Source: Gemmatimonadota bacterium (GTDB taxonomy: Bacteria; Gemmatimonadota; Gemmatimonadetes; Gemmatimonadales; GWC2-71-9). Taken from it: a stretch of DNA of 64,000 nt. Below, one piece after another: positions 1 through 64,000 of the stretch. Every line of letters begins with the position of its first letter. Within the stretch, counting starts at the first letter, position 1. The stretch is taken from positions 202,275 through 266,274 of the forward strand of contig SHZU01000004.1 in the NCBI GenBank assembly GCA_009692115.1. The letters are read 5' to 3'. The notes under the pieces were generated by a model that saw only the letters and a list, made by a program, of their open reading frames with translations, searched no databases and was not told the origin of the DNA. The translations under genes were made by a program, and so were the position numbers.

Positions 1-467
1 AGGACGGCCACCGAATCGGCGCCGTCCATGGCCGCAGGGTTGATCGACTCGAAATACAACCGGCCCTGGGCGTCAGCGGCCGGCATGAGCATCATCGGGA
101 TGCTCTTGGGGCCCACGAGGGACGCGAACGTAACCGGTCTGCGGACCGCCCCCTCGGGGCCAAGTTCCAAGAACCGCTGGTTCATCGGATCGTAAACGAA
201 CGTCCGTTCCCCCGGCATCGGGACTAACCCGACCGGCATCGCGTATTCACCCGGTCCGCTCCCGTTCCGGCCGATCGTCGTGACCGTGCCGGTGGTGAAA
301 TCCGCGATCTGGACCAGTTTTTCCTTGGCATCGACGACCACGACCCGGCCGTTTCGAAGTTCCCGCACCGAGGTGATCTGGGAAAACGGTTCGGCGAGGT
401 TTCGGTCCGGCTTGGTCAGGGTCACGGGCGTCTGGAAGGCGACAACCGCAAGGAGGAGCTGGTTCAT
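1..467 (-). CDS. 6-bladed beta-propeller protein, partial (3' end outside window)
   Basis: The reverse strand is open from an ATG at 465-467 to the window edge, giving about 155 residues. The protein starts with a short hydrophobic stretch (MNQLLLAVVAF) that could be a signal peptide. It then shows propeller-type repeats, including GRVVVVDAKEKLVQI and the motif GRNGSGPGEY, which is typical of the 6-bladed propeller/NHL-like secreted family. This family is common in Gemmatimonadota and Bacteroidota and has no assigned reaction. The start lies only 9 bp from the divergent gluQRS start, so any promoter must overlap one of the two coding regions. No catalytic residues are visible; a ligand-binding or scaffold role is only an inference. 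Confidence 0.7.
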   Translation of the reverse strand, partial: MNQLLLAVVAFQTPVTLTKPDRNLAEPFSQITSVRELRNGRVVVVDAKEKLVQIADFTTGTVTTIGRNGSGPGEYAMPVGLVPMPGERTFVYDPMNQRFLELGPEGAVRRPVTFASLVGPKSIPMMLMPAADAQGRLYFESINPAAMDGADSVAV

Positions 468-476
468 GGCGGAAAG

Positions 477-1424
477 ATGGCAACGCCGGGCTATGTTGTG
501 CCAATGCGGCCCGATCTCCGTTCCGTTGCCGGGACTCCGACGACCCGGTTTGCCCCGAGTCCGACCGGGCCCCTCCACATCGGACACGTCGCCAACGCCG
601 TCTGGACCTGGGGCGTGGCGGCATCCACTGGCGGCCGCGTCGTGCTTCGGCTCGAGGATCACGATCGGGGCCGGTGCCGGCCCGAGTACGAGGCGGCGAT
701 TCTTCGCGACCTTGAGTGGCTCGGCCTCGAGCCCGACGAGGTGTCGGCACGGTCGCTCCGCGCGGGACCGTCGCCCTACCGGCAAAGCGACAACCCGGAG
801 CGGTATCAAGAAGCCCTCGACCGAATCAGCCGGACAGCTTCAGTGTTCCATTGCGACTGCTCCCGAAAAACCATCGCGGAAACGTTAGGCGCGGACGGGT
901 TCGGTGACGGCGAGGAACTCCGCTATCCCGGCACCTGCCGTGCCAAGGGCCTCGGCCCCGGCCCCGGACGCGGCGTGCGAGTGCTGGTGCCGGACCAGGA
1001 GGTGATCTGGCAGGATCTGAGCTTGGGCCGGATTGCGCAGCGGCCGTCCCACCAGTGCGGCGATTTCCTGCTCAAAGACCCGCACGGCAACTGGACCTAT
1101 CAATTTGCCGTGGTGGTCGATGACCTGGAGCACGGGATCGACCTCGTCATTCGGGGCGACGATCTCCTGGCCTCCACCGGGCGCCAAATCATGCTGGCGG
1201 CGTGGCTCGGCCGCCCGGTCCCACCGGCGTTTCTGCACCATCGGCTGATTCGGGATGATGCCGGCGCCAAGTTGAGCAAACGCGACGGCGCGCCCGCGCT
1301 GGCCACGCTGCGGGCCGCGGGGCAGTCGGCGGAGGCGGTGCTTGGGATGGCGGCTCAGTTGACCGGGCTTCAAGAAACCCCGGCCCCGATCGGAGCGCGG
1401 GCACTCGGCCGTCTGTTCCGTTAG
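477..1424 (+). CDS. gluQRS: Glutamyl-Q tRNA(Asp) synthetase
   Basis: This 315-residue class I aminoacyl-tRNA synthetase paralogue glutamylates queuosine at position 34 of tRNA(Asp). The nucleotide-binding motif HIGH is at residues 34-37 within FAPSPTGPLHIGH, and the KMSKS equivalent KLSKR is at 265-269. Zinc ligands characteristic of GluQ-RS are present: C126, C128, Y150 and C154. The protein ends soon after KLSKR and lacks the anticodon-binding domain of full GltX, which separates it from glutamyl-tRNA synthetase. A second in-frame ATG at 504 is an alternative start; neither has a clear Shine-Dalgarno. The stop overlaps the convergent MFS gene by 4 bp. Confidence 0.92.
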   Translation: MATPGYVVPMRPDLRSVAGTPTTRFAPSPTGPLHIGHVANAVWTWGVAASTGGRVVLRLEDHDRGRCRPEYEAAILRDLEWLGLEPDEVSARSLRAGPSPYRQSDNPERYQEALDRISRTASVFHCDCSRKTIAETLGADGFGDGEELRYPGTCRAKGLGPGPGRGVRVLVPDQEVIWQDLSLGRIAQRPSHQCGDFLLKDPHGNWTYQFAVVVDDLEHGIDLVIRGDDLLASTGRQIMLAAWLGRPVPPAFLHHRLIRDDAGAKLSKRDGAPALATLRAAGQSAEAVLGMAAQLTGLQETPAPIGARALGRLFR

Positions 1425-2644
1425 GCGCCTGCCTCGGTCAGCCGGTCGAGGGTGCGAAGCTCCGGCCACGCCATCCCAACCGCCGTCACCACGCCGATCA
1501 CCCCGACACCGCCCGCCACCACGGCTCCCACTGGCCCGATCCAGCTCGCCAGCATCCCGGATTCGGCTTCGCCGAGTTCATTCGACATCCCGATGAACAG
1601 GCTGTTGACCGCCGAGACCCGCCCTCGCAACTCATCGGGCGTGTGGAGTTGGGTCAGGGCCAGCCGGATGATCACGCTGATCGCGTCGAATCCCCCGGCC
1701 AGGAACAGCATCGCGATCGAGAGGAGATAGTTCTGCGACAGGCCGAAGACGATGATGGCGACCCCGAACCCCGCCACCGAGGCCAGCAACGTCCGCCCGG
1801 CCCGCTTGAACGGAGGCTGGTGAGCGAGTCTGACCGAGACCAACACGGCCCCGAACGACTGGGCGGCCCGAAGCCAGCCGAGCCCGACGGGTCCGACCAG
1901 GAGAATCTCCTTGGCGAACACCGGAAGGAGCGCGATGACCCCGCCGAGCAGTACGGCGAACAGATCGAGCGACATGGCCGCCAGCAACATCGGCGAACGG
2001 CGGACGAAGCGGACCCCTTCGAGGAACCCCCGTCCCGAGACCCGGGGGCCGCCGGGCGCCCGGGCCGGAATCTCGATTTGGGTCACCAGCGCCATGAAGA
2101 CCAACGCGGCGCCCGCGCACAGGGCGTAGACCGCGCCGGGCCCGGCCCAGTGAATGATGAAGCCGCCCAGGGCCGGTCCGATCATGTCGGCGCCCTGCCA
2201 GCCCCCGCTGTTCCACGCCACTGCGTTCTGGAACGCGCCTAACGGCACCAAGTTCGGCATGATGGCTTGTTTGGCGGGAAGCTGGAAGGTCCGCCCCGCT
2301 CCATACAGCACCAGCAGCCCGTAGTACACCTCGATCGGCGCCTCGGCCCGCGATGCCAGCCACAGCCCCAATGCCGCGAGCCCGATCGCGGCCTCCGCCA
2401 GGATCAAGAGCCGGCGGCGATCGGACGAATCGGCCAATTGCCCGGCGGGCAAGATCAAGATGATCAACGGCAGAACCTGCGCCAGGCCGACCATGCCGAG
2501 TGCCCAGGCCGAACGGGTTCGTTCGTAGATCTCCCAACCGATCGTCACCGCCATCATCCCCTGGCCGAGCACCGCTAAGACGTGGCCCGCGACGAACCGG
2601 CGGAAGGCCGGGTACCGAAGCGCTTGGTAGGGGTCGTGACTCAT
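1421..2644 (-). CDS. MFS transporter (EntS-like / MFS_3)
   Basis: A 407-residue integral membrane protein with about twelve hydrophobic segments. It begins with the typical pattern of this MFS subfamily (ALRYPAFRRFVAGHVLA) and has a cytoplasmic-loop motif near LADSSDRRRLL. The closest recognisable group is the enterobactin-exporter-like family of drug or siderophore exporters; the substrate cannot be read from sequence. Its ATG overlaps the stop of the upstream lytic transglycosylase (ATGA at 2642-2646), so the two are probably translationally coupled. It ends inside the end of gluQRS on the other strand. Confidence 0.85.
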   Translation of the reverse strand: MSHDPYQALRYPAFRRFVAGHVLAVLGQGMMAVTIGWEIYERTRSAWALGMVGLAQVLPLIILILPAGQLADSSDRRRLLILAEAAIGLAALGLWLASRAEAPIEVYYGLLVLYGAGRTFQLPAKQAIMPNLVPLGAFQNAVAWNSGGWQGADMIGPALGGFIIHWAGPGAVYALCAGAALVFMALVTQIEIPARAPGGPRVSGRGFLEGVRFVRRSPMLLAAMSLDLFAVLLGGVIALLPVFAKEILLVGPVGLGWLRAAQSFGAVLVSVRLAHQPPFKRAGRTLLASVAGFGVAIIVFGLSQNYLLSIAMLFLAGGFDAISVIIRLALTQLHTPDELRGRVSAVNSLFIGMSNELGEAESGMLASWIGPVGAVVAGGVGVIGVVTAVGMAWPELRTLDRLTEAGA

Positions 2645-4869
2645 CAGCCGGCCTTCGGGTACAGCGCGTGATACATCGCGGTGTTCCGGAGGACTTTCTT
2701 GACGTAGTCCCGGGTTTCGGCAAACGGGATCCGCTCGACGAACACCTCAGGGTCCTGGTCGACCCCGCGAATCGACTGCCACCGCCTGACGCGATCGAGG
2801 CCGGCGTTGTAGGCCGCGAGCGCCCGCTCGGTCCAACCAAGGCGCTCCAGTGCATCGGCTAGGTGATCGATGCCGAAGTCGAGGTTTACGTCGGGCTGGT
2901 ACAGAAGGACCGGGTCCCACTCGGGGAGGGCGGCTTGACGGGCCAGTTCGGCCCCGACCGACGGCACCACTTGCATCAGACCACGGGCATCGGCCACCGA
3001 CCGAGCCTCCGGATCAAAGAGCGATTCCTGGCGAATGACGCCGGCGGCCAGCATCGGGTCGAGCCCGGCCTGCAACGCCTCGCTGCGGAGCAGCCGTTCG
3101 TACGGGAGCGGATAGAGGAGTCGGGCCACCGCTCGGCCGAGGCTCGCGCCCCGCTCGATGGCCCGCTCCGCCATTCGCATGGCCCGGGCATGCCATTCGG
3201 CGGCGGCGAGCGCCGTGGCCGTCGTCATCAACGGCCCTGGCTCGCCACCGGCAGCGGCCACGTAGGCGTCGAGTTCGAAGCGGGCCTCCACCTTGAGCCC
3301 CAATCGGCGAAGCAGGGCAACTCGGGCCAGGGCGTCTGGCTCGGCAACCGACTCGGTTGCCAAGTCCGGTTCGAAGCGCCGGAAGTCGGTGCCTAACCGC
3401 GCCGCCGCCCGCCACGCGTAGTAGCTGTCCCGTCCCCGCGAGGCCACCTGCCGCCACCGTTCGGCGGCGGCCGCCGTGTCGCCGCCGGCCACAAAGGCCC
3501 GCCCGGCCCAATAGAGCGAGCCGAGTGCCTCCGGGTTCGCCGGCGTCGCCGCGATCCGGTCAAACTCGGTGGTGGCGATACCGAAATCGCCATTCAGATA
3601 GGCGATCATCGCCGCTTGAAAAGCGCCGCGCCGCCCGAATGCCGTGCCGGGATACCGGGTCCCGGCCTCTCGGAAATAGATTCGCGCCGAGTCGTCGAGG
3701 CCCCGATCGGCCAGGAGATCGGCCGCGAGGAAGAGCGCCGATGCCGCGGGCTCCGAATCCTCCGGGAAGACCACCCACACCCGTTCGAGGGCCCGGACCA
3801 CCGAGCCGGGCTGGCCGGTGCGCACCATCATCCGGGCCCGCTGATAGGCCGCGTCGCCCTGAAGGTCCTTGCTGGTCACGCCGTCGAAGAGCGCCACTGC
3901 CTCCGGGCCGCGGTTGAGGCGGGCGAGCACGGTGGCGTAGGTGAAGCGATCCCGGTCGGTCCACAGGGTCCGGCCGGCGTCAAATCCCAGGGCGGCCCGC
4001 TCGAGGCGGTTGATCTGCGCCGCCCGGCGGGCGATCCGAAGCTCCTCGGCCGGCGTCTTGGACACGAATTCCCGGTCAAAGAGATCGAGGGCGTCCGAGG
4101 CATCGGCGGGCGAGGAGTCTCCGCCGAGTCCCTCGACCAACTCACGGCGGCCGGCCGCTCGGGCCGCGAGGTCGCCCCCGGACAGCTGGAGTCGGACGGC
4201 GGCCAAACGGGCCCCGAGGTCGGCGTACTGATTCGCGGCCCCCGACCAATCGCCGGCTCGGCTTCGGGCCAGGGCTTCGGTCCATCGAATTCGCCCTCGA
4301 GGGGCTGGTCCGGTCAGTGATCCCAACAGCACGCTTCGGCCGGCCGAATCGGTCGTGACGCCCGCGGCGCGGAGCAGCAGCCAGTCCTTGAGCGTCGGGA
4401 GTTCAGCGGCGGCGGCCCGATAGACGGCCGCGGCGGAATCGAGCTGGTCAAGGCGGTCGAGGGCCCGGGCCTGGGTCAGGAGGCGTTCACCGCGGTCGCC
4501 GGGCCCCGCGAGCGCGACCGCCCGTTCGCTTTGGATCAGCGCCGCGGCGGCGCGCCCTCGCTCGATTAGCGCTCGGCCCAGCAGGGCCCGGCCGGTGCCG
4601 CGCTCGAGTTGGTCGAGCCAGGGCTCGCCTTCGAGCAGCCGTTCAACCGTTTCCCAACCCTCCCAGCCGGCGGCGGCTCGGGCGGCTGCCAGCTTGACGG
4701 CCGGTTTGGAGGCCGCCTTGGTGAGGGGCGCGAGCATCCGGGTGGCTTGCCAGGGCCGGCCGAGGTCGGTGGCGCGAGTGGCCGCCGCCAGGATGGAGTC
4801 GGTGAAGCCGGTCTGGTCGCGCCCGGCTTGGGCGGACAGGGCAAGGAGAGTAGCAATGAAAAGCCGCAC
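2644..4869 (-). CDS. Soluble lytic murein transglycosylase with TPR-like superhelix
   Basis: This 741-residue exported enzyme cleaves the MurNAc-GlcNAc bond of peptidoglycan with 1,6-anhydro formation. A signal peptide occupies the first 15-20 residues. A long alanine-rich helical (TPR/Slt70 U-domain-like) region follows to about residue 580, and the SLT lysozyme-like domain is at the C-terminus. The SLT signature GVIRQESLFDPEARS holds the catalytic glutamate E615, followed by GLMQVVPS and ALAAYNAG. Overall architecture and length resemble Slt70. It is coupled to the following MFS gene by an ATGA overlap. Confidence 0.9.
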   Translation of the reverse strand: MRLFIATLLALSAQAGRDQTGFTDSILAAATRATDLGRPWQATRMLAPLTKAASKPAVKLAAARAAAGWEGWETVERLLEGEPWLDQLERGTGRALLGRALIERGRAAAALIQSERAVALAGPGDRGERLLTQARALDRLDQLDSAAAVYRAAAAELPTLKDWLLLRAAGVTTDSAGRSVLLGSLTGPAPRGRIRWTEALARSRAGDWSGAANQYADLGARLAAVRLQLSGGDLAARAAGRRELVEGLGGDSSPADASDALDLFDREFVSKTPAEELRIARRAAQINRLERAALGFDAGRTLWTDRDRFTYATVLARLNRGPEAVALFDGVTSKDLQGDAAYQRARMMVRTGQPGSVVRALERVWVVFPEDSEPAASALFLAADLLADRGLDDSARIYFREAGTRYPGTAFGRRGAFQAAMIAYLNGDFGIATTEFDRIAATPANPEALGSLYWAGRAFVAGGDTAAAAERWRQVASRGRDSYYAWRAAARLGTDFRRFEPDLATESVAEPDALARVALLRRLGLKVEARFELDAYVAAAGGEPGPLMTTATALAAAEWHARAMRMAERAIERGASLGRAVARLLYPLPYERLLRSEALQAGLDPMLAAGVIRQESLFDPEARSVADARGLMQVVPSVGAELARQAALPEWDPVLLYQPDVNLDFGIDHLADALERLGWTERALAAYNAGLDRVRRWQSIRGVDQDPEVFVERIPFAETRDYVKKVLRNTAMYHALYPKAG

Positions 4870-4919
4870 CCCGTCAATCTAAGGGCGCGGCTCGATTCTG
4901 AGGGGTCCAGCGGCCGACG

Positions 4920-5099
4920 TTAGGCCGCCTGGGGTTTCGCTTTGGGCCTCGGTACCGGCTGGCGCCGGAGGAACACCGTACCGTTGCTCGGTCCCGGAGG
5001 CCGGGTGGTGCGCGGGAGGATCACCCGCCCGACCGACTTGCCGTGACTGTCGAACACTTCGTAGCCTTCGAATCGGTCGCGTCGCTTGGTATCCGCCAT
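4920..5099 (-). CDS. Small conserved-type protein, 59 residues, unknown function
   Basis: The preferred start is the ATG at 5097-5099 (MADTKRRDRFEGYEVFDSHG), preceded by AGGGA. An upstream extension would translate the dispersed GCCGAGYG repeat and is rejected. The segment FEGYEVFDSHGKSVGRVILP recalls the first strands of a PRC-barrel, but the protein is too short to assign. The C-terminus is basic and proline-rich. It lies between the secreted protein gene (5197-5913) and the lytic transglycosylase on the same strand. The function is unknown and the existence of the gene is moderately supported. Confidence 0.5.
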   Translation of the reverse strand: MADTKRRDRFEGYEVFDSHGKSVGRVILPRTTRPPGPSNGTVFLRRQPVPRPKAKPQAA

Positions 5100-5162
5100 G
5101 GTCCCTGTCCGTGTGGTCGTTCGCATTCTTTGATGCGGCAGCTCCGGAAAGGGTTGCATTCT

Positions 5163-5186
5163 TCGGCACTCGGCACTCGGCGCTCG
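5163..5186. repeat. Dispersed GCCGAGYG short repeat, copy 1
   Basis: Three tandem heptamer-like units (reverse strand GCGCCGAG, TGCCGAG, TGCCGA) lie in the gap between two leftward genes. The same sequence recurs at 7418-7456, 13341-13362, 22320-22333 and 59970-60002. Confidence 0.75.
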
Positions 5187-5196
5187 ACTGGGGGCT

Positions 5197-5913
5197 CTAC
5201 TTTCGGCAATCGGAGACATCGACGCTGCCGATCTCGGGCACTAAGTCGGCCCGGGGCACGACCACCCAGCGGCCGCGGCGGAGGGCCAACTCCATGACTG
5301 AGACGTCGTCGCCGACCCAGGCCGGCGCGTTGTCGTCGCCGCGGTTCTCTTTAAACAGCGCATAGGTGGTGGAGTCGCCATCGGCCACGACGCCGATCAA
5401 GCGGCGGCGGGGCAGGGGGATGTCGTTCAAGTCCGTGGGGGCGGGACATCCGGCTTGCTCGTATTGCATCCGGACCTGCCAGCGGGGGTCGCGGCTTTCG
5501 AGCCAGCGGGCCGCGGCCTCATCCGACGTCAGGGCCCGGAGGGCCGTGGCCGAGGCGACCCGGGCAAATTCGTAGGGAGTCGGATCGGCAAACCGGCGCT
5601 GCTGCTCCCGCATCATCCGAATCTGATACTCGGCCGCCTCGCGGGGCATGTCGGGATTCCGCCGGAGCAGCTCCTCGACGCTGGGCTGCGGCCCTTCCTT
5701 GGGTTGGCGGCGGGCGCGGGTGATGAAATCCCGCCGAAAGCGATCGAACGAATCGAGGTCGAGGAAGCGTGCCGTTTCGGTCCAGAGCCTGGCGTTCCAG
5801 GCTTGGAGGAAACCGGTGGCGGCTTCGCGCGGCGAGGACTGGCCGGCGGCCGGGACGGGGGACAGGGCAACGAACGCGATCGACACGGCGGTGACCAACA
5901 GACGACCGTTCAT
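5197..5913 (-). CDS. Secreted protein of unknown function
   Basis: A 238-residue protein with a clear signal peptide (LLVTAVSIAFVALSPVPAAG) and a putative cleavage near residue 24. The mature part begins SSPREAATGFLQAWNARLW, which resembles the start of SnoaL/NTF2-like or DUF4440-type small-domain proteins. A charged helical stretch with several arginines follows (RRQPKEG, MMREQQRRF). Two cysteines (CPAP, and the C-terminal DCRK) could form a disulfide. No catalytic motif is seen and the family is not recognised. It is separated from the divergent quinone reductase gene by about 95 bp, which probably holds both promoters. Confidence 0.7.
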   Translation of the reverse strand: MNGRLLVTAVSIAFVALSPVPAAGQSSPREAATGFLQAWNARLWTETARFLDLDSFDRFRRDFITRARRQPKEGPQPSVEELLRRNPDMPREAAEYQIRMMREQQRRFADPTPYEFARVASATALRALTSDEAAARWLESRDPRWQVRMQYEQAGCPAPTDLNDIPLPRRRLIGVVADGDSTTYALFKENRGDDNAPAWVGDDVSVMELALRRGRWVVVPRADLVPEIGSVDVSDCRK

Positions 5914-6008
5914 GGTAACGGTACTCCTTCAAGGTCCCGCGACTCCGACGAAGCCAAAGGTAACTAAATTGGGGCGGCTTTTCCGACTTCCGACCGAACG
6001 AGGCGTCC

Positions 6009-7019
6009 ATGCGCGCAATGGTGACCGTGGCCCACGGGGACCGTTCCCAGTTAGTGCTCCGATCCGACTATCCCGATCCGGTACCGGGTCCTGATGAGGT
6101 GGTCCTCCGAGTGGCGGCCACCGCCATCAACTACCACGACGTCTTTACCCGCCGGGGAATGCCCGGGATCAAAATTCCGCTCCCAGTCATCGTCGGATCG
6201 GACATTGCCGGGGTTGTGGTTGGCGTGGGCTCGGGCGTCCCGGGCTGGAAGCCGGACGACCGGGTGCTGGTCGACCCGGTCATCCGCGATGGCAAGCACT
6301 TCGGCATGATCGGCGAGGTGTTGGACGGCGGCCGGGCCGAATACGTGAAGGTCCCGGCGAGCACCCTGATTCCGGTGCCCAACGAGGTGAGTCTCGAGCA
6401 CGCAGCGTCGTTGCCGTTGGCTTACGGTACCGCCTATCGGATGATGATCACCCGGGGCCGGGTCCAGGCCGGCGAGCGGGTCCTGGTGCTCGGCGCGAGC
6501 GGTGGGGTTGGCGTGGCGTGTGTCCAGTTGGCCAAGCAACTCGGCGCCGAGGTCATGGCGTGCGCCAGTTCCGCTTCGAAGCTCGACCGATTGAAGACGC
6601 TCGGCGCCGATCACGGGGTCAACTATAGCGAAACCAAGTTCGTCGACCGGGTTCGGGAGGTGTACGGCAAACCTCGGATTACCGGGGGCGGTGGTGTCGA
6701 TGTGGTGGTCAACTTCACGGGTGGCGATACCTGGCTTGAAACTCAGAAGTGCACCCGGGTCGGCGGCCGGATCCTCACCTGCGGAGCCACCGCCGGGTTC
6801 AATCTGGTTACCGACGCCAGGTATCTGTGGACCTACGAGCAGGAAATGATCGGTTCGAACGGCTGGACCGCCGCCGACCTGGTCGAGCTGATGAATCTGA
6901 TCCGCACGGGGCAGCTCATCCCCGCCATCGACAAGGTGCTCACGCTCGAGGAAACCGCCGAGGGCGAGCGAATGCTTGAAGACCGCGAAGTCTTCGGCAA
7001 GATTCTGATCAAGCCATGA
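6009..7019 (+). CDS. Zinc-independent MDR-family oxidoreductase (quinone oxidoreductase-like)
   Basis: A 336-residue medium-chain dehydrogenase/reductase. The N-terminal GroES-like domain (AATAINYHDVFTRRG) is followed by a Rossmann fold with the NAD(P)H-binding motif GASGGVGVACVQLAKQLGA. The structural-zinc cysteines of classical alcohol dehydrogenases are absent, which points to the quinone oxidoreductase/crotonyl-CoA reductase side of the superfamily. The stop codon overlaps the ATG of the acyl-CoA ligase (ATGA at 7016-7019), so the two are translationally coupled and may act on the same CoA-linked or unsaturated substrate. The exact substrate is not determinable. Confidence 0.85.
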   Translation: MRAMVTVAHGDRSQLVLRSDYPDPVPGPDEVVLRVAATAINYHDVFTRRGMPGIKIPLPVIVGSDIAGVVVGVGSGVPGWKPDDRVLVDPVIRDGKHFGMIGEVLDGGRAEYVKVPASTLIPVPNEVSLEHAASLPLAYGTAYRMMITRGRVQAGERVLVLGASGGVGVACVQLAKQLGAEVMACASSASKLDRLKTLGADHGVNYSETKFVDRVREVYGKPRITGGGGVDVVVNFTGGDTWLETQKCTRVGGRILTCGATAGFNLVTDARYLWTYEQEMIGSNGWTAADLVELMNLIRTGQLIPAIDKVLTLEETAEGERMLEDREVFGKILIKP

Positions 7020-8506
7020 TCGACCGCACCAACCTCGGCGACATCCTCCCCCGGGAGACCCCGGAGCACCCGCTCTTCATCGACCTCCGGATCCCCGGTC
7101 AGCCGAGAGTTTGGAGGACCGACGAGTTTGACCGCGCCGTCGACGCCGTCGCCCATGGCCTGGTGCGCCGGGGCTTCGCACCTGGGGCCCGGATCGGTAT
7201 TCTGGCCGCGAACCGGGCCGAGTTCATGATCGCCTATTTCGGCACGATGCGGGCCGGCATGGTCAGTGTCCCGATCAACTTCAAGCTGCCGAAGGACACG
7301 ATCGAATACATTGTCCAAGACGCCGCCCTCGCCGCCACCTTCGTCGACGCCGAGCGCCGGCCCCTGGTTCCCGCCCGCTGCCCGACCCTCGACCTCGACC
7401 ACCTCGACACCGCCCCGCCGCCGAGCGCCGAGCGCCGAGCACCGAGTGCCGAGCTCTCAAAAATCCTCTACACCTCGGGATCCACCGGTCGCCCGAAGGG
7501 GGTGCCGCTCCCGCACGCGGGTCAGATCTGGTCGGTGGCAAAGTACTTCGAGGGGACTGAGCACGGCCGCGCCGAAATTACCCTGGTGGTGGCGCCGACC
7601 TACCACAAGAACGGCCTCTTCTTTTCGATGATGGCGTTGGCCAACCAGATGACGGTCCTGTCGCTCCCGAAGTTCGACGCCCGGAGTTTTCTTGAAACTG
7701 TCGCCAAGTACCGTTGCACGCTGCTGACCGGCATCCCGACGATGTTCGCGCTGATTGCCCGGGAACATGACCTGATCGCGTCGCTCGATTTTTCGTCGGT
7801 CCGCTTGGTGACCATCGGGTCGGCGCCGTTGACCGATGCCTTGGTGGCCCGGGTCAACTCGATCTTCCCGAACGCCGAAGTTCGGAACGGCTACGGAACG
7901 ACCGAGGCTGGCCCGATCGCATTCGGCCCGCACCCCAAGGGGCTGCCGCGGCCCTCCTTGGCTCTTGGCTATCCCTTTGCCGAGATCGAGTGGCGGCTGG
8001 TCGACGGACCGTCACGCAGCGAGGGCGTGCTCGAACTGAAGACCCCGGCGCTAATGCCTGGGTATCTCAATCTGCCGGAGGCCACCGCAGAAAAACTCCG
8101 GGACGGATGGTACTCAACCGGCGATGTCATGCGTCACGACGCCGAGGGGTTTTTCTACTTCGTGAGCCGGGCCGACGACATGTTCATCTGCGGCGGCGAA
8201 AATATCTTTCCAGGCGAAGTGGAGAAACTGCTGGAACGGCATCCGGCGGTGGCCCAAGCGTCAGTGGTGCCGGTTCCGGACGAAATCAAAGGGCAAATTC
8301 CGGTGGCGTTCGTCGTCAAGACGCCGGGCACCGCGCCGACGGAGGCCGAACTCAAGGCCTTTACCCTCGAATTCGGGCCGGCCTTCGCTCATCCGAGGTT
8401 CGTGGTTTTCGTCGAACTGATTCCGGTGGCTGGAACCCACAAAGTCGACCGGCGCGTGCTGGTCGAACGGGCCACCACCGAGGCCAGGTTGCGCGGCCGG
8501 GTCTGA
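7016..8506 (+). CDS. AMP-dependent acyl-CoA synthetase/ligase
   Basis: A 496-residue adenylate-forming enzyme that activates a carboxylic acid with ATP and transfers it to CoA. Motifs in order are the P-loop YTSGSTGRPKG (152-162), the A5 motif GYGTTEAGP, the A7 motif YSTGDVMRHD, the hinge FVSRADDMFICGGENIFPG, and the C-terminal lysine loop THKVDRRVL with the adenylation lysine. Residues about 135-147 (PPSAERRAPSAEL) are encoded by a copy of the dispersed GCCGAGYG repeat inserted in frame just before the P-loop strand. It is coupled to the MDR gene upstream. The acid substrate is unknown. Confidence 0.9.
   Translation: MIDRTNLGDILPRETPEHPLFIDLRIPGQPRVWRTDEFDRAVDAVAHGLVRRGFAPGARIGILAANRAEFMIAYFGTMRAGMVSVPINFKLPKDTIEYIVQDAALAATFVDAERRPLVPARCPTLDLDHLDTAPPPSAERRAPSAELSKILYTSGSTGRPKGVPLPHAGQIWSVAKYFEGTEHGRAEITLVVAPTYHKNGLFFSMMALANQMTVLSLPKFDARSFLETVAKYRCTLLTGIPTMFALIAREHDLIASLDFSSVRLVTIGSAPLTDALVARVNSIFPNAEVRNGYGTTEAGPIAFGPHPKGLPRPSLALGYPFAEIEWRLVDGPSRSEGVLELKTPALMPGYLNLPEATAEKLRDGWYSTGDVMRHDAEGFFYFVSRADDMFICGGENIFPGEVEKLLERHPAVAQASVVPVPDEIKGQIPVAFVVKTPGTAPTEAELKAFTLEFGPAFAHPRFVVFVELIPVAGTHKVDRRVLVERATTEARLRGRV
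7418..7456. repeat. Dispersed GCCGAGYG repeat, copy 2, inside acyl-CoA ligase gene
   Basis: About five tandem units of GCCGAGCG/GCCGAGTG type are read in frame as Pro-Ser-Ala-Glu-Arg-like residues. The flanking protein sequence is conserved ligase, so the repeat lengthens a surface loop rather than breaking the gene. Confidence 0.75.
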
Positions 8507-8575
8507 TCGTTTGCGCCGTCGCGCCGGACGCGGTAACCTACCCGGGTTCGGCCCCACTTCTGCAGGAGGTGCCCC

Positions 8576-10597
8576 ATGGTTCGTCGCTTGATCGCGGTGC
8601 TCTCGTTCGTTGCGTTCGCTGGACTCACGTCGGCGGCGGCGCAGACCAAAGAGCGGCTCAAGCTCGCCGACTATCTCGACTTCGAGGATGCCCAAGATCC
8701 CCGGGCCTCGCCTGACGGGAAGCAGGTGATCTACACCCGCCGCACGATCGATAAGATCAACGATCGGTGGGACAATGCCCTCTGGATCGTCAACGCCGAC
8801 GGGACCAAGCACCGGTTTCTGCTCAAGGGCGGGAACGCCCGGTGGTCGCCGGACGGGACCCGGATTGCCTTCGTGGCCGACGGCCAGCCGACCGGGTCGC
8901 AAATCCACGTCCGGTGGATGGACGCCGAGGGTGCCATCACGCAGATCACCCGGGTGCCAGAGGCCCCGACCGATGTCGAGTGGTCGCCGGATGGGAAGAG
9001 CTTGGTGTTCCGGATGATGGTGCCGATGAAGGAGGCCTGGAAGGTGGCCGACATGCCGGCCCCCCCAGCCGGGGCGAAGTGGACCGAGGCCCCCTACGTC
9101 GTCGAGAAGCTCAATTATCGCCGTGACCGTGAGGGATTCAGCGATCTCGGTTTTCAGCAGATCTTCGTGGTTACCTCGGACGGCGGTACGGCGCGGCAGC
9201 TAACTGAAGGGCCCTACAATCATGGAGCTCCCGAGTGGGCGCCCGATGGCCGGTCGCTGGTGTTTGCCGGGCTCCGGTCCAACGAGGCGGACTGGCAGTG
9301 GCGCGAAAGCGAGATCTACCGGCTCGACCTGGCCAGCACAGCCGTGACGCAATTGACCCGGCGGGCGGGCCCGGACGGGCAGCCGGCCATTTCACCGGAC
9401 GGGCGGTTGATTGCCTACACCGGCTATGACATGACGACCGACACCTGGGTCGACTCCAAGCTGTACCTGATGAACGCCGACGGGTCGGGCTCCCGGCTGC
9501 TGACGTCGAGCCTCGATCGGTCGCCGCAAGGGCTGATGTGGGCGGCCGACGGCAGCGGGATCTATTTCTCGGTCGAGGACAAGGGCTCCCGGAATCTGAT
9601 GTTCGTGCCGGTGTCGGGCGAGCCGGTCCGGGCCATTACCAAAGGCGAGCATCTGCTGGCGGTAACCGGGATCGACAAGCTGGGGAATGCGGTGGCAATT
9701 GCGACGGCCTGGAACCGTCCCAACGACGTGGTGGCGTTCAATGTGGCCCGGCCCCAGCAAATGACCCAGCTCACCTCGGTCAATGAAGACCTCCTCGGCA
9801 CCAAGGACCTCGCGTCCATCGAGGAGATCTGGTACCCGTCGGTCGATGGGACCCGGATCCAGGGGTGGATCGTCAAACCCCCGGCGTTCGACAAGAGCCG
9901 AAAATACCCGCTGATGTTGTCGATTCACGGCGGCCCGCATTCGATGTACGGGGTCGGGTTCAACTTTGGCTGGCAGGAGCATGCCGCCAACGGGTATGTG
10001 GTGCTGTTCACCAATCCCCGCGGGTCCACCGGCTATGGCAGCGCCTTTGGTAACGCGATCAAGAACGCCTATCCGGGCAAGGACTTCGATGACCTGATGG
10101 CGGGCGTCGATAGCGTCATCAACCGGGGCTATGTCGATTCCAAGAACCTGTTCGTCTATGGCTGCAGCGGCGGCGGCGTGTTGACGTCCTGGATCGTCGG
10201 GCACACCGACCGGTTCGCCGCTGCCTCGGCGAACTGTCCGGTGACCAATTGGCTGAGCTTCGTCGGCACCACGGACGGGGCGTCCTGGTACTACAACTTT
10301 GCCAAATTGCCCTGGGAAGATCCGAGTGAGCATCTCCGGCGGTCGCCGTTGATGTACATCGGCAACGTCAAGACGCCGACGATGCTGATGACCGGGGTGA
10401 AAGACCTCCGAACCCCGATGCCGCAGACCGAAGAATTTTACAGCGGGCTCAAGCTCCGGAAAGTGCCGACCGCAATGGTCCGGTTCAACGAGGAGTGGCA
10501 TGGCACCAGCAGCAAGCCGTCGAACTTCCTCCGCACCCAGGCGTATCTCCGGCATTGGTTCAACCGGTTCGCGACCCGGCCGGCGGCTACGGACTGA
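8576..10597 (+). CDS. Secreted S9 family prolyl-oligopeptidase-like peptidase
   Basis: A 673-residue exported serine peptidase with a signal peptide (MVRRLIAVLSFVAFAGLTSAAAQ). A TolB/PD40-type propeller with repeated SPDG-like motifs is followed by an alpha/beta hydrolase domain. The catalytic triad is visible: S531 in GCSGGG, D610 in GVKDLRTPM and H642 in EEWHG. The start is fixed by an AGGAGGT Shine-Dalgarno 5 bp before ATG 8576. It is a clear paralogue of the peptidase at 47231-49282. The likely role is hydrolysis of short peptides outside the cytoplasm. The 3' end overlaps the convergent PepSY gene by 11 bp. Confidence 0.92.
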   Translation: MVRRLIAVLSFVAFAGLTSAAAQTKERLKLADYLDFEDAQDPRASPDGKQVIYTRRTIDKINDRWDNALWIVNADGTKHRFLLKGGNARWSPDGTRIAFVADGQPTGSQIHVRWMDAEGAITQITRVPEAPTDVEWSPDGKSLVFRMMVPMKEAWKVADMPAPPAGAKWTEAPYVVEKLNYRRDREGFSDLGFQQIFVVTSDGGTARQLTEGPYNHGAPEWAPDGRSLVFAGLRSNEADWQWRESEIYRLDLASTAVTQLTRRAGPDGQPAISPDGRLIAYTGYDMTTDTWVDSKLYLMNADGSGSRLLTSSLDRSPQGLMWAADGSGIYFSVEDKGSRNLMFVPVSGEPVRAITKGEHLLAVTGIDKLGNAVAIATAWNRPNDVVAFNVARPQQMTQLTSVNEDLLGTKDLASIEEIWYPSVDGTRIQGWIVKPPAFDKSRKYPLMLSIHGGPHSMYGVGFNFGWQEHAANGYVVLFTNPRGSTGYGSAFGNAIKNAYPGKDFDDLMAGVDSVINRGYVDSKNLFVYGCSGGGVLTSWIVGHTDRFAAASANCPVTNWLSFVGTTDGASWYYNFAKLPWEDPSEHLRRSPLMYIGNVKTPTMLMTGVKDLRTPMPQTEEFYSGLKLRKVPTAMVRFNEEWHGTSSKPSNFLRTQAYLRHWFNRFATRPAATD

Positions 10598-11105
10598 CCT
10601 TTGCCGCCCGGCGGCGCTTGACCAAAAAGGGCAGGACGAACAAATAGATCCCGGTGAGCCACATCCCGAACATCACGGTGGCCACCGGGAGGAAGACGCC
10701 GAATTTCACGGCCGGTCCGAAGAACGACCCGTCGTGCAGCGACTCGATGAGATCCGACCGGCGGTGGGCCGAATGCAGGACCGCGCCGGTCGCGGCGTCG
10801 ATTTGGAGCTCCCAATCGGAAGCGGATGTCACTTTCACCAGCCCTTTGTCGGGCCGGACGTCGATCCGTTTCACCTCGCGCCACGACCGGACCTGGGCCT
10901 CGTCCACCCGGCTGGCAATGACCAAAATGTCGGCCAGGGCCAACGCCGGTTCGGTGCCGCCGCCGCGTTGCTCGGTCGGCTGGATCCAGGCGATTTGCTT
11001 CTTGAGTTGGAGCAGCAGCCCGGTGGCGATGACCACCAGGAACGGTAAGGCCACGATGATCGAGGCCCAGTAGTGCACTTTTCGATTGAGGGCGTTGAAA
11101 GTCAT
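10587..11105 (-). CDS. PepSY-type membrane protein
   Basis: A 172-residue protein with an N-terminal membrane helix (IIVALPFLVVIATGLLLQL), a periplasmic PepSY-like segment (VKVTSASDWELQIDAATGAV) and a C-terminal membrane helix (GVFLPVATVMFGMWLTGIYL). This is the minimal form of the PepSY-associated transmembrane family found near TonB-dependent iron receptors and flavin-type ferric reductases. The remnant of a TonB-dependent receptor lies immediately upstream on the same strand, so the pair probably once formed an iron or cofactor uptake unit. Confidence 0.75.
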   Translation of the reverse strand: MTFNALNRKVHYWASIIVALPFLVVIATGLLLQLKKQIAWIQPTEQRGGGTEPALALADILVIASRVDEAQVRSWREVKRIDVRPDKGLVKVTSASDWELQIDAATGAVLHSAHRRSDLIESLHDGSFFGPAVKFGVFLPVATVMFGMWLTGIYLFVLPFLVKRRRAAKVSP

Positions 11106-11124
11106 GGCTCTAACCTAACAACGG

Positions 11125-11725
11125 TCAGGGCTTCACTTCGAGTCCAAAGAGGACCGGCCGGCCGGCCGGCAGATTGCCGTTGTGGCGCTCGAACCGGGTC
11201 GAGTTCGTCAGGTTGTCGATGTTGAGATAGGTCGTGAGTTGACGATTCACGTCGAACGCCACGCTGAGATACGGTTTCACGAAGCCGGGATACTGCAGCA
11301 GGTAGTCGCGGCGGCTTGGCTTGGCCGGCGATTGGTTGGCCGCCACCATGGCGATTTCGGTCCAGTTGTATCCGGTCCACGATCCGATGTAGTTGGCGCC
11401 AACGCCGATTTGGAAATTGCGGCCCAAATTTAGGTCAACCGGGCCGAGCCGGAGGCCTTCGGGATTTCGGGCAGTTGGTCGCCCTTCCAGAGCGGGCCGG
11501 CATATCGCTGGCCGATCTGTTCCACCCGGCTGCTGGTGGTGTAGAGGAGCCCGTCGAGGCCCACTCGGCCGAATCGGAGTCCGGCCTCGAGTTCGACGCC
11601 TTTGTTTCGGATGGCGCCGATGTTCTGGAATTGATAGGTCGGCGAGACCCCGGTGACCGGCTGGAGATACCCGGATCGACGTCCCGCTTGAACTTGAGCA
11701 GATCGAGCCGGTCGAGGCGCTTCGA
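11125..11725 (-). pseudogene. TonB-dependent receptor, C-terminal remnant with two frameshifts
   Basis: About 200 residues of an outer-membrane TonB-dependent receptor beta-barrel remain. Reading right to left, the pieces are LLKFKRDVDP, then (frameshift near 11672) GYLQPVTGVSPTYQFQNIG and RNKGVELEAGLRFG, then (frameshift near 11430) VDLNLGRNFQIGVGANYIGS, ending in PAGRPVLFGLEVKP. The final residues are typical of a receptor barrel end, so the true C-terminus is retained. The plug domain and most of the barrel are missing. The 5' end abuts a truncated zinc-ribbon gene. Substrate specificity is lost with the N-terminus; the PepSY neighbour hints at iron. Confidence 0.75.
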
Positions 11726-12385
11726 GTGCTGGACCATCAGCGCCCAGCCGCCCGGGTCGGTGTCGTCCCGGATCAGCGGCGCGTTCCGAATCTGCTCCGA
11801 CGAGAGTTCCATCGTCAGGCCGCCGCCCAAGCGGACCGAAAGATCCGGCCGGCGCATCAGGTGATAAATCGCACCTAACGCTCCGGCCGACAGGAGCAAG
11901 GGTGGAATCGGCCCGGCCAGCATCGCCAGGGCGGGCCCCAACGCCACCAGCCCGGGCGTACCCACCACCGCGGCAACCCGCCGAATCAGCCGCCGGTTGT
12001 GGCGCCGGAGGAACTGCTGCCCGTACCGCCACGCCGCGAACTCGGGCCGGAGCGGCTTTCCGATCCGGACCAACTCCAGCCCCTCGGGCATCTTGGCGAG
12101 ACCAATATTGCTGGTGGAAACCCGAACCTGGGTGCCCCGGAATCGCCGCTCGCAGTGCTCAATCGTTTCCCAGCGGTCTTCAAACGGGGTCAGATTCCAG
12201 CGGGCGCACGCCAAACAAATGACCCAGAGCCGGCCCCGGGCTTCGTCGAAAGCCAACCGGCAGGTGCTCGAGCTCTTGGTTGTGGCCGAGGGCGGTCTGA
12301 CAGAAGAGGCAGTCGGCGTACATCCCCTACGGTGCGGATTTTCCGAACCCGTGACAAGCCGGTTCGGCCGACTCGTCACCCGCAT
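11726..12385 (-). pseudogene. Zinc-ribbon protein of unknown function, frameshifted and 3'-truncated
   Basis: The conserved core reads LAFDEARGRLWVICLACARW, then WETIEHCERRFRGTQVRVST and LELVRIGKPLRPEFAAWRYG, followed by two membrane-like segments. A matching N-terminus with a first CxxC (MYADCLFCQTALGHNQELEH) lies in another frame starting at 12323, so the CxxC pair of a zinc ribbon is split by a frameshift near 12258. At its 3' end the reading frame runs into TonB-receptor sequence near 11725. An AGGAGG at about 12390 precedes ATG 12385, whose frame leads directly into the core, so a protein lacking the first zinc half-site could still be made. The function is unknown. Confidence 0.6.
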
Positions 12386-12401
12386 GCAATCCTCCTGCCA
12401 T

Positions 12402-13322
12402 CTACCGCACCATCCGCGCGAGCTCGGCTTCAGCCGCGATATAGCCGAACGCGCTCCACTGCGGCATGGCGATGATCCGTTCGAAGATCCTCCGGGCCTC
12501 CGCTTTTCGGCCGTTGTACAGGTGCCAGTTGCCAACCCCGTAGGCCACCGTAGCATCCTGGACCGCGTCGCCCTGATCGGCCGGAGTCAGAATTGCGTCG
12601 GGGGTGATCTCGCCCCGGTACATCAGCAACAGCCGGTGATAACTCCCGTTCTCGATGATCGTCATGCCGGCGGTGATCGGCTCGAGCACCTTCGCCGCTT
12701 CCGCCTCGCGGCCCAACCGGCGGAGCGTCATGTACAGCCAATGACTCGACGCCACCACCATGTCGGGATTGACCGCGATCTTCACGTCCTCCTGATAGAA
12801 CGGCAATGCCTTCGCCAACGCCCCCTGGAGGTAGTATCCGAGCGCCAGGTGATACCGGATGTTGGATTGGAGGGTACTCGTCGGGATCCCCTGGGCGTTC
12901 GGGATGCCGTCTGGCTCGACCTCGTCCGCCTTGCCCCGCGTCAGTTCAGCCGCCTTCTCAAAATCGCGAACCGCCGGGTCGAACTTCCGAATCGAGAGAT
13001 ACCGGTGCCCCCGATGGCGATACATCCGGGCATCGCCGGGGTAGCGGTCAACACCTTCGGTGTAGATCTTGATCGCCTCCGCATACCGGCCCAGATACGC
13101 AGTCCGACGACCGAGCCAGATGATCGAGTCGGCGTTGGTCGGCGTGTGCTCGAACGCCTTTCGAGCCGCCCCCAAGTGCCCCTCGTACAGCGCCCGCACC
13201 GCCGCCCCCAGCGCCGGCCGCACCAACGGCTTCCCGAGCAACGACGTCGCCTCAACATCCGAAGCCTGCCCCCGCAGAACCGCCGGCGCCAACCCCAACA
13301 AAACGATCACCAATAATCTCAT
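12402..13322 (-). CDS. Secreted TPR-repeat protein
   Basis: A 306-residue protein with an N-terminal signal peptide (MRLLVIVLLGLAPAVLRGQ) and helical repeats of TPR type. Examples are AEAIKIYTEGVDRYPGDARM, FDPAVRDFEKAAELTRG, ALAKALPFYQEDV and EARRIFERIIAMP. TPR proteins mediate protein-protein contacts; no enzyme motif is seen. It points away from the amidohydrolase array, with 76 bp holding a dispersed repeat between its start and the array pseudogene. Confidence 0.8.
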   Translation of the reverse strand: MRLLVIVLLGLAPAVLRGQASDVEATSLLGKPLVRPALGAAVRALYEGHLGAARKAFEHTPTNADSIIWLGRRTAYLGRYAEAIKIYTEGVDRYPGDARMYRHRGHRYLSIRKFDPAVRDFEKAAELTRGKADEVEPDGIPNAQGIPTSTLQSNIRYHLALGYYLQGALAKALPFYQEDVKIAVNPDMVVASSHWLYMTLRRLGREAEAAKVLEPITAGMTIIENGSYHRLLLMYRGEITPDAILTPADQGDAVQDATVAYGVGNWHLYNGRKAEARRIFERIIAMPQWSAFGYIAAEAELARMVR

Positions 13323-13340
13323 CCCACCCCCACGTTGTAG

Positions 13341-13362
13341 TGCCGAGCGCCGAGTGCCGAGC
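13341..13362. repeat. Dispersed GCCGAGYG repeat, copy 3
   Basis: Three units (TGCCGAGC, GCCGAG, TGCCGAGC) lie between the divergent TPR gene and the amidohydrolase pseudogene. Confidence 0.75.
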
Positions 13363-13398
13363 AGTTACTTTAACCATTCTCCCAATCGGAGCCCTCGC

Positions 13399-14665
13399 AT
13401 GCTCGTGCTGTCGCTGGCCGGCGTCCTGCTCGGTCTTGTCGTCCAAGATACGACCCGCCGCGCCCCCGGACTACCACTCCAAGCCGCCGCCCGTTCGTTC
13501 CGGCTCGAAACCAGTCGCGGAACCTGAATTTCCCTCGACCCGACCACCGACGGCCGAACCATCGTGTTCGACTTGCTCGGTGATCTCTATACCATGCCGG
13601 TGACCGGCGGCCGAGCCACTCGCCTTCGAGCAACCCTGGGCCTATCTCGCGAATCTGGCGTTCGGGGTCACCACGTCACGCGACCCCCAAACCAGTACCA
13701 CCGATGTGCTGAGCTATTCCGATCTAGTTGAAACCGGCCAGATGATCGGCCCCCGGGTCTACTCAACTGGCTCAGGAGTATTCGCTGGCGAACAGCTCAA
13801 GAACCTCGACAACGCCCGGTCGGTGCTCAAGCGATATAGTCAATATTACGACACCAAGACACTCAAGATGTATATGGCTGGCAATCGCCAGAAACGGCAG
13901 TGGATCATCATGGCTGCCAAAGAGTTAGGTCTGATGCCGACGACGGAATGAGGGACCGATTTTGCTCCGGAGGTCACTCACGCTACTGACGGTTACTCCG
14001 GAGTCGAGCATTCGCTCCCGATCTATCAGATCTTCGAGGACGTTGTCAAACTATTTGTCAGCAGCGGCACGACCAATACCCCAACCCTCCTGGTGGCCTA
14101 CGGGGGCCCCTGGGCCGAGCACTACTACTACGCCACCGAGCGGGTGGTAGACGACCCCAAGCTGATGCGATTTCTTCCCGACGCCGAGCTCGACGCCCGG
14201 GCGCGCCGGCGGGGAGGCAACCCTGGCCTCGCCGGATGGGTCATACCCGAGGAACACATCTTTTCGAAACATGCCCAGTTTGCCAAGGCCGCGGTCGAGG
14301 CCGGCGGCCGAATTGGGGTCGGCGGTCACGGCCAGCTCCAGGGCTTGGGATTCCCTTGGGAGCTCTGGTCGATCCAGTCCGGGGGGATGTCTCGGCATGA
14401 TGCCCTCCGGGCGGCTACAATTCTGGGCGCCCAGGCCATCGGCCTCGAGCAGGATCTTGGCTCGATCGAACCCGGGAAGCTGGCAGACCTCGTCATCTTG
14501 GATCGAAATCCCTTGGACGATATTCGAAACTCGAGAGCCATTCGTTACGTGATGAGAGGTGGCAAGCTCTACGACGGGGACACCGTCGACGAGATTGCCC
14601 CTGACACCAAACCGTTGCCCAAACCCTGGTGGCGCGACTCCGTGCCGCCGAAGCCCCAGCCCTAG
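13399..14665 (+). pseudogene. TolB-propeller/amidohydrolase, internally deleted copy with two nonsense codons
   Basis: The first member of a three-gene tandem array. It begins like its intact neighbours (signal peptide, then GRTIVFDLLGDLYTMPVTGG). Near 13624 it jumps, with a frame change, to the C-terminal amidohydrolase part (EQPWAYLANLAFGVTTSRDP). Relative to the gene at 18044 about 770 codons are missing, including the propeller and the HxH metal site. Two in-frame stops are point changes: TGA at 13525 replaces the Trp of the conserved GTWMSLD motif, and TGA at 13949 replaces a Gly in MPTTEGG. The remaining tail is well conserved to its TAG at 14665, so inactivation looks recent. Confidence 0.9.
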
Positions 14666-14675
14666 GCCCTCGTCC

Positions 14676-17600
14676 ATGTACCTGCACCTCCTGCTCGCGG
14701 CGGCCGCGTTCTTCCAGGACAGCCTGCCCCTCAAGTCCGCCCGGATGGCCAAGTTCACGGCCACCAAGGGCACCTGGATGTCGGTCGACGTCAGTCCCGA
14801 CGGCCGAACCATCGTGTTCGACATGCTCGGCGATCTTTACTCGATCCCGGTCACCGGAGGTACCGCCACCCGGCTGACCAGCGGGATGGGTTATGACGCC
14901 CAGCCCCGCTTCAGTCCTGACGGGAAGCGGCTGGTCTTCTTCTCCGACCGAGCCGGTGGCGACAACCTCTACGTCAGCAACGCCGACGGCACCGGGATTC
15001 GCCGAATTACCTATGGGATCCAGGGCACCCATGTGTCGCCGGAATGGATGCCCGACGGGAAATACGTCGTGGCGTCGAGTGCCGCCGGAGGGTTCGGAGC
15101 CTGGAAACTCACGATGTACGACGTCCAGGGAGGCACCGGCGTCATGTTGACCCGGAACAGCGGCGGCACCGCTTTCCTCGGCGCCGCGCCATCTCCCGAC
15201 GGCCGCTACATCTATTACGCCTCGCGCCAAGGCCCGTGGGAATACAATGCCGCGATGCCCCAGGCCCAGATCGGGGTCTACGACCGGGAAACCGGGAGCA
15301 CCACGGTTCAAACCACCCGATACGGCAACGGGATCCGCCCGGCCGTGTCACCCGACGGCAAGTGGCTCGTCTACGGCAGCCGCGAAGGCCAGCAGACCGG
15401 GCTCCGAAGCCGCGAACTCGCGAGCGGCGACGAGAAGTGGCTGGCGTTTCCGGTCCAGCGCGACAACATCGAATCGGTGCCGGACCTCGATTTTCTGCCG
15501 GGGTACGCCTTCACGCCCGACGGATTGGCCATCGTCCTCTCATACGGCGGCGAATTGTGGCGGGTGCCGGTCAACGGAACCGCGCCGGCCAAGATCCCCT
15601 TCACGGTCGATGCCGAAGTGGCGGTCGGGCCCGAGGTGAAATTCGAATACCCGATCGAAGACACCCCGGCCTTCACGGTGCGCCAGATCCGCGAGGCGGT
15701 TCCATCCCCGGATGGCCGGCGGATCGCCTTCACCGCGCTCGACAAGCTCTACGTGGCGGACTTGCCTAACGGAACCCCGCGCCGGGTTACCACCGCCGAA
15801 ACCGGGGAGTATTTCCCGGCCTGGTCGCCGGATGGGACGGCGTTGGCCTATGTGACCTGGGACGGCACCGAAGGCTACCTGATGCGGACCACCGTCTCCG
15901 GCGGCCAACCCCAACGATTGACTCAGGCCAGTGCTTACTACCAGGTCCCGGCGTGGTCGCCGGACGGCCGCCGGATCGTCGGGGTCCGGGCCGCGACGCG
16001 GAATCTCACCGAACAGATCAATCCCTTCATCGGTGATGGGCAGGGTGCCGAGTTCTTCTGGGTCAGCTCGACCGGTGGCGAACCGACGACCATCAGGCCG
16101 ACTGGCGGGAACCTGCGCGCTCCGCACTTCACGGCCGATAGCGGCCGGATCTATGTCTATGGATTCTTCCCGCCGGCTCCCGGCGCTCCACCGCAGGGAT
16201 TCACCGCGGCGCTGGCGTCGTTCCGATGGGACGGCACCGACCTGAAGCAGCACCTCCAAGTCACCGGCCCGCTCCCGCTCGGCTTCTTCGCCCGTACCGG
16301 CCCGGAATACCGGGAGCCGTTTGCGCCGAAGCCGGCTTCCACTTCGATGGGAGATCTCCTCCCATCCGACTATATGAGTGCCAAGGAGCCAGCGGTTCAG
16401 GGTCCCCGAGCCGACGTGATTCGAATGGCCCCGACGGGTGACTTGGCCCTAGCGGCGTTCGGAAACGACCTCTACGTGGTCAGAGTGCCGAAGATCGGCG
16501 GCGGGGTGCCGACGGTGTCCGTCGCCAAGATCGACAGCTCGGCCACCCGGGCGCTCAAGCTGACCGATATCGGCGGTGAGTTCCCGACCTGGAGTGCCGA
16601 TGCGCAGACCATCCATTGGTCGATCGGCAATGCGTTTGTGTCGTACGACGTGGCCCGCGGCCTGGCGGTCGACGACAGCCTCCGCGCGGCCGGTGCCGAT
16701 ACGGCCACCCGGGTTCGCAATCAGTACCAACCGGTCGAGCAGCGAGTCCGAGTCACCGCCAATCGGGATATTCCGGCGGGCACCGTGGTCCTTCGCGGGG
16801 CCAAAGTGGTCACGATGCGCGGCGGCGAAATCGTCGACAATGCCGATGTGGTCATCAAGAATCAGCGGATCGTGAGTGTGGGCCCCCGCGGCTCGGCGCC
16901 GGCCGATGCCCGCGTCATCGACGTGGCGGGCAAGACCATCATCCCGGGCTTCGTCGACACCCACGCCCACATGTGGTCGGGCTTTGGCATTCACTGGCAG
17001 CGCAATTGGATCTACGATGCCAACCTGGCCTACGGAGTGACCACTACCCGCGATCCGCAGACGGCCACCACCGATGTGCTGAGCTACCAGGACCGGGTCG
17101 ATGCCGGCTCGATGGTAGGCCCCCGGGTCTACTCGACGGGTCCGGGCGTGTTTTCCGGAGCCCGAATCGGATCGCTCGAGAAGGCCCGGAGCGTGCTCAA
17201 GCGGTACAGCGACTACTACGACACCAAGACCTTCAAGATGTATATGTCGGGGAACCGGCTGACCCGCCAGTACCTGATCATGGCGTCGAAAGAGCTGAAA
17301 CTGATGCCCACCACTGAGGGCGGGCTCCAGTTCATGCTCAACATGACCCATGCGATGGACGGATATCCCGGCATCGAACACACCATCCCGCTCTATCCGA
17401 TGTATGACGACGTCGTTCAACTCCTCAAGACCTCCGGGACCACCAACACCCCGACCCTCTTGGTTACCTACGGCGGACCGTGGGCGGAGAACTACTACTA
17501 CGCCCGCGAAAACACCGCGGGCGACGCCAAACTCCGCCACTTTACGCCGTCGGAAGAGTTCGATAACAACACCAGACGGCGCGGTGCGGGGCCCGGTCCG

Positions 17601-18041
17601 AGCGGGTGGGCCCACGAATCGGAGTACATGTTCAAGAAACACGCGGAGTTCAACAAGCACTTGATCGAAGCCGGCGCCTGCAGCGGGGTCGGGAGTCACG
17701 GCCAACTCCAGGGCCTCGGGTTTCACTGGGAACTCTGGTCGATGCAGAGCGGCGGGATGAAAAATCACGACGCCTTGAAGATCGCCACGCTGTGCGGCGC
17801 GGAGGCCATCGGCCTTGGAAAAGACCTGGGTTCGATCGAATCGGGCAAGTTGGCCGATCTCGTGATCCTCGATAAGGACCCGCTCGAGAATATCCGAAAC
17901 ACCAACACCATCAAGTATGTGATGAAGAACGGCCGCCTCTACGAGGGCGATACCTTGAACGAAATCTGGCCGCGGCAGAAAGCGGCGCCGACCGAACCTT
18001 GGCGTCAAACCGCGCCGGTCAACACCACGGGGACCCGCTAA
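14676..18041 (+). CDS. TolB-like beta-propeller/amidohydrolase fusion, copy A
   Basis: A very large (1121-residue) exported hydrolase. The start at ATG 14676 gives a short signal peptide (MYLHLLLAAAAFFQDS); the frame is open upstream but lies within the pseudogene end. Residues about 20-670 carry repeated SPDG/PD40 propeller blades. After a strand typical of amidohydrolase N-termini (LRGAKVVTMRGGEIVDNADV) comes the metal site GFVDTHAHMW near residue 767. The lysine/histidine region follows (KTFKMYMSGNR, GSHGQLQGLGFHWELWS), and then LGSIESGKLADLVILDKDPL. Members are annotated as amidohydrolases or dipeptidases of unproved substrate. Copy B follows after 2 bp. Confidence 0.92.
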   Translation: MYLHLLLAAAAFFQDSLPLKSARMAKFTATKGTWMSVDVSPDGRTIVFDMLGDLYSIPVTGGTATRLTSGMGYDAQPRFSPDGKRLVFFSDRAGGDNLYVSNADGTGIRRITYGIQGTHVSPEWMPDGKYVVASSAAGGFGAWKLTMYDVQGGTGVMLTRNSGGTAFLGAAPSPDGRYIYYASRQGPWEYNAAMPQAQIGVYDRETGSTTVQTTRYGNGIRPAVSPDGKWLVYGSREGQQTGLRSRELASGDEKWLAFPVQRDNIESVPDLDFLPGYAFTPDGLAIVLSYGGELWRVPVNGTAPAKIPFTVDAEVAVGPEVKFEYPIEDTPAFTVRQIREAVPSPDGRRIAFTALDKLYVADLPNGTPRRVTTAETGEYFPAWSPDGTALAYVTWDGTEGYLMRTTVSGGQPQRLTQASAYYQVPAWSPDGRRIVGVRAATRNLTEQINPFIGDGQGAEFFWVSSTGGEPTTIRPTGGNLRAPHFTADSGRIYVYGFFPPAPGAPPQGFTAALASFRWDGTDLKQHLQVTGPLPLGFFARTGPEYREPFAPKPASTSMGDLLPSDYMSAKEPAVQGPRADVIRMAPTGDLALAAFGNDLYVVRVPKIGGGVPTVSVAKIDSSATRALKLTDIGGEFPTWSADAQTIHWSIGNAFVSYDVARGLAVDDSLRAAGADTATRVRNQYQPVEQRVRVTANRDIPAGTVVLRGAKVVTMRGGEIVDNADVVIKNQRIVSVGPRGSAPADARVIDVAGKTIIPGFVDTHAHMWSGFGIHWQRNWIYDANLAYGVTTTRDPQTATTDVLSYQDRVDAGSMVGPRVYSTGPGVFSGARIGSLEKARSVLKRYSDYYDTKTFKMYMSGNRLTRQYLIMASKELKLMPTTEGGLQFMLNMTHAMDGYPGIEHTIPLYPMYDDVVQLLKTSGTTNTPTLLVTYGGPWAENYYYARENTAGDAKLRHFTPSEEFDNNTRRRGAGPGPSGWAHESEYMFKKHAEFNKHLIEAGACSGVGSHGQLQGLGFHWELWSMQSGGMKNHDALKIATLCGAEAIGLGKDLGSIESGKLADLVILDKDPLENIRNTNTIKYVMKNGRLYEGDTLNEIWPRQKAAPTEPWRQTAPVNTTGTR

Positions 18042-18043
18042 CC

Positions 18044-21000
18044 ATGACTCGCTCACTCATTCTCGCGGCGCTCCTCGCCTCTCCTGTGTTCGCTCAGGCC
18101 CCGGCCGGTCCCGGCGGCCCGCCTCCGAAGCCCTTGCCGCTGGAAGCCAAGCGGAAAAGCGAATTCACCGCCACCAAGGGCACTTGGATGTCCTTGGATG
18201 TAAGCCCCGATGGTCAGACCATCGTGTTCGACCTGCTGGGTGACATCTACACGATGCCGATCGGAGGGGGCAACGCCACGCCGTTGATGACCGGCATGGC
18301 GTTCGACGCCCAGCCGCGGTTCAGCCCCGACGGGAAGAGGATCACTTTCGTATCCGACCGGAGCGGCGGCGACAACCTCTTCACCATGATGCTCGACAAG
18401 TCGGACACCACCCAAATCACCCAGGGCAGCGCCTTCCAGTACGTCTCGCCGGAGTGGTCGCCGGACGGCAAATCCATTGTCGTGAGCCGGGGTAGCGGCA
18501 CCTTCCCGACGGCCAAGCTGCATCTCTATCCGGTCGATGGCGGCTCGGGCTTTCCGCTGATTCAACCCGGTCCCCAGACCGCGAACCTCAAGACGCTTGG
18601 GGCCGCCTTCAGTCCGGATGGCCGGTACGTCTGGTTCGCGGCCCGGTCCGGCGACTGGCACTACAATGCCGTGTTTCCCCAGTACCAAATCGGGTCGTAC
18701 GATCGACAGACGGGTGCCATGACCGAACTCTCGAGCCGGTATGGGTCCGGGTTCCGCCCGGCCGTGTCACCGGACGGCAAGTGGCTGACCTATGCCTCCC
18801 GCCATGAAGCGAATACCGGCCTTCGGATCCGGAGTCTCGTCACCGGGGATGAAAGCTGGTTGGCGCATCCGATTCAACGCGATGATATCGAGGCCCGGGC
18901 CACCCTCGATGCCTTGCCCGGCTACGCCTTCACGCCCGACTCCCGGGCCGTCATTATCTCGTACGGGGGCGAAATTTGGCGAGTGCCGGTCGACAAATCG
19001 GCCCCCGCCAAGATCCCCTTCAGCGTCGAGGTGAAACTCGACGTCGGGCCCGAGGTGAAATTCGTCTATCGGGTCGATACCACGGCCAACCTGGTGGCCA
19101 AACAGATCCGCAATCCGGCCGCGTCGCCCGACGGCAAGCGACTGGCGTTCGTGGCGCTCGACCGGGTCTATGTCATGGATCTCCCCAGCGGAACACCCCG
19201 CCGGGTGTCGACCGCCGATGTCGGAGAATACCAGCCGGTGTGGTCGCCGGATGGCAAGTCGATCGCCTACATCACCTGGGCTGACGCGGCCGCCGGTCAC
19301 CTCATGAAAGCGGGCGTTGATGGCCGGCCGGTTCCGCCGGTGCAATTGACCCGGACGGCCGCCCTCTATAGCAATCCGGCCTGGACTCCCGATGGGGCTC
19401 GGATCGTCGCCACGCGCCAAGCCGGTCGCGATCTTGTCGAGGCCTCCGGGAACGGCGGCGGGGTCATTGGCGGCGATTTCGTTTGGGTTCCCGCGGCCGG
19501 CGGCGAGGTCAAGATGATCGCGCCGACGGCCGGCCGCGATGTGGCGCATTTCGTCACCAGCCAGCCGGACCGGATCTACGCGTCGAGCTTCGGAGAGGGG
19601 TTGGTGTCGTTCCGCTGGGACGGAACCGACGTGAAGCAGATTATCCGGATCACCGGGCCGTCGCCGTTTGGCGCGGTGCCTGGAGGCTCCACCCTCGAGC
19701 CCGAGGGTGAGCTCGTGTTCCTGCCCCGCCGGGTGTCACCGGTCAAGGCCGCCGATTTCCGCTTGATCGACGCGCTGGAAGGCGGAGCGCCGTTCCTGCC
19801 GGCCAGTCTGATCATGATCGCTCCCAGTGGCGATCGGGTCCTGGCGCAGGTCCAGACCGACGTGTTCTCCATGCCGCTGGTCCAGGTCGGCGGGCCGGTG
19901 CCCAACGTCAACGTCATGGGTGGGGGCGGCGTGTCGGTTCGGAAACTCTCCGATGTCGGCGGCGAATTCCCGTCGTGGGGCGGCGATGGAAAGTCGGTCC
20001 ACTTTGCGTTGGGCAACGTCCTGTTCAGCTACAATCTGGACCGGGCCAAGATTGTCGATGACAGTCTCAAAGCCGTCAACCGCACCAAGGCGGACAGCGT
20101 CCGGGTCAAGGCCGCGATTCAAGACAGCGTCAAAACCTTGAAAGCCCTGGGCGACAGCTTGATCAAAGCCCTCACTCCCGTACCGGATTCGATCAAGATC
20201 AAGATCTTCGATCTCGAGAACCGGCGGGCGGCCGACACGACGAAGGCCAAGCCCGACACCAGCAAGGCCAAGAAGGACGAGAAGCCCGGCTACAAGCCCG
20301 AGGAACTCAAGATCAAAGTCGAGGTCGCGCGCGATCTGCCCCGAGGCGTCGTCGTCCTTCGCGGCGGCCGCGCGGTGACGATGAAGGGCAAGGAGATCAT
20401 CGAGGACGCCGATGTCGTGGTCCGTGACAACCGGATCGTCGCGGTCGGGGCACGGGGTCAGGTTGTCATTCCCTCCGGTGCCAAAGTCATCGACGTGACC
20501 GGCAAGACCATCATGCCGGGCATGGTCGACACCCACTACCATGCCCAGTGGCTGATTCCGGAAATTCACCCGAGCCAAGCGTGGCAGTACCTGACCACCC
20601 TGGCGTATGGCGTCACCACCACCCGCGACCCGCAGACGGCGGTCAGCGACATCCTGAGCTACCAGGATCGAGTCGAGGCGGGCGGGATGGTCGGCCCCCG
20701 GATTTACTCGACCGGCCCCGGATTGTTCGGCAGTGACAACATCAAGGACCTCGATCACGCCAAGACCTTCTTGAAGCGATACTCCCAATACTGGGATACC
20801 AAGACCCTCAAGATGTACATGTCGGGCAACCGCCAGCAGCGGCAGTGGATCCTCATGGCCGCCAAGGAACTCGGCATCATGCCCACCACCGAGGGCGGGC
20901 TCGACTTCAAGCTGAACTTGACCCACGCCCAGGACGGCTATCCCGGAATCGAGCATGCGCTGCCGATCACTCCGATCTTCGACGACGTGGTCCAGTTGTT

Positions 21001-21622
21001 CAAGACCAGCCAAACCACCAACTCGCCCACGCTCTTGGTGTCCTACGGCGGGCCGTTTGGTGAGAACTACTTCTATTCGACTGAAGACGTGGTTGGCGAC
21101 AAGAAGCTCGCCACCTTCATGCCGAAGGGTCAGATCGATTCGCGGGCGCTTCGACGCGGTTCAGCTTTTGGCTACCAACAGGGTGGGTGGTTCAACAAAG
21201 ACGAGTATGTCTTCTCCCGTCACGCCGAGTTCATCAAGAAGCTGATTGAAGGCGGCGCGCGGGCGGCGGTGGGCGCCCATGGCCAGATTCAAGGAATCGG
21301 CAATCACTGGGAACTCTGGGCCATGGCGTCGGGAGGCTTGTCCAATCACGATGCCCTGCGGGCGGCCACGATATATGGCGCCGAGGCGATCGGGATGGGC
21401 ACCGACATCGGTAGCCTGGAAGCCGGCAAGCTGGCCGACATTCTGGTGCTCGATAAGAACCCGCTCGAGAACATCCGGAACAGCAACACGATCAAGTACA
21501 TCGTGAAAAACGGCCGGGTCTACGAGGGCGATACCCTGAACGAGATCTTCCCGCGGGTCCGGCCCATGGCCAAACAGTGGTGGGCCGACCTCAAACCGGT
21601 GACCGCCGCCGGTCTTAAATAG
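18044..21622 (+). CDS. TolB-like beta-propeller/amidohydrolase fusion, copy B
   Basis: A 1192-residue paralogue of copy A, starting 2 bp after its stop, so the two are co-transcribed and probably translationally linked. A signal peptide (MTRSLILAALLASPVFAQA) and PD40 blades are followed by the amidohydrolase metal motif GMVDTHYHAQW at about residue 827. The conserved tail is ESGKLAD-like (LEAGKLADILVLDKNPLENI). Copy B carries an extra lysine- and threonine-rich linker (about residues 680-760, with DTTKAKPDTSKAKKDEKPG) between propeller and hydrolase that copy A lacks. A strong terminator follows. The pairing suggests two related secreted hydrolases with different substrates or heteromer formation. 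Confidence 0.92.
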   Translation: MTRSLILAALLASPVFAQAPAGPGGPPPKPLPLEAKRKSEFTATKGTWMSLDVSPDGQTIVFDLLGDIYTMPIGGGNATPLMTGMAFDAQPRFSPDGKRITFVSDRSGGDNLFTMMLDKSDTTQITQGSAFQYVSPEWSPDGKSIVVSRGSGTFPTAKLHLYPVDGGSGFPLIQPGPQTANLKTLGAAFSPDGRYVWFAARSGDWHYNAVFPQYQIGSYDRQTGAMTELSSRYGSGFRPAVSPDGKWLTYASRHEANTGLRIRSLVTGDESWLAHPIQRDDIEARATLDALPGYAFTPDSRAVIISYGGEIWRVPVDKSAPAKIPFSVEVKLDVGPEVKFVYRVDTTANLVAKQIRNPAASPDGKRLAFVALDRVYVMDLPSGTPRRVSTADVGEYQPVWSPDGKSIAYITWADAAAGHLMKAGVDGRPVPPVQLTRTAALYSNPAWTPDGARIVATRQAGRDLVEASGNGGGVIGGDFVWVPAAGGEVKMIAPTAGRDVAHFVTSQPDRIYASSFGEGLVSFRWDGTDVKQIIRITGPSPFGAVPGGSTLEPEGELVFLPRRVSPVKAADFRLIDALEGGAPFLPASLIMIAPSGDRVLAQVQTDVFSMPLVQVGGPVPNVNVMGGGGVSVRKLSDVGGEFPSWGGDGKSVHFALGNVLFSYNLDRAKIVDDSLKAVNRTKADSVRVKAAIQDSVKTLKALGDSLIKALTPVPDSIKIKIFDLENRRAADTTKAKPDTSKAKKDEKPGYKPEELKIKVEVARDLPRGVVVLRGGRAVTMKGKEIIEDADVVVRDNRIVAVGARGQVVIPSGAKVIDVTGKTIMPGMVDTHYHAQWLIPEIHPSQAWQYLTTLAYGVTTTRDPQTAVSDILSYQDRVEAGGMVGPRIYSTGPGLFGSDNIKDLDHAKTFLKRYSQYWDTKTLKMYMSGNRQQRQWILMAAKELGIMPTTEGGLDFKLNLTHAQDGYPGIEHALPITPIFDDVVQLFKTSQTTNSPTLLVSYGGPFGENYFYSTEDVVGDKKLATFMPKGQIDSRALRRGSAFGYQQGGWFNKDEYVFSRHAEFIKKLIEGGARAAVGAHGQIQGIGNHWELWAMASGGLSNHDALRAATIYGAEAIGMGTDIGSLEAGKLADILVLDKNPLENIRNSNTIKYIVKNGRVYEGDTLNEIFPRVRPMAKQWWADLKPVTAAGLK

Positions 21623-21639
21623 CTGGAGGCGCCGAACGG

Positions 21640-21678
21640 AACGGGGCGGGCCTTCTGGGCCCGCCCCGTTTGCGTTTT
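21640..21678 (+). terminator. Rho-independent terminator after the amidohydrolase array
   Basis: A perfect 13-bp stem (AACGGGGCGGGCC at 21640-21652, GGCCCGCCCCGTT at 21658-21670) with loop TTCTG is followed by TGCGTTTT. It separates the array from the convergent TetR gene. Confidence 0.85.
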
Positions 21679-21682
21679 GGGC

Positions 21683-22195
21683 TCAAGGCGCCACCATGCT
21701 GGTCCAGAGTCGATCGTATGCGGTCCGGAGTACCTCACGACTCGTGGCCCGGCTCTGCAGCAGCGTCACGCCCTCGATCATCGCCTCGATCGAGGCCGCG
21801 TCCGCAATGGCCTCGCTCGGAAGGCTGAGCAGTCGGGCCACGGCGGCCCGAAACGACTCCCCCCGCCGGGGCTCCGTTCCACGGTATCCAGCTCCGGCCA
21901 GCGAGACCCAGGCGCCGAACCGGCCCGAGTCGACCTCCGCGACGATCTCCTCCCAAAGCCGGTCGATCCCCTCAATCCCGTCCCCTCCAGCCAGCGCCTC
22001 GAACCGCCGATCCCACCGGGTCCGCTCGATCTCGCCAGCCGTCAGATCAAGCAGTGCGGCCTTCGACCGGTAGTGATAAAGGACCAGTCCCTTCGCGCAT
22101 CGGGCCCCCCGAGCCACTTCCTCGAGACTCCAGCCCGCCAACCCCTTCCGGACCACGACCGCCACTGATTGATCGAGAATCACTTGCTTAAGCAT
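21683..22195 (-). CDS. TetR family transcriptional regulator
   Basis: A 170-residue regulator. The N-terminal helix-turn-helix follows the TetR pattern (VVRKGLAGWSLEEVARGARC, then KGLVLYHYRSKAALLD) and the C-terminal ligand domain is helical and divergent. The ATG at 22193-22195 is used; a GTG 9 bp upstream is also possible. Two inverted repeats of the form TGAC-N6-GTCA lie upstream, the nearer being a perfect 16-bp palindrome 10-20 bp before the start. These are the expected autoregulatory operators. The facing PAS/HTH gene is the probable co-regulated target. The ligand is unknown. Confidence 0.88.
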   Translation of the reverse strand: MLKQVILDQSVAVVVRKGLAGWSLEEVARGARCAKGLVLYHYRSKAALLDLTAGEIERTRWDRRFEALAGGDGIEGIDRLWEEIVAEVDSGRFGAWVSLAGAGYRGTEPRRGESFRAAVARLLSLPSEAIADAASIEAMIEGVTLLQSRATSREVLRTAYDRLWTSMVAP

Positions 22196-22213
22196 CCTGA
22201 ACACTGGGCCGAA

Positions 22214-22229
22214 TTGACCGTACGGTCAA
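22214..22229. promoter_or_regulatory. Palindromic operator 1 (TetR-type)
   Basis: Perfect palindrome TTGACCGTACGGTCAA just upstream of the TetR start, with half-site TGACCG. This spacing and placement are typical of TetR autoregulation. Confidence 0.7.
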
Positions 22230-22288
22230 GTCTCGGGTGCCTGGGTTGCCCAAATCCGAGAATCATCAAACCCATAATTCGCAGAGAC

Positions 22289-22302
22289 TGACTAACCGGT
22301 CA
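22289..22302. promoter_or_regulatory. Imperfect operator 2 (TGAC-N6-GTCA)
   Basis: TGACTAACCGGTCA keeps the outer TGAC/GTCA arms and N6 spacing of operator 1, 73 bp away, in the same divergent intergenic region. Confidence 0.5.
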
Positions 22303-22319
22303 AGTGACTCCTCAACCCA

Positions 22320-22333
22320 GCCGAGTGCCGAGC
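22320..22333. repeat. Dispersed GCCGAGYG repeat, copy 4 (two units)
   Basis: GCCGAGTGCCGAGC lies between operator 2 and the PAS/HTH gene and is the shortest copy in the window. Confidence 0.6.
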
Positions 22334-22372
22334 CCCTGAAACCTATTGGAACGTCCCCCCGTAACTCATCCT

Positions 22373-22819
22373 ATGTCAAATCCAACCCCGCCCTCGATGC
22401 CGTCGGTCTTCTCGCCGCTCGCAAAATCGCTCTTGGATGCCTTCTCTGAGGGCGTTGTCGTTTTTGATGCCCAGGGCAAAGTTTTGTATGCCAACCAAAA
22501 CGCCCGCGAATTAGGCCTCGACCTCTCGCAGACGTCCCGGGAGTTGATGCCCCAGTTGGCCGAGTTTGGGGGCCGGCTTAAGCCGCTCAAGGTCGGGACC
22601 ATCGATCTGGGTGAGGCGATGTTCTTGCCAGGCAACGCTGGCCCGAAGACGCTTGCGGAACGGGAAAAGGAAGCCATCGTTCGTTCGCTCGACGCCAACG
22701 CCTGGAAATTGGCTGAAACCGCCCAAAGCTTAGGGATCAGCCGCACCACCTTGTGGCGCCGCCTCCGGGCCTATGGCCTCCATCGCGATGGCCGAAGCAA
22801 GTGGGCCCAAGCGTCCTAG
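22373..22819 (+). CDS. Stand-alone PAS-like/Fis-type HTH regulator
   Basis: A 148-residue protein with two parts. Residues about 15-50 (LLDAFSEGVVVFDAQGKVLY, then ANQNAREL) form a PAS-like sensor start. Residues about 95-140 (EREKEAIVRSLDANAWKLAE, then SLGISRTTLWRRLRAYGL) form a Fis/NtrC-type HTH_8. It looks like an NtrC-family activator from which the AAA+ sigma-54 domain is missing, so it cannot act as a classical sigma-54 activator and may work as a small DNA-binding regulator. ATG 22373 is preferred over an upstream TTG. It faces the TetR gene across two operator sites and is likely repressed by it. Confidence 0.75.
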   Translation: MSNPTPPSMPSVFSPLAKSLLDAFSEGVVVFDAQGKVLYANQNARELGLDLSQTSRELMPQLAEFGGRLKPLKVGTIDLGEAMFLPGNAGPKTLAEREKEAIVRSLDANAWKLAETAQSLGISRTTLWRRLRAYGLHRDGRSKWAQAS

Positions 22820-22932
22820 ATCCCGAGTCGCCGGCCACCCCACTCCGCCACCCCCACCCGCGCCTCCCAAACCCGTCCGTCCAAAGTCCTTCGATCTTGT
22901 GTTCGGAGCCATTCGCTGAGACCTTCCTCGCG

Positions 22933-23451
22933 ATGCGTACCCTTGCCTTCGGACTGCTCGTCCTGCCGTTTGGTTGCCCAATTCCGGCCGCCCCGGCGCT
23001 CGACGGTCCTGGGGTCGTGTCGGTCGAGTGGACCGCATCGCGGTCCGGCGGGTTCGCCGCCCGCCCGGAAGTGTCGTGGTGCCCCGCCGATTCCATGCTT
23101 GAAATCCTCGCGATCCGCGGCGACACTGCCTTTGGACTAACCCTGTTCGCCCAAGATTCACTCCGATTGGGCCACTTTCCGGTGGTGTCCGGTGCGGTGT
23201 CATCGAGCTGGCGGCCGCTCGCGTTCGGCGCGCTCCGGTTGGTCAACGATTCGGCGAACATCGGGTTCGAGGCCACCGGGGGCAATGTCCAGGTGACCCG
23301 GGCCGACGGGGGCTTTGTCTCCGGAACCCTCGACGCCCGGTTCAAGCTCGTCGACGGTCCCGACACCCTGAGAGTCACGGGCAAGTTTCTCGACTTGATG
23401 ATCAACCCGGCGGTCGGGCAGTGCGGCCGGGTCTTCAAGCCGAGGCCATAG
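22933..23451 (+). CDS. Secreted or lipoprotein-like protein of unknown function
   Basis: A 172-residue protein with a hydrophobic N-terminus (MRTLAFGLLVLPFGC) that could be a signal peptide or a poor lipobox ending at Cys15. The mature part is beta-rich, with SVEWTASRSGGFAARPEVSW, GHFPVVSG and GTLDARFKLVDGPDTLRVTG, and includes two further cysteines. No family is recognised. The frame is open upstream but that stretch is proline-rich and non-protein-like, so ATG 22933 is chosen. ispH begins 4 bp after the stop, which suggests co-transcription. Confidence 0.6.
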   Translation: MRTLAFGLLVLPFGCPIPAAPALDGPGVVSVEWTASRSGGFAARPEVSWCPADSMLEILAIRGDTAFGLTLFAQDSLRLGHFPVVSGAVSSSWRPLAFGALRLVNDSANIGFEATGGNVQVTRADGGFVSGTLDARFKLVDGPDTLRVTGKFLDLMINPAVGQCGRVFKPRP

Positions 23452-23455
23452 CGGC

Positions 23456-24664
23456 ATGCCCGAGCAGACCTATTTTCGCAAAGGCTTCGGACTCAAGGGG
23501 GCCATCGAAGGGCTCCTCACCGCCGACTACCACAGCGGCGTCATCGACGCCTTCAAGGCCAACGGGTACCGGCTCTCGGTTGGCCCGCTCACCTTCCGCC
23601 TGGCCAAGGAGTTCGGGTTCTGTTACGGCGTCGACCGAGCGGTCGAGTACGCCTATGAAACCCGAACCAAGTTTCCGGATCGCCAACTGGTGATGGTTGG
23701 TGAGATCATCCACAACCCGCATGTCAACAAGAAACTCGAAGCCATGGGCCTCGAGTTCATTCACCGGGGCGAAGACGGTCACTTCGACTTCTCGGGGATC
23801 ACCGCCGACCATGTCGTGATTCTTCCCGCCTTCGGCGTCACGATTCAGGACTTCACCACCCTTCGGGCCATCGGTTGCGTGCTGGTGGACACCACCTGCG
23901 GTTCGGTGCTGAATGTTTGGAAGCGGGTCGAATCCTATGCCCGCGATGGCTTTACGTCGGTCATCCACGGCAAGTACTGGCATGAAGAAACCAAGGCTAC
24001 CGCAAGCCAGGTCACCAAGTTCCCCAATGGCCGTTATTTGGTGCTCTTCGACATGGCCGAGGCCAGGCAAGTCATCGCCTATCTGGAACACGGCGGCGAT
24101 GTGACCGGGTTGGCCGAGCGGTTCGCCAAGACGGCATCTGAGGGGTTCGATTTCGACCGCGATCTGACCCGGGTCGGGATCGCCAATCAGACCACGATGC
24201 TTTCGAAAGAGTCGCTGGCGATTGCCGAGGAGTTCCGCCAAGCGTTGACTCGGAAGTTCGGCCTCGCGCATGAAGCCGATCATGTCCGCACCTTCGATAC
24301 GATTTGCTCGGCAACCCAAGAACGGCAGGATGCGGTGGCGGAGTTACTCGATGACCCGCCCGACATGATGGTCGTGGTCGGCGGCTACAACTCCAGCAAT
24401 ACGAACCACTTGGCCGCCCTTTGTGCCCGTCGGGGAGTCCCGACCTTTCACATCGAAGACGCCGATTGCATCGATCCGGCCGCCGGGACGATTCGGCACC
24501 GTCCGGTCGGCGCGAAGCAGGAAATGGTGACCCCCGCCTGGCTCGGCGGGACCCGGACCATCGGTCTGACCGCCGGCGCTTCGACGCCGAACAACAAGAT
24601 CGGTGAGACGGTGGTTCGGATTGCCATCGGGCTCGGAATCGACCCCGCCGACCTGCTTCGGTAG
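23456..24664 (+). CDS. ispH: 4-hydroxy-3-methylbut-2-enyl diphosphate reductase
   Basis: This 402-residue iron-sulfur enzyme catalyses the last step of the non-mevalonate isoprenoid pathway, reducing HMBPP to IPP and DMAPP. The three [4Fe-4S] cluster cysteines are C56 (FCYGVDRAVE), C148 (VDTTCGSV) and C284 (DTICSATQERQ). The catalytic-site histidines and glutamate region (HGKYWHEETKATAS) is present. At 402 residues it belongs to the long plant/cyanobacterial-type IspH rather than the roughly 310-residue E. coli form. It is probably cytoplasmic. The short gap to the preceding secreted protein suggests an operon. Confidence 0.95.
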   Translation: MPEQTYFRKGFGLKGAIEGLLTADYHSGVIDAFKANGYRLSVGPLTFRLAKEFGFCYGVDRAVEYAYETRTKFPDRQLVMVGEIIHNPHVNKKLEAMGLEFIHRGEDGHFDFSGITADHVVILPAFGVTIQDFTTLRAIGCVLVDTTCGSVLNVWKRVESYARDGFTSVIHGKYWHEETKATASQVTKFPNGRYLVLFDMAEARQVIAYLEHGGDVTGLAERFAKTASEGFDFDRDLTRVGIANQTTMLSKESLAIAEEFRQALTRKFGLAHEADHVRTFDTICSATQERQDAVAELLDDPPDMMVVVGGYNSSNTNHLAALCARRGVPTFHIEDADCIDPAAGTIRHRPVGAKQEMVTPAWLGGTRTIGLTAGASTPNNKIGETVVRIAIGLGIDPADLLR

Positions 24665-24719
24665 TTCTGCGGTGAGGGCGTAGCGGAGTTAGCTTTGGGG
24701 CGCTACACTCCCGGCCTCT

Positions 24720-25076
24720 ATGTCGATCCGCGAAACGCTCGAATCCCTGCCCTCGATTGTCGCCCGGCGGGTCAATTCCCGGGAAGGTTTCTTCACCGCC
24801 GGCCGGATGTTTGCCCTGGTGGCGGAGACCACCGTTTGGCTCCGATTGCCGGTTCCTACCGGAGCCCAGGTGGTCGAAACCCTGGTGGGCCTGCCGTTGG
24901 TCGATCCGCCGATTCCGAACGGACTGACCTGGGTTGCGGTGCCAGTCGCCCTGACCGACCCGGCCGAACTGCACGACCTGATTCTTCAATCCCACCAGGC
25001 GGTACGCCAGGCCGGCCGGCGAGCCCGCCGCGATCGCTCAACCATGCGGCGACGGCGAACCCGGACCCCCGCCTAA
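24720..25076 (+). CDS. Small protein, unknown function
   Basis: A 118-residue protein. The central part (GFFTAGRMFALVAETTVWLR, then AVPVALTDPAELHDLILQSH) is vaguely similar in layout to TfoX-N or luciferase-like (DUF5519) small domains. These end in a helix carrying arginine-rich tails like RQAGRRARRDRS here, but the match is too weak to name. Its last codons overlap the convergent DUF72 gene by 4 bp. The codon pattern and tight packing support a real gene. Confidence 0.6.
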   Translation: MSIRETLESLPSIVARRVNSREGFFTAGRMFALVAETTVWLRLPVPTGAQVVETLVGLPLVDPPIPNGLTWVAVPVALTDPAELHDLILQSHQAVRQAGRRARRDRSTMRRRRTRTPA

Positions 25077-25981
25077 CTGGGCGGGGCCAGCATCCGGGCC
25101 ACCGCGGCGATCGTGAGCGGGGCGCTCCCCTCTGCTCGATTGTTCACCAATACATAGGCCGGCAGCCGAAGCCCGGCTGCCGTCTGGACCAGCCGCACCA
25201 AGTCACCCCGCAACGGAGCATTGGGTTCCTGGATCCGGTCGTAGGGCTGGAATTGGTCCACCGCATCGGCGTAGGTCCGGCCTGGTTTGAGGAGGGCTCG
25301 GGCCACGATAAAACGGGCGGTGATCGAATCGGGATGATCCAATTGCTCGCCGATCGAAGGCATCCGGGTCCAGGAATTGAAGACGTGGGCCACCCCGTGT
25401 TCGCGAAGTACCGCAAAGTAGGCCGGGGAGAGGAAATCTTCGTTTCGAATCTCGATCCCGTACTGGCCTTCGGTTGGGAGCCGGCCCAGAAACTGATCCA
25501 GCAGCCCGGCGAACTGATCCGGCGTAACCCGGTCGCTTCGGCTGATGGTTGGAAACTCGAAGACGAACGGCCCGGTGTGATCGGCAAAATGGGCTTGGTA
25601 TGGCTCCCAGATGTCGGAGCGGAACAGGTCCGCGTTGAGGAAGTCCGGGTTGCGCTGGCCCTTCGAGGCGAAGACGGTCAGACGGTCCCACACCTTGCTG
25701 ACGCAGCGGAAGCCTGCGGGCAGGGCCTTTCCCCAATTCGTGAGGCTGCTTGCCTTGGGCGGGCCGTAGAAACTCGAGTCGATTCCCACCGTCGAGAACA
25801 GCGGAAACCGGGCATACTCAGCCAGCATTTTCGCTGTGGCCCCGCTGGCGGGATAGGGTTTTGAATAGACCAAGCCGGTCCACCCGGGATAGGTCCAGGT
25901 GGAGGTGCCGAAGTGCACGTCCGGCGGGATCGCTGCCCGGAGCCGCTCCAACTCCTCCGCGGTTGGTCGGAGCTCCGGCAT
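25073..25981 (-). CDS. DUF72 family (YecE-like) protein
   Basis: A 302-residue TIM-barrel-like protein of the DUF72/YecE family. Diagnostic stretches are FGTSTWTYPGWTGLVYSKPY near the N-terminus, then GIDSSFYGPP, FRCVSKVWDRLTVF, FVFEFPTISRSD, YGIEIRNEDFLSPAYF and PAYVLVNNRAEGSAPLTIA. No reaction has been settled for the family. The ATG at 25979-25981 overlaps the TGA of the upstream sugar dehydrogenase gene, so the two share a transcript. A 55-codon upstream extension is rejected because it translates that gene out of frame. Confidence 0.88.
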   Translation of the reverse strand: MPELRPTAEELERLRAAIPPDVHFGTSTWTYPGWTGLVYSKPYPASGATAKMLAEYARFPLFSTVGIDSSFYGPPKASSLTNWGKALPAGFRCVSKVWDRLTVFASKGQRNPDFLNADLFRSDIWEPYQAHFADHTGPFVFEFPTISRSDRVTPDQFAGLLDQFLGRLPTEGQYGIEIRNEDFLSPAYFAVLREHGVAHVFNSWTRMPSIGEQLDHPDSITARFIVARALLKPGRTYADAVDQFQPYDRIQEPNAPLRGDLVRLVQTAAGLRLPAYVLVNNRAEGSAPLTIAAVARMLAPPS

Positions 25982-27079
25982 CACGGCTTGGCGACGATCC
26001 TGGCCACCCGGCCGGCTGCCGTCATCAGATACAGTTCGCCAGACGCGGCTTGGCCGAAGCTGGTGATTGGGCCGTTCGGCGCGAGGTCGCCCCACTCCCG
26101 TTCGTCGGTGGCGGATCCATTGACCAGCCGGAAACTCCGGACCCACCCGCGGCAGTCGTCGGCGTAGGAGTAGGTGCCGGCCAGTCCAGAGATTGCCGTT
26201 CCGCGATAGACGTACCCGCCGGTCACCGAGCCGGCCCCGTTGGCGTGGGTGTAGTCAAGCATCGGGAGCACGAGGCCTTGCTGATTGCACGAAGCGGAGC
26301 CGAAGCACGACTTACCCTCCATGATATTCCACCCGAAGTTGGCGCCCCGGCTGGCGGACAGGCTCAGCGCGTCGATCTCTTCGATGGCGTTCTGGCCGAC
26401 ATCGCCGATGTAGAGATCGCCGGTCGATCGGTCGAAGCTGAATCGCCACGGGTTGCGAAGGCCGAGGCTCCAGATCTCCGGCCGAGTGCCGGGCTGGCCG
26501 ACGAACGGGTTGTCGCTGGGCACGGTGACTTGGCCCGCTGCCGACACCGAGAGCCGGACCATCTTGCCTAACAGGGTGGACTGTTTCTGCCCGTTTCTGC
26601 CCGTTTTCCTGGGCGTCACCCCCGGAGCCGCCGTCGCCCATTCCGATGTAGAGCTGGCCGTCCGGTCCGAAGGCCACCATCCCGCCGTTGTGATTGGCGA
26701 AGGGCTGATCGACCGAGAGCACGATCTGCTCGCTGGCGGGGTCGGTGTAGTTGACGACGAACAGGCCGTTAGTGGCGTAGCCGGGATGAAAGGCCAAGCC
26801 GAGGAGCCCTTGTTCGCCGCCGGTCGAGATCTTGGTGCGGACGTCGAGGAACGGAGTCGCCAGCGTGATCCCTTGCTTCACGATCTTGATGGCCCCGGTC
26901 TTCTCCACGACGAAGATCCTGGCATTGTCGCCCGGCGGGCTGGTGACCAGCACTGGGAAGCTGAAGGTCCCGACATCGGCGAGTCCGAGCCCGCTGGCGG
27001 TTGGTGGTGGCGGGGGGCCGCTGTCGCCCCGGCAGGCGGCGACGAGGCAGCAGAGGAGTAACGGCAGCAATGGGTGCAT
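25981..27079 (-). pseudogene. PQQ-type glucose/sorbosone dehydrogenase lipoprotein, frameshifted by a 10-bp duplication
   Basis: The gene encodes a lipoprotein (signal peptide with lipobox LVAAC, MHPLLPLLLCCLVAAC) carrying a six-bladed soluble sugar-dehydrogenase fold. Visible pieces are VTSPPGDNARIFVVEKTGAI, EQGLLGLAFHPGYATNG, NHNGGMVAFGPDGQLYIGMG and, in the next frame, PEIWSLGLRNPWRFSFDR and SGELYLMTAAGRVARIV. The frame breaks at 26583-26602, where GTTTCTGCCC is present twice. Removing one copy restores an unbroken reading frame of about 362 codons through AQENGQKQSTLLGKMVRL. It is thus either a fresh frameshift mutation, a phase-variable site or a sequencing artefact. It is coupled to the DUF72 gene. 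Confidence 0.85.
26583..26602. repeat. 10-bp tandem duplication (GTTTCTGCCC x2)
   Basis: Two exact adjacent copies inside the sugar dehydrogenase gene. A single copy gives the conserved uninterrupted frame. Confidence 0.9.
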
Positions 27080-27097
27080 GGCGTTTAATTTGACCCT

Positions 27098-28066
27098 ATG
27101 CGAGCCATTCTGTACACCGGGGCCGGCGGGCCTGAAGTAATTTCGCTGACGGAAGCTCCGACTCCGGCGGTGGCCGCGGGTCATGTCCTGGTCCGGGTTC
27201 GGGCTGTTGGACTCAATCGGGCCGACCTCATTCAGCGGAAGGGCGGGTATCCCGCACCTCCTGGTTGGCCGACGAACATTCCGGGTCTCGAGTATGCCGG
27301 GGTCGTTGAATCGGTGGGGCCGGGTGTCACCTTGGTCAAGGCCGGCGACCGAGTCATGGGCTTGGTCGGTGGGGGCGCTCACGCCGAGTTCGTGGCGCCC
27401 CACGAGCGAGAGCTTGTTCCCGTGCCCGCGGTCTTGACCGACGAACAAGCGGCTGCGGTGCCGGAGGCGTTTCTGACGGCGTACGATGCGTTGGTGGTGC
27501 GGGGCCGCGCGGGAGCCGGTGATCGGGTCCTCGTGCACGCGGTTGGAAGCGGTGTCAGCACGGCCGCCGTTCAGTTGGCCAAGTGGATCGGATGCACGGT
27601 GGTTGGGACCTCTCGGACCGCCGGCAAGCTTGACCGAGCCCGGGCACTCGGGATGGACGCCGGGATCGACACCAGCGCCGCCGGGTTTCGGGCTGGCGTC
27701 GGCGAGCCGGTCAACGTCATCCTCGACTACTTCGGGGGCCCCGCGCTCTCCGACAATCTCGCGGTGTTGGCAACCAAGGGGCGTTTGGTGCTGCTCGGCA
27801 CTCTGCAGGGCGGGGTGGCCGAGCAGGTGGATGTGGGCCGGATTCTCCGAGGCCGCCTTGAGGTCATCGGGACGGTCATGCGGGCCCGTCCCCACGAGGA
27901 ACGGGCTCCACTGGTCCAAGAATTCATCCGCCGGGTCATGCCGGAGCTTCAGGCGGGTCGAATGGCGCCGGTGGTCGGGGCTTCATTTCCGATGACAGCC
28001 ATGGCCGCCGCGCACGCGGCCATGGAGTCCAATCGGGTCTTTGGAAAGATCGTGCTGACCTGGTAG
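27098..28066 (+). CDS. NAD(P)H quinone oxidoreductase, PIG3-like
   Basis: A 322-residue MDR-family enzyme that reduces quinones or activated double bonds using NADPH. The N-terminal domain carries RAVGLNRADLIQRKGGYPAP, the signature of the PIG3/QOR group, and GLEYAGVVESVGPGV. The Rossmann motif is VHAVGSGVSTAAVQLAKWIG, in place of the usual GAAGGVG. The tail ends KIVLTW, as in this group. It has no zinc ligands. It diverges from the sugar dehydrogenase lipoprotein gene with only 18 bp between start codons. Confidence 0.88.
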   Translation: MRAILYTGAGGPEVISLTEAPTPAVAAGHVLVRVRAVGLNRADLIQRKGGYPAPPGWPTNIPGLEYAGVVESVGPGVTLVKAGDRVMGLVGGGAHAEFVAPHERELVPVPAVLTDEQAAAVPEAFLTAYDALVVRGRAGAGDRVLVHAVGSGVSTAAVQLAKWIGCTVVGTSRTAGKLDRARALGMDAGIDTSAAGFRAGVGEPVNVILDYFGGPALSDNLAVLATKGRLVLLGTLQGGVAEQVDVGRILRGRLEVIGTVMRARPHEERAPLVQEFIRRVMPELQAGRMAPVVGASFPMTAMAAAHAAMESNRVFGKIVLTW

Positions 28067-28074
28067 TCCGACTG

Positions 28075-28542
28075 CTACATGTTCCCTTCGTCGTCGGACG
28101 GGCCGTAGATCGAGGGGACCGGGATGTCCTTCATACGCAAGGAGACCGTCAGCTGGGCCCGGTGGTGAATGATGTGGTTCATGACGAAGATGCGGATGAC
28201 GGCAACCCGCGACATCGCGAAGATGGCGTTCCCGCCGTTCTTGAGGGTCCAGTTGACCGCGAAGTCGGCGTCGGACGCCGCCGCGAGCGCGGCCCGCGCC
28301 TTGACGACTTCCGCCTCGAAGACCTCGAGCGTGCGTTTGGCGCTTTCGTAGACGGGTGGCTTCCAGGCGGGTCCGCCGGGCGGGTTCATGTCGAGTTCGG
28401 TCATGCTCAGGGTCGACGATGTCCATCCGATCAGGCTCGCGACATGGAGTCCGAGGTCGCCGGCTGAAAACGACTTCGGGTGGGGCTTCCAGGTGGCGGT
28501 GGCGTCGGTCAGGCGCTCGAGGACTTTCCTGGTGTTGGCCAT
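28075..28542 (-). CDS. DinB family protein
   Basis: A 155-residue four-helix-bundle protein of the DinB/YfiT-like putative metalloenzyme family. The three metal histidines are recognisable: LGLHVASL near residue 30, and the pair in NHIIHHRAQL near residue 125. Recognisable family stretches are LERLTDATATWKPHPKSFS and YGPSDDEGNM at the end. Family-like sequence (LPEFDNE) continues in frame upstream of the ATG at 28542 without a start codon before the stop, so the annotated protein may be missing a few N-terminal residues or uses an unusual start. Confidence 0.82.
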   Translation of the reverse strand: MANTRKVLERLTDATATWKPHPKSFSAGDLGLHVASLIGWTSSTLSMTELDMNPPGGPAWKPPVYESAKRTLEVFEAEVVKARAALAAASDADFAVNWTLKNGGNAIFAMSRVAVIRIFVMNHIIHHRAQLTVSLRMKDIPVPSIYGPSDDEGNM

Positions 28543-28608
28543 CTCATTGTCGAACTCAGGTAGGATCGACTGGGAATATTATTCGACATATCGGCTCCGT
28601 GAGAGTTG

Positions 28609-29667
28609 TCAGGCCCGGTTAGAAGGGGTCGGTGCCCCGAAACGGTTGAGGGGAAAGCTGTGGATTTGTTGGAGAGTTCGCAACCGCCGTGTCAGCGCGG
28701 CGGTGTAGTCCGCCCCGGCGTTGTGACGATCCTGGTACCGCCGTCGGTATCGAGCGGTCAACTCGGGGAACTCCCGTTCGAGAATGGGAAGGAAACCGGA
28801 CCGCGCTACGGGGCCGAGTCTGAGCGCAAACCCGTCCGCGTACCGCGCCCCGGCGTCCTTCCCGGCGGCCATGAGTCCGCCCAACGCGCCCCATCCATCG
28901 GTGAGACCAGGGATGATCGGCGCGATCATCAGTCCGACCTCGAGGCCGGCGTCGGCCAGGGCCCGGATGCCCCGAAGGCGGGCATGGGGCAGGGGCGTCT
29001 TGGGCTCGAGCCGCCGGATCAGGTCGGGATCGAGTGAAATGATCGACATGTTGATGGAGACCCGATGTCGAGCCGAGAGGGACTTGAGCAGGTTGGCGTC
29101 GCGAGCGACGAGGGGGGATTTCGTGGTGATGCTGATCCGGAGCCCGCGGTAGCCGAGCAAGGCTTCCAGTAGCGACCGGGTGACGCCGAACTGTCGTTCG
29201 GCCGGTTGGTACGGATCAGTGGCGGTGCCGATCAGGATGGTCCGGTTGCCGACTTTGGATGGGTCGAGCGTTTGTCGGAGTACGTCAGCGGCGTTCTGTT
29301 TGATGAAGATTTGCCGTTCGAACGCGGTTCGGGGATCGACGCTCTGGTGGGCGCGGTCGTTCCGTTCCGAGGTCCATCGGTGAGTGTCGCGGGCGTAGCA
29401 ATAGGCGCAGCCGAATTCGCAGCCGATGTATGGGTTCATGGACCAGAACGTCCTGCCGGTGGCTTCGGGCGGATTGGCAATTCGACGGACCGTGAGCCCG
29501 ATGAACTCGGTTCCGCGGAGCCGTTGATCGAGGGTCGGAGGCGCCCGAGGCGGCAGGGCGAGCGGCAGGCCGAGTTGGGCTTCGGCGCTCTGGCTCAGCC
29601 GCATCGTGACCATCCGCATTGGACGCAGGAAAGGCAGGCACTGGTCGAGATTATCGGACTGGCGCAT
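28609..29667 (-). CDS. PA0069-type radical SAM protein
   Basis: A 352-residue radical S-adenosylmethionine protein. The cluster motif CxxxCxxC is C83, C87 and C90 in GCEFGCAYCYARDTHRW. Other family stretches are NPYIGCEFG, ILIGTATDPYQPAERQFGVT, ISITTKSPLVARD, SINMSIISLDPDL and IAPIIPGLTDG. These match the SPL-related subfamily often annotated as PA0069/Rv2578c-like; its substrate is unknown, although relatives repair spore photoproduct in DNA. In-frame Mets at 17, 20 and 22 are alternative starts. Confidence 0.88.
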   Translation of the reverse strand: MRQSDNLDQCLPFLRPMRMVTMRLSQSAEAQLGLPLALPPRAPPTLDQRLRGTEFIGLTVRRIANPPEATGRTFWSMNPYIGCEFGCAYCYARDTHRWTSERNDRAHQSVDPRTAFERQIFIKQNAADVLRQTLDPSKVGNRTILIGTATDPYQPAERQFGVTRSLLEALLGYRGLRISITTKSPLVARDANLLKSLSARHRVSINMSIISLDPDLIRRLEPKTPLPHARLRGIRALADAGLEVGLMIAPIIPGLTDGWGALGGLMAAGKDAGARYADGFALRLGPVARSGFLPILEREFPELTARYRRRYQDRHNAGADYTAALTRRLRTLQQIHSFPLNRFGAPTPSNRA

Positions 29668-29735
29668 TCCGGACAGACCCGAATTGCAGGCATCGGCTCG
29701 GCGGGCCGCTGGGTTGTTCCATAGTTACGGGGTTT

Positions 29736-29754
29736 GTTCGGTATCGTCACGAAC
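29736..29754. promoter_or_regulatory. Inverted repeat GTTCG-N9-CGAAC upstream of the radical SAM gene
   Basis: A perfect 5-bp dyad with 9-bp spacer, 70-90 bp before the radical SAM start. The form resembles SOS or TetR operator sites, but no regulator can be assigned. Confidence 0.3.
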
Positions 29755-29804
29755 TCAATATCGGTATTTGTTCGGGGTTGTCAAGAGGAGTGGGGATTTT
29801 GGGC

Positions 29805-29840
29805 AAAAAAAAGAACCCCGACCTTGGAGGGTCGGGGTTC
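29805..29840 (-). terminator. Rho-independent terminator of the cold-shock gene
   Basis: On the reverse strand, GAACCCCGACC pairs perfectly with GGTCGGGGTTC across a 6-nt loop and is followed by eight T. It starts 14 bp after the stop of the cold-shock gene. Confidence 0.95.
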
Positions 29841-29853
29841 CCCGGACGCTTGC

Positions 29854-30069
29854 TTACGCGCTGGCGATCCGCTTGACGCCTTCAGCCGCCGGGCCCTTAG
29901 CGCCCTGGACGACGTCGAACTCAACCCGCTCACCCTCGGTCAAGGACTTGAAGCCCTCGCCGGAGATGGCCGAATGATGAACGAAGCAATCCTTCGTTCC
30001 GTCTTCCGGCGTGATGAACCCGAAGCCCTTGGCGTCGTTGAACCACTTGACCGTACCAGTCGTTCGCAT
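29854..30069 (-). CDS. Cold shock domain protein (CspA family)
   Basis: This 71-residue single OB-fold RNA chaperone binds single-stranded nucleic acid and melts mRNA structure at low temperature. RNP1 (KGFGFIT) and RNP2 (CFVHHS) are present in the usual order within [20 protein letters not shown] and [17 protein letters not shown]. The start at 30067-30069 gives the canonical [10 protein letters not shown] N-terminus; longer frames are discarded. It is followed by a strong terminator and preceded by a leader of about 215 nt with several hairpins and a good sigma-70-like promoter, as in E. coli cspA. Confidence 0.95.
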
Positions 30070-30285
30070 TGCGGTAATCCTTGTTGACTTGGTCCGTTCC
30101 TGGCGCACCAGAGAGCCGAACCATTACTGAACCCCCGTGAAAAACCCTCACGAGACGGGACGTTCCCACAACGAGGGGCCTTTCCCCTGCGTTACCAGCG
30201 GTCATCATGAATAAGGGGGCCATAGCAAAGCTGGGGCCCCCTACGTCCACTCGGAACTTGTCCGCACTTAGGCGCTTCGACCGCT
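30070..30285 (-). promoter_or_regulatory. Long structured 5' leader of the cold-shock gene
   Basis: No credible ORF lies here. Several hairpins can form on the transcript: 30215-30241 (7-bp GGGGGCC stem), 30174-30188 (AGGGG/CCCCT) and 30137-30155 (CGTGA/TCACG). This matches the long thermosensing leaders of cspA-type mRNAs in enterobacteria; thermosensing here is an inference. Confidence 0.5.
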
Positions 30286-30291
30286 GACAAC

Positions 30292-30320
30292 AACATAGCA
30301 GCAAAAGCCAAAAACGGCAA
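30292..30320 (-). promoter_or_regulatory. Sigma-70-like promoter of the cold-shock gene
   Basis: Reverse strand -35 TTGCCG (30315-30320), a 17-bp spacer rich in T, and -10 TATGTT (30292-30297). It would start a transcript about 215 nt before the ATG. Confidence 0.55.
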
Positions 30321-30400
30321 CAGTCGAGTTTGGTGAGGCCCCTTATACTCAATAGGTTAGGGCCTTCTAGTCAGATATTCTCAACCGGGATGAAACCACC

Positions 30401-32038
30401 ATGAGATCGTTCCTGCTTGCCGCAGTCGTCTCGTTTGGACTGACCACCACGGTCGGCGCCCAGGCGCTGACCCCTGGGCAAATCATGCGAATCGACAGTG
30501 TCTTTGCCCAGTTTGACGGCACCAATCGTCCGGGCTGCGCCGTCGGTGTCGGGCAGGGCGGAGTGCCTCTCTATAGCCGTGGATACGGCATGTCCGACCT
30601 TCAGCAAGGGACGCCGATCACCCCGCGATCGATCTTCCATGTTGCTTCGGTGTCGAAGCAGTTCGCCGCTTTTGCGATTGGGCTGCTCGCGGAAGATCGG
30701 GCGATCTCGCTGGACGACCCGGTCCGGAAATACATTCCGGAATTGCCGGAGTATCAGAAGCCGATCACGATCCGTCACCTGATCTACCATACCAGCGGGA
30801 TTCGGGATCACTGGGAGCTGCTTGGCATGGCCGGCTGGCGGTACCCGGATGACCTCTTCACCCAGGAGGACGTCCTCGACATCGTGATCCGCCAAAAGGC
30901 GCTCAACTTCAGCCCGGGCGACGAGTACGTCTATAGCAACTCAGGCTACAGTCTGCTGGCCATGATCGTTCAGCGGGTTTCGGGAAAGTCGCTACGGGAG
31001 TTTTCCGAGTTGCGGATTTTTCAGCCGCTCGGCATGACCAGCACCCATGTTCATGATGATCACTCGATGATCGTGCCGGGTCGGACCAGTGCCTTTGTCA
31101 TGGGGCCCTCGGGCTGGAAGCTCAGCGTGCCCAATTTTGACACTCACGGCGCGACCAGCCTGTTCACCACCGTGGGCGATCTTCTCAAATGGCAGCACAA
31201 TTTCGAGTCCAAGGTGGTGGGCTCGCCAGGCTTGATCAAGGATGCCCTCACCTCGGCGATCCTGACCAACGGCAAGCCGGCCAACTACGGTTTCGGGATT
31301 TCGATCGAGAAGTACCGTGGCGCCGAGGGGTTCGGTCATGGCGGGGCCGACGCCGGCTATCGGGCCGATGTGATCCAGTTTCCGGCCCATCACCTCGAGA
31401 TTGCCGTGGCCTGCAATTTCGGAGAGGCCACCCCGAACACCTACTCCAGGGCCGTGGCCGACATCGTGTTGGAGGGGAAACTCGAGCCCCGTCCCGCTCC
31501 AACCAAGCGGGCAACGGTGGCGGTCCCCGCCGCCCGGCTCGAACAACTGGCCGGGGTCTACAAAGCGGCCGCGAGCGATCAAGTGTTTGTGTTGAGTGTG
31601 AAAGACGGCAAGCTGGTGCTCGACAATTATGGTTTGGCGCTCGAGCCGGTGGATCCCAGTCATTTCACCGTGTTTGGAACGCCGGTTGAGTTTGTTGGAC
31701 CAACGGGGGCGGTGCCCCTCGCAATCAAGATCGCGGCAGCTGGCGATTCGATGGTTCGAGTGCCGGCAGTTCGCCCGGCCGCAGCTCAGTTGGCTCAGTT
31801 CGCGGGTTCCTACTGGAGCGACGAGCTCCGGGTGTCGTACCGGGTCGAGCTCAAGGATTCGGTGCTGGTGCTCCATCCGTTTAAGCATCCGGCGCAGCCG
31901 TTGCGGCCAGCCTTTGCCGACGCCTTCGTAGGCGGAGAAGCCGGGACCGTGAGGTTCGTCCGGACCAAGGGAGTGGTGTCTGGGTTTCGGCTTACCGGGG
32001 GCCGGGTTCGAAGTGTTGCGTTCGTGAAGGGTCGCTAA
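30401..32038 (+). CDS. Secreted beta-lactamase-fold serine hydrolase
   Basis: A 545-residue exported member of the class C beta-lactamase/DD-peptidase (PF00144) family. The signal peptide is MRSFLLAAVVSFGLTTTVGA. The active-site SxxK is S83-K86 (ASVSKQF), the YxN motif is Y178-N180 (VYSNSGY) and the HxG-type third motif is H313 (GHGGADAGY). A C-terminal beta-rich extension of about 170 residues follows the hydrolase domain, as in esterase or D-aminopeptidase members. The substrate (ester, D-peptide or beta-lactam) cannot be told from motifs. It diverges from the cold-shock gene. Confidence 0.92.
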   Translation: MRSFLLAAVVSFGLTTTVGAQALTPGQIMRIDSVFAQFDGTNRPGCAVGVGQGGVPLYSRGYGMSDLQQGTPITPRSIFHVASVSKQFAAFAIGLLAEDRAISLDDPVRKYIPELPEYQKPITIRHLIYHTSGIRDHWELLGMAGWRYPDDLFTQEDVLDIVIRQKALNFSPGDEYVYSNSGYSLLAMIVQRVSGKSLREFSELRIFQPLGMTSTHVHDDHSMIVPGRTSAFVMGPSGWKLSVPNFDTHGATSLFTTVGDLLKWQHNFESKVVGSPGLIKDALTSAILTNGKPANYGFGISIEKYRGAEGFGHGGADAGYRADVIQFPAHHLEIAVACNFGEATPNTYSRAVADIVLEGKLEPRPAPTKRATVAVPAARLEQLAGVYKAAASDQVFVLSVKDGKLVLDNYGLALEPVDPSHFTVFGTPVEFVGPTGAVPLAIKIAAAGDSMVRVPAVRPAAAQLAQFAGSYWSDELRVSYRVELKDSVLVLHPFKHPAQPLRPAFADAFVGGEAGTVRFVRTKGVVSGFRLTGGRVRSVAFVKGR

Positions 32039-32046
32039 GGAGACCG

Positions 32047-34464
32047 TCAGCGGACGAATCCGACCTGATAGGGCACCCCGGCTTCGGCGGTGAATGCGAT
32101 CGTGTCTGCTCCGACCCGTTCGAGCCTCACGCGTCGACGGCCGGCGGTTACGCCGGTTGCGCCCACCGCCCGGAGGACCGCGCGGCCCCGGCGGGCCGCC
32201 ACGAGTGTGGCCTTGGCGAGCCGGCCGTCGGCCCAGGTCAGATCGACCGTGAAGCCACCCCGGGCTCTCAGGCCGGAGGCTGATCCAGTGGACCATTCGA
32301 TGGGCAGCGCCGGGAGCACGTGGATGGCGTTCTGGTGCGATTGGAGCAGCATCTCGACAATGGCCGCCGAGGCTCCGAAGTTGGCGTCGACCTGAAGGGC
32401 CTTTCCGCACATTGAGAAGAGGTTCGGCAGCGACGACTTGGTGAGCAGGGCCCGGAACTGATCGAGGGCGGCCGAGCCGTCGTAGAGCCGAGCTTGAAGG
32501 CCCTGTTTCCAGCCGTAGGACCACCCGCACCCGCCAGTGCCGCGGCGTTCCAACGTCACCCTTGCGGCCTGGGCGAACGCCGGCGAGGACTCGGGCGTGA
32601 TTTCACGGCCGGGATAGAGGCCCCAGAGCGGTGAGACGTGCCGATGGTCCGGCTCGAACTCATCCCAATCCTCGAGCCATTCCTGAAGTTGACCGTGTTT
32701 GCCGATCTGGTTCGGTGCCAACCGGGGCCGGGCGGCACGGACTTCGGCCACGAGGGCGGAATCGACGGCGAGGCCGGTCGCCGCTTCATCGAACATGGCG
32801 AACACCTCCCGGATGATCTGCAGGTCCATCGTGGGCCCGGCCGCCATGGTACGGGCGGTGAGTTCGCCGCCGCTCACTTCGTCAAAGAAGGGTCCGTTAC
32901 CCGGCGATTTCGGGAAATTCTCGGGCGAGTTCGAGGGGGCGGTGACCAGCCATCCGTGCTTCGGTTCCGGGACCAGAATATCGAGGAGGAATCGGGTTTG
33001 GTCGCGGAGCAACGGGTAGATTCGCTCGAGATCAGCGGGGTCGGCGGAGAACCGGTAACGCTCGTACAGATTGGTCATCAGCCAGGCTCCACCCACGGGC
33101 CAGGCCCCCCAGGAGGGGCCGTCCATTGGAGTGGTCGATCGCCAGAGGTCGGTGTTTTGGTGGAGGACCCAGCCCCGGGCGCCCCAGTGTTCTTTGGCCG
33201 TTCGGGTGCCCGCCTCGGCCACCTCACGCACCAGTTTCTCGAGGGGGCCGACCAACTCCGCCAGGTTGCCGGTTTCGGCGGGCCAGTAATTCATGGGCAG
33301 ATTGATGTTGACGGTGTACTTCGAGTCCCACCACGGGTTGGAGTTGTCGTTCCAGATCCCCTGCAGATTGGCCGGTTCGGTGCCGGGCCGGGAACTCGCG
33401 ATCAAGAGGTAGCGGCCAAACTGGTAGTACAGGGCCGCCAAGCCGGGGTCCGGCGCGGTGGCGAACCGCTTGATCCGAAGGTCGGTGGGCAAGCTGTCGG
33501 CCTCGGGAAGCCCGGAGCCGAGTTGGAGACCCACCCGACGAAACCAGCGTTGATGCTCGGCCTCGTGGTCGCGTTGGAGGTCCGGATAGCTTCGTCTAGC
33601 GGCGGGTTCGAGCACCGCTGCCACCCGCGCCGCCGGATCGCCGGTTACGTCGTGATAGTTGATGAAATTGGTGGCGGCGGCGAAGACCAGCGTCACGGCA
33701 TCGGCGCGATCGACGGTGAGGGTCCGGCGGCCGACTTCGAGCCGGCCCCCTTCCGGGCGGGCAACCAGGTTGGCTTGATACCGAAGCCGGCCCTCGATGC
33801 CGAGGTAGTCGGAACTCTTGCCGGTTAGGCGGAGGGTATTCGGCGCGATTCCGTCGATTTGGAAGTAGTCGGTTCCATAGTTCGAGTGGGCTTGGTTCCG
33901 GGCCCCTTCGAGGGCCGCCGTCAACGAGACGGCCCCGGGCCGATCGGCCGAGATTCGGACCACGAGGACTTGGTCGGGCGCGCTCGAGAAGATCTCGCGG
34001 ACGTAGCGGGTGCCGTCGACGGTGTAGGAGACCCGAACGACGGCGGCATCGAGGTCGAGTTCGCGACGGTACTCGGTGACTCGGTCGTGGCCTGGGAAGG
34101 TCAGGCGGAGGTTGCCGAGCGGCTGGTACTTCATCTGCTCGAAGGGGCGGCCCATCATGGCGCGACCGAACAGATCGTGCGCCGCCGCGATGTCGCCGGC
34201 GAACAGCAGGCGCTGGATTTCCGGCAGCGCGCGATGGGCTCCGACCACCACCGGGTCGTAGGGGCCGCCGGACCAGAGGGTTTCTTCGTTGAGCTGGATG
34301 ATCTCGTCGCCGGTGCGACCGAAGACCATCGCGCCGAGGCGGCCATTCCCGACTGGAAGGGCCTGGTTCCAGGTTTCGGCGGGTTGCCGGTACCAGAGGC
34401 GGAGATCCGGCCCAATGCGGCCGGGCGGGGCAAGCAGCAGCAGCGCGATGAATGGGTAGCTCAT
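32047..34464 (-). CDS. Glycoside hydrolase family 95 (alpha-L-fucosidase-type)
   Basis: This 805-residue secreted inverting glycosidase is predicted to remove alpha-1,2-linked L-fucose or related alpha-L-galactose. ATG 34464 gives a signal peptide (MSYPFIALLLLAPPG). The N-terminal domain opens LWYRQPAETWNQALPVGNGR and LGAMVFG, the GH95 hallmark. The (alpha/alpha)6 barrel follows with WNDNSNPWWDSKYTVNINLP and MNYWPAETGNL, which hold the two catalytic-site asparagines. Later stretches are HRHVSPLWGLYPG and the beta-domain ending in FTVDLTWADGRL. No other polysaccharide-degradation genes are adjacent. Confidence 0.92.
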   Translation of the reverse strand: MSYPFIALLLLAPPGRIGPDLRLWYRQPAETWNQALPVGNGRLGAMVFGRTGDEIIQLNEETLWSGGPYDPVVVGAHRALPEIQRLLFAGDIAAAHDLFGRAMMGRPFEQMKYQPLGNLRLTFPGHDRVTEYRRELDLDAAVVRVSYTVDGTRYVREIFSSAPDQVLVVRISADRPGAVSLTAALEGARNQAHSNYGTDYFQIDGIAPNTLRLTGKSSDYLGIEGRLRYQANLVARPEGGRLEVGRRTLTVDRADAVTLVFAAATNFINYHDVTGDPAARVAAVLEPAARRSYPDLQRDHEAEHQRWFRRVGLQLGSGLPEADSLPTDLRIKRFATAPDPGLAALYYQFGRYLLIASSRPGTEPANLQGIWNDNSNPWWDSKYTVNINLPMNYWPAETGNLAELVGPLEKLVREVAEAGTRTAKEHWGARGWVLHQNTDLWRSTTPMDGPSWGAWPVGGAWLMTNLYERYRFSADPADLERIYPLLRDQTRFLLDILVPEPKHGWLVTAPSNSPENFPKSPGNGPFFDEVSGGELTARTMAAGPTMDLQIIREVFAMFDEAATGLAVDSALVAEVRAARPRLAPNQIGKHGQLQEWLEDWDEFEPDHRHVSPLWGLYPGREITPESSPAFAQAARVTLERRGTGGCGWSYGWKQGLQARLYDGSAALDQFRALLTKSSLPNLFSMCGKALQVDANFGASAAIVEMLLQSHQNAIHVLPALPIEWSTGSASGLRARGGFTVDLTWADGRLAKATLVAARRGRAVLRAVGATGVTAGRRRVRLERVGADTIAFTAEAGVPYQVGFVR

Positions 34465-34555
34465 GCCGGAATGTATCCGTTGGGATGCAATGGACACAAA
34501 CCGGCGGGATTGCCGTAGGTCCCGAGCTTCGCGTTCCTAATCCTCGGAGGGTTCC

Positions 34556-34801
34556 ATGGGCTTGATCTGGACGTGTTTGATCGGTTTCTGCGTTGGCTTG
34601 GTGGCCAAGTTCATCGTGCCGGGCCGGGAAGGTGGCGGGTTCATAATGACGACGCTGCTCGGGATCGCGGGATCGTGGTTTGGATCGTTGCTAGCCGGCT
34701 TCCTTGGAATGGGCGGCCGGGTGGGGTTCATCGGCTCGGTGATCGGGGCGGTGCTGCTGTTGATGATCTACAACTGGACCCGCGCGAGGAAGGCCGTCTA
34801 A
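34556..34801 (+). CDS. GlsB/YeaQ/YmgE family membrane protein
   Basis: An 81-residue protein with three hydrophobic segments. The family pattern is MGLIWTCLIGFCVGLVAKFI, VPGREGGGFIMTTLLGIAGS, then WFGSLLAGFLGMG and a C-terminal helix ending in a basic tail. The family is called transglycosylase-associated or stress-response membrane protein; its biochemical role is unsettled. A GGAGGG Shine-Dalgarno precedes the ATG. The stop overlaps the convergent HAD gene by 4 bp. Confidence 0.9.
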   Translation: MGLIWTCLIGFCVGLVAKFIVPGREGGGFIMTTLLGIAGSWFGSLLAGFLGMGGRVGFIGSVIGAVLLLMIYNWTRARKAV

Positions 34802-35493
34802 GAGGCACAGGCCACCCGCGCCAGGGTGGCCATATCGTCGACGATCAGATCGGGTTTGGCGGTCGACGGCGGGGTGGCACCCGGGCCGGGTTTTCTGGCC
34901 CGGCGGTTGACCCAGACCGTGGCCAGGCCGAGGGCATGAGCCGGCCCGATGTCGTGAAAGAGGCTCTGGGCGCAATGGAGCACCTGGTCCCACGGCTTGC
35001 CGATTTGGTGCAGGGCTTGGCGGAAGTTGCTGAGCGACGGCTTGTAGCTTTTGACCTGTTGTGCCGTCACGACCCAATCGAAGGTCACGCCGAGGTGACG
35101 GGCTGATCCGGCAAACAGGTCATCGTCCACGTTGGAAATGACCCCGAGCTGGTATCGGGTCGAGAGCCTTTGGAGGGCGGCCACGGTGTCCGGAAACGGC
35201 TGCCATTCAGGGAGGCTTCTCGAGATCGCGGTGATTTCGGACAGATTCGGCGTGAAGCCCAGCCGCCGGCAGAGGTCCCCCATCGTCAGGTCGAGCACCT
35301 CTCGATACCTCCGGAAGGTCCCGAACTGGATTGGGGACTCGATCTCGCCGAACAGGGCGAGGAGCTCGTCGTCCGGCCGTTCGATCCCGCGCGGCTCGAG
35401 GACGCCTCGGAGCGCGGCGAGGATCCCGGATTCCCAGTCGATCAGGGTTCCGTAGCAGTCGAACGTGATGACACTGAAGCGATCGAATTTCAT
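34798..35493 (-). CDS. HAD superfamily hydrolase, haloacid dehalogenase type II-like
   Basis: A 231-residue HAD hydrolase. Motif I is FDCYGTLIDWE with nucleophile D12, motif II is LGVISNVDDD and motif III holds the lysine of VKSYKPS. A late HDIGPAHALGLATVWVNRR segment corresponds to motif IV. The CYGTLIDWE form is typical of type II L-2-haloacid dehalogenases and related phosphatases; both activities are possible. The ATG overlaps the stop of the upstream alkyltransferase-like gene (ATGA at 35490-35493). Confidence 0.88.
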   Translation of the reverse strand: MKFDRFSVITFDCYGTLIDWESGILAALRGVLEPRGIERPDDELLALFGEIESPIQFGTFRRYREVLDLTMGDLCRRLGFTPNLSEITAISRSLPEWQPFPDTVAALQRLSTRYQLGVISNVDDDLFAGSARHLGVTFDWVVTAQQVKSYKPSLSNFRQALHQIGKPWDQVLHCAQSLFHDIGPAHALGLATVWVNRRARKPGPGATPPSTAKPDLIVDDMATLARVACAS

Positions 35494-35801
35494 TGCTTCC
35501 ACTGGTAACGGGTCAGGTCGATCCGGCCTCGGGCGTTGAACCGAACGCCTTCCCATTCGAGGAGCAGGCGTTGGGTGAGCTCGGCGCCCGGGGTGCTCCT
35601 CAGGCTCACCTCGCCCCGGGCGTTGATGACCCGGTGCCAGGAGACGGTGGATCCCGGTGGCAGCGCGAACATCGCGTACCCCACCTGGCGAGCCCGACCC
35701 GGCAACCGGGCGAGCCGTGCCACCTGGCCGTAGGTGGCCACCGAGCCCCGGGGAATCTTCCGGACCCAGGCATAGATCCGCTGGTAGGTCGAAGCGCTCA
35801 C
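35490..35801 (-). CDS. Alkyltransferase-like (ATL) DNA-binding protein
   Basis: A 103-residue protein of the MGMT/Ada C-terminal fold. The helix-turn-helix region (RIYAWVRKIPRGSVATYGQV, ARL) and VGYAMFALPPG are conserved. In the active-site motif PCHRV the cysteine is replaced by tryptophan (SWHRVIN, W55), so it cannot accept an alkyl group. Known ATL proteins with this change flip and flag O6-alkylguanine for nucleotide excision repair. It is translationally coupled to the HAD hydrolase downstream. Confidence 0.92.
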   Translation of the reverse strand: MSASTYQRIYAWVRKIPRGSVATYGQVARLARLPGRARQVGYAMFALPPGSTVSWHRVINARGEVSLRSTPGAELTQRLLLEWEGVRFNARGRIDLTRYQWKQ

Positions 35802-35891
35802 GTCATGAAGATACGTTGACGGGACCGACGATGCGCCGTAGGTTCCGGGTTCTTCCCGCCCTTCGTCCCCATGACAACAGGCTCGGTTCCC

Positions 35892-37574
35892 ATGCAGAAG
35901 ACTTTCGCCTCGGTAGTAGCGTGCCTAACAGTGTTGGGTTGTTCCCAATCCGACCCGCGCGACAGCGGCAACACCGGCGGTGCCCGGCCGTCGCTGCCGG
36001 AGGCGGCTACCGCCGTGCTGCAGGAGCAACGGTTGCTCGACGAGATCACGATGCTGGCCTCCGACTCGTTCCTGGGACGCGGACCCGGAACCGCTGGCGA
36101 AGACCGGACGGTGGCCTATCTGGAACAACAGTTCAAGGCCATCGGCCTCGAGCCGGGCAACCCGGACGGAACCTATATCCAGCAGGTGCCATTGGTCGGG
36201 ATCACGCCGAAGCCGACACCGCAGTTGGTTCTTACCAAGGGTTCAAACAAGCGAGTTCTGGCGTTCAAGACCGACGTCGTGGCCTGGACCAAACACGTGG
36301 CCGACTCGGCGTCGATCGCCAACTCGGAGATGGTCTTCGTCGGATACGGGGTCCAGGCCCCGGAATTCGAGTGGGACGACTACAAGGGACTGGATGGCGC
36401 CGGGAAGACTCTGGTCATGCTGGTGAACGATCCGCCGCTGGCCGACTCGACCCAATTCGGCGGCAAAGCCATGACGTACTACGGCCGGTGGACCTACAAA
36501 TACGAGCAAGGCATGAAGCACCAGGCGGCGGCGGTGCTGATCGTCCACGAAACCGGGCCGGCCGGCTATCCCTTTGCCGTGGTGCAAGGCAAGACCGGCG
36601 AGCAGTTCGATTTGGTGACGCCGGACAAGAACCTGGGCCGGGCCCCGATCGAAGGCTGGATTACCCTGGACCAGGCCAAGGCGTTGTTCACCATGGCCGG
36701 GCAGGACTTCGATGGACTCCGGGCCAAGGCATCGACCCGGGACTTCGCGCCGGTGCCGCTCGGGGTTTCGGCCTCGATGACGATCAAGAACGGTCTCCGG
36801 ACCGTCCAATCGAGAAACATGGTGGCGAAGATCACCGGTAGCGATCCCAAGCTCAAAGATGAGTACATCGTCTACACGGCCCACTGGGATCACTTCGGCA
36901 TCGGCGACCAGATCAACGGCGATTCGATCTACAACGGCGCGCTCGACAACGCCTCCGGCACCGCCGGCATGCTGCAGTTGGCCCGGGCGTTCAAGGCGCT
37001 ACCGACGGCCCCGAAGCGGTCGATTCTGTTCCTGGCGGTGACGGCCGAGGAGCAGGGATTGCTGGGGTCGCAGTACTACTCGGTCACGCCGCTGTATCCG
37101 TTGGCGAAGACCCTGGCCAACATCAACATCGACGGACTCAACCTGAGCGGGCGGACCAAGGACCTGACCGTGATTGGTCTCGGCGCGTCGGAACTCGACG
37201 ACTATATCCGGGATGCGGCGGCCATTCAGAGCCGGGTGATTCGGCCCGATCCGGAGTCGGAAAAGGGGTACTACTACCGATCCGATCACTTCAACTTCGC
37301 CAAGCAAGGGGTGCCGGCGTTGTACGCCGAGGGTGGAGTGGACTACATCGGTCAGCCGGCAGATTACGGGATCAAAGCCCGGGAGCAGTACGTGGCGGAG
37401 GATTATCACAAGCCGTCGGACCAGGTCAAGCCGTTCTGGAAGCTCGACGGGGCGGTGGAGGACCTCCGGTTACTGCTGACGGTAGGCTATTGGGTGGCGG
37501 AGGCCGATCGGTTTCCAGAGTGGCGGCCGGGTAACGAGTTTCGGGCGGCGCGAGAGAAACAGCTCGGACGTTAG
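35892..37574 (+). CDS. M28 family zinc peptidase, lipoprotein
   Basis: A 560-residue exopeptidase-type metalloenzyme. ATG 35892 gives a lipoprotein signal (MQKTFASVVACLTVLGC) with lipobox VLGC; an ATG 21 bp upstream would only add a short lead. A PA-type insert lies in the middle. The zinc site follows as AHWDHFGIG (H331), YNGALDNASGTAGMLQLARA, the general base pair in AVTAEEQGLLGSQYY and RSDHFNFAKQGVPALY. Likely role: aminopeptidase or glutaminyl-type exopeptidase at the outer face of a membrane. The 3' end overlaps the next convergent gene by 4 bp. Confidence 0.92.
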   Translation: MQKTFASVVACLTVLGCSQSDPRDSGNTGGARPSLPEAATAVLQEQRLLDEITMLASDSFLGRGPGTAGEDRTVAYLEQQFKAIGLEPGNPDGTYIQQVPLVGITPKPTPQLVLTKGSNKRVLAFKTDVVAWTKHVADSASIANSEMVFVGYGVQAPEFEWDDYKGLDGAGKTLVMLVNDPPLADSTQFGGKAMTYYGRWTYKYEQGMKHQAAAVLIVHETGPAGYPFAVVQGKTGEQFDLVTPDKNLGRAPIEGWITLDQAKALFTMAGQDFDGLRAKASTRDFAPVPLGVSASMTIKNGLRTVQSRNMVAKITGSDPKLKDEYIVYTAHWDHFGIGDQINGDSIYNGALDNASGTAGMLQLARAFKALPTAPKRSILFLAVTAEEQGLLGSQYYSVTPLYPLAKTLANINIDGLNLSGRTKDLTVIGLGASELDDYIRDAAAIQSRVIRPDPESEKGYYYRSDHFNFAKQGVPALYAEGGVDYIGQPADYGIKAREQYVAEDYHKPSDQVKPFWKLDGAVEDLRLLLTVGYWVAEADRFPEWRPGNEFRAAREKQLGR

Positions 37575-37990
37575 GTCAGGGCGGCCGTCGCGGGCGCCTC
37601 CGTGATCGCGACGGTGGCGTCGCGGTTCACCAGGATCCGTTGGTTGTTGCTCTTGGGGTCGATCGGGAGCATGAAGAAGTTGTTGCCCAGGGGTGGAAAC
37701 CGGTTCGACATCCCGACGATGGTTTCCCCGTCCGCAAACCGGACCGCGATCTTCTTTTCGCCAACTAACCTCGGGTCGCCGGGGGTCGGATCGGTGGCCT
37801 CGTTGTGCGCGGGGTTCCCGGTCGGATCTTTGACGAAGAACAGGGCCTTCAGGTCGATGCATCGAACCTCGACCACCTGCTGATCGGTTCCCCGAATATG
37901 GCGGGTCTTCTTGGTCGGATCGACGTTGAGACTGGTACCCTTCATCGGGGTACCGTTCCGAAATCTGGCAACGACATGATTGCTGATCAT
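37571..37990 (-). CDS. Conserved protein resembling DUF6982 family
   Basis: A 139-residue protein with two related halves: NHVVARFRNGTPMKGTSLNV at the N-terminus and KKIAVRFADGETIVGMSNRF later. The connecting piece, CIDLKALFFVKDPTGNP, and the end, GNNFFMLPIDPKSNNQRILV, fit the DUF6982-like proteins that often sit near chemotaxis or PilZ signalling genes. No catalytic residues are visible. The recognition is from memory of the family pattern. Confidence 0.65.
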   Translation of the reverse strand: MISNHVVARFRNGTPMKGTSLNVDPTKKTRHIRGTDQQVVEVRCIDLKALFFVKDPTGNPAHNEATDPTPGDPRLVGEKKIAVRFADGETIVGMSNRFPPLGNNFFMLPIDPKSNNQRILVNRDATVAITEAPATAALT

Positions 37991-38116
37991 GGTTGGCCTC
38001 TCAGCAGGTCCCGCACCCGGCCACGGCTGAACAATGCAACTATTCGTGAAATAAGAGATTGGGCCGCCGAACGGGGCCGCAGTCTGGGGTCGTTTTGGGC
38101 GGGCAGGTCGGGCCGG

Positions 38117-38989
38117 TCAGGGTGACCGGGCCATCGCCCGGAGAATCGCGAGCACTTCGCGGCCAGCCGCGGTGTTCGGGGCCACGACCTCGAAGTGCCC
38201 GGCCGCCGGTACTTCGATCAGCCGGACCTGGTCGCCGGCGGCCCGGGCCGCGGCGGCGTAGGTTCGAGACAATTCCGGCGGTACGATCTGATCGTTGGCG
38301 CCGGTCAGGATCGCTTGGGTGATGCCTAACGGAAGTCGCCGGCCGGGCGACGCGTCGCGGTAGCGGTCGGGAAACTCGGCCGCGGTGCCACCCATGAGGC
38401 GGGGAATGGCGTCACCGCAAATCTGGGTTCCGTCCGGCCTGGCCCACGCCAAATCCGGTACCGCGGCCAGGGCGAGGATGGCGGTGGGTCGGAGTGCCCC
38501 GCTGGATTGCTTGGCGCGGACGCCGGTCCAGAGGGCAAAGTGCCCCCCGGCGGAGTGCCCGGCCACGATGACGCGGCCGGTATCGAGACCGAACGCCGGG
38601 GCGAGTTGCCGGACGTAGTCGGTTCCGGCGCCGATGTCATCGAACGATCCGGGCCATCCGCCGCCCGGGTTGCCGACCCTCCGATACTCGAGGCTCCAGA
38701 CCGCAATGCCTTCGGCGGCGATCGCCCCCGCCAGGCTTCGGATGTGCCGCCGGTCAAACGCGGCCAGCCAGCACCCGCCGTGAATCAGGACCACCACCGG
38801 TGCCCTGCCGCTACCCCTGGCCCGGAACAATTCGCCGAACTGGAGGGAATCCGCGCCGTACCAGATGGTGGTGTCGGGCGCCGGTTGGGGCAGGGCCACC
38901 AGGTCGCGAGCGGTCATCATCGTTTGGGCCGAGAGTGGCGCGGCAGACAGCAGACCCAGCAGGGCATAGCGAGCCATCCGAAGCGGCAT
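38117..38989 (-). CDS. Secreted alpha/beta hydrolase (esterase/BD-FAE-like)
   Basis: A 290-residue exported hydrolase; ATG 38989 gives the signal peptide MPLRMARYALLGLLSAAPLS. The oxyanion motif HGGCW is followed by the nucleophile elbow GHSAGGH, the acid in TGANDQIVPP and the catalytic histidine in AAGHFEVV. This order is that of the hormone-sensitive-lipase/BD-FAE-like carboxylesterase group. Upstream on the same strand, 2 bp away, ends the Asd-Fpg chimera, so it belongs to the same transcription unit. Confidence 0.85.
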   Translation of the reverse strand: MPLRMARYALLGLLSAAPLSAQTMMTARDLVALPQPAPDTTIWYGADSLQFGELFRARGSGRAPVVVLIHGGCWLAAFDRRHIRSLAGAIAAEGIAVWSLEYRRVGNPGGGWPGSFDDIGAGTDYVRQLAPAFGLDTGRVIVAGHSAGGHFALWTGVRAKQSSGALRPTAILALAAVPDLAWARPDGTQICGDAIPRLMGGTAAEFPDRYRDASPGRRLPLGITQAILTGANDQIVPPELSRTYAAAARAAGDQVRLIEVPAAGHFEVVAPNTAAGREVLAILRAMARSP

Positions 38990-38991
38990 TG

Positions 38992-40290
38992 TCAGTCCAG
39001 TTCGTCGAGTGATTTGGGCCAGTCTTGCTTGAGCAAACGCGACAGCGCCCGGTCCGCCAAGAGCCGGCCCTCGGTTTGGCACCGGGCACAATAGTTGGTT
39101 TCGTTGTCGGCGTAGCGAATCCGTTGCACCGGGCTGCCACAGTCGGGGCAGGGTTGCCTGAACTTGCCGTGGACCGCCATGCCAGGACGGAACGCGGTGA
39201 CCCTAGCGGGAAAGGCACCGTTCCGATCCTTGGTGAGGAGGTCGGTCCACTCGGTCAGGATCCGCCGGCAGGCGTGGTAGAGCCTGGTGACCTCCGGTGC
39301 GTCGAGATTCCGGATCAACTGGAGCGGTGAGATCCGGGCCGCATGGAGGATTTCATCGGAGAACGAGTTGCCGATGCCATCGAAGGTCTGGGGATCGGTA
39401 AGCGCTCGCTTGAGGGTGTGGTTGCCCCGAACCGGCCGTTCGGCGAACACGGCCTCGCTCGCGTGGAGTACGTCGAGTCCGCCCCGCTCGAACTGATCGA
39501 GCGCGGCGTGATCCTCGGCTACGTGCAGGGAGGCGCGTCGCTTGCTCCCGGCCTCGGTCAGGAGCAGGGTCCCGGTGCCGAAATCGAATGCGGCCAGAGC
39601 AGACTTTGCCCCGATGGCGGTCCCGGCCGGCTTCCAATGCAACCGGCCGGCGATCATCAGGTGAATCACCAGCCAGGCCTCGTGGTCGAGCCGGATGGCG
39701 AGCCGTTTCCCGATTCGCTGAACCTCGGCAACCCGGTGCCCGTGGCAACTCGCGAGCGTGGCCTCGACCGTCCGGAGGAGAAACGGGGTCTTCAGCCGAA
39801 CGGTGAGCAGGGTTTGCCCGAGAATCCGTTCGCGCAAGGCGTCACGATAGTTGACGATGATCGCGCCCCGCCACCCACGGCGCTTCCGTTGCTCGGCCAA
39901 GAGTGCGAGGTGTTCGGCGTTGACCTCGGGAATGACCAACGGCACGTCGGATGCGAGGCGGAACGGGCTCGTGTTGGTGACCACGACGGTTCCGGCACCG
40001 GCCCAGAGGGGCTCGATGGTGGTGGCGGCCCCGGTATCGAGGGCCGAGAACGCGAGCGGGAGGCCGGTTGGGCGGTCACTTGGCTGGACGATCAAATCGC
40101 CGATACGGCTGGGGAGTGGGGTGGTTTCTCGCCACCGGACCACGTCGGCGTAGCGCCGCCCGGCGCTGGCGGCCGAGGCGGCGAGGTATTGAATCTCGGA
40201 CCAGGGGTGGTGTTCGAGCCGGCGGACTAATTTCTGGCCCACGGTGCCGGTGGCGCCCAGAATGGCGACGGGGATTTTGCTGGCGGTCAT
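38992..40290 (-). pseudogene. In-frame chimera of truncated aspartate-semialdehyde dehydrogenase and truncated Fpg/Nei glycosylase
   Basis: The frame is open for 432 codons but joins two unrelated enzymes. Residues 1-147 are the NADP domain of archaeal/fungal-type aspartate-semialdehyde dehydrogenase (GATGTVG at 12-18) and end at GAIIVN, immediately before the NPNC motif with the catalytic cysteine. Residues 148-432 are Fpg/Nei DNA glycosylase starting at YRDALRERILG. They lack the first residues (MPELPEVE), including catalytic Pro2 and Glu3, but keep the helix-two-turn-helix (FDGIGNSFSDEIL) and a zinc finger (C381, C384, C401, C404). Both activities should be lost. The junction is at 39849/39850. 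An attenuator-like leader precedes it. Confidence 0.85.
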
Positions 40291-40310
40291 GAGGTCTCCG
40301 AACAGCGAAA

Positions 40311-40338
40311 CCCCCGCGCATCGGATCGAGGCGCGGGG
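40311..40338 (-). terminator. Attenuator terminator hairpin upstream of asd
   Basis: The reverse-strand stem CCCCGCGC/GCGCGGGG (40331-40338 with 40312-40319) has an 11-nt loop and is followed by GTTTC. It lies between the leader peptide stop and the asd ATG. The U-run is short, so termination strength is uncertain. Confidence 0.6.
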
Positions 40339-40367
40339 CGGTGGTGTTCGAGTTATTCACGAACCCG

Positions 40368-40448
40368 TCAGTAACGCCCGTTGCCCCGGCCACCGGTCAT
40401 GGTGGCCCGCATGGTCGTCGTGGTCATGGACGGTGAGTAACTGAACAT
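40368..40448 (-). CDS. Threonine/methionine-rich leader peptide of asd
   Basis: A 26-codon ORF on the asd transcript (19 codons from an internal ATG at 40427). It reads MFSYSPS and then MTTTTMRATMTGG, ending in GRGNGRY. Six Thr and four Met codons lie close together, like the ThrL peptide of enterobacteria. The Thr/Met codons sit just before and inside a hairpin, GGCCACC with GGTGGCC (40388-40407). The distal arm plus the following bases (GCCGGGGC, 40383-40390) can instead pair with the 5' arm of the terminator, giving the classical pause/antiterminator/terminator arrangement. No strong ribosome-binding site is visible. Confidence 0.65.
   Translation of the reverse strand: MFSYSPSMTTTTMRATMTGGRGNGRY
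40388..40407 (-). promoter_or_regulatory. Pause (1:2) hairpin of the asd attenuator
   Basis: Perfect 7-bp stem GGCCACC/GGTGGCC with loop ATGACC, overlapping the Thr/Met codons of the leader peptide. Confidence 0.6.
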
Positions 40449-40579
40449 GTCAGGCAAGGTATTGAACCGGCCAAAATCGCGCCATGCTTGCGCGGTCTGG
40501 GGTTCGGCGTTATCGTCTGGTCACAATTGTTCACCGTGGCGTTTTGTCGGCGTATTGCTGGCCACGTTAATCCACAGCT

Positions 40580-40608
40580 AAAAAGCCACGCGTCCGCGTG
40601 TCTTTTTT
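40580..40608 (+). terminator. Terminator-like hairpin in the thrC leader
   Basis: CACGCG/CGCGTG with a 2-nt loop is extended by AAAAAG pairing with CTTTTTT across one mismatch, and ends in six T. It lies 68 bp before the thrC ATG and about 130 bp from the asd leader start. It can serve as a thrC attenuator or as a bidirectional insulator. Confidence 0.6.
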
Positions 40609-40675
40609 GGCACCGGGCGTTTGTCGTTTCCCGGGCCAGGACGAGCCAGCGGATGGTGGGGCAAGGGGAAAGCCT

Positions 40676-41923
40676 ATGACCGTCGTTTCGCTCCAATCGT
40701 CCACTCGGCCGGTGCCGCTCGCCTGTGCGCACTGTGCCGCCATCCACGAACCCGTCGCGTCCGCCGTGTGCCTGGAGTGTCTCGGGCCGCTCGAACCGGT
40801 CTACCGGGCCGGGCGGACGTTGCCATCCCGTGAAGAGATTGCCAGGCGGGCTCCCTCGATGTGGCGCTACCGCGAGTGGCTCCCGTTCGAGGGCCAGCCG
40901 GTGCATTCCCTCGATACTGGTTTCACGCCACTGGTCGAGGCTCCGCGACTGGCCGCGCGGCTCGGCGTCGCTCGGGTGTGGATCAAGAACGACACGGTGT
41001 CCCACCCGAGTCTCTCGTTCAAGGACCGGGTCGTCGCGTCGGCCATCAACGCCGCCGTTGGCCTGGGTCTCGAGACGGTTGCCTGCGCCTCAACCGGCAA
41101 CCTGGCGATTGCCGTCGCGGCCCATGCGGCCCGGGCCGGCCTGCCGGCCTGGGTGTTGGTGCCGGAGGACTTGGAGCCCGCCAAGATTCTGGCCAGTGCG
41201 GTGCATGGGGCCCGGGTGCTTCGGATCCAGGGCACCTACGACGACGTGAACCGGTTGTGCGTCCAGCTCGCGGACCGGTATGGGTGGGGGATCGTGAACG
41301 TGAATCTCCGGCCCTACTACGGCGAGGGCTCCAAGACCGTGGCATTCGAGATCGCCGAGCAGTTGGGGTGGCGGTTGCCGACCGCGGTGGTCTCCCCGAT
41401 GGCGGGCGGCTCGCTCTTGAGCAAACTGCACAAGGGTTTCGGGGAAATCCTCGATGCAGAGTTGGCCACCGGCGATCGTCCCCGGCTGTTCGGCGCGCAG
41501 GCGTCGGGATGTGCCCCTATTGTGCGGGCGCTCGAGGCGGGGGAAAGCCGGATCACGCCGGTCCAACCGAACACGATTGCCCGGTCGCTCGCCATCGGGG
41601 CTCCCGCGGACGGAGCCCGGGCGCTCCAAGCGATCCGTTCCAGCGGGGGGTACGCCGCCGCGGTCTCGGATCCGGATTTGATCGACGCCATTCGGGTCCT
41701 GGCCGAGACCTCGGGTGTGTTTGCCGAAACAGCCGGGGGAGTGACCTGTGCGGCCGCCCTGGCGCTTGCGCGGGCGGGTCAGTTCGCGCCCAGCGACGAA
41801 GTAGTACTTTGCATCACGGCTCACGGGCTGAAGACCCCGGATGCCGTCTCTCCTGACCTGTTTGACCTGCCGATTGCCTCGAGTCGCCTGAGCGACGTGG
41901 CGCGGGTCATTGAATCAGCCTAA
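40676..41923 (+). CDS. thrC: Threonine synthase-family PLP enzyme
   Basis: A 415-residue fold-type II PLP enzyme predicted to convert O-phosphohomoserine to threonine. The N-terminus carries a four-cysteine zinc ribbon (C17, C20, C32, C35) typical of the thrC group of archaea and high-GC bacteria. The PLP lysine is K116 in SLSFKDR, the phosphate loop is CASTGNLAIA and a SPMAGGSLLSK loop follows. ATG 40676 has an AAGGGGA Shine-Dalgarno. The next genes are a CysO-like sulfur carrier and a MoeZ-like activator, so the enzyme could instead be a CysM-type sulfur-accepting paralogue; threonine synthase is the better fit. It diverges from asd. Confidence 0.85.
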   Translation: MTVVSLQSSTRPVPLACAHCAAIHEPVASAVCLECLGPLEPVYRAGRTLPSREEIARRAPSMWRYREWLPFEGQPVHSLDTGFTPLVEAPRLAARLGVARVWIKNDTVSHPSLSFKDRVVASAINAAVGLGLETVACASTGNLAIAVAAHAARAGLPAWVLVPEDLEPAKILASAVHGARVLRIQGTYDDVNRLCVQLADRYGWGIVNVNLRPYYGEGSKTVAFEIAEQLGWRLPTAVVSPMAGGSLLSKLHKGFGEILDAELATGDRPRLFGAQASGCAPIVRALEAGESRITPVQPNTIARSLAIGAPADGARALQAIRSSGGYAAAVSDPDLIDAIRVLAETSGVFAETAGGVTCAAALALARAGQFAPSDEVVLCITAHGLKTPDAVSPDLFDLPIASSRLSDVARVIESA

Positions 41924-41940
41924 CCCAAGGAATGAAACTC

Positions 41941-42216
41941 ATGGCTATTACCGTCAATATTCCCGCTCTGCTCGCCCGCCATGCGGGGGGACAGCGGCAA
42001 CATGTGGTAGCCGGCGCGACCGTCCGCGAAGCGATCGATCAGGTCACCCGCGATTACCCGGAGTTCGGCAAGCGGTTCACCGAAGCGACGTTGCCCGGCA
42101 ACGAGTTCGTCACCGTCTATCTGAACGACGAGGACGCCCGGTTTGCTGGGGGGCTCGATACCCCGGTCAAGGCGGGCGACGACGTCAGTATCGTGTCGGC
42201 GATCGCGGGGGGCTAA
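41941..42216 (+). CDS. CysO/MoaD-like sulfur carrier protein
   Basis: A 91-residue ubiquitin-fold carrier ending in the diglycine AIAGG, which a ThiF/MoeZ enzyme adenylates and thiocarboxylates. It resembles mycobacterial CysO over its length: MAITVNIPALLARHAGGQ at the start and YLNDEDARFAGGLDTPVKAG before the end. This match is better than to molybdopterin-synthase MoaD or ThiS. ATG 41941, preceded by AAGGA, is preferred over an ATG 9 bp upstream. It sits 17 bp after thrC and 5 bp before the MoeZ-like gene, clearly one operon. Likely role: sulfur donor for cysteine or methionine-type synthesis. Confidence 0.85.
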   Translation: MAITVNIPALLARHAGGQRQHVVAGATVREAIDQVTRDYPEFGKRFTEATLPGNEFVTVYLNDEDARFAGGLDTPVKAGDDVSIVSAIAGG

Positions 42217-42221
42217 CGACC

Positions 42222-43379
42222 ATGACGACCGCTACGCTTTCGCCGCCGGAACTCGTCCGGTACAGCCGGCATGTCATTCTCCCCGAAGTAGGGCTCGCGG
42301 GTCAACAGCGACTCAAGGGGTCGCGGGTGCTGATCGTGGGCTGCGGGGGGTTGGGGTCGCCGGTGGCGCTTTACCTCGCGGCCGCCGGGGTCGGGCACCT
42401 CGGTTTGGTGGATTTCGACCACGTCGATGCGTCGAACCTCCAGCGGCAGATTCTCCACAGCACGAGTGCCATCGGCCAATCGAAACTCGACTCGGCGGAG
42501 GCGCGGCTTCTCAATCTCAACCCGTACGTCAGGGTCGAGCGGTATGAGACCAGGCTGGTGGCGGCCAATGCGCTCGAGATCATCCAGGGCTACGATGTGG
42601 TGGTCGACGGGACCGATAATTTCTCGACCCGGTATCTGGTCAATGACGCCTGCGTCATCCTCGGAGTGCCGAACGCCTACGGGAGCATCTATCGGTTCGA
42701 GGGCCAAGCCTCGGTGTTCGCGACGAAGGACGGCCCGTGCTATCGCTGTCTGTTCCGGCAGCCCCCCCCGGCCGGCGCGGTGCCGAACTGCGCCGAGGGC
42801 GGCGTGCTTGGCGTGCTTCCCGGGCTGGTCGGGACCATCCAGGCCACCGAGGCGATCAAGCTCCTGCTCGGCATCGGGCGGTCGCTGATCGGGGAGCTGT
42901 TGCTGGTGGACGCCCTCGACATGGAGTTCCGGCGGCTCAAGGTCCGGAAAGATCCCGAGTGTCCGGCGTGCGGCACCCGAGAGATCCGGGAGCTTCAGGA
43001 TCTCGAGGTCGAGTGTGCCGTACCGGAGGTGAAGAAGGGCTGGGATATTTCGGTGCTCGAATTGGCCGAACGCCTCCGGGCGGGGCGCGACCTGTTCTTG
43101 CTCGATGTCCGCGAACCGCATGAGTGGGAAATTGGACGGATTGAGGGCGCCGAGCTGGTGCCGTTAGGCGAACTGCTCCGGTCGCTGGACCGGGTGCCCC
43201 GGGACCGGGATGTGGTCGTGTACTGCAAGGGCGGGGCGCGGAGCGCCCAAGCCGCGCACTTGCTGGGCGAGGCGGGATACCTGCGGGTTGAGCATCTGCT
43301 CGGCGGGATCCTGGCGTGGTGGGGGGCCGAGATCGACCCGTCGTTGCCTGCTCAGGATCGGTTGACGCCGGGGTCTTAG
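42222..43379 (+). CDS. ThiF/MoeB-rhodanese sulfur-carrier activating enzyme (MoeZ-like)
   Basis: A 385-residue two-domain enzyme. The E1-like adenylyltransferase holds the ATP loop GCGGLG (40-45), DGTDNFSTRY, and zinc cysteines in CYRCLFR and CPACGTRE. The C-terminal rhodanese domain starts DLFLLDVREPHEWEIG and has the persulfide cysteine C335 in YCKGGARS. MoeZ of actinobacteria activates CysO and MoaD proteins. Its partner is probably the carrier encoded 5 bp upstream, which would be adenylated and then converted to a thiocarboxylate. The 3' end overlaps the convergent S9 peptidase by 4 bp. No JAMM peptidase (Mec) gene is in the window. Confidence 0.9.
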   Translation: MTTATLSPPELVRYSRHVILPEVGLAGQQRLKGSRVLIVGCGGLGSPVALYLAAAGVGHLGLVDFDHVDASNLQRQILHSTSAIGQSKLDSAEARLLNLNPYVRVERYETRLVAANALEIIQGYDVVVDGTDNFSTRYLVNDACVILGVPNAYGSIYRFEGQASVFATKDGPCYRCLFRQPPPAGAVPNCAEGGVLGVLPGLVGTIQATEAIKLLLGIGRSLIGELLLVDALDMEFRRLKVRKDPECPACGTREIRELQDLEVECAVPEVKKGWDISVLELAERLRAGRDLFLLDVREPHEWEIGRIEGAELVPLGELLRSLDRVPRDRDVVVYCKGGARSAQAAHLLGEAGYLRVEHLLGGILAWWGAEIDPSLPAQDRLTPGS

Positions 43380-45220
43380 GACTTCAGATAGCGGTCGAGA
43401 AAGGCCTCGAGGCGGCGGTAGAGGTCGATCCGGTTGGCGGGGTCCCGGAACCCATGTGGCTCGCCGGGGTAGCTCCTCGACTCGAAGACCTTGTGATGGG
43501 CCCGAAGCGAATCGACGGCGCGAAGGTACTGCCGGTAGGGCGCCCGGACGTCGGCCTCGCCGTGCATGACCAGCAACGGGGTGGTGATGTGGCGCAACCG
43601 GGCCAGCGTGTTGCTCACCGCATAGATCGTAGGGCGCTCCTCGGGCGAACCGCCGTGCCCGGTTTTCGTGAAGATCCGGCCCAGCCGGTCGGCATTGGTG
43701 TAGGCATCGCCGAAATCGTAGATCCCCGCCATCGGTACCGCCGCGTCGAACACGCCGGGCGCTCGCGCGATGGCCGCCATGGTCTGGATCCCGCCATAGC
43801 TGTAGCCGTAGATCCCGACCTTGCCGTTGGACCAGGGCTGGGCCTTGAGGAACCGGCCGGCCGCGGCTGCGTCTTGGGCTTGCCCGTTGGCCCAGTCGTT
43901 GACCCCCAAGTCTTGGAATGCGCGCCCGAAACCGGAGCCCCCGCGATAGTTGATGGCGAGCACCACATAGCCTTTCGAGGCGAGGTACTGCTCGAGCAGG
44001 TTCAGGGTCTGGAGGTAGGAGTTGGTACCGCCGCCGTGGACTTGGACCAGGGCGGGGTACCGGCCGTTAGGCTTCCAGCCGGGCGGGCGAAAGAGGAAAC
44101 CCTGCACATAGAGGCCGTCGTAACTCTCGAACGAGATCTCTTCGGGGGTCTCAACCGACTCCCACCGGTCGGCGAAGGCGGTGAGGGGCCGGGGTGGTCC
44201 GCCACGCCGGTCCATCAGGAATACCTCGGGCCCGGTGGTCGGCCCCGATTGAATGAAACTGATCCGGTTGCCGCTGCTGGACATGTCGATGGACCGGATG
44301 GCGCCGCCCAGGTGCGACACCCGGGTGGCCACGCCCCCGGCCGAGGGGACCGACCAGAGGTGGAAGGCTCCCCGTTCCTGGTACGGAAAGAGGAGCGACC
44401 GCCCGTCGGCGGCCCAGACGACCCGCTGGCTATGGAGCCAGTCGGTTCCGAAAATCTGCATGGCCACCGTCCGCTCGGCGCCGGTGGCCGCATCGACGAC
44501 GCAGATCTCGGCAAGGTCCTCGTACCAATACCCTTGTTTTGAAGTGCAGAGGAGGGCAATCGACCGTCCGTCGGGTGACCACGCCGGCGTGGTTGAGGCC
44601 ATCAGGCCCCGGGAAAGTTGGCGGGCGGATCCGGACTGGACGTCCACGACCCAGAGGTCGTCGGCCCAATAGTCGCCTTGATTGGACACGTAGGCGATCG
44701 AGCGCCCATCCGGGGACCAGGCTGGGGCAAACCGGGGATCGTCGAGGGCCATGGCCTGGCGGGTGAGTTGCCTGGGAGCGCCGCCTGCTGCCGAGACCAC
44801 CCAGATGTCCTGGGCTCCGCTTCGGGTCGAGTAGAACGCGATCAATCGGCCGTCCGGCGACACGACGGGTGCCCGCTCGTCGTCGCGATCGGCCGTCACC
44901 CGGAGGCGGGCGGTGCCGCCGATCGATGCGGTCCAGAGATCGCCGTCGCTCTGGAAGGCAATGCTTCGGCTGTCGGGAAACCAACTCGGGGAACTGCCGG
45001 CCATCCAGAACCGCGGCGGGCCAGGCTCGGGCCGAGCCGCCACGAGGAAGATCCCGCGGCCGGCCGGGGCGTTGGCTACGACCGCCACCGACTGACCGTC
45101 CGGCGCCATCGCGGCTTCGACCGCGCCGCGGCTCCGGGTCTGGATGTTCTCGATGGTCAGGGCAACCGGCTGCTGGGCCGCTGCCGCGGCCCCGAACGAC
45201 AGTGAGAGCAAGAGTGACAT
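43376..45220 (-). CDS. Secreted S9 family peptidase
   Basis: A 614-residue exported serine peptidase of the prolyl-oligopeptidase/acylaminoacyl-peptidase type. A short signal peptide (LLLSLSFGAAAAAQ) is followed by a propeller of PD40 blades (WSPDGRSIAYVS, APDGQSVAVV, SPDGRLIAFYS). The hydrolase domain has S474 (GYSYGG), D557 (GEADVRAPY) and H589 (GEPHGF). Relative to the other two S9 genes here it is more distant and shorter. It is convergent with the MoeZ-like gene. Confidence 0.9.
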   Translation of the reverse strand: MSLLLSLSFGAAAAAQQPVALTIENIQTRSRGAVEAAMAPDGQSVAVVANAPAGRGIFLVAARPEPGPPRFWMAGSSPSWFPDSRSIAFQSDGDLWTASIGGTARLRVTADRDDERAPVVSPDGRLIAFYSTRSGAQDIWVVSAAGGAPRQLTRQAMALDDPRFAPAWSPDGRSIAYVSNQGDYWADDLWVVDVQSGSARQLSRGLMASTTPAWSPDGRSIALLCTSKQGYWYEDLAEICVVDAATGAERTVAMQIFGTDWLHSQRVVWAADGRSLLFPYQERGAFHLWSVPSAGGVATRVSHLGGAIRSIDMSSSGNRISFIQSGPTTGPEVFLMDRRGGPPRPLTAFADRWESVETPEEISFESYDGLYVQGFLFRPPGWKPNGRYPALVQVHGGGTNSYLQTLNLLEQYLASKGYVVLAINYRGGSGFGRAFQDLGVNDWANGQAQDAAAAGRFLKAQPWSNGKVGIYGYSYGGIQTMAAIARAPGVFDAAVPMAGIYDFGDAYTNADRLGRIFTKTGHGGSPEERPTIYAVSNTLARLRHITTPLLVMHGEADVRAPYRQYLRAVDSLRAHHKVFESRSYPGEPHGFRDPANRIDLYRRLEAFLDRYLKS

Positions 45221-45305
45221 GGTACTACAATCTCGCTCAGGCCGGGAAAACGGCTAGGCCTTCGCCTGGTCAAGCCCCGGGCGGGTTCCGCCGATACTTG
45301 GCGGT

Positions 45306-45749
45306 ATGTCGATCCTAAGCAAGCGGCCCGACGGGGGCGGGATGAGTGCCGAGACCAGGAACCGGATCTTCGAGCCGTTCTTCACGACGAAACCGGTGGG
45401 GCGGGGATCAGGGTTTGGCTTGGCGGTCGCCGATGGCGTGATCCGAGGGTACGGCGGGGCGATCGAGGTCGAGACGGCGCTCGGTACCGGGTCGGCGTTC
45501 TCACCCTACCTGCCGGCCGACGACGCGGTTCCCGCTCCAGCGAGTGCGGCCAAGGCCGAGCTGCCGAAGGCCGGTTTGGGGGGCGGCCGCCGGGTGCTTT
45601 TGGTCGACGATGATCCGATGGTGCTCGGGATCCTCAGCCGAATTCTTGGCCGGGCCGGCTATCGGGTGACGTCGCATGGCGACCCGGTCGAGGCCTTGGC
45701 CGCCCGGGGCGGAGCCCACAGCGCCCTCCAAGAGCCGGGGCTCTGGTGA
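45306..45749 (+). pseudogene. Hybrid histidine kinase/response regulator fragment
   Basis: An open frame of 147 codons contains only the end of a HATPase_c domain (GMSAETRNRIFEPFFTTK, GRGSGFGLAVADGVIRGYGG) and the start of a receiver domain (RRVLLVDDDPMVLGILSRIL). The N-box and dimerisation part of the kinase are missing. The receiver stops before its phosphoacceptor Asp, replaced by ARGGAHSALQEPG. A gene truncated at both ends cannot phosphorylate or receive phosphate. It lies between an S9 peptidase and an aminotransferase. Confidence 0.75.
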
Positions 45750-45801
45750 AGGAGCCCCGATCGGTGCAGACTACCCCAGCCCCATCGACTCCGGAGCGCT
45801 T

Positions 45802-47124
45802 GTGCCGACCCCTGATTCAGCAATCGAAGCCTACCGCCGGCATCACCCTCGGTCCGCCGAGCTCCATGCCCGCGCCACCGCGCTCTTTCCGGCCCAAGGC
45901 GCCACCCACTTCTCCCGGGTTCACAACCCGTACCGGCCCTACATCGTGCGGGCGGCCGGTGCCCGGAAGTGGGACATCGACGGACACGAATACCTCGACT
46001 ACGTCATGGGGCACGGCTCGCTGGTGCTTGGCCACTCGCATCCCGCGGTGGTCGAGGCCATTCAGCGCCAAGCCGCGCTCGGCCTTCACTACGGGGACAA
46101 CCACCCACTCGAAGTGGAATGGGCCGAGCGGATTCGAGCTCTGATGCCGACAGCGGAGCGGATTGAGTTCTGCGCGTCAGGCCAGGAAGCCAACCAGATG
46201 GGGATTCGGATTGCCCGGGCCAGTACCGGCCGACGGAAGCTCCTCAAGTTCCAGCACAACTACCACGGCTGGGCCGATGAGCTGGCGCCGAAGGGCGCCC
46301 CTGGGGCGATCGACGATCAGGTAACCGTCATTCCGGCCAACGATCTTGGCTTGGTGGAACAGCACTTGGTGAACCGGGATGTCGCGGTGGTATTGATCGA
46401 GGGCGGCGGCGGGCGGACCTCGGGCCGGGCCCCGACCAGCGTCGCATTCTTCCAGGCCTTGCCGGAGCTCTGTCGGCGATTCGGGACGGTGTTGCTGCTC
46501 GACGAGGTGGTGACGGGGTTTCGGGAAGCGCCCGGTGGCTGGCAATCGGTCGTTGGGATTGTGCCGGATCTCACCACGATTGGGAAGGCGGCGAGCGGCG
46601 GCCTCGCAGCCGGCGCACTGCTCGGCCGGGCTGATTTGCTGGCGGCGTTGAGCCCCTCCGCGGCGGCCGACCGCCGGGTGGTTCATGGCGGCACCTGGAA
46701 TGCCGTCCCGATCAGTTGCGCTGCCGGGATCGCGGCGTGCGATCTCTATCCCGATGGCACACCGCAGCGAACGGCACGAGCGCGAGCCGATCGATTCCGG
46801 CGGGATGTCAACGCGATGTTCCGCCGGATCGGGGCACCGGCGCGGTGCTATGGCCGGTCGATCGTCCAGCTCTATCTCGGGCCGGTCGACCAGGATCCGG
46901 TGGACGATACCGCGGCTCCCGCGGCTACCGCGAAGCTGATGGATCCGGCATCCACACCCCGGCACCAGCGGCTCGATCTCCATCTCCTGGAGCGCGGGAT
47001 CGCGACGATGCGGGGCGAGGCGCTCTGCTTCTCAGCCGCCCATTCGGAGGCCGATGTCGACCGGACCGTCGCGGCGTTCGAGAGTGCGGTCAGGGCCCTG
47101 ATCGAAGAGGGCGGACTGGCCTGA
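45802..47124 (+). CDS. Class III aminotransferase, glutamate-1-semialdehyde aminomutase-like
   Basis: A 440-residue PLP enzyme. The GTG at 45802 has a GGAG Shine-Dalgarno 5 bp upstream and gives a natural N-terminus (VPTPDSAIEAYRRHHPRS); earlier in-frame starts read through the kinase fragment. Motifs are ATHFSRVHNPYRPYIVRAAG, ERIEFCASGQEANQMGIRIA, FQHNYHGWAD, LLLDEVVTGFR and the PLP lysine K262 in TTIGKAASGG. The fold and motifs match glutamate-1-semialdehyde 2,1-aminomutase relatives. Lacking other heme genes nearby, a secondary-metabolism or amino-mutase role is equally likely. Confidence 0.82.
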   Translation: MPTPDSAIEAYRRHHPRSAELHARATALFPAQGATHFSRVHNPYRPYIVRAAGARKWDIDGHEYLDYVMGHGSLVLGHSHPAVVEAIQRQAALGLHYGDNHPLEVEWAERIRALMPTAERIEFCASGQEANQMGIRIARASTGRRKLLKFQHNYHGWADELAPKGAPGAIDDQVTVIPANDLGLVEQHLVNRDVAVVLIEGGGGRTSGRAPTSVAFFQALPELCRRFGTVLLLDEVVTGFREAPGGWQSVVGIVPDLTTIGKAASGGLAAGALLGRADLLAALSPSAAADRRVVHGGTWNAVPISCAAGIAACDLYPDGTPQRTARARADRFRRDVNAMFRRIGAPARCYGRSIVQLYLGPVDQDPVDDTAAPAATAKLMDPASTPRHQRLDLHLLERGIATMRGEALCFSAAHSEADVDRTVAAFESAVRALIEEGGLA

Positions 47125-47230
47125 GTCAGCCGGCCGGTCGGCTCAAACTGCAGGCTGTTGTCTCCGACCCTTTTGCGCGCTAACATGCTGACAGTTCCCG
47201 ATCCTCCCACATTCCTATCCAGGAGGTCCG

Positions 47231-49282
47231 ATGCGATTCACTCGGCTTCTCGTTTGGCTGCTGTTGCTGGCGGTGCCCGCCGCGGCCCAACAGAAACTCA
47301 CTCCCGCGGACATTTTCCAGCTCGAGTACGTCGCCGATCCTCAGATTTCTCCGGACGGACAGCTGATCGTCTACGTCCGTCAGTGGCAGGATCCGATGAC
47401 CGACCGCCGGTACTCGAATCTCTGGCTCGTCAAAGCCGACGGCTCGGATCACCGGCCCCTCACCACCGGCAAGTTCGTGGAGTCACATCCGCGGTGGGCG
47501 CCGGACGGGAAACGGATTGCCTACCTCTGCGATAAGGATGGCGGGCCCCAGGTGTACGTCCGCTGGTTGGACGGTGGGCTCACCCAGCCCGTCACCAACA
47601 CGATGAGTCCTCCCACGACCCCGACGTGGTCGCCCGATGGGAACTGGATCGCGTTTCTCAGTCTGGTTCGAAAGCCGGCGTTGGTCGTCGGCCAGCCGCT
47701 CGCGGCTCCGCCGGGGGCCACCTGGGCGCCCCCGCCGAAATACACCGACAAGCTGGTCTTCCGCTTCGACGGTGTCGGCGAGGTGCCAACCGGTTTCGTC
47801 CATGTGTTCGTGGTCCCGGCCGAGGGCGGCACGGCCCGGCAGTTGACCAGCGGTGATTTCAACCACGGTGGGACGCCCTATGGCGGTGGCAGTATCGCGT
47901 GGGCGCCTGACGGCGCCGAGGTCCTCATCTCCGCCCGTCGGGGCGAGAACCCGGAGTGGAATTCCCGCGAGTCCGAACTCTTTGCCGTGGCGGTCAAGGA
48001 TGGCGCCCTCCGCCGGCTCACCGATCGGTTCGGTCCCGACCAAAGCCCGGCGGTGTCACCCGACGGCCGGCTGATTGCCTACACCGGGTACGACGACCGG
48101 AAGCAGGGCTACCAGAACACCCTGCTCTACTTGATGAACCGGGATGGTTCCGGGAAGCGGGTCCTCTCGTCCCGGATCGACAACAGCGTCGGGAGTCCGG
48201 TGTGGGCCGCGGACGGCAAGGGCGTCTACGTCCAGGTTGACGACCGCGGGAACACCAAGGTGAACCTGATCGCGCTCGACGGGACCGTCCGGGTCGTTGC
48301 GAAAGACCTGGGCTCCGGCACCTCGGCCTACTCGGGCGGGAGCTTCAGTGTGTCGAAGGACGGCAGTATTGCCTTCTCGTGGAGTACCACCGGTCAGCCG
48401 TCCGAGGTGGCGGTGGTCCGTCCCACGCCGATCGCGGCGGCGGCCGCCAAGATCGTGACCGCGATCAATGCCGACGTGCTCGCCGATCGGGCCATCGGTC
48501 AGGTCGAGGAGATCTGGTGGAAGTCATCCAAGGACAGCCTGCCGATCCAGGGCTGGATCATCAAGCCCCCGGGCTTCGACCCGAGCCGGAAGTATCCGAT
48601 GATCCTCGAAATCCACGGCGGGCCGTTTGCGAACTACGGCGATCGGTTCGACGAGGAAAAGCAGTTGATGGCCGCCGCGGGGTACGTGGTCCTCTACACC
48701 AACCCCCGCGGCAGTACCAGCTACGGCGAGAAATTCGGGAACCTGATTCACCATGCCTACCCCGGCGATGACTTCTTCGATCTGAACTCGGGGGTCGATG
48801 CCGTCGTGGCCAAGGGGTACGTCGATCCGGACAATCTCTTCGTGACCGGCGGGAGTGGCGGCGGCGTGCTGACGGCCTGGATGATCGGCCACACCAACCG
48901 GTTCAAGGCGGCGCTGGCTTTCTATCCGGTGATCAACTGGGAGAGCTTCTCGTTGACCGCCGACATGGCGCCGTCCTCGGTCAATAACTGGTTCCCTGGC
49001 TTCCCGTGGGACAACGCCGAGAATTACGCCAAGCGCTCGCTGCTCTCGGTGGTCAAGAACGTCAAGACGCCGACGTTGGTGATGACCGGCGAGGAAGACT
49101 TCCGAACCCCGATGTCCGAATCCGAGCAGTACTACAAGGCGCTCAAGATGCTTGGGGTGGAGTCGGTGCTGGTCCGAGTGCCCGAGGAACCGCACGGCAT
49201 TCGCCGCCGGCCGAGCCACGAGGCCTCCAAGATCACCACACTCGAAGGGTGGTTCGCGAAGTTCCGCCGTTTGGTTCCCTGA
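47231..49282 (+). CDS. Secreted S9 family peptidase, paralogue of 8576-10597
   Basis: A 683-residue exported serine peptidase. It has a signal peptide (LLVWLLLLAVPAAAQ), a PD40 propeller and a hydrolase domain with S542 (GGSGGG), D623 (GEEDFRTPM) and H655 (EEPHGIRRRPSHE). The AGGAGGTCC Shine-Dalgarno fixes ATG 47231. Sequence outside the motifs, such as GWIIKPPGFDPSRKYPMILE, shows close kinship with the gene at 8576. The ATG of a ligase fragment overlaps its stop (TGATG at 49280). Confidence 0.92.
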   Translation: MRFTRLLVWLLLLAVPAAAQQKLTPADIFQLEYVADPQISPDGQLIVYVRQWQDPMTDRRYSNLWLVKADGSDHRPLTTGKFVESHPRWAPDGKRIAYLCDKDGGPQVYVRWLDGGLTQPVTNTMSPPTTPTWSPDGNWIAFLSLVRKPALVVGQPLAAPPGATWAPPPKYTDKLVFRFDGVGEVPTGFVHVFVVPAEGGTARQLTSGDFNHGGTPYGGGSIAWAPDGAEVLISARRGENPEWNSRESELFAVAVKDGALRRLTDRFGPDQSPAVSPDGRLIAYTGYDDRKQGYQNTLLYLMNRDGSGKRVLSSRIDNSVGSPVWAADGKGVYVQVDDRGNTKVNLIALDGTVRVVAKDLGSGTSAYSGGSFSVSKDGSIAFSWSTTGQPSEVAVVRPTPIAAAAAKIVTAINADVLADRAIGQVEEIWWKSSKDSLPIQGWIIKPPGFDPSRKYPMILEIHGGPFANYGDRFDEEKQLMAAAGYVVLYTNPRGSTSYGEKFGNLIHHAYPGDDFFDLNSGVDAVVAKGYVDPDNLFVTGGSGGGVLTAWMIGHTNRFKAALAFYPVINWESFSLTADMAPSSVNNWFPGFPWDNAENYAKRSLLSVVKNVKTPTLVMTGEEDFRTPMSESEQYYKALKMLGVESVLVRVPEEPHGIRRRPSHEASKITTLEGWFAKFRRLVP

Positions 49283-49365
49283 TGGCCGTGCCGGGTTCCG
49301 CCCGTCTGGCGGCCGTGATCGATGCCTTACGGCGGGACCCGGACACGCCGGCCCTCGAGCAGCAT
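49282..49365 (+). pseudogene. N-terminal fragment of an AMP-dependent ligase
   Basis: Translating from ATG 49282 gives about 28 residues, including LAAVIDALRRDPDTPALE, which reads like the first helix of acyl-AMP ligases. After residue 28 the sequence changes to non-protein-like material. It ends at the point where a reverse-strand Yip1-type fragment also ends (49366/49367). A deletion joining two convergent genes explains both. Confidence 0.5.
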
Positions 49366-49366
49366 T

Positions 49367-49489
49367 CGCGGCGAGCGGAACCACGTACCCGGTGTACAGG
49401 GAGGCGACGGTGGCCGGCTCGCCGTCAATGACGGCCCGCTCGGTTTTCGGCGAGAGGAGGATGGCTTTGACGCGGGCGATCAGGTTCAT
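49367..49489 (-). pseudogene. N-terminal fragment of a Yip1-family membrane protein
   Basis: From an ATG at 49487-49489 the reverse strand reads MNLIARVKAILLSPKTE and then IDGEPATVASLYTGYVVPLA, the usual start of Yip1-domain proteins in this phylum. After 41 residues homology stops abruptly at 49367, opposite the end of the ligase fragment. No membrane helices remain, so it is non-functional. The rest of the 49283-49591 gap holds no other gene. Confidence 0.65.
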
Positions 49490-49591
49490 CAAGGCTCCGT
49501 GGAGGGTATCCGAGGGTACTCTCCGGCGCCGAAAGGGATAAACGTGGGCCGACGGTTGCGCTGAGCCAGTCCCGCGTGCTAGCCTTGCCGA

Positions 49592-52500
49592 ATGACAAAT
49601 CCTCACTCCATCCGACGCGGCGGGTTGCTCGTGGTTGCGATCAGTGCCGGCTTCATCGGCTCGTCCGGCGCCCAAGTACCTGATACCAATGCGATTAAGA
49701 AGGCAGCGGCCGGCTTGATGGTGCGGAGTCTTGGGCCGGCCCTCATGAGCGGCCGGATCGCCGACCTCGAGGTCAACCCGCGCGACAAGTCCACGTGGTA
49801 CGTCGCGGCCGGTTCCGGCGGCGTGTGGAAGACCACCAACGCGGGCACCACCTTCACGCCGGTGTTCGACGACCAGCCCTCCTACTCCATCGGCGAGATT
49901 ACCCTCGATCCGTCCAACCCCGAGATCGTCTGGGTCGGCACCGGTGAGAATGTGAGCGGTCGTCATGTCGGCTGGGGCGACGGCGTGTACCGGAGTCGCG
50001 ACGGTGGCCGGACCTGGCAGCGGATGGGGCTGGCCAAGTCGGAGCATATCGGCCGGATCCTGGTTCATCCGAAAGACGGCAATGTGGTGCTGGTGGCCGC
50101 CGAGGGCCCGCTCTGGTCGGCCGGCGGTGAACGTGGAGTCTACCGCTCGAAGGATGGCGGGGTGACGTGGACGCCGGTGCTCCAGATCGACGAGCATACC
50201 GGGGTGACGGACCTCGAGTTCGATCCGTCGAATCCCGAGGTAGTGTATGCGGCGGCCTATCAGCGCCGCCGCCATGTGTGGGGCTTCCTGGGCGGTGGTC
50301 CTCAATCGGCGATTTACAAATCGGCCGATGGCGGGGTCACGTGGCGCCGACTCGCGACCGGCCTCCCCAAGGGCGACATGGGAAAGATCGGCTTGGCGGT
50401 GACCGCAGCCGATCCAAGTCTCGTCTATGCCACCATCGAAGCGGGGGAGGGGGAACGGGGCTTTTATCGTTCCCGTGACAAGGGGGAAAGCTGGGACAAG
50501 CGAAACGGGTACATCTCGGGCGGGACCGGGCCGCACTATTACCAGGAAATCGAAGCCTCGCCAACCGATCCGAACCGGGTCTACCAGATGGACGTGTTCT
50601 TCCACGTGACCCGGAACGGCGGCGCCACATTCGACTATCTCGAAACCGGCCACGAGAAGCACAGCGACAACCACGCCCTCTGGATTGATCCCGCCGACGG
50701 GAGGCACCTCCTCGCCGGGACCGACTCGGGGGTCTACGAAAGCTTCGACGAGGGCGCCACCTGGCGGCATTTCCGGAACCTGCCGCTCGGCCAGTTCTAC
50801 AAAGTGGCCTTGAGCAATACGGTCCCCTTCTATCAAGTGCTCGGCGGGGCCCAGGACGCCGGGACCCAGCATGGTCCGTCCCGCACCATGAACCGGGACG
50901 GAATCCGGAATCAAGACTGGTATGTCCCGTTCGGGGCCGATGGCTACGGCGTGGCGATCGACCCGCGGGACGACAACATCCTGTACTTGATGAGCCAAGA
51001 GGGAAACCTCTACCGGAAAGATCGGCGGACCGAAGAGGGACTCAACATCCGGCCCCAGCCGGCGCCCGGCGACCCGCCCGAGCGGTGGAATTGGGATTCG
51101 CCGCTTCTCTTGAGTCCCCACAATCCCGATCGGGTCTATTTCGGCTCGCAACGGGTCTGGCGGAGCGAGGACCGCGGGAGCAGCTGGACGGCGATCAGCG
51201 GCGACCTGACCCAGGGCGCCAATCGCTACGAGCGTCGGTTCATGGGCCGGGTCTGGAGCGTCGATGCGCTCCACGACAACAGCGCGATGTCGAAGTATGC
51301 GACCCTGACCGCGATCACCGAGTCGCCGGTCCAAGCCGGCGTTCTGATGGTCGGCACCGACGACGGAACGGTCCAGGTGTCGGCGAATGGCGGGCAGAAC
51401 TGGATCCCGGCCGCGCCGTTACCCGGGCTGCCTCTGCTCTCGTTCATCAACGACGTCGAGGCCTCGCTGTTCGACGCCCGGACGGCCTACGTGGCCGCGG
51501 ATGCCCACAAGATCGGCGACTTCTCTCCGTACCTCTTCGAGACGACCGACGCGGGCCGGACCTGGCGTCCGATTACCGGTGATCTTCCCAAAGGCACCTT
51601 GGTCTGGAGCATCCAGCAGGACCATGTGAAGCCCGACCTGTTGTTTGCCGGCACCGAATCCGGGATCTACTTCACCATCAACCGGGGCGCCAACTGGGTC
51701 AAACTGAGTGGCGGGGTCCCGACGATTTCATTCCGAGATCTCAAGATTCACCGCCGCGATAACGATCTGGTCGGCGCGACCTTCGGACGCGGCTTCTACA
51801 TTCTCGATGACTACGCCCCGCTCCGAGAGTTCGGCCCCGCCGCGTTTGCCGCCGAGGCTCGGCTCTTTTCGGTCCGGGATGCGTGGTGGTTCGTTCCGTC
51901 TCAGCTTGGCCAGGCGGCGGGTCGGCCGGAGGCCGGGAGCGACGACTACACCGCGGCCAATCCACCGATGGGGGCGATCTTCACCTACTACCTCCGCGAA
52001 GCACTGACCACGGCTCGGGAACGCCGGGAGGCCGCCGAGCGGGCGCTTCGGGACGGGGCCAAAGACACGCCGTTTCCGGGGTTTGACCAGCTCCGCGCCG
52101 AGGCGGCCGAGACCGCGCCGCGGGTCCTGATCCGGATTGCCGACGCCGCCGGCCGCCCGGTCCGATGGATCGTCGGGTCCGGGGCGGCCGGTTTGCATCG
52201 GGTCAATTGGGATCTCCGCGGGCCGGCTCCGGACCCGGGCGAATTCAGTCAGCCCGGATTCCGGGCACCGTGGGAGTCTTCCCCGCTGGGCCCGCTGGCG
52301 GCGCCCGGCCGGTACACGGCGGAATTGATGATCGTCTCGGCGGCCGGTGCCCGCCGAATCGGGGAACCGCAAGGTTTCGAGGTCAAGCCGGTGCCTAACG
52401 CCCTACCCGGGACCGACTATGTCGCGGTCGCGGCCTTCCAGCACCAGGTCGCCGAACTGATGCGGAAACTGAACGGGGCTGGTGCGGAGATCGACCGGGC

Positions 52501-52885
52501 CCGGGAACGGCTCCGCTATATGCGGGCCGCTTTGGTGGAGGCCCCCCGGGCCGATCCCGGTCTCTCGGCTCGGATGGATTCGGTGACCCGGACCTTCTCG
52601 GCATTGAGCCTCCGGCTGCGGGGCGATCCGATCCGGCGGCGGCTCGACGAGTCGGCGGTCCCGTCGATTCAAGATCGCGTCGGCGAGGTCATCGGCGGGC
52701 ATTGGGAGACCCGACAAACCCCGACGGCCACCCAGCGCCGGGAGATCGAGGTGGCCACGGCCGAGTTTGGGGTGGTGGCGCGCGCGCTGGCGGAGGTGGT
52801 CGAGGGGGATTTGGTGAAGATTGAAGCCGCGCTCGAAGCGGCGGGCGCTCCGTGGACTCCGGGGAGGCGGGTGCCGGTTCCCTGA
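49592..52885 (+). CDS. Large secreted VPS10/BNR-repeat beta-propeller protein
   Basis: A 1097-residue exported propeller protein. The signal peptide is in the first 27 residues (GLLVVAISAGFIGSSGAQ). At least eight Asp-box (BNR) motifs are spaced through it, among them SRDGGRTW, SKDGGVTW, SADGGVTW, SRDKGESW, SFDEGATW, SEDRGSSW and TTDAGRTW, which define two sortilin/VPS10-type propellers. A C-terminal region from about residue 750 includes VNWDLRGPAPDPGEF and a charged helical stretch. Proteins of this type are annotated as glycosyl hydrolases or sortilin-like without a known reaction. It is transcribed alone. Confidence 0.88.
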   Translation: MTNPHSIRRGGLLVVAISAGFIGSSGAQVPDTNAIKKAAAGLMVRSLGPALMSGRIADLEVNPRDKSTWYVAAGSGGVWKTTNAGTTFTPVFDDQPSYSIGEITLDPSNPEIVWVGTGENVSGRHVGWGDGVYRSRDGGRTWQRMGLAKSEHIGRILVHPKDGNVVLVAAEGPLWSAGGERGVYRSKDGGVTWTPVLQIDEHTGVTDLEFDPSNPEVVYAAAYQRRRHVWGFLGGGPQSAIYKSADGGVTWRRLATGLPKGDMGKIGLAVTAADPSLVYATIEAGEGERGFYRSRDKGESWDKRNGYISGGTGPHYYQEIEASPTDPNRVYQMDVFFHVTRNGGATFDYLETGHEKHSDNHALWIDPADGRHLLAGTDSGVYESFDEGATWRHFRNLPLGQFYKVALSNTVPFYQVLGGAQDAGTQHGPSRTMNRDGIRNQDWYVPFGADGYGVAIDPRDDNILYLMSQEGNLYRKDRRTEEGLNIRPQPAPGDPPERWNWDSPLLLSPHNPDRVYFGSQRVWRSEDRGSSWTAISGDLTQGANRYERRFMGRVWSVDALHDNSAMSKYATLTAITESPVQAGVLMVGTDDGTVQVSANGGQNWIPAAPLPGLPLLSFINDVEASLFDARTAYVAADAHKIGDFSPYLFETTDAGRTWRPITGDLPKGTLVWSIQQDHVKPDLLFAGTESGIYFTINRGANWVKLSGGVPTISFRDLKIHRRDNDLVGATFGRGFYILDDYAPLREFGPAAFAAEARLFSVRDAWWFVPSQLGQAAGRPEAGSDDYTAANPPMGAIFTYYLREALTTARERREAAERALRDGAKDTPFPGFDQLRAEAAETAPRVLIRIADAAGRPVRWIVGSGAAGLHRVNWDLRGPAPDPGEFSQPGFRAPWESSPLGPLAAPGRYTAELMIVSAAGARRIGEPQGFEVKPVPNALPGTDYVAVAAFQHQVAELMRKLNGAGAEIDRARERLRYMRAALVEAPRADPGLSARMDSVTRTFSALSLRLRGDPIRRRLDESAVPSIQDRVGEVIGGHWETRQTPTATQRREIEVATAEFGVVARALAEVVEGDLVKIEAALEAAGAPWTPGRRVPVP

Positions 52886-52901
52886 TGGGGTCGGGTTCGC
52901 C

Positions 52902-53345
52902 CTAATCCTGGTAGGAGAACATCAGCGCGTGGAACCGCCACCCCTCGCGCTGATGGATTGCCAGCAGCACCAGCCGGCCTCGGCTCGACTCGTCGTTCTG
53001 CCAGAAGACGAAGTCCGCCCAGACACTCGCCATCCGGCCTCGGCGCTCGATCCGGACGTTTTCGAGCCGCTCGCCCATTTTCTGGGTGGTGGCAAAACCG
53101 CGCTCCTGCGACCCGTAGAATTGATCCAGCCCCCGAACCGAGACCGCCCCCGCGGCGGTAGTCGATGCCACCGAGAACGTGGGGAGGAACAAGGATCGCC
53201 ACTGCGGCAGCGTTTCCTTGGTGTAAAGATCGATGTAGTCACTCACGAGCCGGTTGAGGGCTCGGTCGAGCTCTTCCGGCGACTGGCCCCGGGCTGCCGG
53301 AGCGATTGAACCAGCGAGGGCGACAACCAAGATGAGGTATTTCAT
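52902..53345 (-). CDS. Secreted NTF2-like (SnoaL/DUF4440-type) protein
   Basis: A 147-residue protein with a signal peptide (MKYLILVVALAGSIAPAARG). The mature part has an NTF2-like order: a helix (ELDRALNRLVSDYIDLYTKE), RSLFLPTFSV, QFYGSQERG and beta strands MASVWADFVFWQND and GRLVLLAIHQREGWRFHALM. Such domains bind small ligands or act as isomerases. No catalytic residues are assignable. It converges with the BNR protein gene. Confidence 0.75.
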   Translation of the reverse strand: MKYLILVVALAGSIAPAARGQSPEELDRALNRLVSDYIDLYTKETLPQWRSLFLPTFSVASTTAAGAVSVRGLDQFYGSQERGFATTQKMGERLENVRIERRGRMASVWADFVFWQNDESSRGRLVLLAIHQREGWRFHALMFSYQD

Positions 53346-53447
53346 CTCCGGAACCTATCATGCCCGGCGGGCGAACGCGACGGTTGCCGGTCACTCCTCT
53401 CGACGGTAGCATAGGAGCGGCGGGCTTATTCCTCGAGGATCGATCTG

Positions 53448-55211
53448 ATGCGGGTGACGCTGGTGACGCTGGTGGCCGGGCTCGTGTGGTCGGCGCTCTC
53501 CGGGACTCCGGGTCCGGCCGAGTGCCAGGACCTGGCGGTCGTTGTCGAGAAGAACCTCGAGGCCCGGATGCGTGACGGCGTGGTCCTCCGAGCGGATCTC
53601 TACCGGCCCGCCACCGCCGGCCGGTTTCCGGCCTTGCTGCAGCGAACGCCCTACTCGAAGAACCCGGGCCCCGGCGATGACCGGTTCCGCCGGTTAGCGG
53701 CGCGGGGATTCGTGGTGGCGGTCCAGGATACCAGGGGCCGCTATATGTCCGATGGCGCGGCCCGCCCGCACGATGAGGGCACGGACGGCTACGACACGGT
53801 GGAATGGCTGGCCGGCTTGCCGTGGGTCGATGGCCAGGTCGGGATGTTCGGCGGGAGCTACAGCGCCACGACCCAACTGCTCGCGGCGCCGCTCCGCCCG
53901 CCGCATCTGGTGGCATTGTTTCCCTCCGCGTCCTACGCCAGCCGGTACGACATGGTGTTCCAGGGCGGCGCGTTCTATCTCGCGGACGGTCTGTCCTGGA
54001 ATCTCGGCCAAGCCATGGATGTCCGCCGCCGGGTTCTCCAACCGACCGCCGACCGGGACGGCGAAATCGGGCTGTCGCCGGCCGACCGGCAGCTCCTCCA
54101 GACCCGCTGGCTCTGGGACCTTCCGCTGGTGGCGATGGACGCACTCGACCTCAAACGATCCATGCCGGGCTATTTCGAGATGCTGGCGCACCCGTCCTAC
54201 GATGACTATTGGGCCCGGTTCGACGTGGCGGCGCGCTACTCACGGTTCGAGGTGCCGGCCTACCACCTGACCGGGTGGTACGACGCGCTGCTCAACGGCA
54301 CCCTCCGGAATTTCTCGGGCCTTCGGTCGGGGGCCGGGACCGACCGGGCCCGCCGAAATCAGCGGTTGATCGTCGGCCCGTGGACCCACGCTAGGCCTAC
54401 CGTCGGCTCGACAACGATTGGGACGGTCAGCTACGGGGCCGACGCCGGCCTCGAGTCGTTCGAGTTGATGGTCCGGTGGTTCGATCACTGGATGCGGGCG
54501 GGTAACGAGTCGGACTATTCGGGTGCACCGGTCCGGATCTTCGTGATGGGTGAGAACCGGTGGCGCGATGAGTCGGAGTGGCCGCTCGCTCGGGCTCGGC
54601 AGACCGAATACTATCTGGGCGGCGGCCGGAGATTGAGCCAAGTGGCGCCCGCTCCGGCCGAGGCACCCGATCGGTTCGACTACGATCCGGCGAATCCGGT
54701 GCCGACCGGCGCCACCGGCGCCTATTCCCGGGCGCCAACCGATCAGCGGGCCGTCGAGTCGCGACCGGACGTTCTCGTGTACTCGACGGAACCGTTGGTC
54801 ACCGCGGTGGAGGTGACCGGGCCGGTCGTGCTGACGCTCTGGGTTTCGTCCTCGGCCAAGGATACGGATTTCACCGGCCGTCTGGTGGACGTCCATCCTG
54901 ATGGAACCACCCGGGCGCTGACCGACGGGATTCTCCGGGCCCGCTACCGGTCAGGCAAGACCACTCCCGCGCCGCTCGAACCCGGCAAACCCTACGAGTT
55001 GACCATCGACCTCGGCGCCACCAGCAACCTGTTCTTGCCAGGCCACCGGATCCGGCTCGAGGTCTCCAGTAGCAACTTTCCCCGCTACGATCGGAATCCC
55101 AACACCGGCGCGCCGTTCGGCCAGTCGTCTGAGTTGAGTGTGGCGCACCAAACGATTTGGCACGACCGGAACCGCCCGTCGCGGCTCACGTTGCCGGTGG
55201 TACCCCGGTAG
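53448..55211 (+). CDS. CocE/NonD family hydrolase (X-Pro dipeptidyl-peptidase-like)
   Basis: A 587-residue exported alpha/beta hydrolase of the S15/CocE family, which includes cocaine esterase and alpha-amino-acid ester hydrolases. A signal peptide is followed by LEARMRDGVVLRADLYRPAT. The nucleophile is S137 in GGSYSATT, and a cap domain and a C-terminal jelly-roll (PLVTAVEVTGPVVLTLWVSS) follow. The final part (GHRIRLEVSSSNFPRYDRNP) is the family hallmark. Typical substrates are esters or X-Pro peptides. A small membrane-anchored protein follows 35 bp downstream. Confidence 0.9.
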   Translation: MRVTLVTLVAGLVWSALSGTPGPAECQDLAVVVEKNLEARMRDGVVLRADLYRPATAGRFPALLQRTPYSKNPGPGDDRFRRLAARGFVVAVQDTRGRYMSDGAARPHDEGTDGYDTVEWLAGLPWVDGQVGMFGGSYSATTQLLAAPLRPPHLVALFPSASYASRYDMVFQGGAFYLADGLSWNLGQAMDVRRRVLQPTADRDGEIGLSPADRQLLQTRWLWDLPLVAMDALDLKRSMPGYFEMLAHPSYDDYWARFDVAARYSRFEVPAYHLTGWYDALLNGTLRNFSGLRSGAGTDRARRNQRLIVGPWTHARPTVGSTTIGTVSYGADAGLESFELMVRWFDHWMRAGNESDYSGAPVRIFVMGENRWRDESEWPLARARQTEYYLGGGRRLSQVAPAPAEAPDRFDYDPANPVPTGATGAYSRAPTDQRAVESRPDVLVYSTEPLVTAVEVTGPVVLTLWVSSSAKDTDFTGRLVDVHPDGTTRALTDGILRARYRSGKTTPAPLEPGKPYELTIDLGATSNLFLPGHRIRLEVSSSNFPRYDRNPNTGAPFGQSSELSVAHQTIWHDRNRPSRLTLPVVPR

Positions 55212-55246
55212 CCCCGACCTACCCTCGATCGAATAGGAACATCGTT

Positions 55247-55714
55247 ATGAGCACTCCCGCGAAACGTGGTCCCGCCCGGTTGATCCTGGGCCTTCTGGTG
55301 TTGGTCGTCGTCATCGTCGGGTTCATCCAGCGAGATACCATCGCGGGCCTCATCCTCAAGGGCGGCGACGTACCCCTGACGGGCGAAGCCGCCCAGAGCA
55401 GTCCGGACGCCAAACTCGCGATCGACTTCCTGGCCGCCCTTCGTGGAGCGGACCAGGACATGTTGGGACAACTCACGACCGCCGAGCAAGCGGTACGGAT
55501 CCGGCAGGAATCCGACCAACCCACGCCGGAATACCAGGACACGAAGAGCATGATGCTCGCTGACCTGCCCGCCGAGCCCGCCGACCTCCAGGCCAGGATC
55601 AAGAGCGTGAAGATTCACGAGAACCGCGGCATGGTCACCTTCGAAACCAAGGCCAATTCCTGGTTCGTGACGCTCGAACAGGTAAACGGGGCGTGGAATG
55701 TGGCGGGATTCTAG
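55247..55714 (+). CDS. Membrane-anchored protein of unknown function
   Basis: A 155-residue protein with one N-terminal transmembrane helix (LILGLLVLVVVIVGFI) preceded by lysine/arginine residues, so the remainder is extracytoplasmic. The soluble part has a helical stretch (SSPDAKLAIDFLAALRGADQ) and a beta segment near the end (NRGMVTFETKANSWFVTLEQ). It resembles small DUF4878-like lipoproteins in layout but has no recognised family. AGGAA precedes ATG 55247; a 30-codon extension is rejected. Confidence 0.65.
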   Translation: MSTPAKRGPARLILGLLVLVVVIVGFIQRDTIAGLILKGGDVPLTGEAAQSSPDAKLAIDFLAALRGADQDMLGQLTTAEQAVRIRQESDQPTPEYQDTKSMMLADLPAEPADLQARIKSVKIHENRGMVTFETKANSWFVTLEQVNGAWNVAGF

Positions 55715-55726
55715 CGGGCCACCGCG

Positions 55727-56202
55727 GCGATCCGAGATAGCCCAGCGTCCGAATTCTACTTGAACCACCCGATCCCGTACTCGAGGACGTAAAGACTCCC
55801 GTCCGGTCCAAGTTCCACATCGATCGGTGCCGCGAACTTCACCCCGGGCAGGAATGGCTCCATTGCCTCGTAGTCGCCGCCGGCGGTCAACGTCACCACT
55901 TTCATCCAGTTTCGAATCCAGTCGTAGATCAGCAGCTTGCCGTCGTAGTACCCGGGCACCGCGCCGCCCCCAGGATAACGCTCCGCCCGAAACACCGGTC
56001 CCGCCATCGCGGACCGGCCGCTGGTACCGGTCGCTGGAAAATCGGGCGACGCCGGGTAGGGATACCAGATAAATGCCGGCAGGGCCTTCGGGAACTCTCG
56101 AAGGCCAGAGTTGGCCCTTGACTCGTTGATCGGCCGGCCGGGATCGCATAGCGGTCCGGTGGTGCCGGTCGTGTGGTCGTATTGGCGATAGGGGTTGCCG
56201 CC
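55727..56202 (-). pseudogene. PQQ-dependent sugar dehydrogenase-like protein, C-terminal remnant with in-frame stop
   Basis: The frame contains only the last part of a sorbosone/glucose dehydrogenase-like propeller: YRQYDHTTGTTGPLCD, NESRANSGLREFPKALPAFI, AMAGPVF, YYDGKLLIYDWIRNWMKVVT and LGPDGSLYVLEYGIGWFK. A TAG at 55756 interrupts it, but NSDAGLSRI continues in the same frame after the stop, matching the usual family sequence. The 5' end is lost at about 56203, where a phosphodiesterase-fold fragment begins on the other strand. Confidence 0.75.
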
Positions 56203-56205
56203 GTC

Positions 56206-56750
56206 GTGGGTGCCCATTTCCAACCGCTGCCAGGGATCGAATTGATCGATCGGGACGTGCTGCTGATCGACACCACCCGCGTGCGAACGGAAGCGGGCCT
56301 CGTGGCGCGTACTTTCCAAAACAATATCGGCGTCCTCGCACCGGGAATCGACAAAAAGGCTGGCTTCATCGCGGCGCCGGTCACCATCGGCGACCTCCAT
56401 GTCACCCTGGTCACGACGCATCTCGAAGCCGATCTCGGACCCGGGAGCTCTCCATTGGTGAGCCGACTTTGGGCCGCCCAAGTCGCCGAGATCGCCGGAG
56501 TCCTCGGGTCGACCCCCCGGGCCATCGTTCTCGGCGACCTTAACGACGTGACCGGTTCTCCCATGGACCAAGTTCTCCGGGGCGCGGGCTTCACCGATGC
56601 CTAGCTTGCACTCAAGCCGAATGATAGCGGATTGACCGGTGGCTGCTTCCAGCCGGACCTGTCGGACCCCGCGCCGCACTGCCAAAGCCGAATCGACTTC
56701 TTTTCGTCCGGGGACTCGACTGCGGGAAGGACCTTCGGGGAAGCGTACGC
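56206..56750 (+). pseudogene. Endonuclease/exonuclease/phosphatase-family fragment with nonsense codon
   Basis: The frame from about 56206 reads LPGIELIDRDVLLIDTTRVR, then GFIAAPVTIGDLHVTLVTTH and IVLGDLNDVTGSPMDQVLRG, with the metal-binding GDLND motif. At 56602 a TAG replaces the expected Trp (GAGFTDA-stop-LALKPN), and the same frame continues LTGGCFQPDLSD and SRIDFFSSGD, as in the family. The N-terminus is missing at the junction with the dehydrogenase remnant. Two genes have therefore lost their 5' halves at one point. From 56751 to 56903 no coding sequence is recognised. Confidence 0.75.
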
Positions 56751-56903
56751 CGGGTCGGGATCCTGCCTTGGGAGCGCGTCCGGGAACCGGCCGGGCCAAT
56801 CTGGCCGTCGGATCACGCCGGGGTGGTTGGATCGTTCGCGGTATCGGGGCGCTCTTCGGAGGCGGCGCAGTCCAAGTAGACGCCCGGGCCGGGCCACCGC
56901 GAC

Positions 56904-58226
56904 TTACTGGTCGCTGGTGGCCGGCCGCGCGGGGCGGGAAAGCCGGAACATCAACACCGCCGCCCGCTCCGCCGCCATCTTGAGCGACGGGAGATAGACC
57001 CCCTCCTCAGGAGCATGGGCCCCGAACCCCTCCACGCCGAGGCCGTCGATCGCATCGATGATCGGCGCGACGAACGACACATCGCCGGCCCCGCGCCGCT
57101 CGGGTGGCAGGGCCTCGATGGCCGGGTAGCCAAGATCCTGGCTCACCCGATCGAAGATCGCGAGAATGGCCCGGTTGCCGTCGGTGGGCGGCATCCCGGG
57201 ATACCCGTCCTCGAAGGAGATCGTGGCGGTCGTACCCGGCAAATTGTTCGCAATGATCTCTCTCATCACCGTTCGAGCCGAGTCGAGCTGCCCCGGCGTC
57301 AGCGAGCGAAGATCGCCCTGGACCACCAGATGCTTGGCGATGATGTTGGTTTTGCTCGCCGCCTTGCCGCTCACCGCGGTGCTGTCGAACGACACGTCGG
57401 TGCCTCCGACGATGGTGCCTGGATTAAAGGTCAGGTACGGCTGCTTCGACAGCCGTTCTCGAAACTCGTTCAGGATCCTGGCGGCCTCGAAGATCGCGCC
57501 GTAACCGGACCCGTCCCGAAAAATGGCCGACGAGTGGCCTTGGCGGCCCCGGACGGTGAGAATCCAACCCGAGGCACCCCGGCGGGCAATCGTGGCGGTG
57601 CGGGCGTCGCCCCCTTCGAACGCGAGGGCCACGTCGCTCCGGCGGGCCGCATCGAGGAGGTCTTTCCGGGAGACACTGAGCGGCCGCCCCGCGCTTTCCT
57701 CGTCGCCCGTCATGACGACGATGACCTGGACTTGATCGAGCGCGCCGGCCTGCTTCAGGGCCTGGAGCGCCAGGATCATCGCCACGTTGCCACCCTTCAT
57801 ATCCGCCGCTCCGGCGCCCCGGGCCACCGAATCCCGCTGGACGAATCGCTGTCCCTGGCCTTCGAACACCGTGTCGAGATGGCCGATCAGCAGGATCCGC
57901 TTGCCCCCGGTTGCGAACTGGGGACCGCGCCACTCGGCCACCAAGTGACCGGCCCGACCGAGCGAGGCCGGCATTGCAGCCCAACGGGTCGTGAAACCTA
58001 ACGCCGTCAGTTCACGCTGGTATGCCTGGCCGACGGCCCGGACGCCGGCCAAGTTGAGCGTACCGCTCGGGATGTCCACGGTGCGCTGGAGCAACCCGAC
58101 GGCCGAATCGTAGTGGGCCGCAACGGCCGCCCGGATCCGGGACTCGAGTGGTGAGAGCGCTTGGGCCCGGGCGCTGGTGAACGAGGCCCCGGCGATCAGG
58201 GTGGCGATGAGGCAGAGTCGGGTCAT
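56904..58226 (-). CDS. Secreted M20 family metallopeptidase
   Basis: A 440-residue exported co-catalytic zinc peptidase of the M20/M25/M40 family (carboxypeptidase G2 and succinyl-diaminopimelate desuccinylase relatives). The signal peptide is MTRLCLIATLIAGASFTSAR. The zinc motif HLDTVFEG is followed by GAADMKGG and the general base in GDEESAG. The dimerisation domain includes RRGASGWILTVRGRQGHSSA, and a late GAHAPEEG holds the last metal histidine. Likely action: hydrolysis of peptide or folyl-type amides outside the cytoplasm. Confidence 0.9.
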   Translation of the reverse strand: MTRLCLIATLIAGASFTSARAQALSPLESRIRAAVAAHYDSAVGLLQRTVDIPSGTLNLAGVRAVGQAYQRELTALGFTTRWAAMPASLGRAGHLVAEWRGPQFATGGKRILLIGHLDTVFEGQGQRFVQRDSVARGAGAADMKGGNVAMILALQALKQAGALDQVQVIVVMTGDEESAGRPLSVSRKDLLDAARRSDVALAFEGGDARTATIARRGASGWILTVRGRQGHSSAIFRDGSGYGAIFEAARILNEFRERLSKQPYLTFNPGTIVGGTDVSFDSTAVSGKAASKTNIIAKHLVVQGDLRSLTPGQLDSARTVMREIIANNLPGTTATISFEDGYPGMPPTDGNRAILAIFDRVSQDLGYPAIEALPPERRGAGDVSFVAPIIDAIDGLGVEGFGAHAPEEGVYLPSLKMAAERAAVLMFRLSRPARPATSDQ

Positions 58227-58299
58227 GCCGCAAAGATACCGACCGGCACCTTGCTCCGCACGATCCGTCGCGGCGATTGTTCACTCGGGAGGATTCCTC

Positions 58300-59304
58300 A
58301 TGACGCATCTGATCGTACTCGCGGCCTTGGTGTCCCAGGCCCCTTCGATCGAGCAGCAGAATTCCGGCACCACCGTTCGGCTTCAGGCAGTATCCGCGGT
58401 CACCGACCGGGTGGCCTGGGCCAGCGGCACCGGTGGCACCTTCACCCGGACGGTCGACGGCGGCGCCACCTGGCTGGCCGGCGTTGTACCCGGCGCCGAT
58501 TCGCTCGAGTTCCGCGATGTCCATGGCTTCGATGCCGATCGGGCAGTGCTACTGGCGGCCGGCCCCGGCGACAAATCCCGCCTCTATCACACCAGCGACG
58601 GCGGGGCCCACTGGACGCTGGCGTGGACCAATCCCGACCCCAAAGGCTTTTTCGATTGCATCGACTTCCATGGATTGGCCGGCGTGGTGGTCGGTGACGC
58701 GGTGGCCGGACATTTTCCGCTGCTGAAGACGACGGATGGGGGCCGAACCTGGGCTCCATACACGCCGCCGGGCGCCGTCGCCCTTGGCGCGGTTGACGGC
58801 GAAGGCGCGTTTGCGGCGAGCGGCACCTGCGTCGTGCTGCAACCGGACCAAAGCGTCTGGGTCGGAACTGCCAAGGCCGGCCGGGTTCTTCGATTTGGCA
58901 TGGACAAAGCCGAGGCATTCGAACCGCCGATGCTCCGTGGCGGGGCGTCCGAAGGAATTTCGACGCTGGTGTTTCGGGATGCGCGGACCGGGATGGCCGG
59001 GGGCGGCGACTACACCAAGCCAACCCAGTTCTCCGACAACGTGGCCGTGACGACCGATGGGGGCCGCACCTGGACCGCCGGCGCCCGGCCCCCGTTCAGC
59101 GGGGCGGTTTTTGGGCTGGCCTATGTGCAGTCCCGCCCGACGACGGTGGTCGCGATCGGTATGAAGGGCGCCGCCTGGTCCGCCGACAACGGCAAGACCT
59201 GGAGCACCCTCGACGGCAATGACTACTGGGGAATCGGATTCGGCCGGGCCGGGGCCGGCTGGATCTCCGGCCCGAAAGGCCGGATCGCGAAGGTGACGTT
59301 CTAG
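58300..59304 (+). CDS. YCF48/BNR-type beta-propeller protein, secreted
   Basis: A 334-residue protein with a short signal peptide and five Asp-box-like motifs (TVDGGATW, TSDGGAHW, TTDGGRTW twice and SADNGKTW). This layout resembles the photosystem II stability factor YCF48-like and oxidoreductase-associated propellers. A GGAGG Shine-Dalgarno precedes ATG 58300; the longer frame is rejected. No catalytic residues are seen. It diverges from the M20 peptidase and converges with the aquaporin. Confidence 0.85.
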   Translation: MTHLIVLAALVSQAPSIEQQNSGTTVRLQAVSAVTDRVAWASGTGGTFTRTVDGGATWLAGVVPGADSLEFRDVHGFDADRAVLLAAGPGDKSRLYHTSDGGAHWTLAWTNPDPKGFFDCIDFHGLAGVVVGDAVAGHFPLLKTTDGGRTWAPYTPPGAVALGAVDGEGAFAASGTCVVLQPDQSVWVGTAKAGRVLRFGMDKAEAFEPPMLRGGASEGISTLVFRDARTGMAGGGDYTKPTQFSDNVAVTTDGGRTWTAGARPPFSGAVFGLAYVQSRPTTVVAIGMKGAAWSADNGKTWSTLDGNDYWGIGFGRAGAGWISGPKGRIAKVTF

Positions 59305-59308
59305 TGGT

Positions 59309-59944
59309 CTACGCTTCAGGGTCCAGAATTGTGAAGACCGCCGCCGCGAGTGCCCCCCCGGCCAACGGGCCGACGACGTAGAACCAAAGCGCCCCCCAGC
59401 TGCCCCCGCTCATCGTCGCATTGATGAGCGTGGGGCCGATCCCGACCGCCGGGTTGAAGGCGCCACCGGAGATCCCGCCGCCCGCAAAAGCCGCCACCAT
59501 CACCGTCATGCCGGTGGCCAGTCCATAGTACGAGTTGCCCTGGGTCTTCTTGGAAGTGGCCGTGGTTAAGACCACCAGGGCCAACGCAAAGGTATAGAGG
59601 GTTTCCACCAACAAGACCGCCAGATTCGACGCGTTGGCACTCGGCGCCGGTGCAAAGGTCTGCCCGGTAATCAAGTTGACGACGAACGCCGCCGCCGTTG
59701 CCCCAACGAGCTGACTCAGGACATACGGGAAGAAATCACCCGCCGGCAACGCCCCCCGGATGGTGGCCGCCAGCGACACCGCCGGGTTATAATGCCCGCC
59801 CGAGATCTGGCCGCCCATGTAAACCATGATCATCACCGACGTGCCGTAGGCAAGTGGCGTAAACTCGGACCCGGCCGTCACCGTCAGCCCAACGGTCAGC
59901 ACCAGAAAAAACGTCCCGATAAACTCAGTCAGCAGCTTCCGCAC
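59309..59944 (-). CDS. MIP family channel (aquaporin)
   Basis: A 211-residue membrane channel. Both NPA boxes are present: N53 in GGHYNPAVSLA and N164 in GGAFNPAVGIG, each in a half-helix of the MIP fold. The start is GTG 59944 (VRKLLTEFIGTFFLVLTVGL) with GAGG 5 bp upstream; a longer ATG start 20 codons earlier would translate the dispersed GCCGAGYG repeat and is rejected. Glycerol versus water selectivity is not determined. Confidence 0.9.
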   Translation of the reverse strand: MRKLLTEFIGTFFLVLTVGLTVTAGSEFTPLAYGTSVMIMVYMGGQISGGHYNPAVSLAATIRGALPAGDFFPYVLSQLVGATAAAFVVNLITGQTFAPAPSANASNLAVLLVETLYTFALALVVLTTATSKKTQGNSYYGLATGMTVMVAAFAGGGISGGAFNPAVGIGPTLINATMSGGSWGALWFYVVGPLAGGALAAAVFTILDPEA

Positions 59945-59969
59945 AGCGACCTCGGTGGTGGGGTCTCGG

Positions 59970-60002
59970 ACTCGGCGCTCGGCCGAGTGCCGAGTGCCGA
60001 GC
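59970..60002. repeat. Dispersed GCCGAGYG repeat, copy 5, palindromic form
   Basis: ACTCGGCGCTCGG faces CCGAGTGCCGAGT (12 of 13 complementary), followed by another GCCGAGC unit. It is the only copy with an inverted arm and could fold on the transcript. Confidence 0.75.
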
Positions 60003-60037
60003 AAACATACCCCGTGGACGCCCGATCGCTAGACCGC

Positions 60038-60808
60038 TTACCGAGTGGTTGCCCTGTCAATCGCAACCCGGGCCGCGTCGGTCAAGACCAGAGACCCACT
60101 GATGCCGGCGCGGGTGGCCAGTAGTTCATCCCACCGCTCGGTTCCAGCCCAAAACACCTTTTTCAACTCGGCCATGGCCGCCGGATTGCATCCGGCCAGC
60201 CACCGCGCCCGCTGGCCGAGCGCGTCGTCCAGGGCCTCGACGTTCAGAGCAACCTCGGCATACAGCCCGTGGGTGAGGGCCCAGTCGGCGGTCCGCCAAT
60301 CGGCGTCGACGCTCATGGCGGCAAAGGCCCCGAGGCCGATTTTCTTCTCGATGACCGGGCCCACCACGAACGGCCCGATCCCCACCGCGAGTTCGCTCAG
60401 CTTGACCGCCGATCCGGACGTGCCGATGGCCCAGTCGGCCGCGGCGATGACTCCGACGCCGCCGCCCGCCGCTTTGCCGTGGGCCCGAACCAAGACGAAC
60501 TTGGGGCACCGGATCATGGCCAGGATCACCCGGGTAAATCCTGAAAAGAATCGCTGGCCTTGTTCCGGAGTGGCAATCGATCGGAGTTCATCGAACGACG
60601 CCCCGGCGCAGAACGGCCCGGTGCCGGTGCTCGTGAGCACGATGACCCGGGCGCCGGGGTCTTGTCCCGCGGCGGCCACCGCCTCCGCCAACTGGTTGAG
60701 GATGGCGCTGGGCAGGGAGTTGCTCTTCGGATGGCCGAAGGTGATCGTGGCGATCCCGTCCGCGGTGGTCCGGATGACGTGTCCATCGTGAATCGGATCC
60801 TCAGACAC
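60038..60808 (-). CDS. Enoyl-CoA hydratase/isomerase family protein
   Basis: A 256-residue crotonase-fold enzyme. GTG 60808 has a GGAGG Shine-Dalgarno and gives VSEDPIHDGHVIRTTADG. The CoA-binding and oxyanion-hole pieces are FCAGASFDE and GKAAGGGVGVIAAADWAIG. The typical acidic pair of hydratases is not evident in KLSELAVGIGPFVVGPVIE, so an isomerase or other crotonase activity is possible. It lies 17 bp after the GntR gene on the same strand, so the two are probably co-transcribed. Confidence 0.85.
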   Translation of the reverse strand: MSEDPIHDGHVIRTTADGIATITFGHPKSNSLPSAILNQLAEAVAAAGQDPGARVIVLTSTGTGPFCAGASFDELRSIATPEQGQRFFSGFTRVILAMIRCPKFVLVRAHGKAAGGGVGVIAAADWAIGTSGSAVKLSELAVGIGPFVVGPVIEKKIGLGAFAAMSVDADWRTADWALTHGLYAEVALNVEALDDALGQRARWLAGCNPAAMAELKKVFWAGTERWDELLATRAGISGSLVLTDAARVAIDRATTR

Positions 60809-60825
60809 CCGACCTCCGTTGCTCG

Positions 60826-61488
60826 TTAGGGGTTGCTCCGGACGCCGGTGGCCGAGAGGACCTGCCGCTCGGAGGCGTCGAGATGGCCTGCCAACAGGGC
60901 CCGGCACTCGTCGTGGCGGCCCTGGGTCAAGAATCGATATACCGCCCGATGCTCGTCGACCAGCCCGGCCAGCGACATCGAGTGGCCGTCGAGGTAAACC
61001 AGCCCGAGCCGCAGCTCGTCAAGGCACCCGGCAAAGGCCTGCTCGACTCGGGGACTCCGGTGGAGCCGGACGATGGCTCGATGAAAACCGAGATCGGCGT
61101 CGATAACTTGAGCCCCACCGGCGCCCGTCACGCCGACCAACCGCTCGAGGGCGGCGCCGACCTCGTGGTAGGTTTCGGGCGGTGCGCCCCGGGTGGCGTC
61201 GATCGCCCCGAGTTCGAGGAGCCGCCGGACCCGATAGAGGTCGATGACGCCGGCCCGGCTGAGGGAGGCCACGACCGCCGTTCGATGGGGGGCCAACCGC
61301 ACCAAGCCTCGCTCCGCCAGTCGCTTGATCGCGTCCCGGAGAGTGTTGCGGGACACCCCGAGGCTCGCCGCGAGTTCGACTTCCGGAAGCGGCGTGCCGG
61401 CGGCGAGTGTGCCGCGGGCGATCCGATCGGCCAGCTTCGTGGCGACGAGATCGGCGCGGCCGGTAGCGATGCTGATAGGTGGTTCCAT
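60826..61488 (-). CDS. GntR family regulator (FadR/FCD subfamily)
   Basis: A 220-residue regulator. The N-terminal winged helix is LADRIARGTLAAGTPLPEVE, then LAASLGVSRNTLRDAIKRLA. The C-terminal FCD domain has its metal/ligand residues in FHRAIVRLH, EHRAVYRFL and GHLDASE. Such regulators usually respond to organic acids or acyl-CoA. It diverges from an HpaB-type hydroxylase gene across 118 bp that holds inverted TGTTCAAC sites. Confidence 0.9.
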   Translation of the reverse strand: MEPPISIATGRADLVATKLADRIARGTLAAGTPLPEVELAASLGVSRNTLRDAIKRLAERGLVRLAPHRTAVVASLSRAGVIDLYRVRRLLELGAIDATRGAPPETYHEVGAALERLVGVTGAGGAQVIDADLGFHRAIVRLHRSPRVEQAFAGCLDELRLGLVYLDGHSMSLAGLVDEHRAVYRFLTQGRHDECRALLAGHLDASERQVLSATGVRSNP

Positions 61489-61510
61489 GAGGCCGGAAGT
61501 TATTGAGCTT

Positions 61511-61596
61511 GGTTGAACATCGCAATATCACTTTACTCCTTATCTAACAGACACTTGCGGTGGCAGTTGCGGGCTGATAATCTGGTTGTTCAACAA
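61511..61596. promoter_or_regulatory. Putative GntR operator region between divergent genes
   Basis: GTTGAACA near 61511 and its inverse TGTTCAAC near 61587, the latter within TTGTTCAACAA, lie in the intergenic region. A TGATAAT near 61575 could be a -10 element of the hydroxylase gene. Support is only from symmetry and position. Confidence 0.35.
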
Positions 61597-61606
61597 AGGA
61601 TTCGCG

Positions 61607-63085
61607 ATGAAGACCCCCCCCGCAACCGGGGCCCGGCGTGGGGCCCAACTCCTGGCTCGGCTCAAGGAGCGCCCCCCGGCACTCTGGCATCGCGGCGAGC
61701 GGATCGAGGATCCTACCACCGCGCCCGGCATCGGGGCGGGCGTCCATACCTTGGCCCGGCTCTACGACCTCCAGTGGACCAATCCGGACGACACCCTCTT
61801 CGACTCTCCCGATATCGGCGCCAAGGTGGGGCGGTCGTTTCAGGTTCCGAAGACGCTGGCCGAGTTGAAGGCCGTGTCCCGCTCGATGGGCCAGTGGGCG
61901 CAACACAGTCTCGGGATGATGGGACGGCTCCCGGACTACATCAACCGGTCGATTACCGGCTATGCGGCCGGCGCCGCGTTTCTCGGCGAGACCGACCCCC
62001 GGTTCGGCGCCAACGCCCGGGCCTACCACGCCTACGTCCGCGATCACGATCTCTGTCTAACCCACACGCTGAGCAGTCCGCAGGCCAACCGATCCGTCCA
62101 TGCGGCCCAGCAGGCCGATCCGTTCCTGGCCGCCAAGGTCAAGGATGAAACCGACGCCGGCATCGTGATCCGCGGTTGCCGGATGCTGGCGACCCTGCCG
62201 GTGTCGGACGAGATCATGGTCTTTCCTTCGACGTTTCTTCGGAACATCGAGGAGGACCAGCGCTACGCCTACGCCCTCTGTCTTCCGACCGATGCGCCCG
62301 GGCTCAAGTTCCAATGCCGGGAAACCGCCGATTACGGCCGCTCGCACTACGATCATCCGTTGGCGTCACGGTTCGAGGAGATGGACGCGGTGGTGTTCTT
62401 CGACGATGTCTTCGTCCCGTGGGAGCGGGTCTTCCTGTACCGCGATGTGCCCCGGTGCAACGCGGCGTACGCCGAGACCGGCGCCTTGGCCAACATGGCC
62501 CACCAAGTGCTGGTCAAGAACATTGCCAAGACGGAGTACCTGCTCGGGCTGGCCTCGCTGATCGTCGACTCGATTGCCATCGATTCCTTCCAGCATGTCC
62601 AGGAAAAGCTGGCCGAAATCTGGATCAATTTGGAAACGATGCGGGCATTCTTGGTGGCCGCGGAGACCGGCGCCGCCATCGACAAGTACGGGGTGATGCG
62701 ACCGGCGTGGGCCCCGCTCGATGCGGCCCGGAATCTCTATCCGCGGCTCTATCCGCGGATGATCGAGATCATCCAGCAACTGGCGGCCTCCGGCCTCGTG
62801 GCGATGCCCACCGAAGCCGACGTCAACGGACCGCTGGCCCCGGAGATCGCCCGGTACTTCCAGGCCGCCCGGCTCGACGCCCTGGAACGAATTCCGCTGT
62901 TTCGCTTGGCGTGGGATACGGCGATCTCGGCATTTGCCAACCGCCAAGTGCTCTATGAGCGCTATTTCTTCGGCGATCCAGTGCGAATGGCCGGGGTCTT
63001 GGTCGCCAACCACGACCGGACCGAGTACATGGACCGGATCCGGTCATTTCTCAAACGGGCCGCCGTCGACGGAGCCGTCGAGTGA
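61607..63085 (+). CDS. HpaB family flavin-dependent 4-hydroxyphenylacetate 3-monooxygenase-type oxygenase
   Basis: A 492-residue FADH2-dependent hydroxylase of the HpaB/4-hydroxybutyryl-CoA dehydratase fold. ATG 61607 follows AAAGGA. Diagnostic pieces are TNPDDTLFDSPDIGAKVG, SLGMMGRLPDYINRSITGYA, DHDLCLTHTLSSPQANRSVH, VIRGCRMLATLPVSDEIMVF, FDDVFVPWERVFLYRDV and NMAHQVLVKN. It needs a flavin reductase partner, which is not in the window. The following dehydrogenase gene starts in the last codons (GTGA at 63082), so the two are coupled. The phenolic substrate is not certain. Confidence 0.88.
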   Translation: MKTPPATGARRGAQLLARLKERPPALWHRGERIEDPTTAPGIGAGVHTLARLYDLQWTNPDDTLFDSPDIGAKVGRSFQVPKTLAELKAVSRSMGQWAQHSLGMMGRLPDYINRSITGYAAGAAFLGETDPRFGANARAYHAYVRDHDLCLTHTLSSPQANRSVHAAQQADPFLAAKVKDETDAGIVIRGCRMLATLPVSDEIMVFPSTFLRNIEEDQRYAYALCLPTDAPGLKFQCRETADYGRSHYDHPLASRFEEMDAVVFFDDVFVPWERVFLYRDVPRCNAAYAETGALANMAHQVLVKNIAKTEYLLGLASLIVDSIAIDSFQHVQEKLAEIWINLETMRAFLVAAETGAAIDKYGVMRPAWAPLDAARNLYPRLYPRMIEIIQQLAASGLVAMPTEADVNGPLAPEIARYFQAARLDALERIPLFRLAWDTAISAFANRQVLYERYFFGDPVRMAGVLVANHDRTEYMDRIRSFLKRAAVDGAVE

Positions 63086-64000
63086 AGGTTGCCCTTCTGG
63101 GCACGCTGGCCTGTGAACAACGCGAGCGGTTGGCGGGTCTGGTGACCATGCCGTTCGAACTCGTGCCACTGCCGGACGGTGCGCCGATGGCCGAGGTCGC
63201 GGCCACGTTGGGGACGACACCAGCCATGGTCACGCTCAAATACCAGCGCGGCATGCCGCCGGCCCCGGCCCTCGGCCTCCTGCATGTCGGGGGCGCGGGC
63301 TATGACGATATCGATCTCGACTACCTTCCGCCGGGTGCGGTAGTGTGCAACGCGTTCGGTCACGATGTTCCGATTGCCGAATACGTGATCCTCGCGATGC
63401 TCCAATGGTGCTCGCGATTCATCGAGGCGGAGCGGAGTCTTCGGGTCGAGGGGCATTGGCGCCTCGGGGGCCGGACCGGAGCGCCGCTGCAGCAGGAGTT
63501 GGCCGGCAAGACCGTGGGTATTCTCGGGCTCGGGCAGATCGGCCGGGCGTTGATCCCGCGGGCCCTGGCCATGGGCACCGAGGTGATCGTCTCGACGCGG
63601 ACGCCGGGACCGCTGGAGCCCGGGGTGGCCTGGATCGGCGGACCGGACCGGCTCGACGAACTGCTGGCGCGGGCCGATTTTGTCGTGGTGACCTGTGCCT
63701 TGACCCCGGACACGTTGGGCTTGCTCGACCGGCGACGGCTGGCCACGATGAAGCGGACCGGCGTCGTGATCAATGTGTCCAGGGGACCAATCATCGAGGA
63801 GGCGGCGCTGTATGAAGCTCTACTCAGCGGTTCAATCGGCGGCGCCGTCATCGACGCCTGGTACCAGTACCCGACCCGAGACGATCTGACCGTGCCGCCC
63901 TCCCGGTTTCGATTTCAGGATTTGCCGAACGTCTTGATGACGCCCCACTCTTCGGCCTGGACTACCGGCATGATCGAGCGGCGGTGGGCCACGATCGCCG
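63082..64000 (+). CDS. D-2-hydroxyacid dehydrogenase family protein, partial
   Basis: The frame is open from GTG 63082 to the window end (about 306 residues). The NAD motif is GILGLGQIGRALIPRALAMG, the catalytic arginine region is INVSRGPIIEEAALYEALLSG and the histidine pocket is MTPHSSAWTTGMIERR. The start overlaps the HpaB stop. This is the D-isomer-specific 2-hydroxyacid dehydrogenase fold (glyoxylate or phosphoglycerate-type). Its coupling suggests it acts on a 2-oxo acid made from the hydroxylase pathway. Confidence 0.88.
   Translation, partial: MKVALLGTLACEQRERLAGLVTMPFELVPLPDGAPMAEVAATLGTTPAMVTLKYQRGMPPAPALGLLHVGGAGYDDIDLDYLPPGAVVCNAFGHDVPIAEYVILAMLQWCSRFIEAERSLRVEGHWRLGGRTGAPLQQELAGKTVGILGLGQIGRALIPRALAMGTEVIVSTRTPGPLEPGVAWIGGPDRLDELLARADFVVVTCALTPDTLGLLDRRRLATMKRTGVVINVSRGPIIEEAALYEALLSGSIGGAVIDAWYQYPTRDDLTVPPSRFRFQDLPNVLMTPHSSAWTTGMIERRWATIA

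Follow-up and report, generated by a model that had tools for sequence, protein, structure and literature searches.

Fusion genes that persist as deletion scars occur in degrading pathways: within an operon that has become dispensable, the ends of genes on the same strand are brought together by an in-frame deletion. The reading frame analyzed here resembles such fusions in that a single in-frame deletion appears to have joined genes on the same strand, and in this case it marks the loss of asd, a gene that is usually essential in diderm bacteria. Its first part is related to the archaeal/eukaryotic-type subfamily of Asd (TIGR00978 / PRK08664), with which it shares the N-terminal NADP half including GATGTVG and about 62–70% identity to Asd proteins of the same genus, but it ends before the catalytic cysteine and, with 139 bits, remains below the cut-off of 301. 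Its second part is similar to the Fpg/MutM-Nei glycosylases (PF01149, PF06831, PF06827) with respect to the H2TH domain, the four-cysteine zinc finger and the predicted MutM fold, but has neither an initiator nor the N-terminal Pro-Glu and stays below the equivalog cut-offs. A further described system, the LysW-dependent alpha-aminoadipate pathway of Thermus and Sulfolobus, has a counterpart in the same genome, with lysW, lysX, lysY, lysZ and lysJ in one cluster and a LysX carrying GSWGR and an Asn-Thr pair (PMC10433800). This cluster differs from the pathway of Thermus and Sulfolobus by a LysW that ends in EDWGQ instead of EDWGE and thus lacks the C-terminal Glu acceptor, and by an EgtC-like Ntn amidohydrolase in the operon; LysK was not seen in the cluster.

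The window, which is the whole stretch of 64,000 nucleotides that was analyzed, is located on contig 4 of a Gemmatimonadota genome (G000; 3.12 Mb, 23 contigs, 97% complete, possibly derived from a metagenome). An earlier note, based on the letters of the window, had described an in-frame Asd-Fpg chimera without either active site. Both claims are borne out. The fused reading frame lies exactly at 38992..40290 on the minus strand and comprises 432 codons without stop or frameshift, with domains from both families. Pfam profiles identified the Semialdhyde_dh NAD-binding domain at residues 8-129 (PF01118, E = 2e-27), Fapy_DNA_glyco at 148-229, H2TH at 279-347 and zf-FPG_IleRS at 379-405; the Asd dimerization domain PF02774 was not found in the fused frame. 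The NCBIfam asd model matched residues 4-147, covering profile positions 2-147 of 350 only, and the match to the fpg model started at profile position 11. The Asd part (39850..40290, minus strand; residues 1-147) consists of the NADP-binding half with its GxTGxVG motif and extends to the first Asn of NPNC. The catalytic cysteine, the dimerization domain and the C-terminal part are missing, whereas the orthologs in three genomes of the same genus (G002, G003 and G004) are full length. The Fpg/Nei-type part (38992..39849, minus strand) retains H2TH and the four zinc-finger cysteines and is devoid of a start codon and of residues 1-9, which include the N-terminal proline nucleophile (Pro2) and Glu3. 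The two parts meet at 39849..39850, where an Asn codon is followed by a Tyr codon (GCG ATC ATC GTC AAC / TAT CGT GAC, read on the minus strand) and about 2.0 kb are absent in comparison with the relatives. At this point asd of the relatives continues with NPNC, of which the fusion keeps the first Asn and loses Pro-Asn-Cys. The fpg genes of the relatives start with (V/M)PELPDI-x-x-Y, and the fusion enters Fpg at the tenth residue. Since each half is about 62–70% identical to the full-length orthologs of the genus, the fusion is far beyond chance. Both activities should be absent by the known mechanisms, because Asd depends on the missing cysteine and Fpg on the missing N-terminal proline nucleophile.

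The ancestral organization can be read from the same-genus genomes. Gene order in G002, G003 and G004 is asd-lysC-fpg on one strand; thrC is divergent upstream of asd in G002 and G003, and the downstream neighbors in G002 and G004 equal those of the window. In the window, the conserved neighbor thrC (40598..41923, plus strand) encodes an intact threonine synthase and marks the locus as orthologous. The intergenic segment that separates thrC from the original start of asd (40291..40597) preserves the divergence found in G002 and G003 and likely still drives the fused gene. The positions equivalent to the two breakpoints are 1987-2012 bp apart in G002, G003 and G004. Because the relatives have the order asd-lysC-fpg, one deletion of about 2.0 kb accounts for both the fusion and the loss of the entire lysC. 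The synteny of the relatives thus strongly supports the single deletion proposed earlier for two genes on the same strand, except that asd and fpg were not ancestral neighbors, as lysC lay between them and was removed whole. In the aligned parental sequences of the relatives the breakpoints share few identical bases and no long homology, and a collapse at a repeat was therefore rejected.

Lineage-specific amino acid changes were compared between the window and its close relative G004, with G002 as outgroup; thrC was compared between the window and G002. The Fpg part displayed 39 window-only versus 13 G004-only changes (p = 0.0004); if further outgroups are required to agree, the excess weakens to p = 0.03-0.05. 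The corresponding counts for the Asd part were 17 and 9. No excess was observed in the flanking peptidase (41:42, window versus G004) or in thrC (30:31, window versus G002). In addition, five positions with at least 95% conservation among 100 homologs are broken in the Fpg part, and only one of these 100 homologs breaks more. This faster evolution and the broken positions make it unlikely that the cell expresses the fused protein and that selection maintains it in a new role, for instance as a non-catalytic DNA-binding protein that combines an Fpg fold with a nucleotide-binding half-domain. Such a role would fit the Fpg part, for which a good fold is predicted (pLDDT values mostly of 80-95, matching MutM/Fpg structures) and which has kept H2TH and the zinc-finger cysteines, and also the preserved upstream region of asd, but the Asd half was modeled at low confidence, with just two Asd rows in the alignment, and the fusion was not found in any second genome among the 41 surveyed. 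The open frame also speaks for a new role: if the 34 excess amino acid changes are taken as neutral, the probability of finding no stop is about 0.2-0.26, and it falls to 0.001-0.02 in a rough estimate that includes indels at an assumed 0.05-0.1 per substitution. An open frame of 432 codons is thus mildly surprising for a neutral gene, and both slow decay and weak selection fit.

The presence or absence of pathway genes was settled by single-family searches. A second asd, which the earlier note had considered as a backup, was not found in the 97%-complete assembly of G000, nor was a C-terminal Asd domain of the TIGR00978 type elsewhere in this genome. The other matches were rejected as two ArgC-type reductases according to NCBIfam (on contig 13 and at C4:268659) and a protein that by sequence resembles DXP reductoisomerase (C3:17311). 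The genome does harbor another fpg, for which the earlier note had proposed a search and which retains an intact PELPE start (C1:326881-327723). Searches of G000 also failed to find lysC (aspartokinase), where a candidate was rejected as a UMP-kinase-like match, as well as dapA, dapB and dapD, with a weak and N-terminal match to TIGR00036 only. Because dapA, dapB, dapD and lysC are gone as well and a LysW-type lysine cluster is present, asd was probably lost together with its pathway rather than backed up by another copy.

The distribution of lysC, asd, dapA, dapB and dapD was surveyed in 41 genomes, i.e. G000 and 40 relatives. All five genes were present in 23 genomes and absent from 15, while three were mixed (G001, G003 and G019). 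The absent set comprises G000, with its half of an asd, and 14 of the 40 relatives (G005, G007, G010-G013, G015-G017, G021, G023, G024, G028 and G032). Some of the 15 genomes are incomplete; G023 (99%, 5 contigs), G024 (97%), G028 (100%), G015 and G005 all fall within 97-100% completeness. DapA-superfamily proteins below the DapA cut-off occur in several of the DAP-minus genomes and were left out of the count. A published report of asd or DAP pathway loss in Gemmatimonadota was not found in the open-access literature. Among the named public records, Gemmatimonadetes MAGs come closest; judging from the record names, at least some of these are apparently lake-derived.

An assembly or binning artefact, in which 2 kb of an asd-lysC-fpg locus still intact in the strain would have been skipped by the assembler, could be suspected in a genome of 23 contigs and 97% completeness that is possibly metagenomic. 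However, the two parts join cleanly and in frame, and the few identical bases shared at the breakpoints are too short for a k-mer collapse. Moreover, dapA, dapB and dapD are missing too, although they reside at other loci in same-genus relatives, and the same five-gene absence recurs in independent genomes. Finally, a mis-assembly does not produce excess amino acid changes in the Fpg part. These observations disfavor the assembly collapse raised in the earlier note and render an artefact very improbable.

We therefore regard the chimera, with a probability of roughly 75%, as a catalytically dead scar of one deletion that was part of a replacement of the lysine pathway. The ancestral locus of this Gemmatimonadota genus, with thrC divergent from asd-lysC-fpg, would have lost about 2.0 kb in a single in-frame event that removed the catalytic half of Asd, the complete aspartokinase gene and nine codons at the start of the Fpg-type gene. 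The lineage would have withstood this loss since its diaminopimelate route to lysine was already gone or disappearing and it possesses a lysine cluster of the LysW (alpha-aminoadipate) type. Within this reading we infer the order of events, the absence of activity and, from gene content, that the LysW cluster makes the lysine of the cell.

The cluster, lysW-lysX-lysY-(EgtC-like)-lysZ-lysJ, is located at G000:C4:267554-272283, about 1.3 kb to the right of the window end. LysX (340 versus 275.6) and LysW (56 versus 53.2) exceed their lysine equivalog cut-offs, LysZ is just below its own (215 versus 223), and LysY has ArgC as its best match, as expected for that superfamily. In LysX, GSWGR and the Asn-Thr pair occur in the expected region and correspond to the signature of alpha-aminoadipate-specific LysX (PMC10433800). 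Within the genus the cluster is present in G000, G003 and G005, which are exactly the three genomes without dapA and dapD. In G001, G002 and G004 dapA and dapD are present, and a PF02774 search detected no LysY. This co-occurrence is what a pathway replacement would be expected to produce, and the lineage has apparently turned to another route of lysine synthesis. G003 contains the LysW cluster together with an intact asd-lysC-fpg and one dapB (L120, L185, L204), whereas dapA and dapD were not found there; it seems to represent the state that preceded the deletion. Of asd-lysC-fpg, only fpg was found in G005. The same-genus series, with full DAP genes in G002 and G004, LysW plus asd-lysC in G003, the scar in G000 and no trace found in G005, allows the replacement to be traced gene by gene. 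The fusion is an ordinary deletion scar, yet it pinpoints where a diderm bacterium lost a pathway that is normally essential, and raises the question of the source of cell-wall DAP in such Gemmatimonadota.

Several genes kept in G000 are odd in this respect. Its mur cluster holds a MurE with the DAP motif DNPR that scores over the DAP-ligase cut-offs, LysA is over its cut-off, and DapF, Hom (G000:C4:2004-2543), ThrB (G000:C2:45336-46268) and ThrC (window 40598-41923) are retained as well. A DNPR-type MurE was found in G000, G005, G023 and G024, and LysA was checked in G000, G005 and G023. A recognized source of aspartate semialdehyde or DAP was not found in G000, and the retained genes count against the preferred reading if neither compound is made. 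It is possible, though less probable, that the deletion is real and the cell scavenges lysine, DAP and threonine, the LysW cluster having another use. MurE, LysA and DapF kept without the upstream genes agree with this, and the LysW cluster was not found at the inspected ArgC-type loci of many DAP-minus genomes outside the genus. A precedent is Fidelibacter multiformis, which depends on external DAP, lysine and muropeptides (PMC11652737). On the other hand, LysX carries the alpha-aminoadipate signature (PMC10433800) and exceeds the lysine equivalog cut-off, and a separate argB/C/D-type set on contig 13 could serve arginine. Mpl-mediated recycling of tripeptides was rejected, as Mpl was not found in G000, where a MurC-type match only was obtained, which also argues against scavenging. 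A more doubtful proposal retains the chimera as the scar of the switch and lets DAP come from an unrecognized route or from other cells, with a nearby LysW variant that may need Pup-like deamidation.

This variant, with the C-terminus EDWGQ, is shared by G000, G003 and G005. The EgtC-like Ntn amidohydrolase has a conserved N-terminal cysteine and lies inside the LysW operon (L124:1555-4330, corresponding to G000:C4:267554-270329; equivalents in L202 and L204). A published LysW ending in Gln was not found in the open-access literature. By analogy to Pup and Dop, the combination may represent a deamidation step, or the amidohydrolase may replace LysK. An HpaB (4-hydroxyphenylacetate 3-monooxygenase) gene is located at 61586-63085 of the window and paaA at L124:6743-7708, past the LysW cluster, which suggests that genes of aromatic catabolism surround the cluster.
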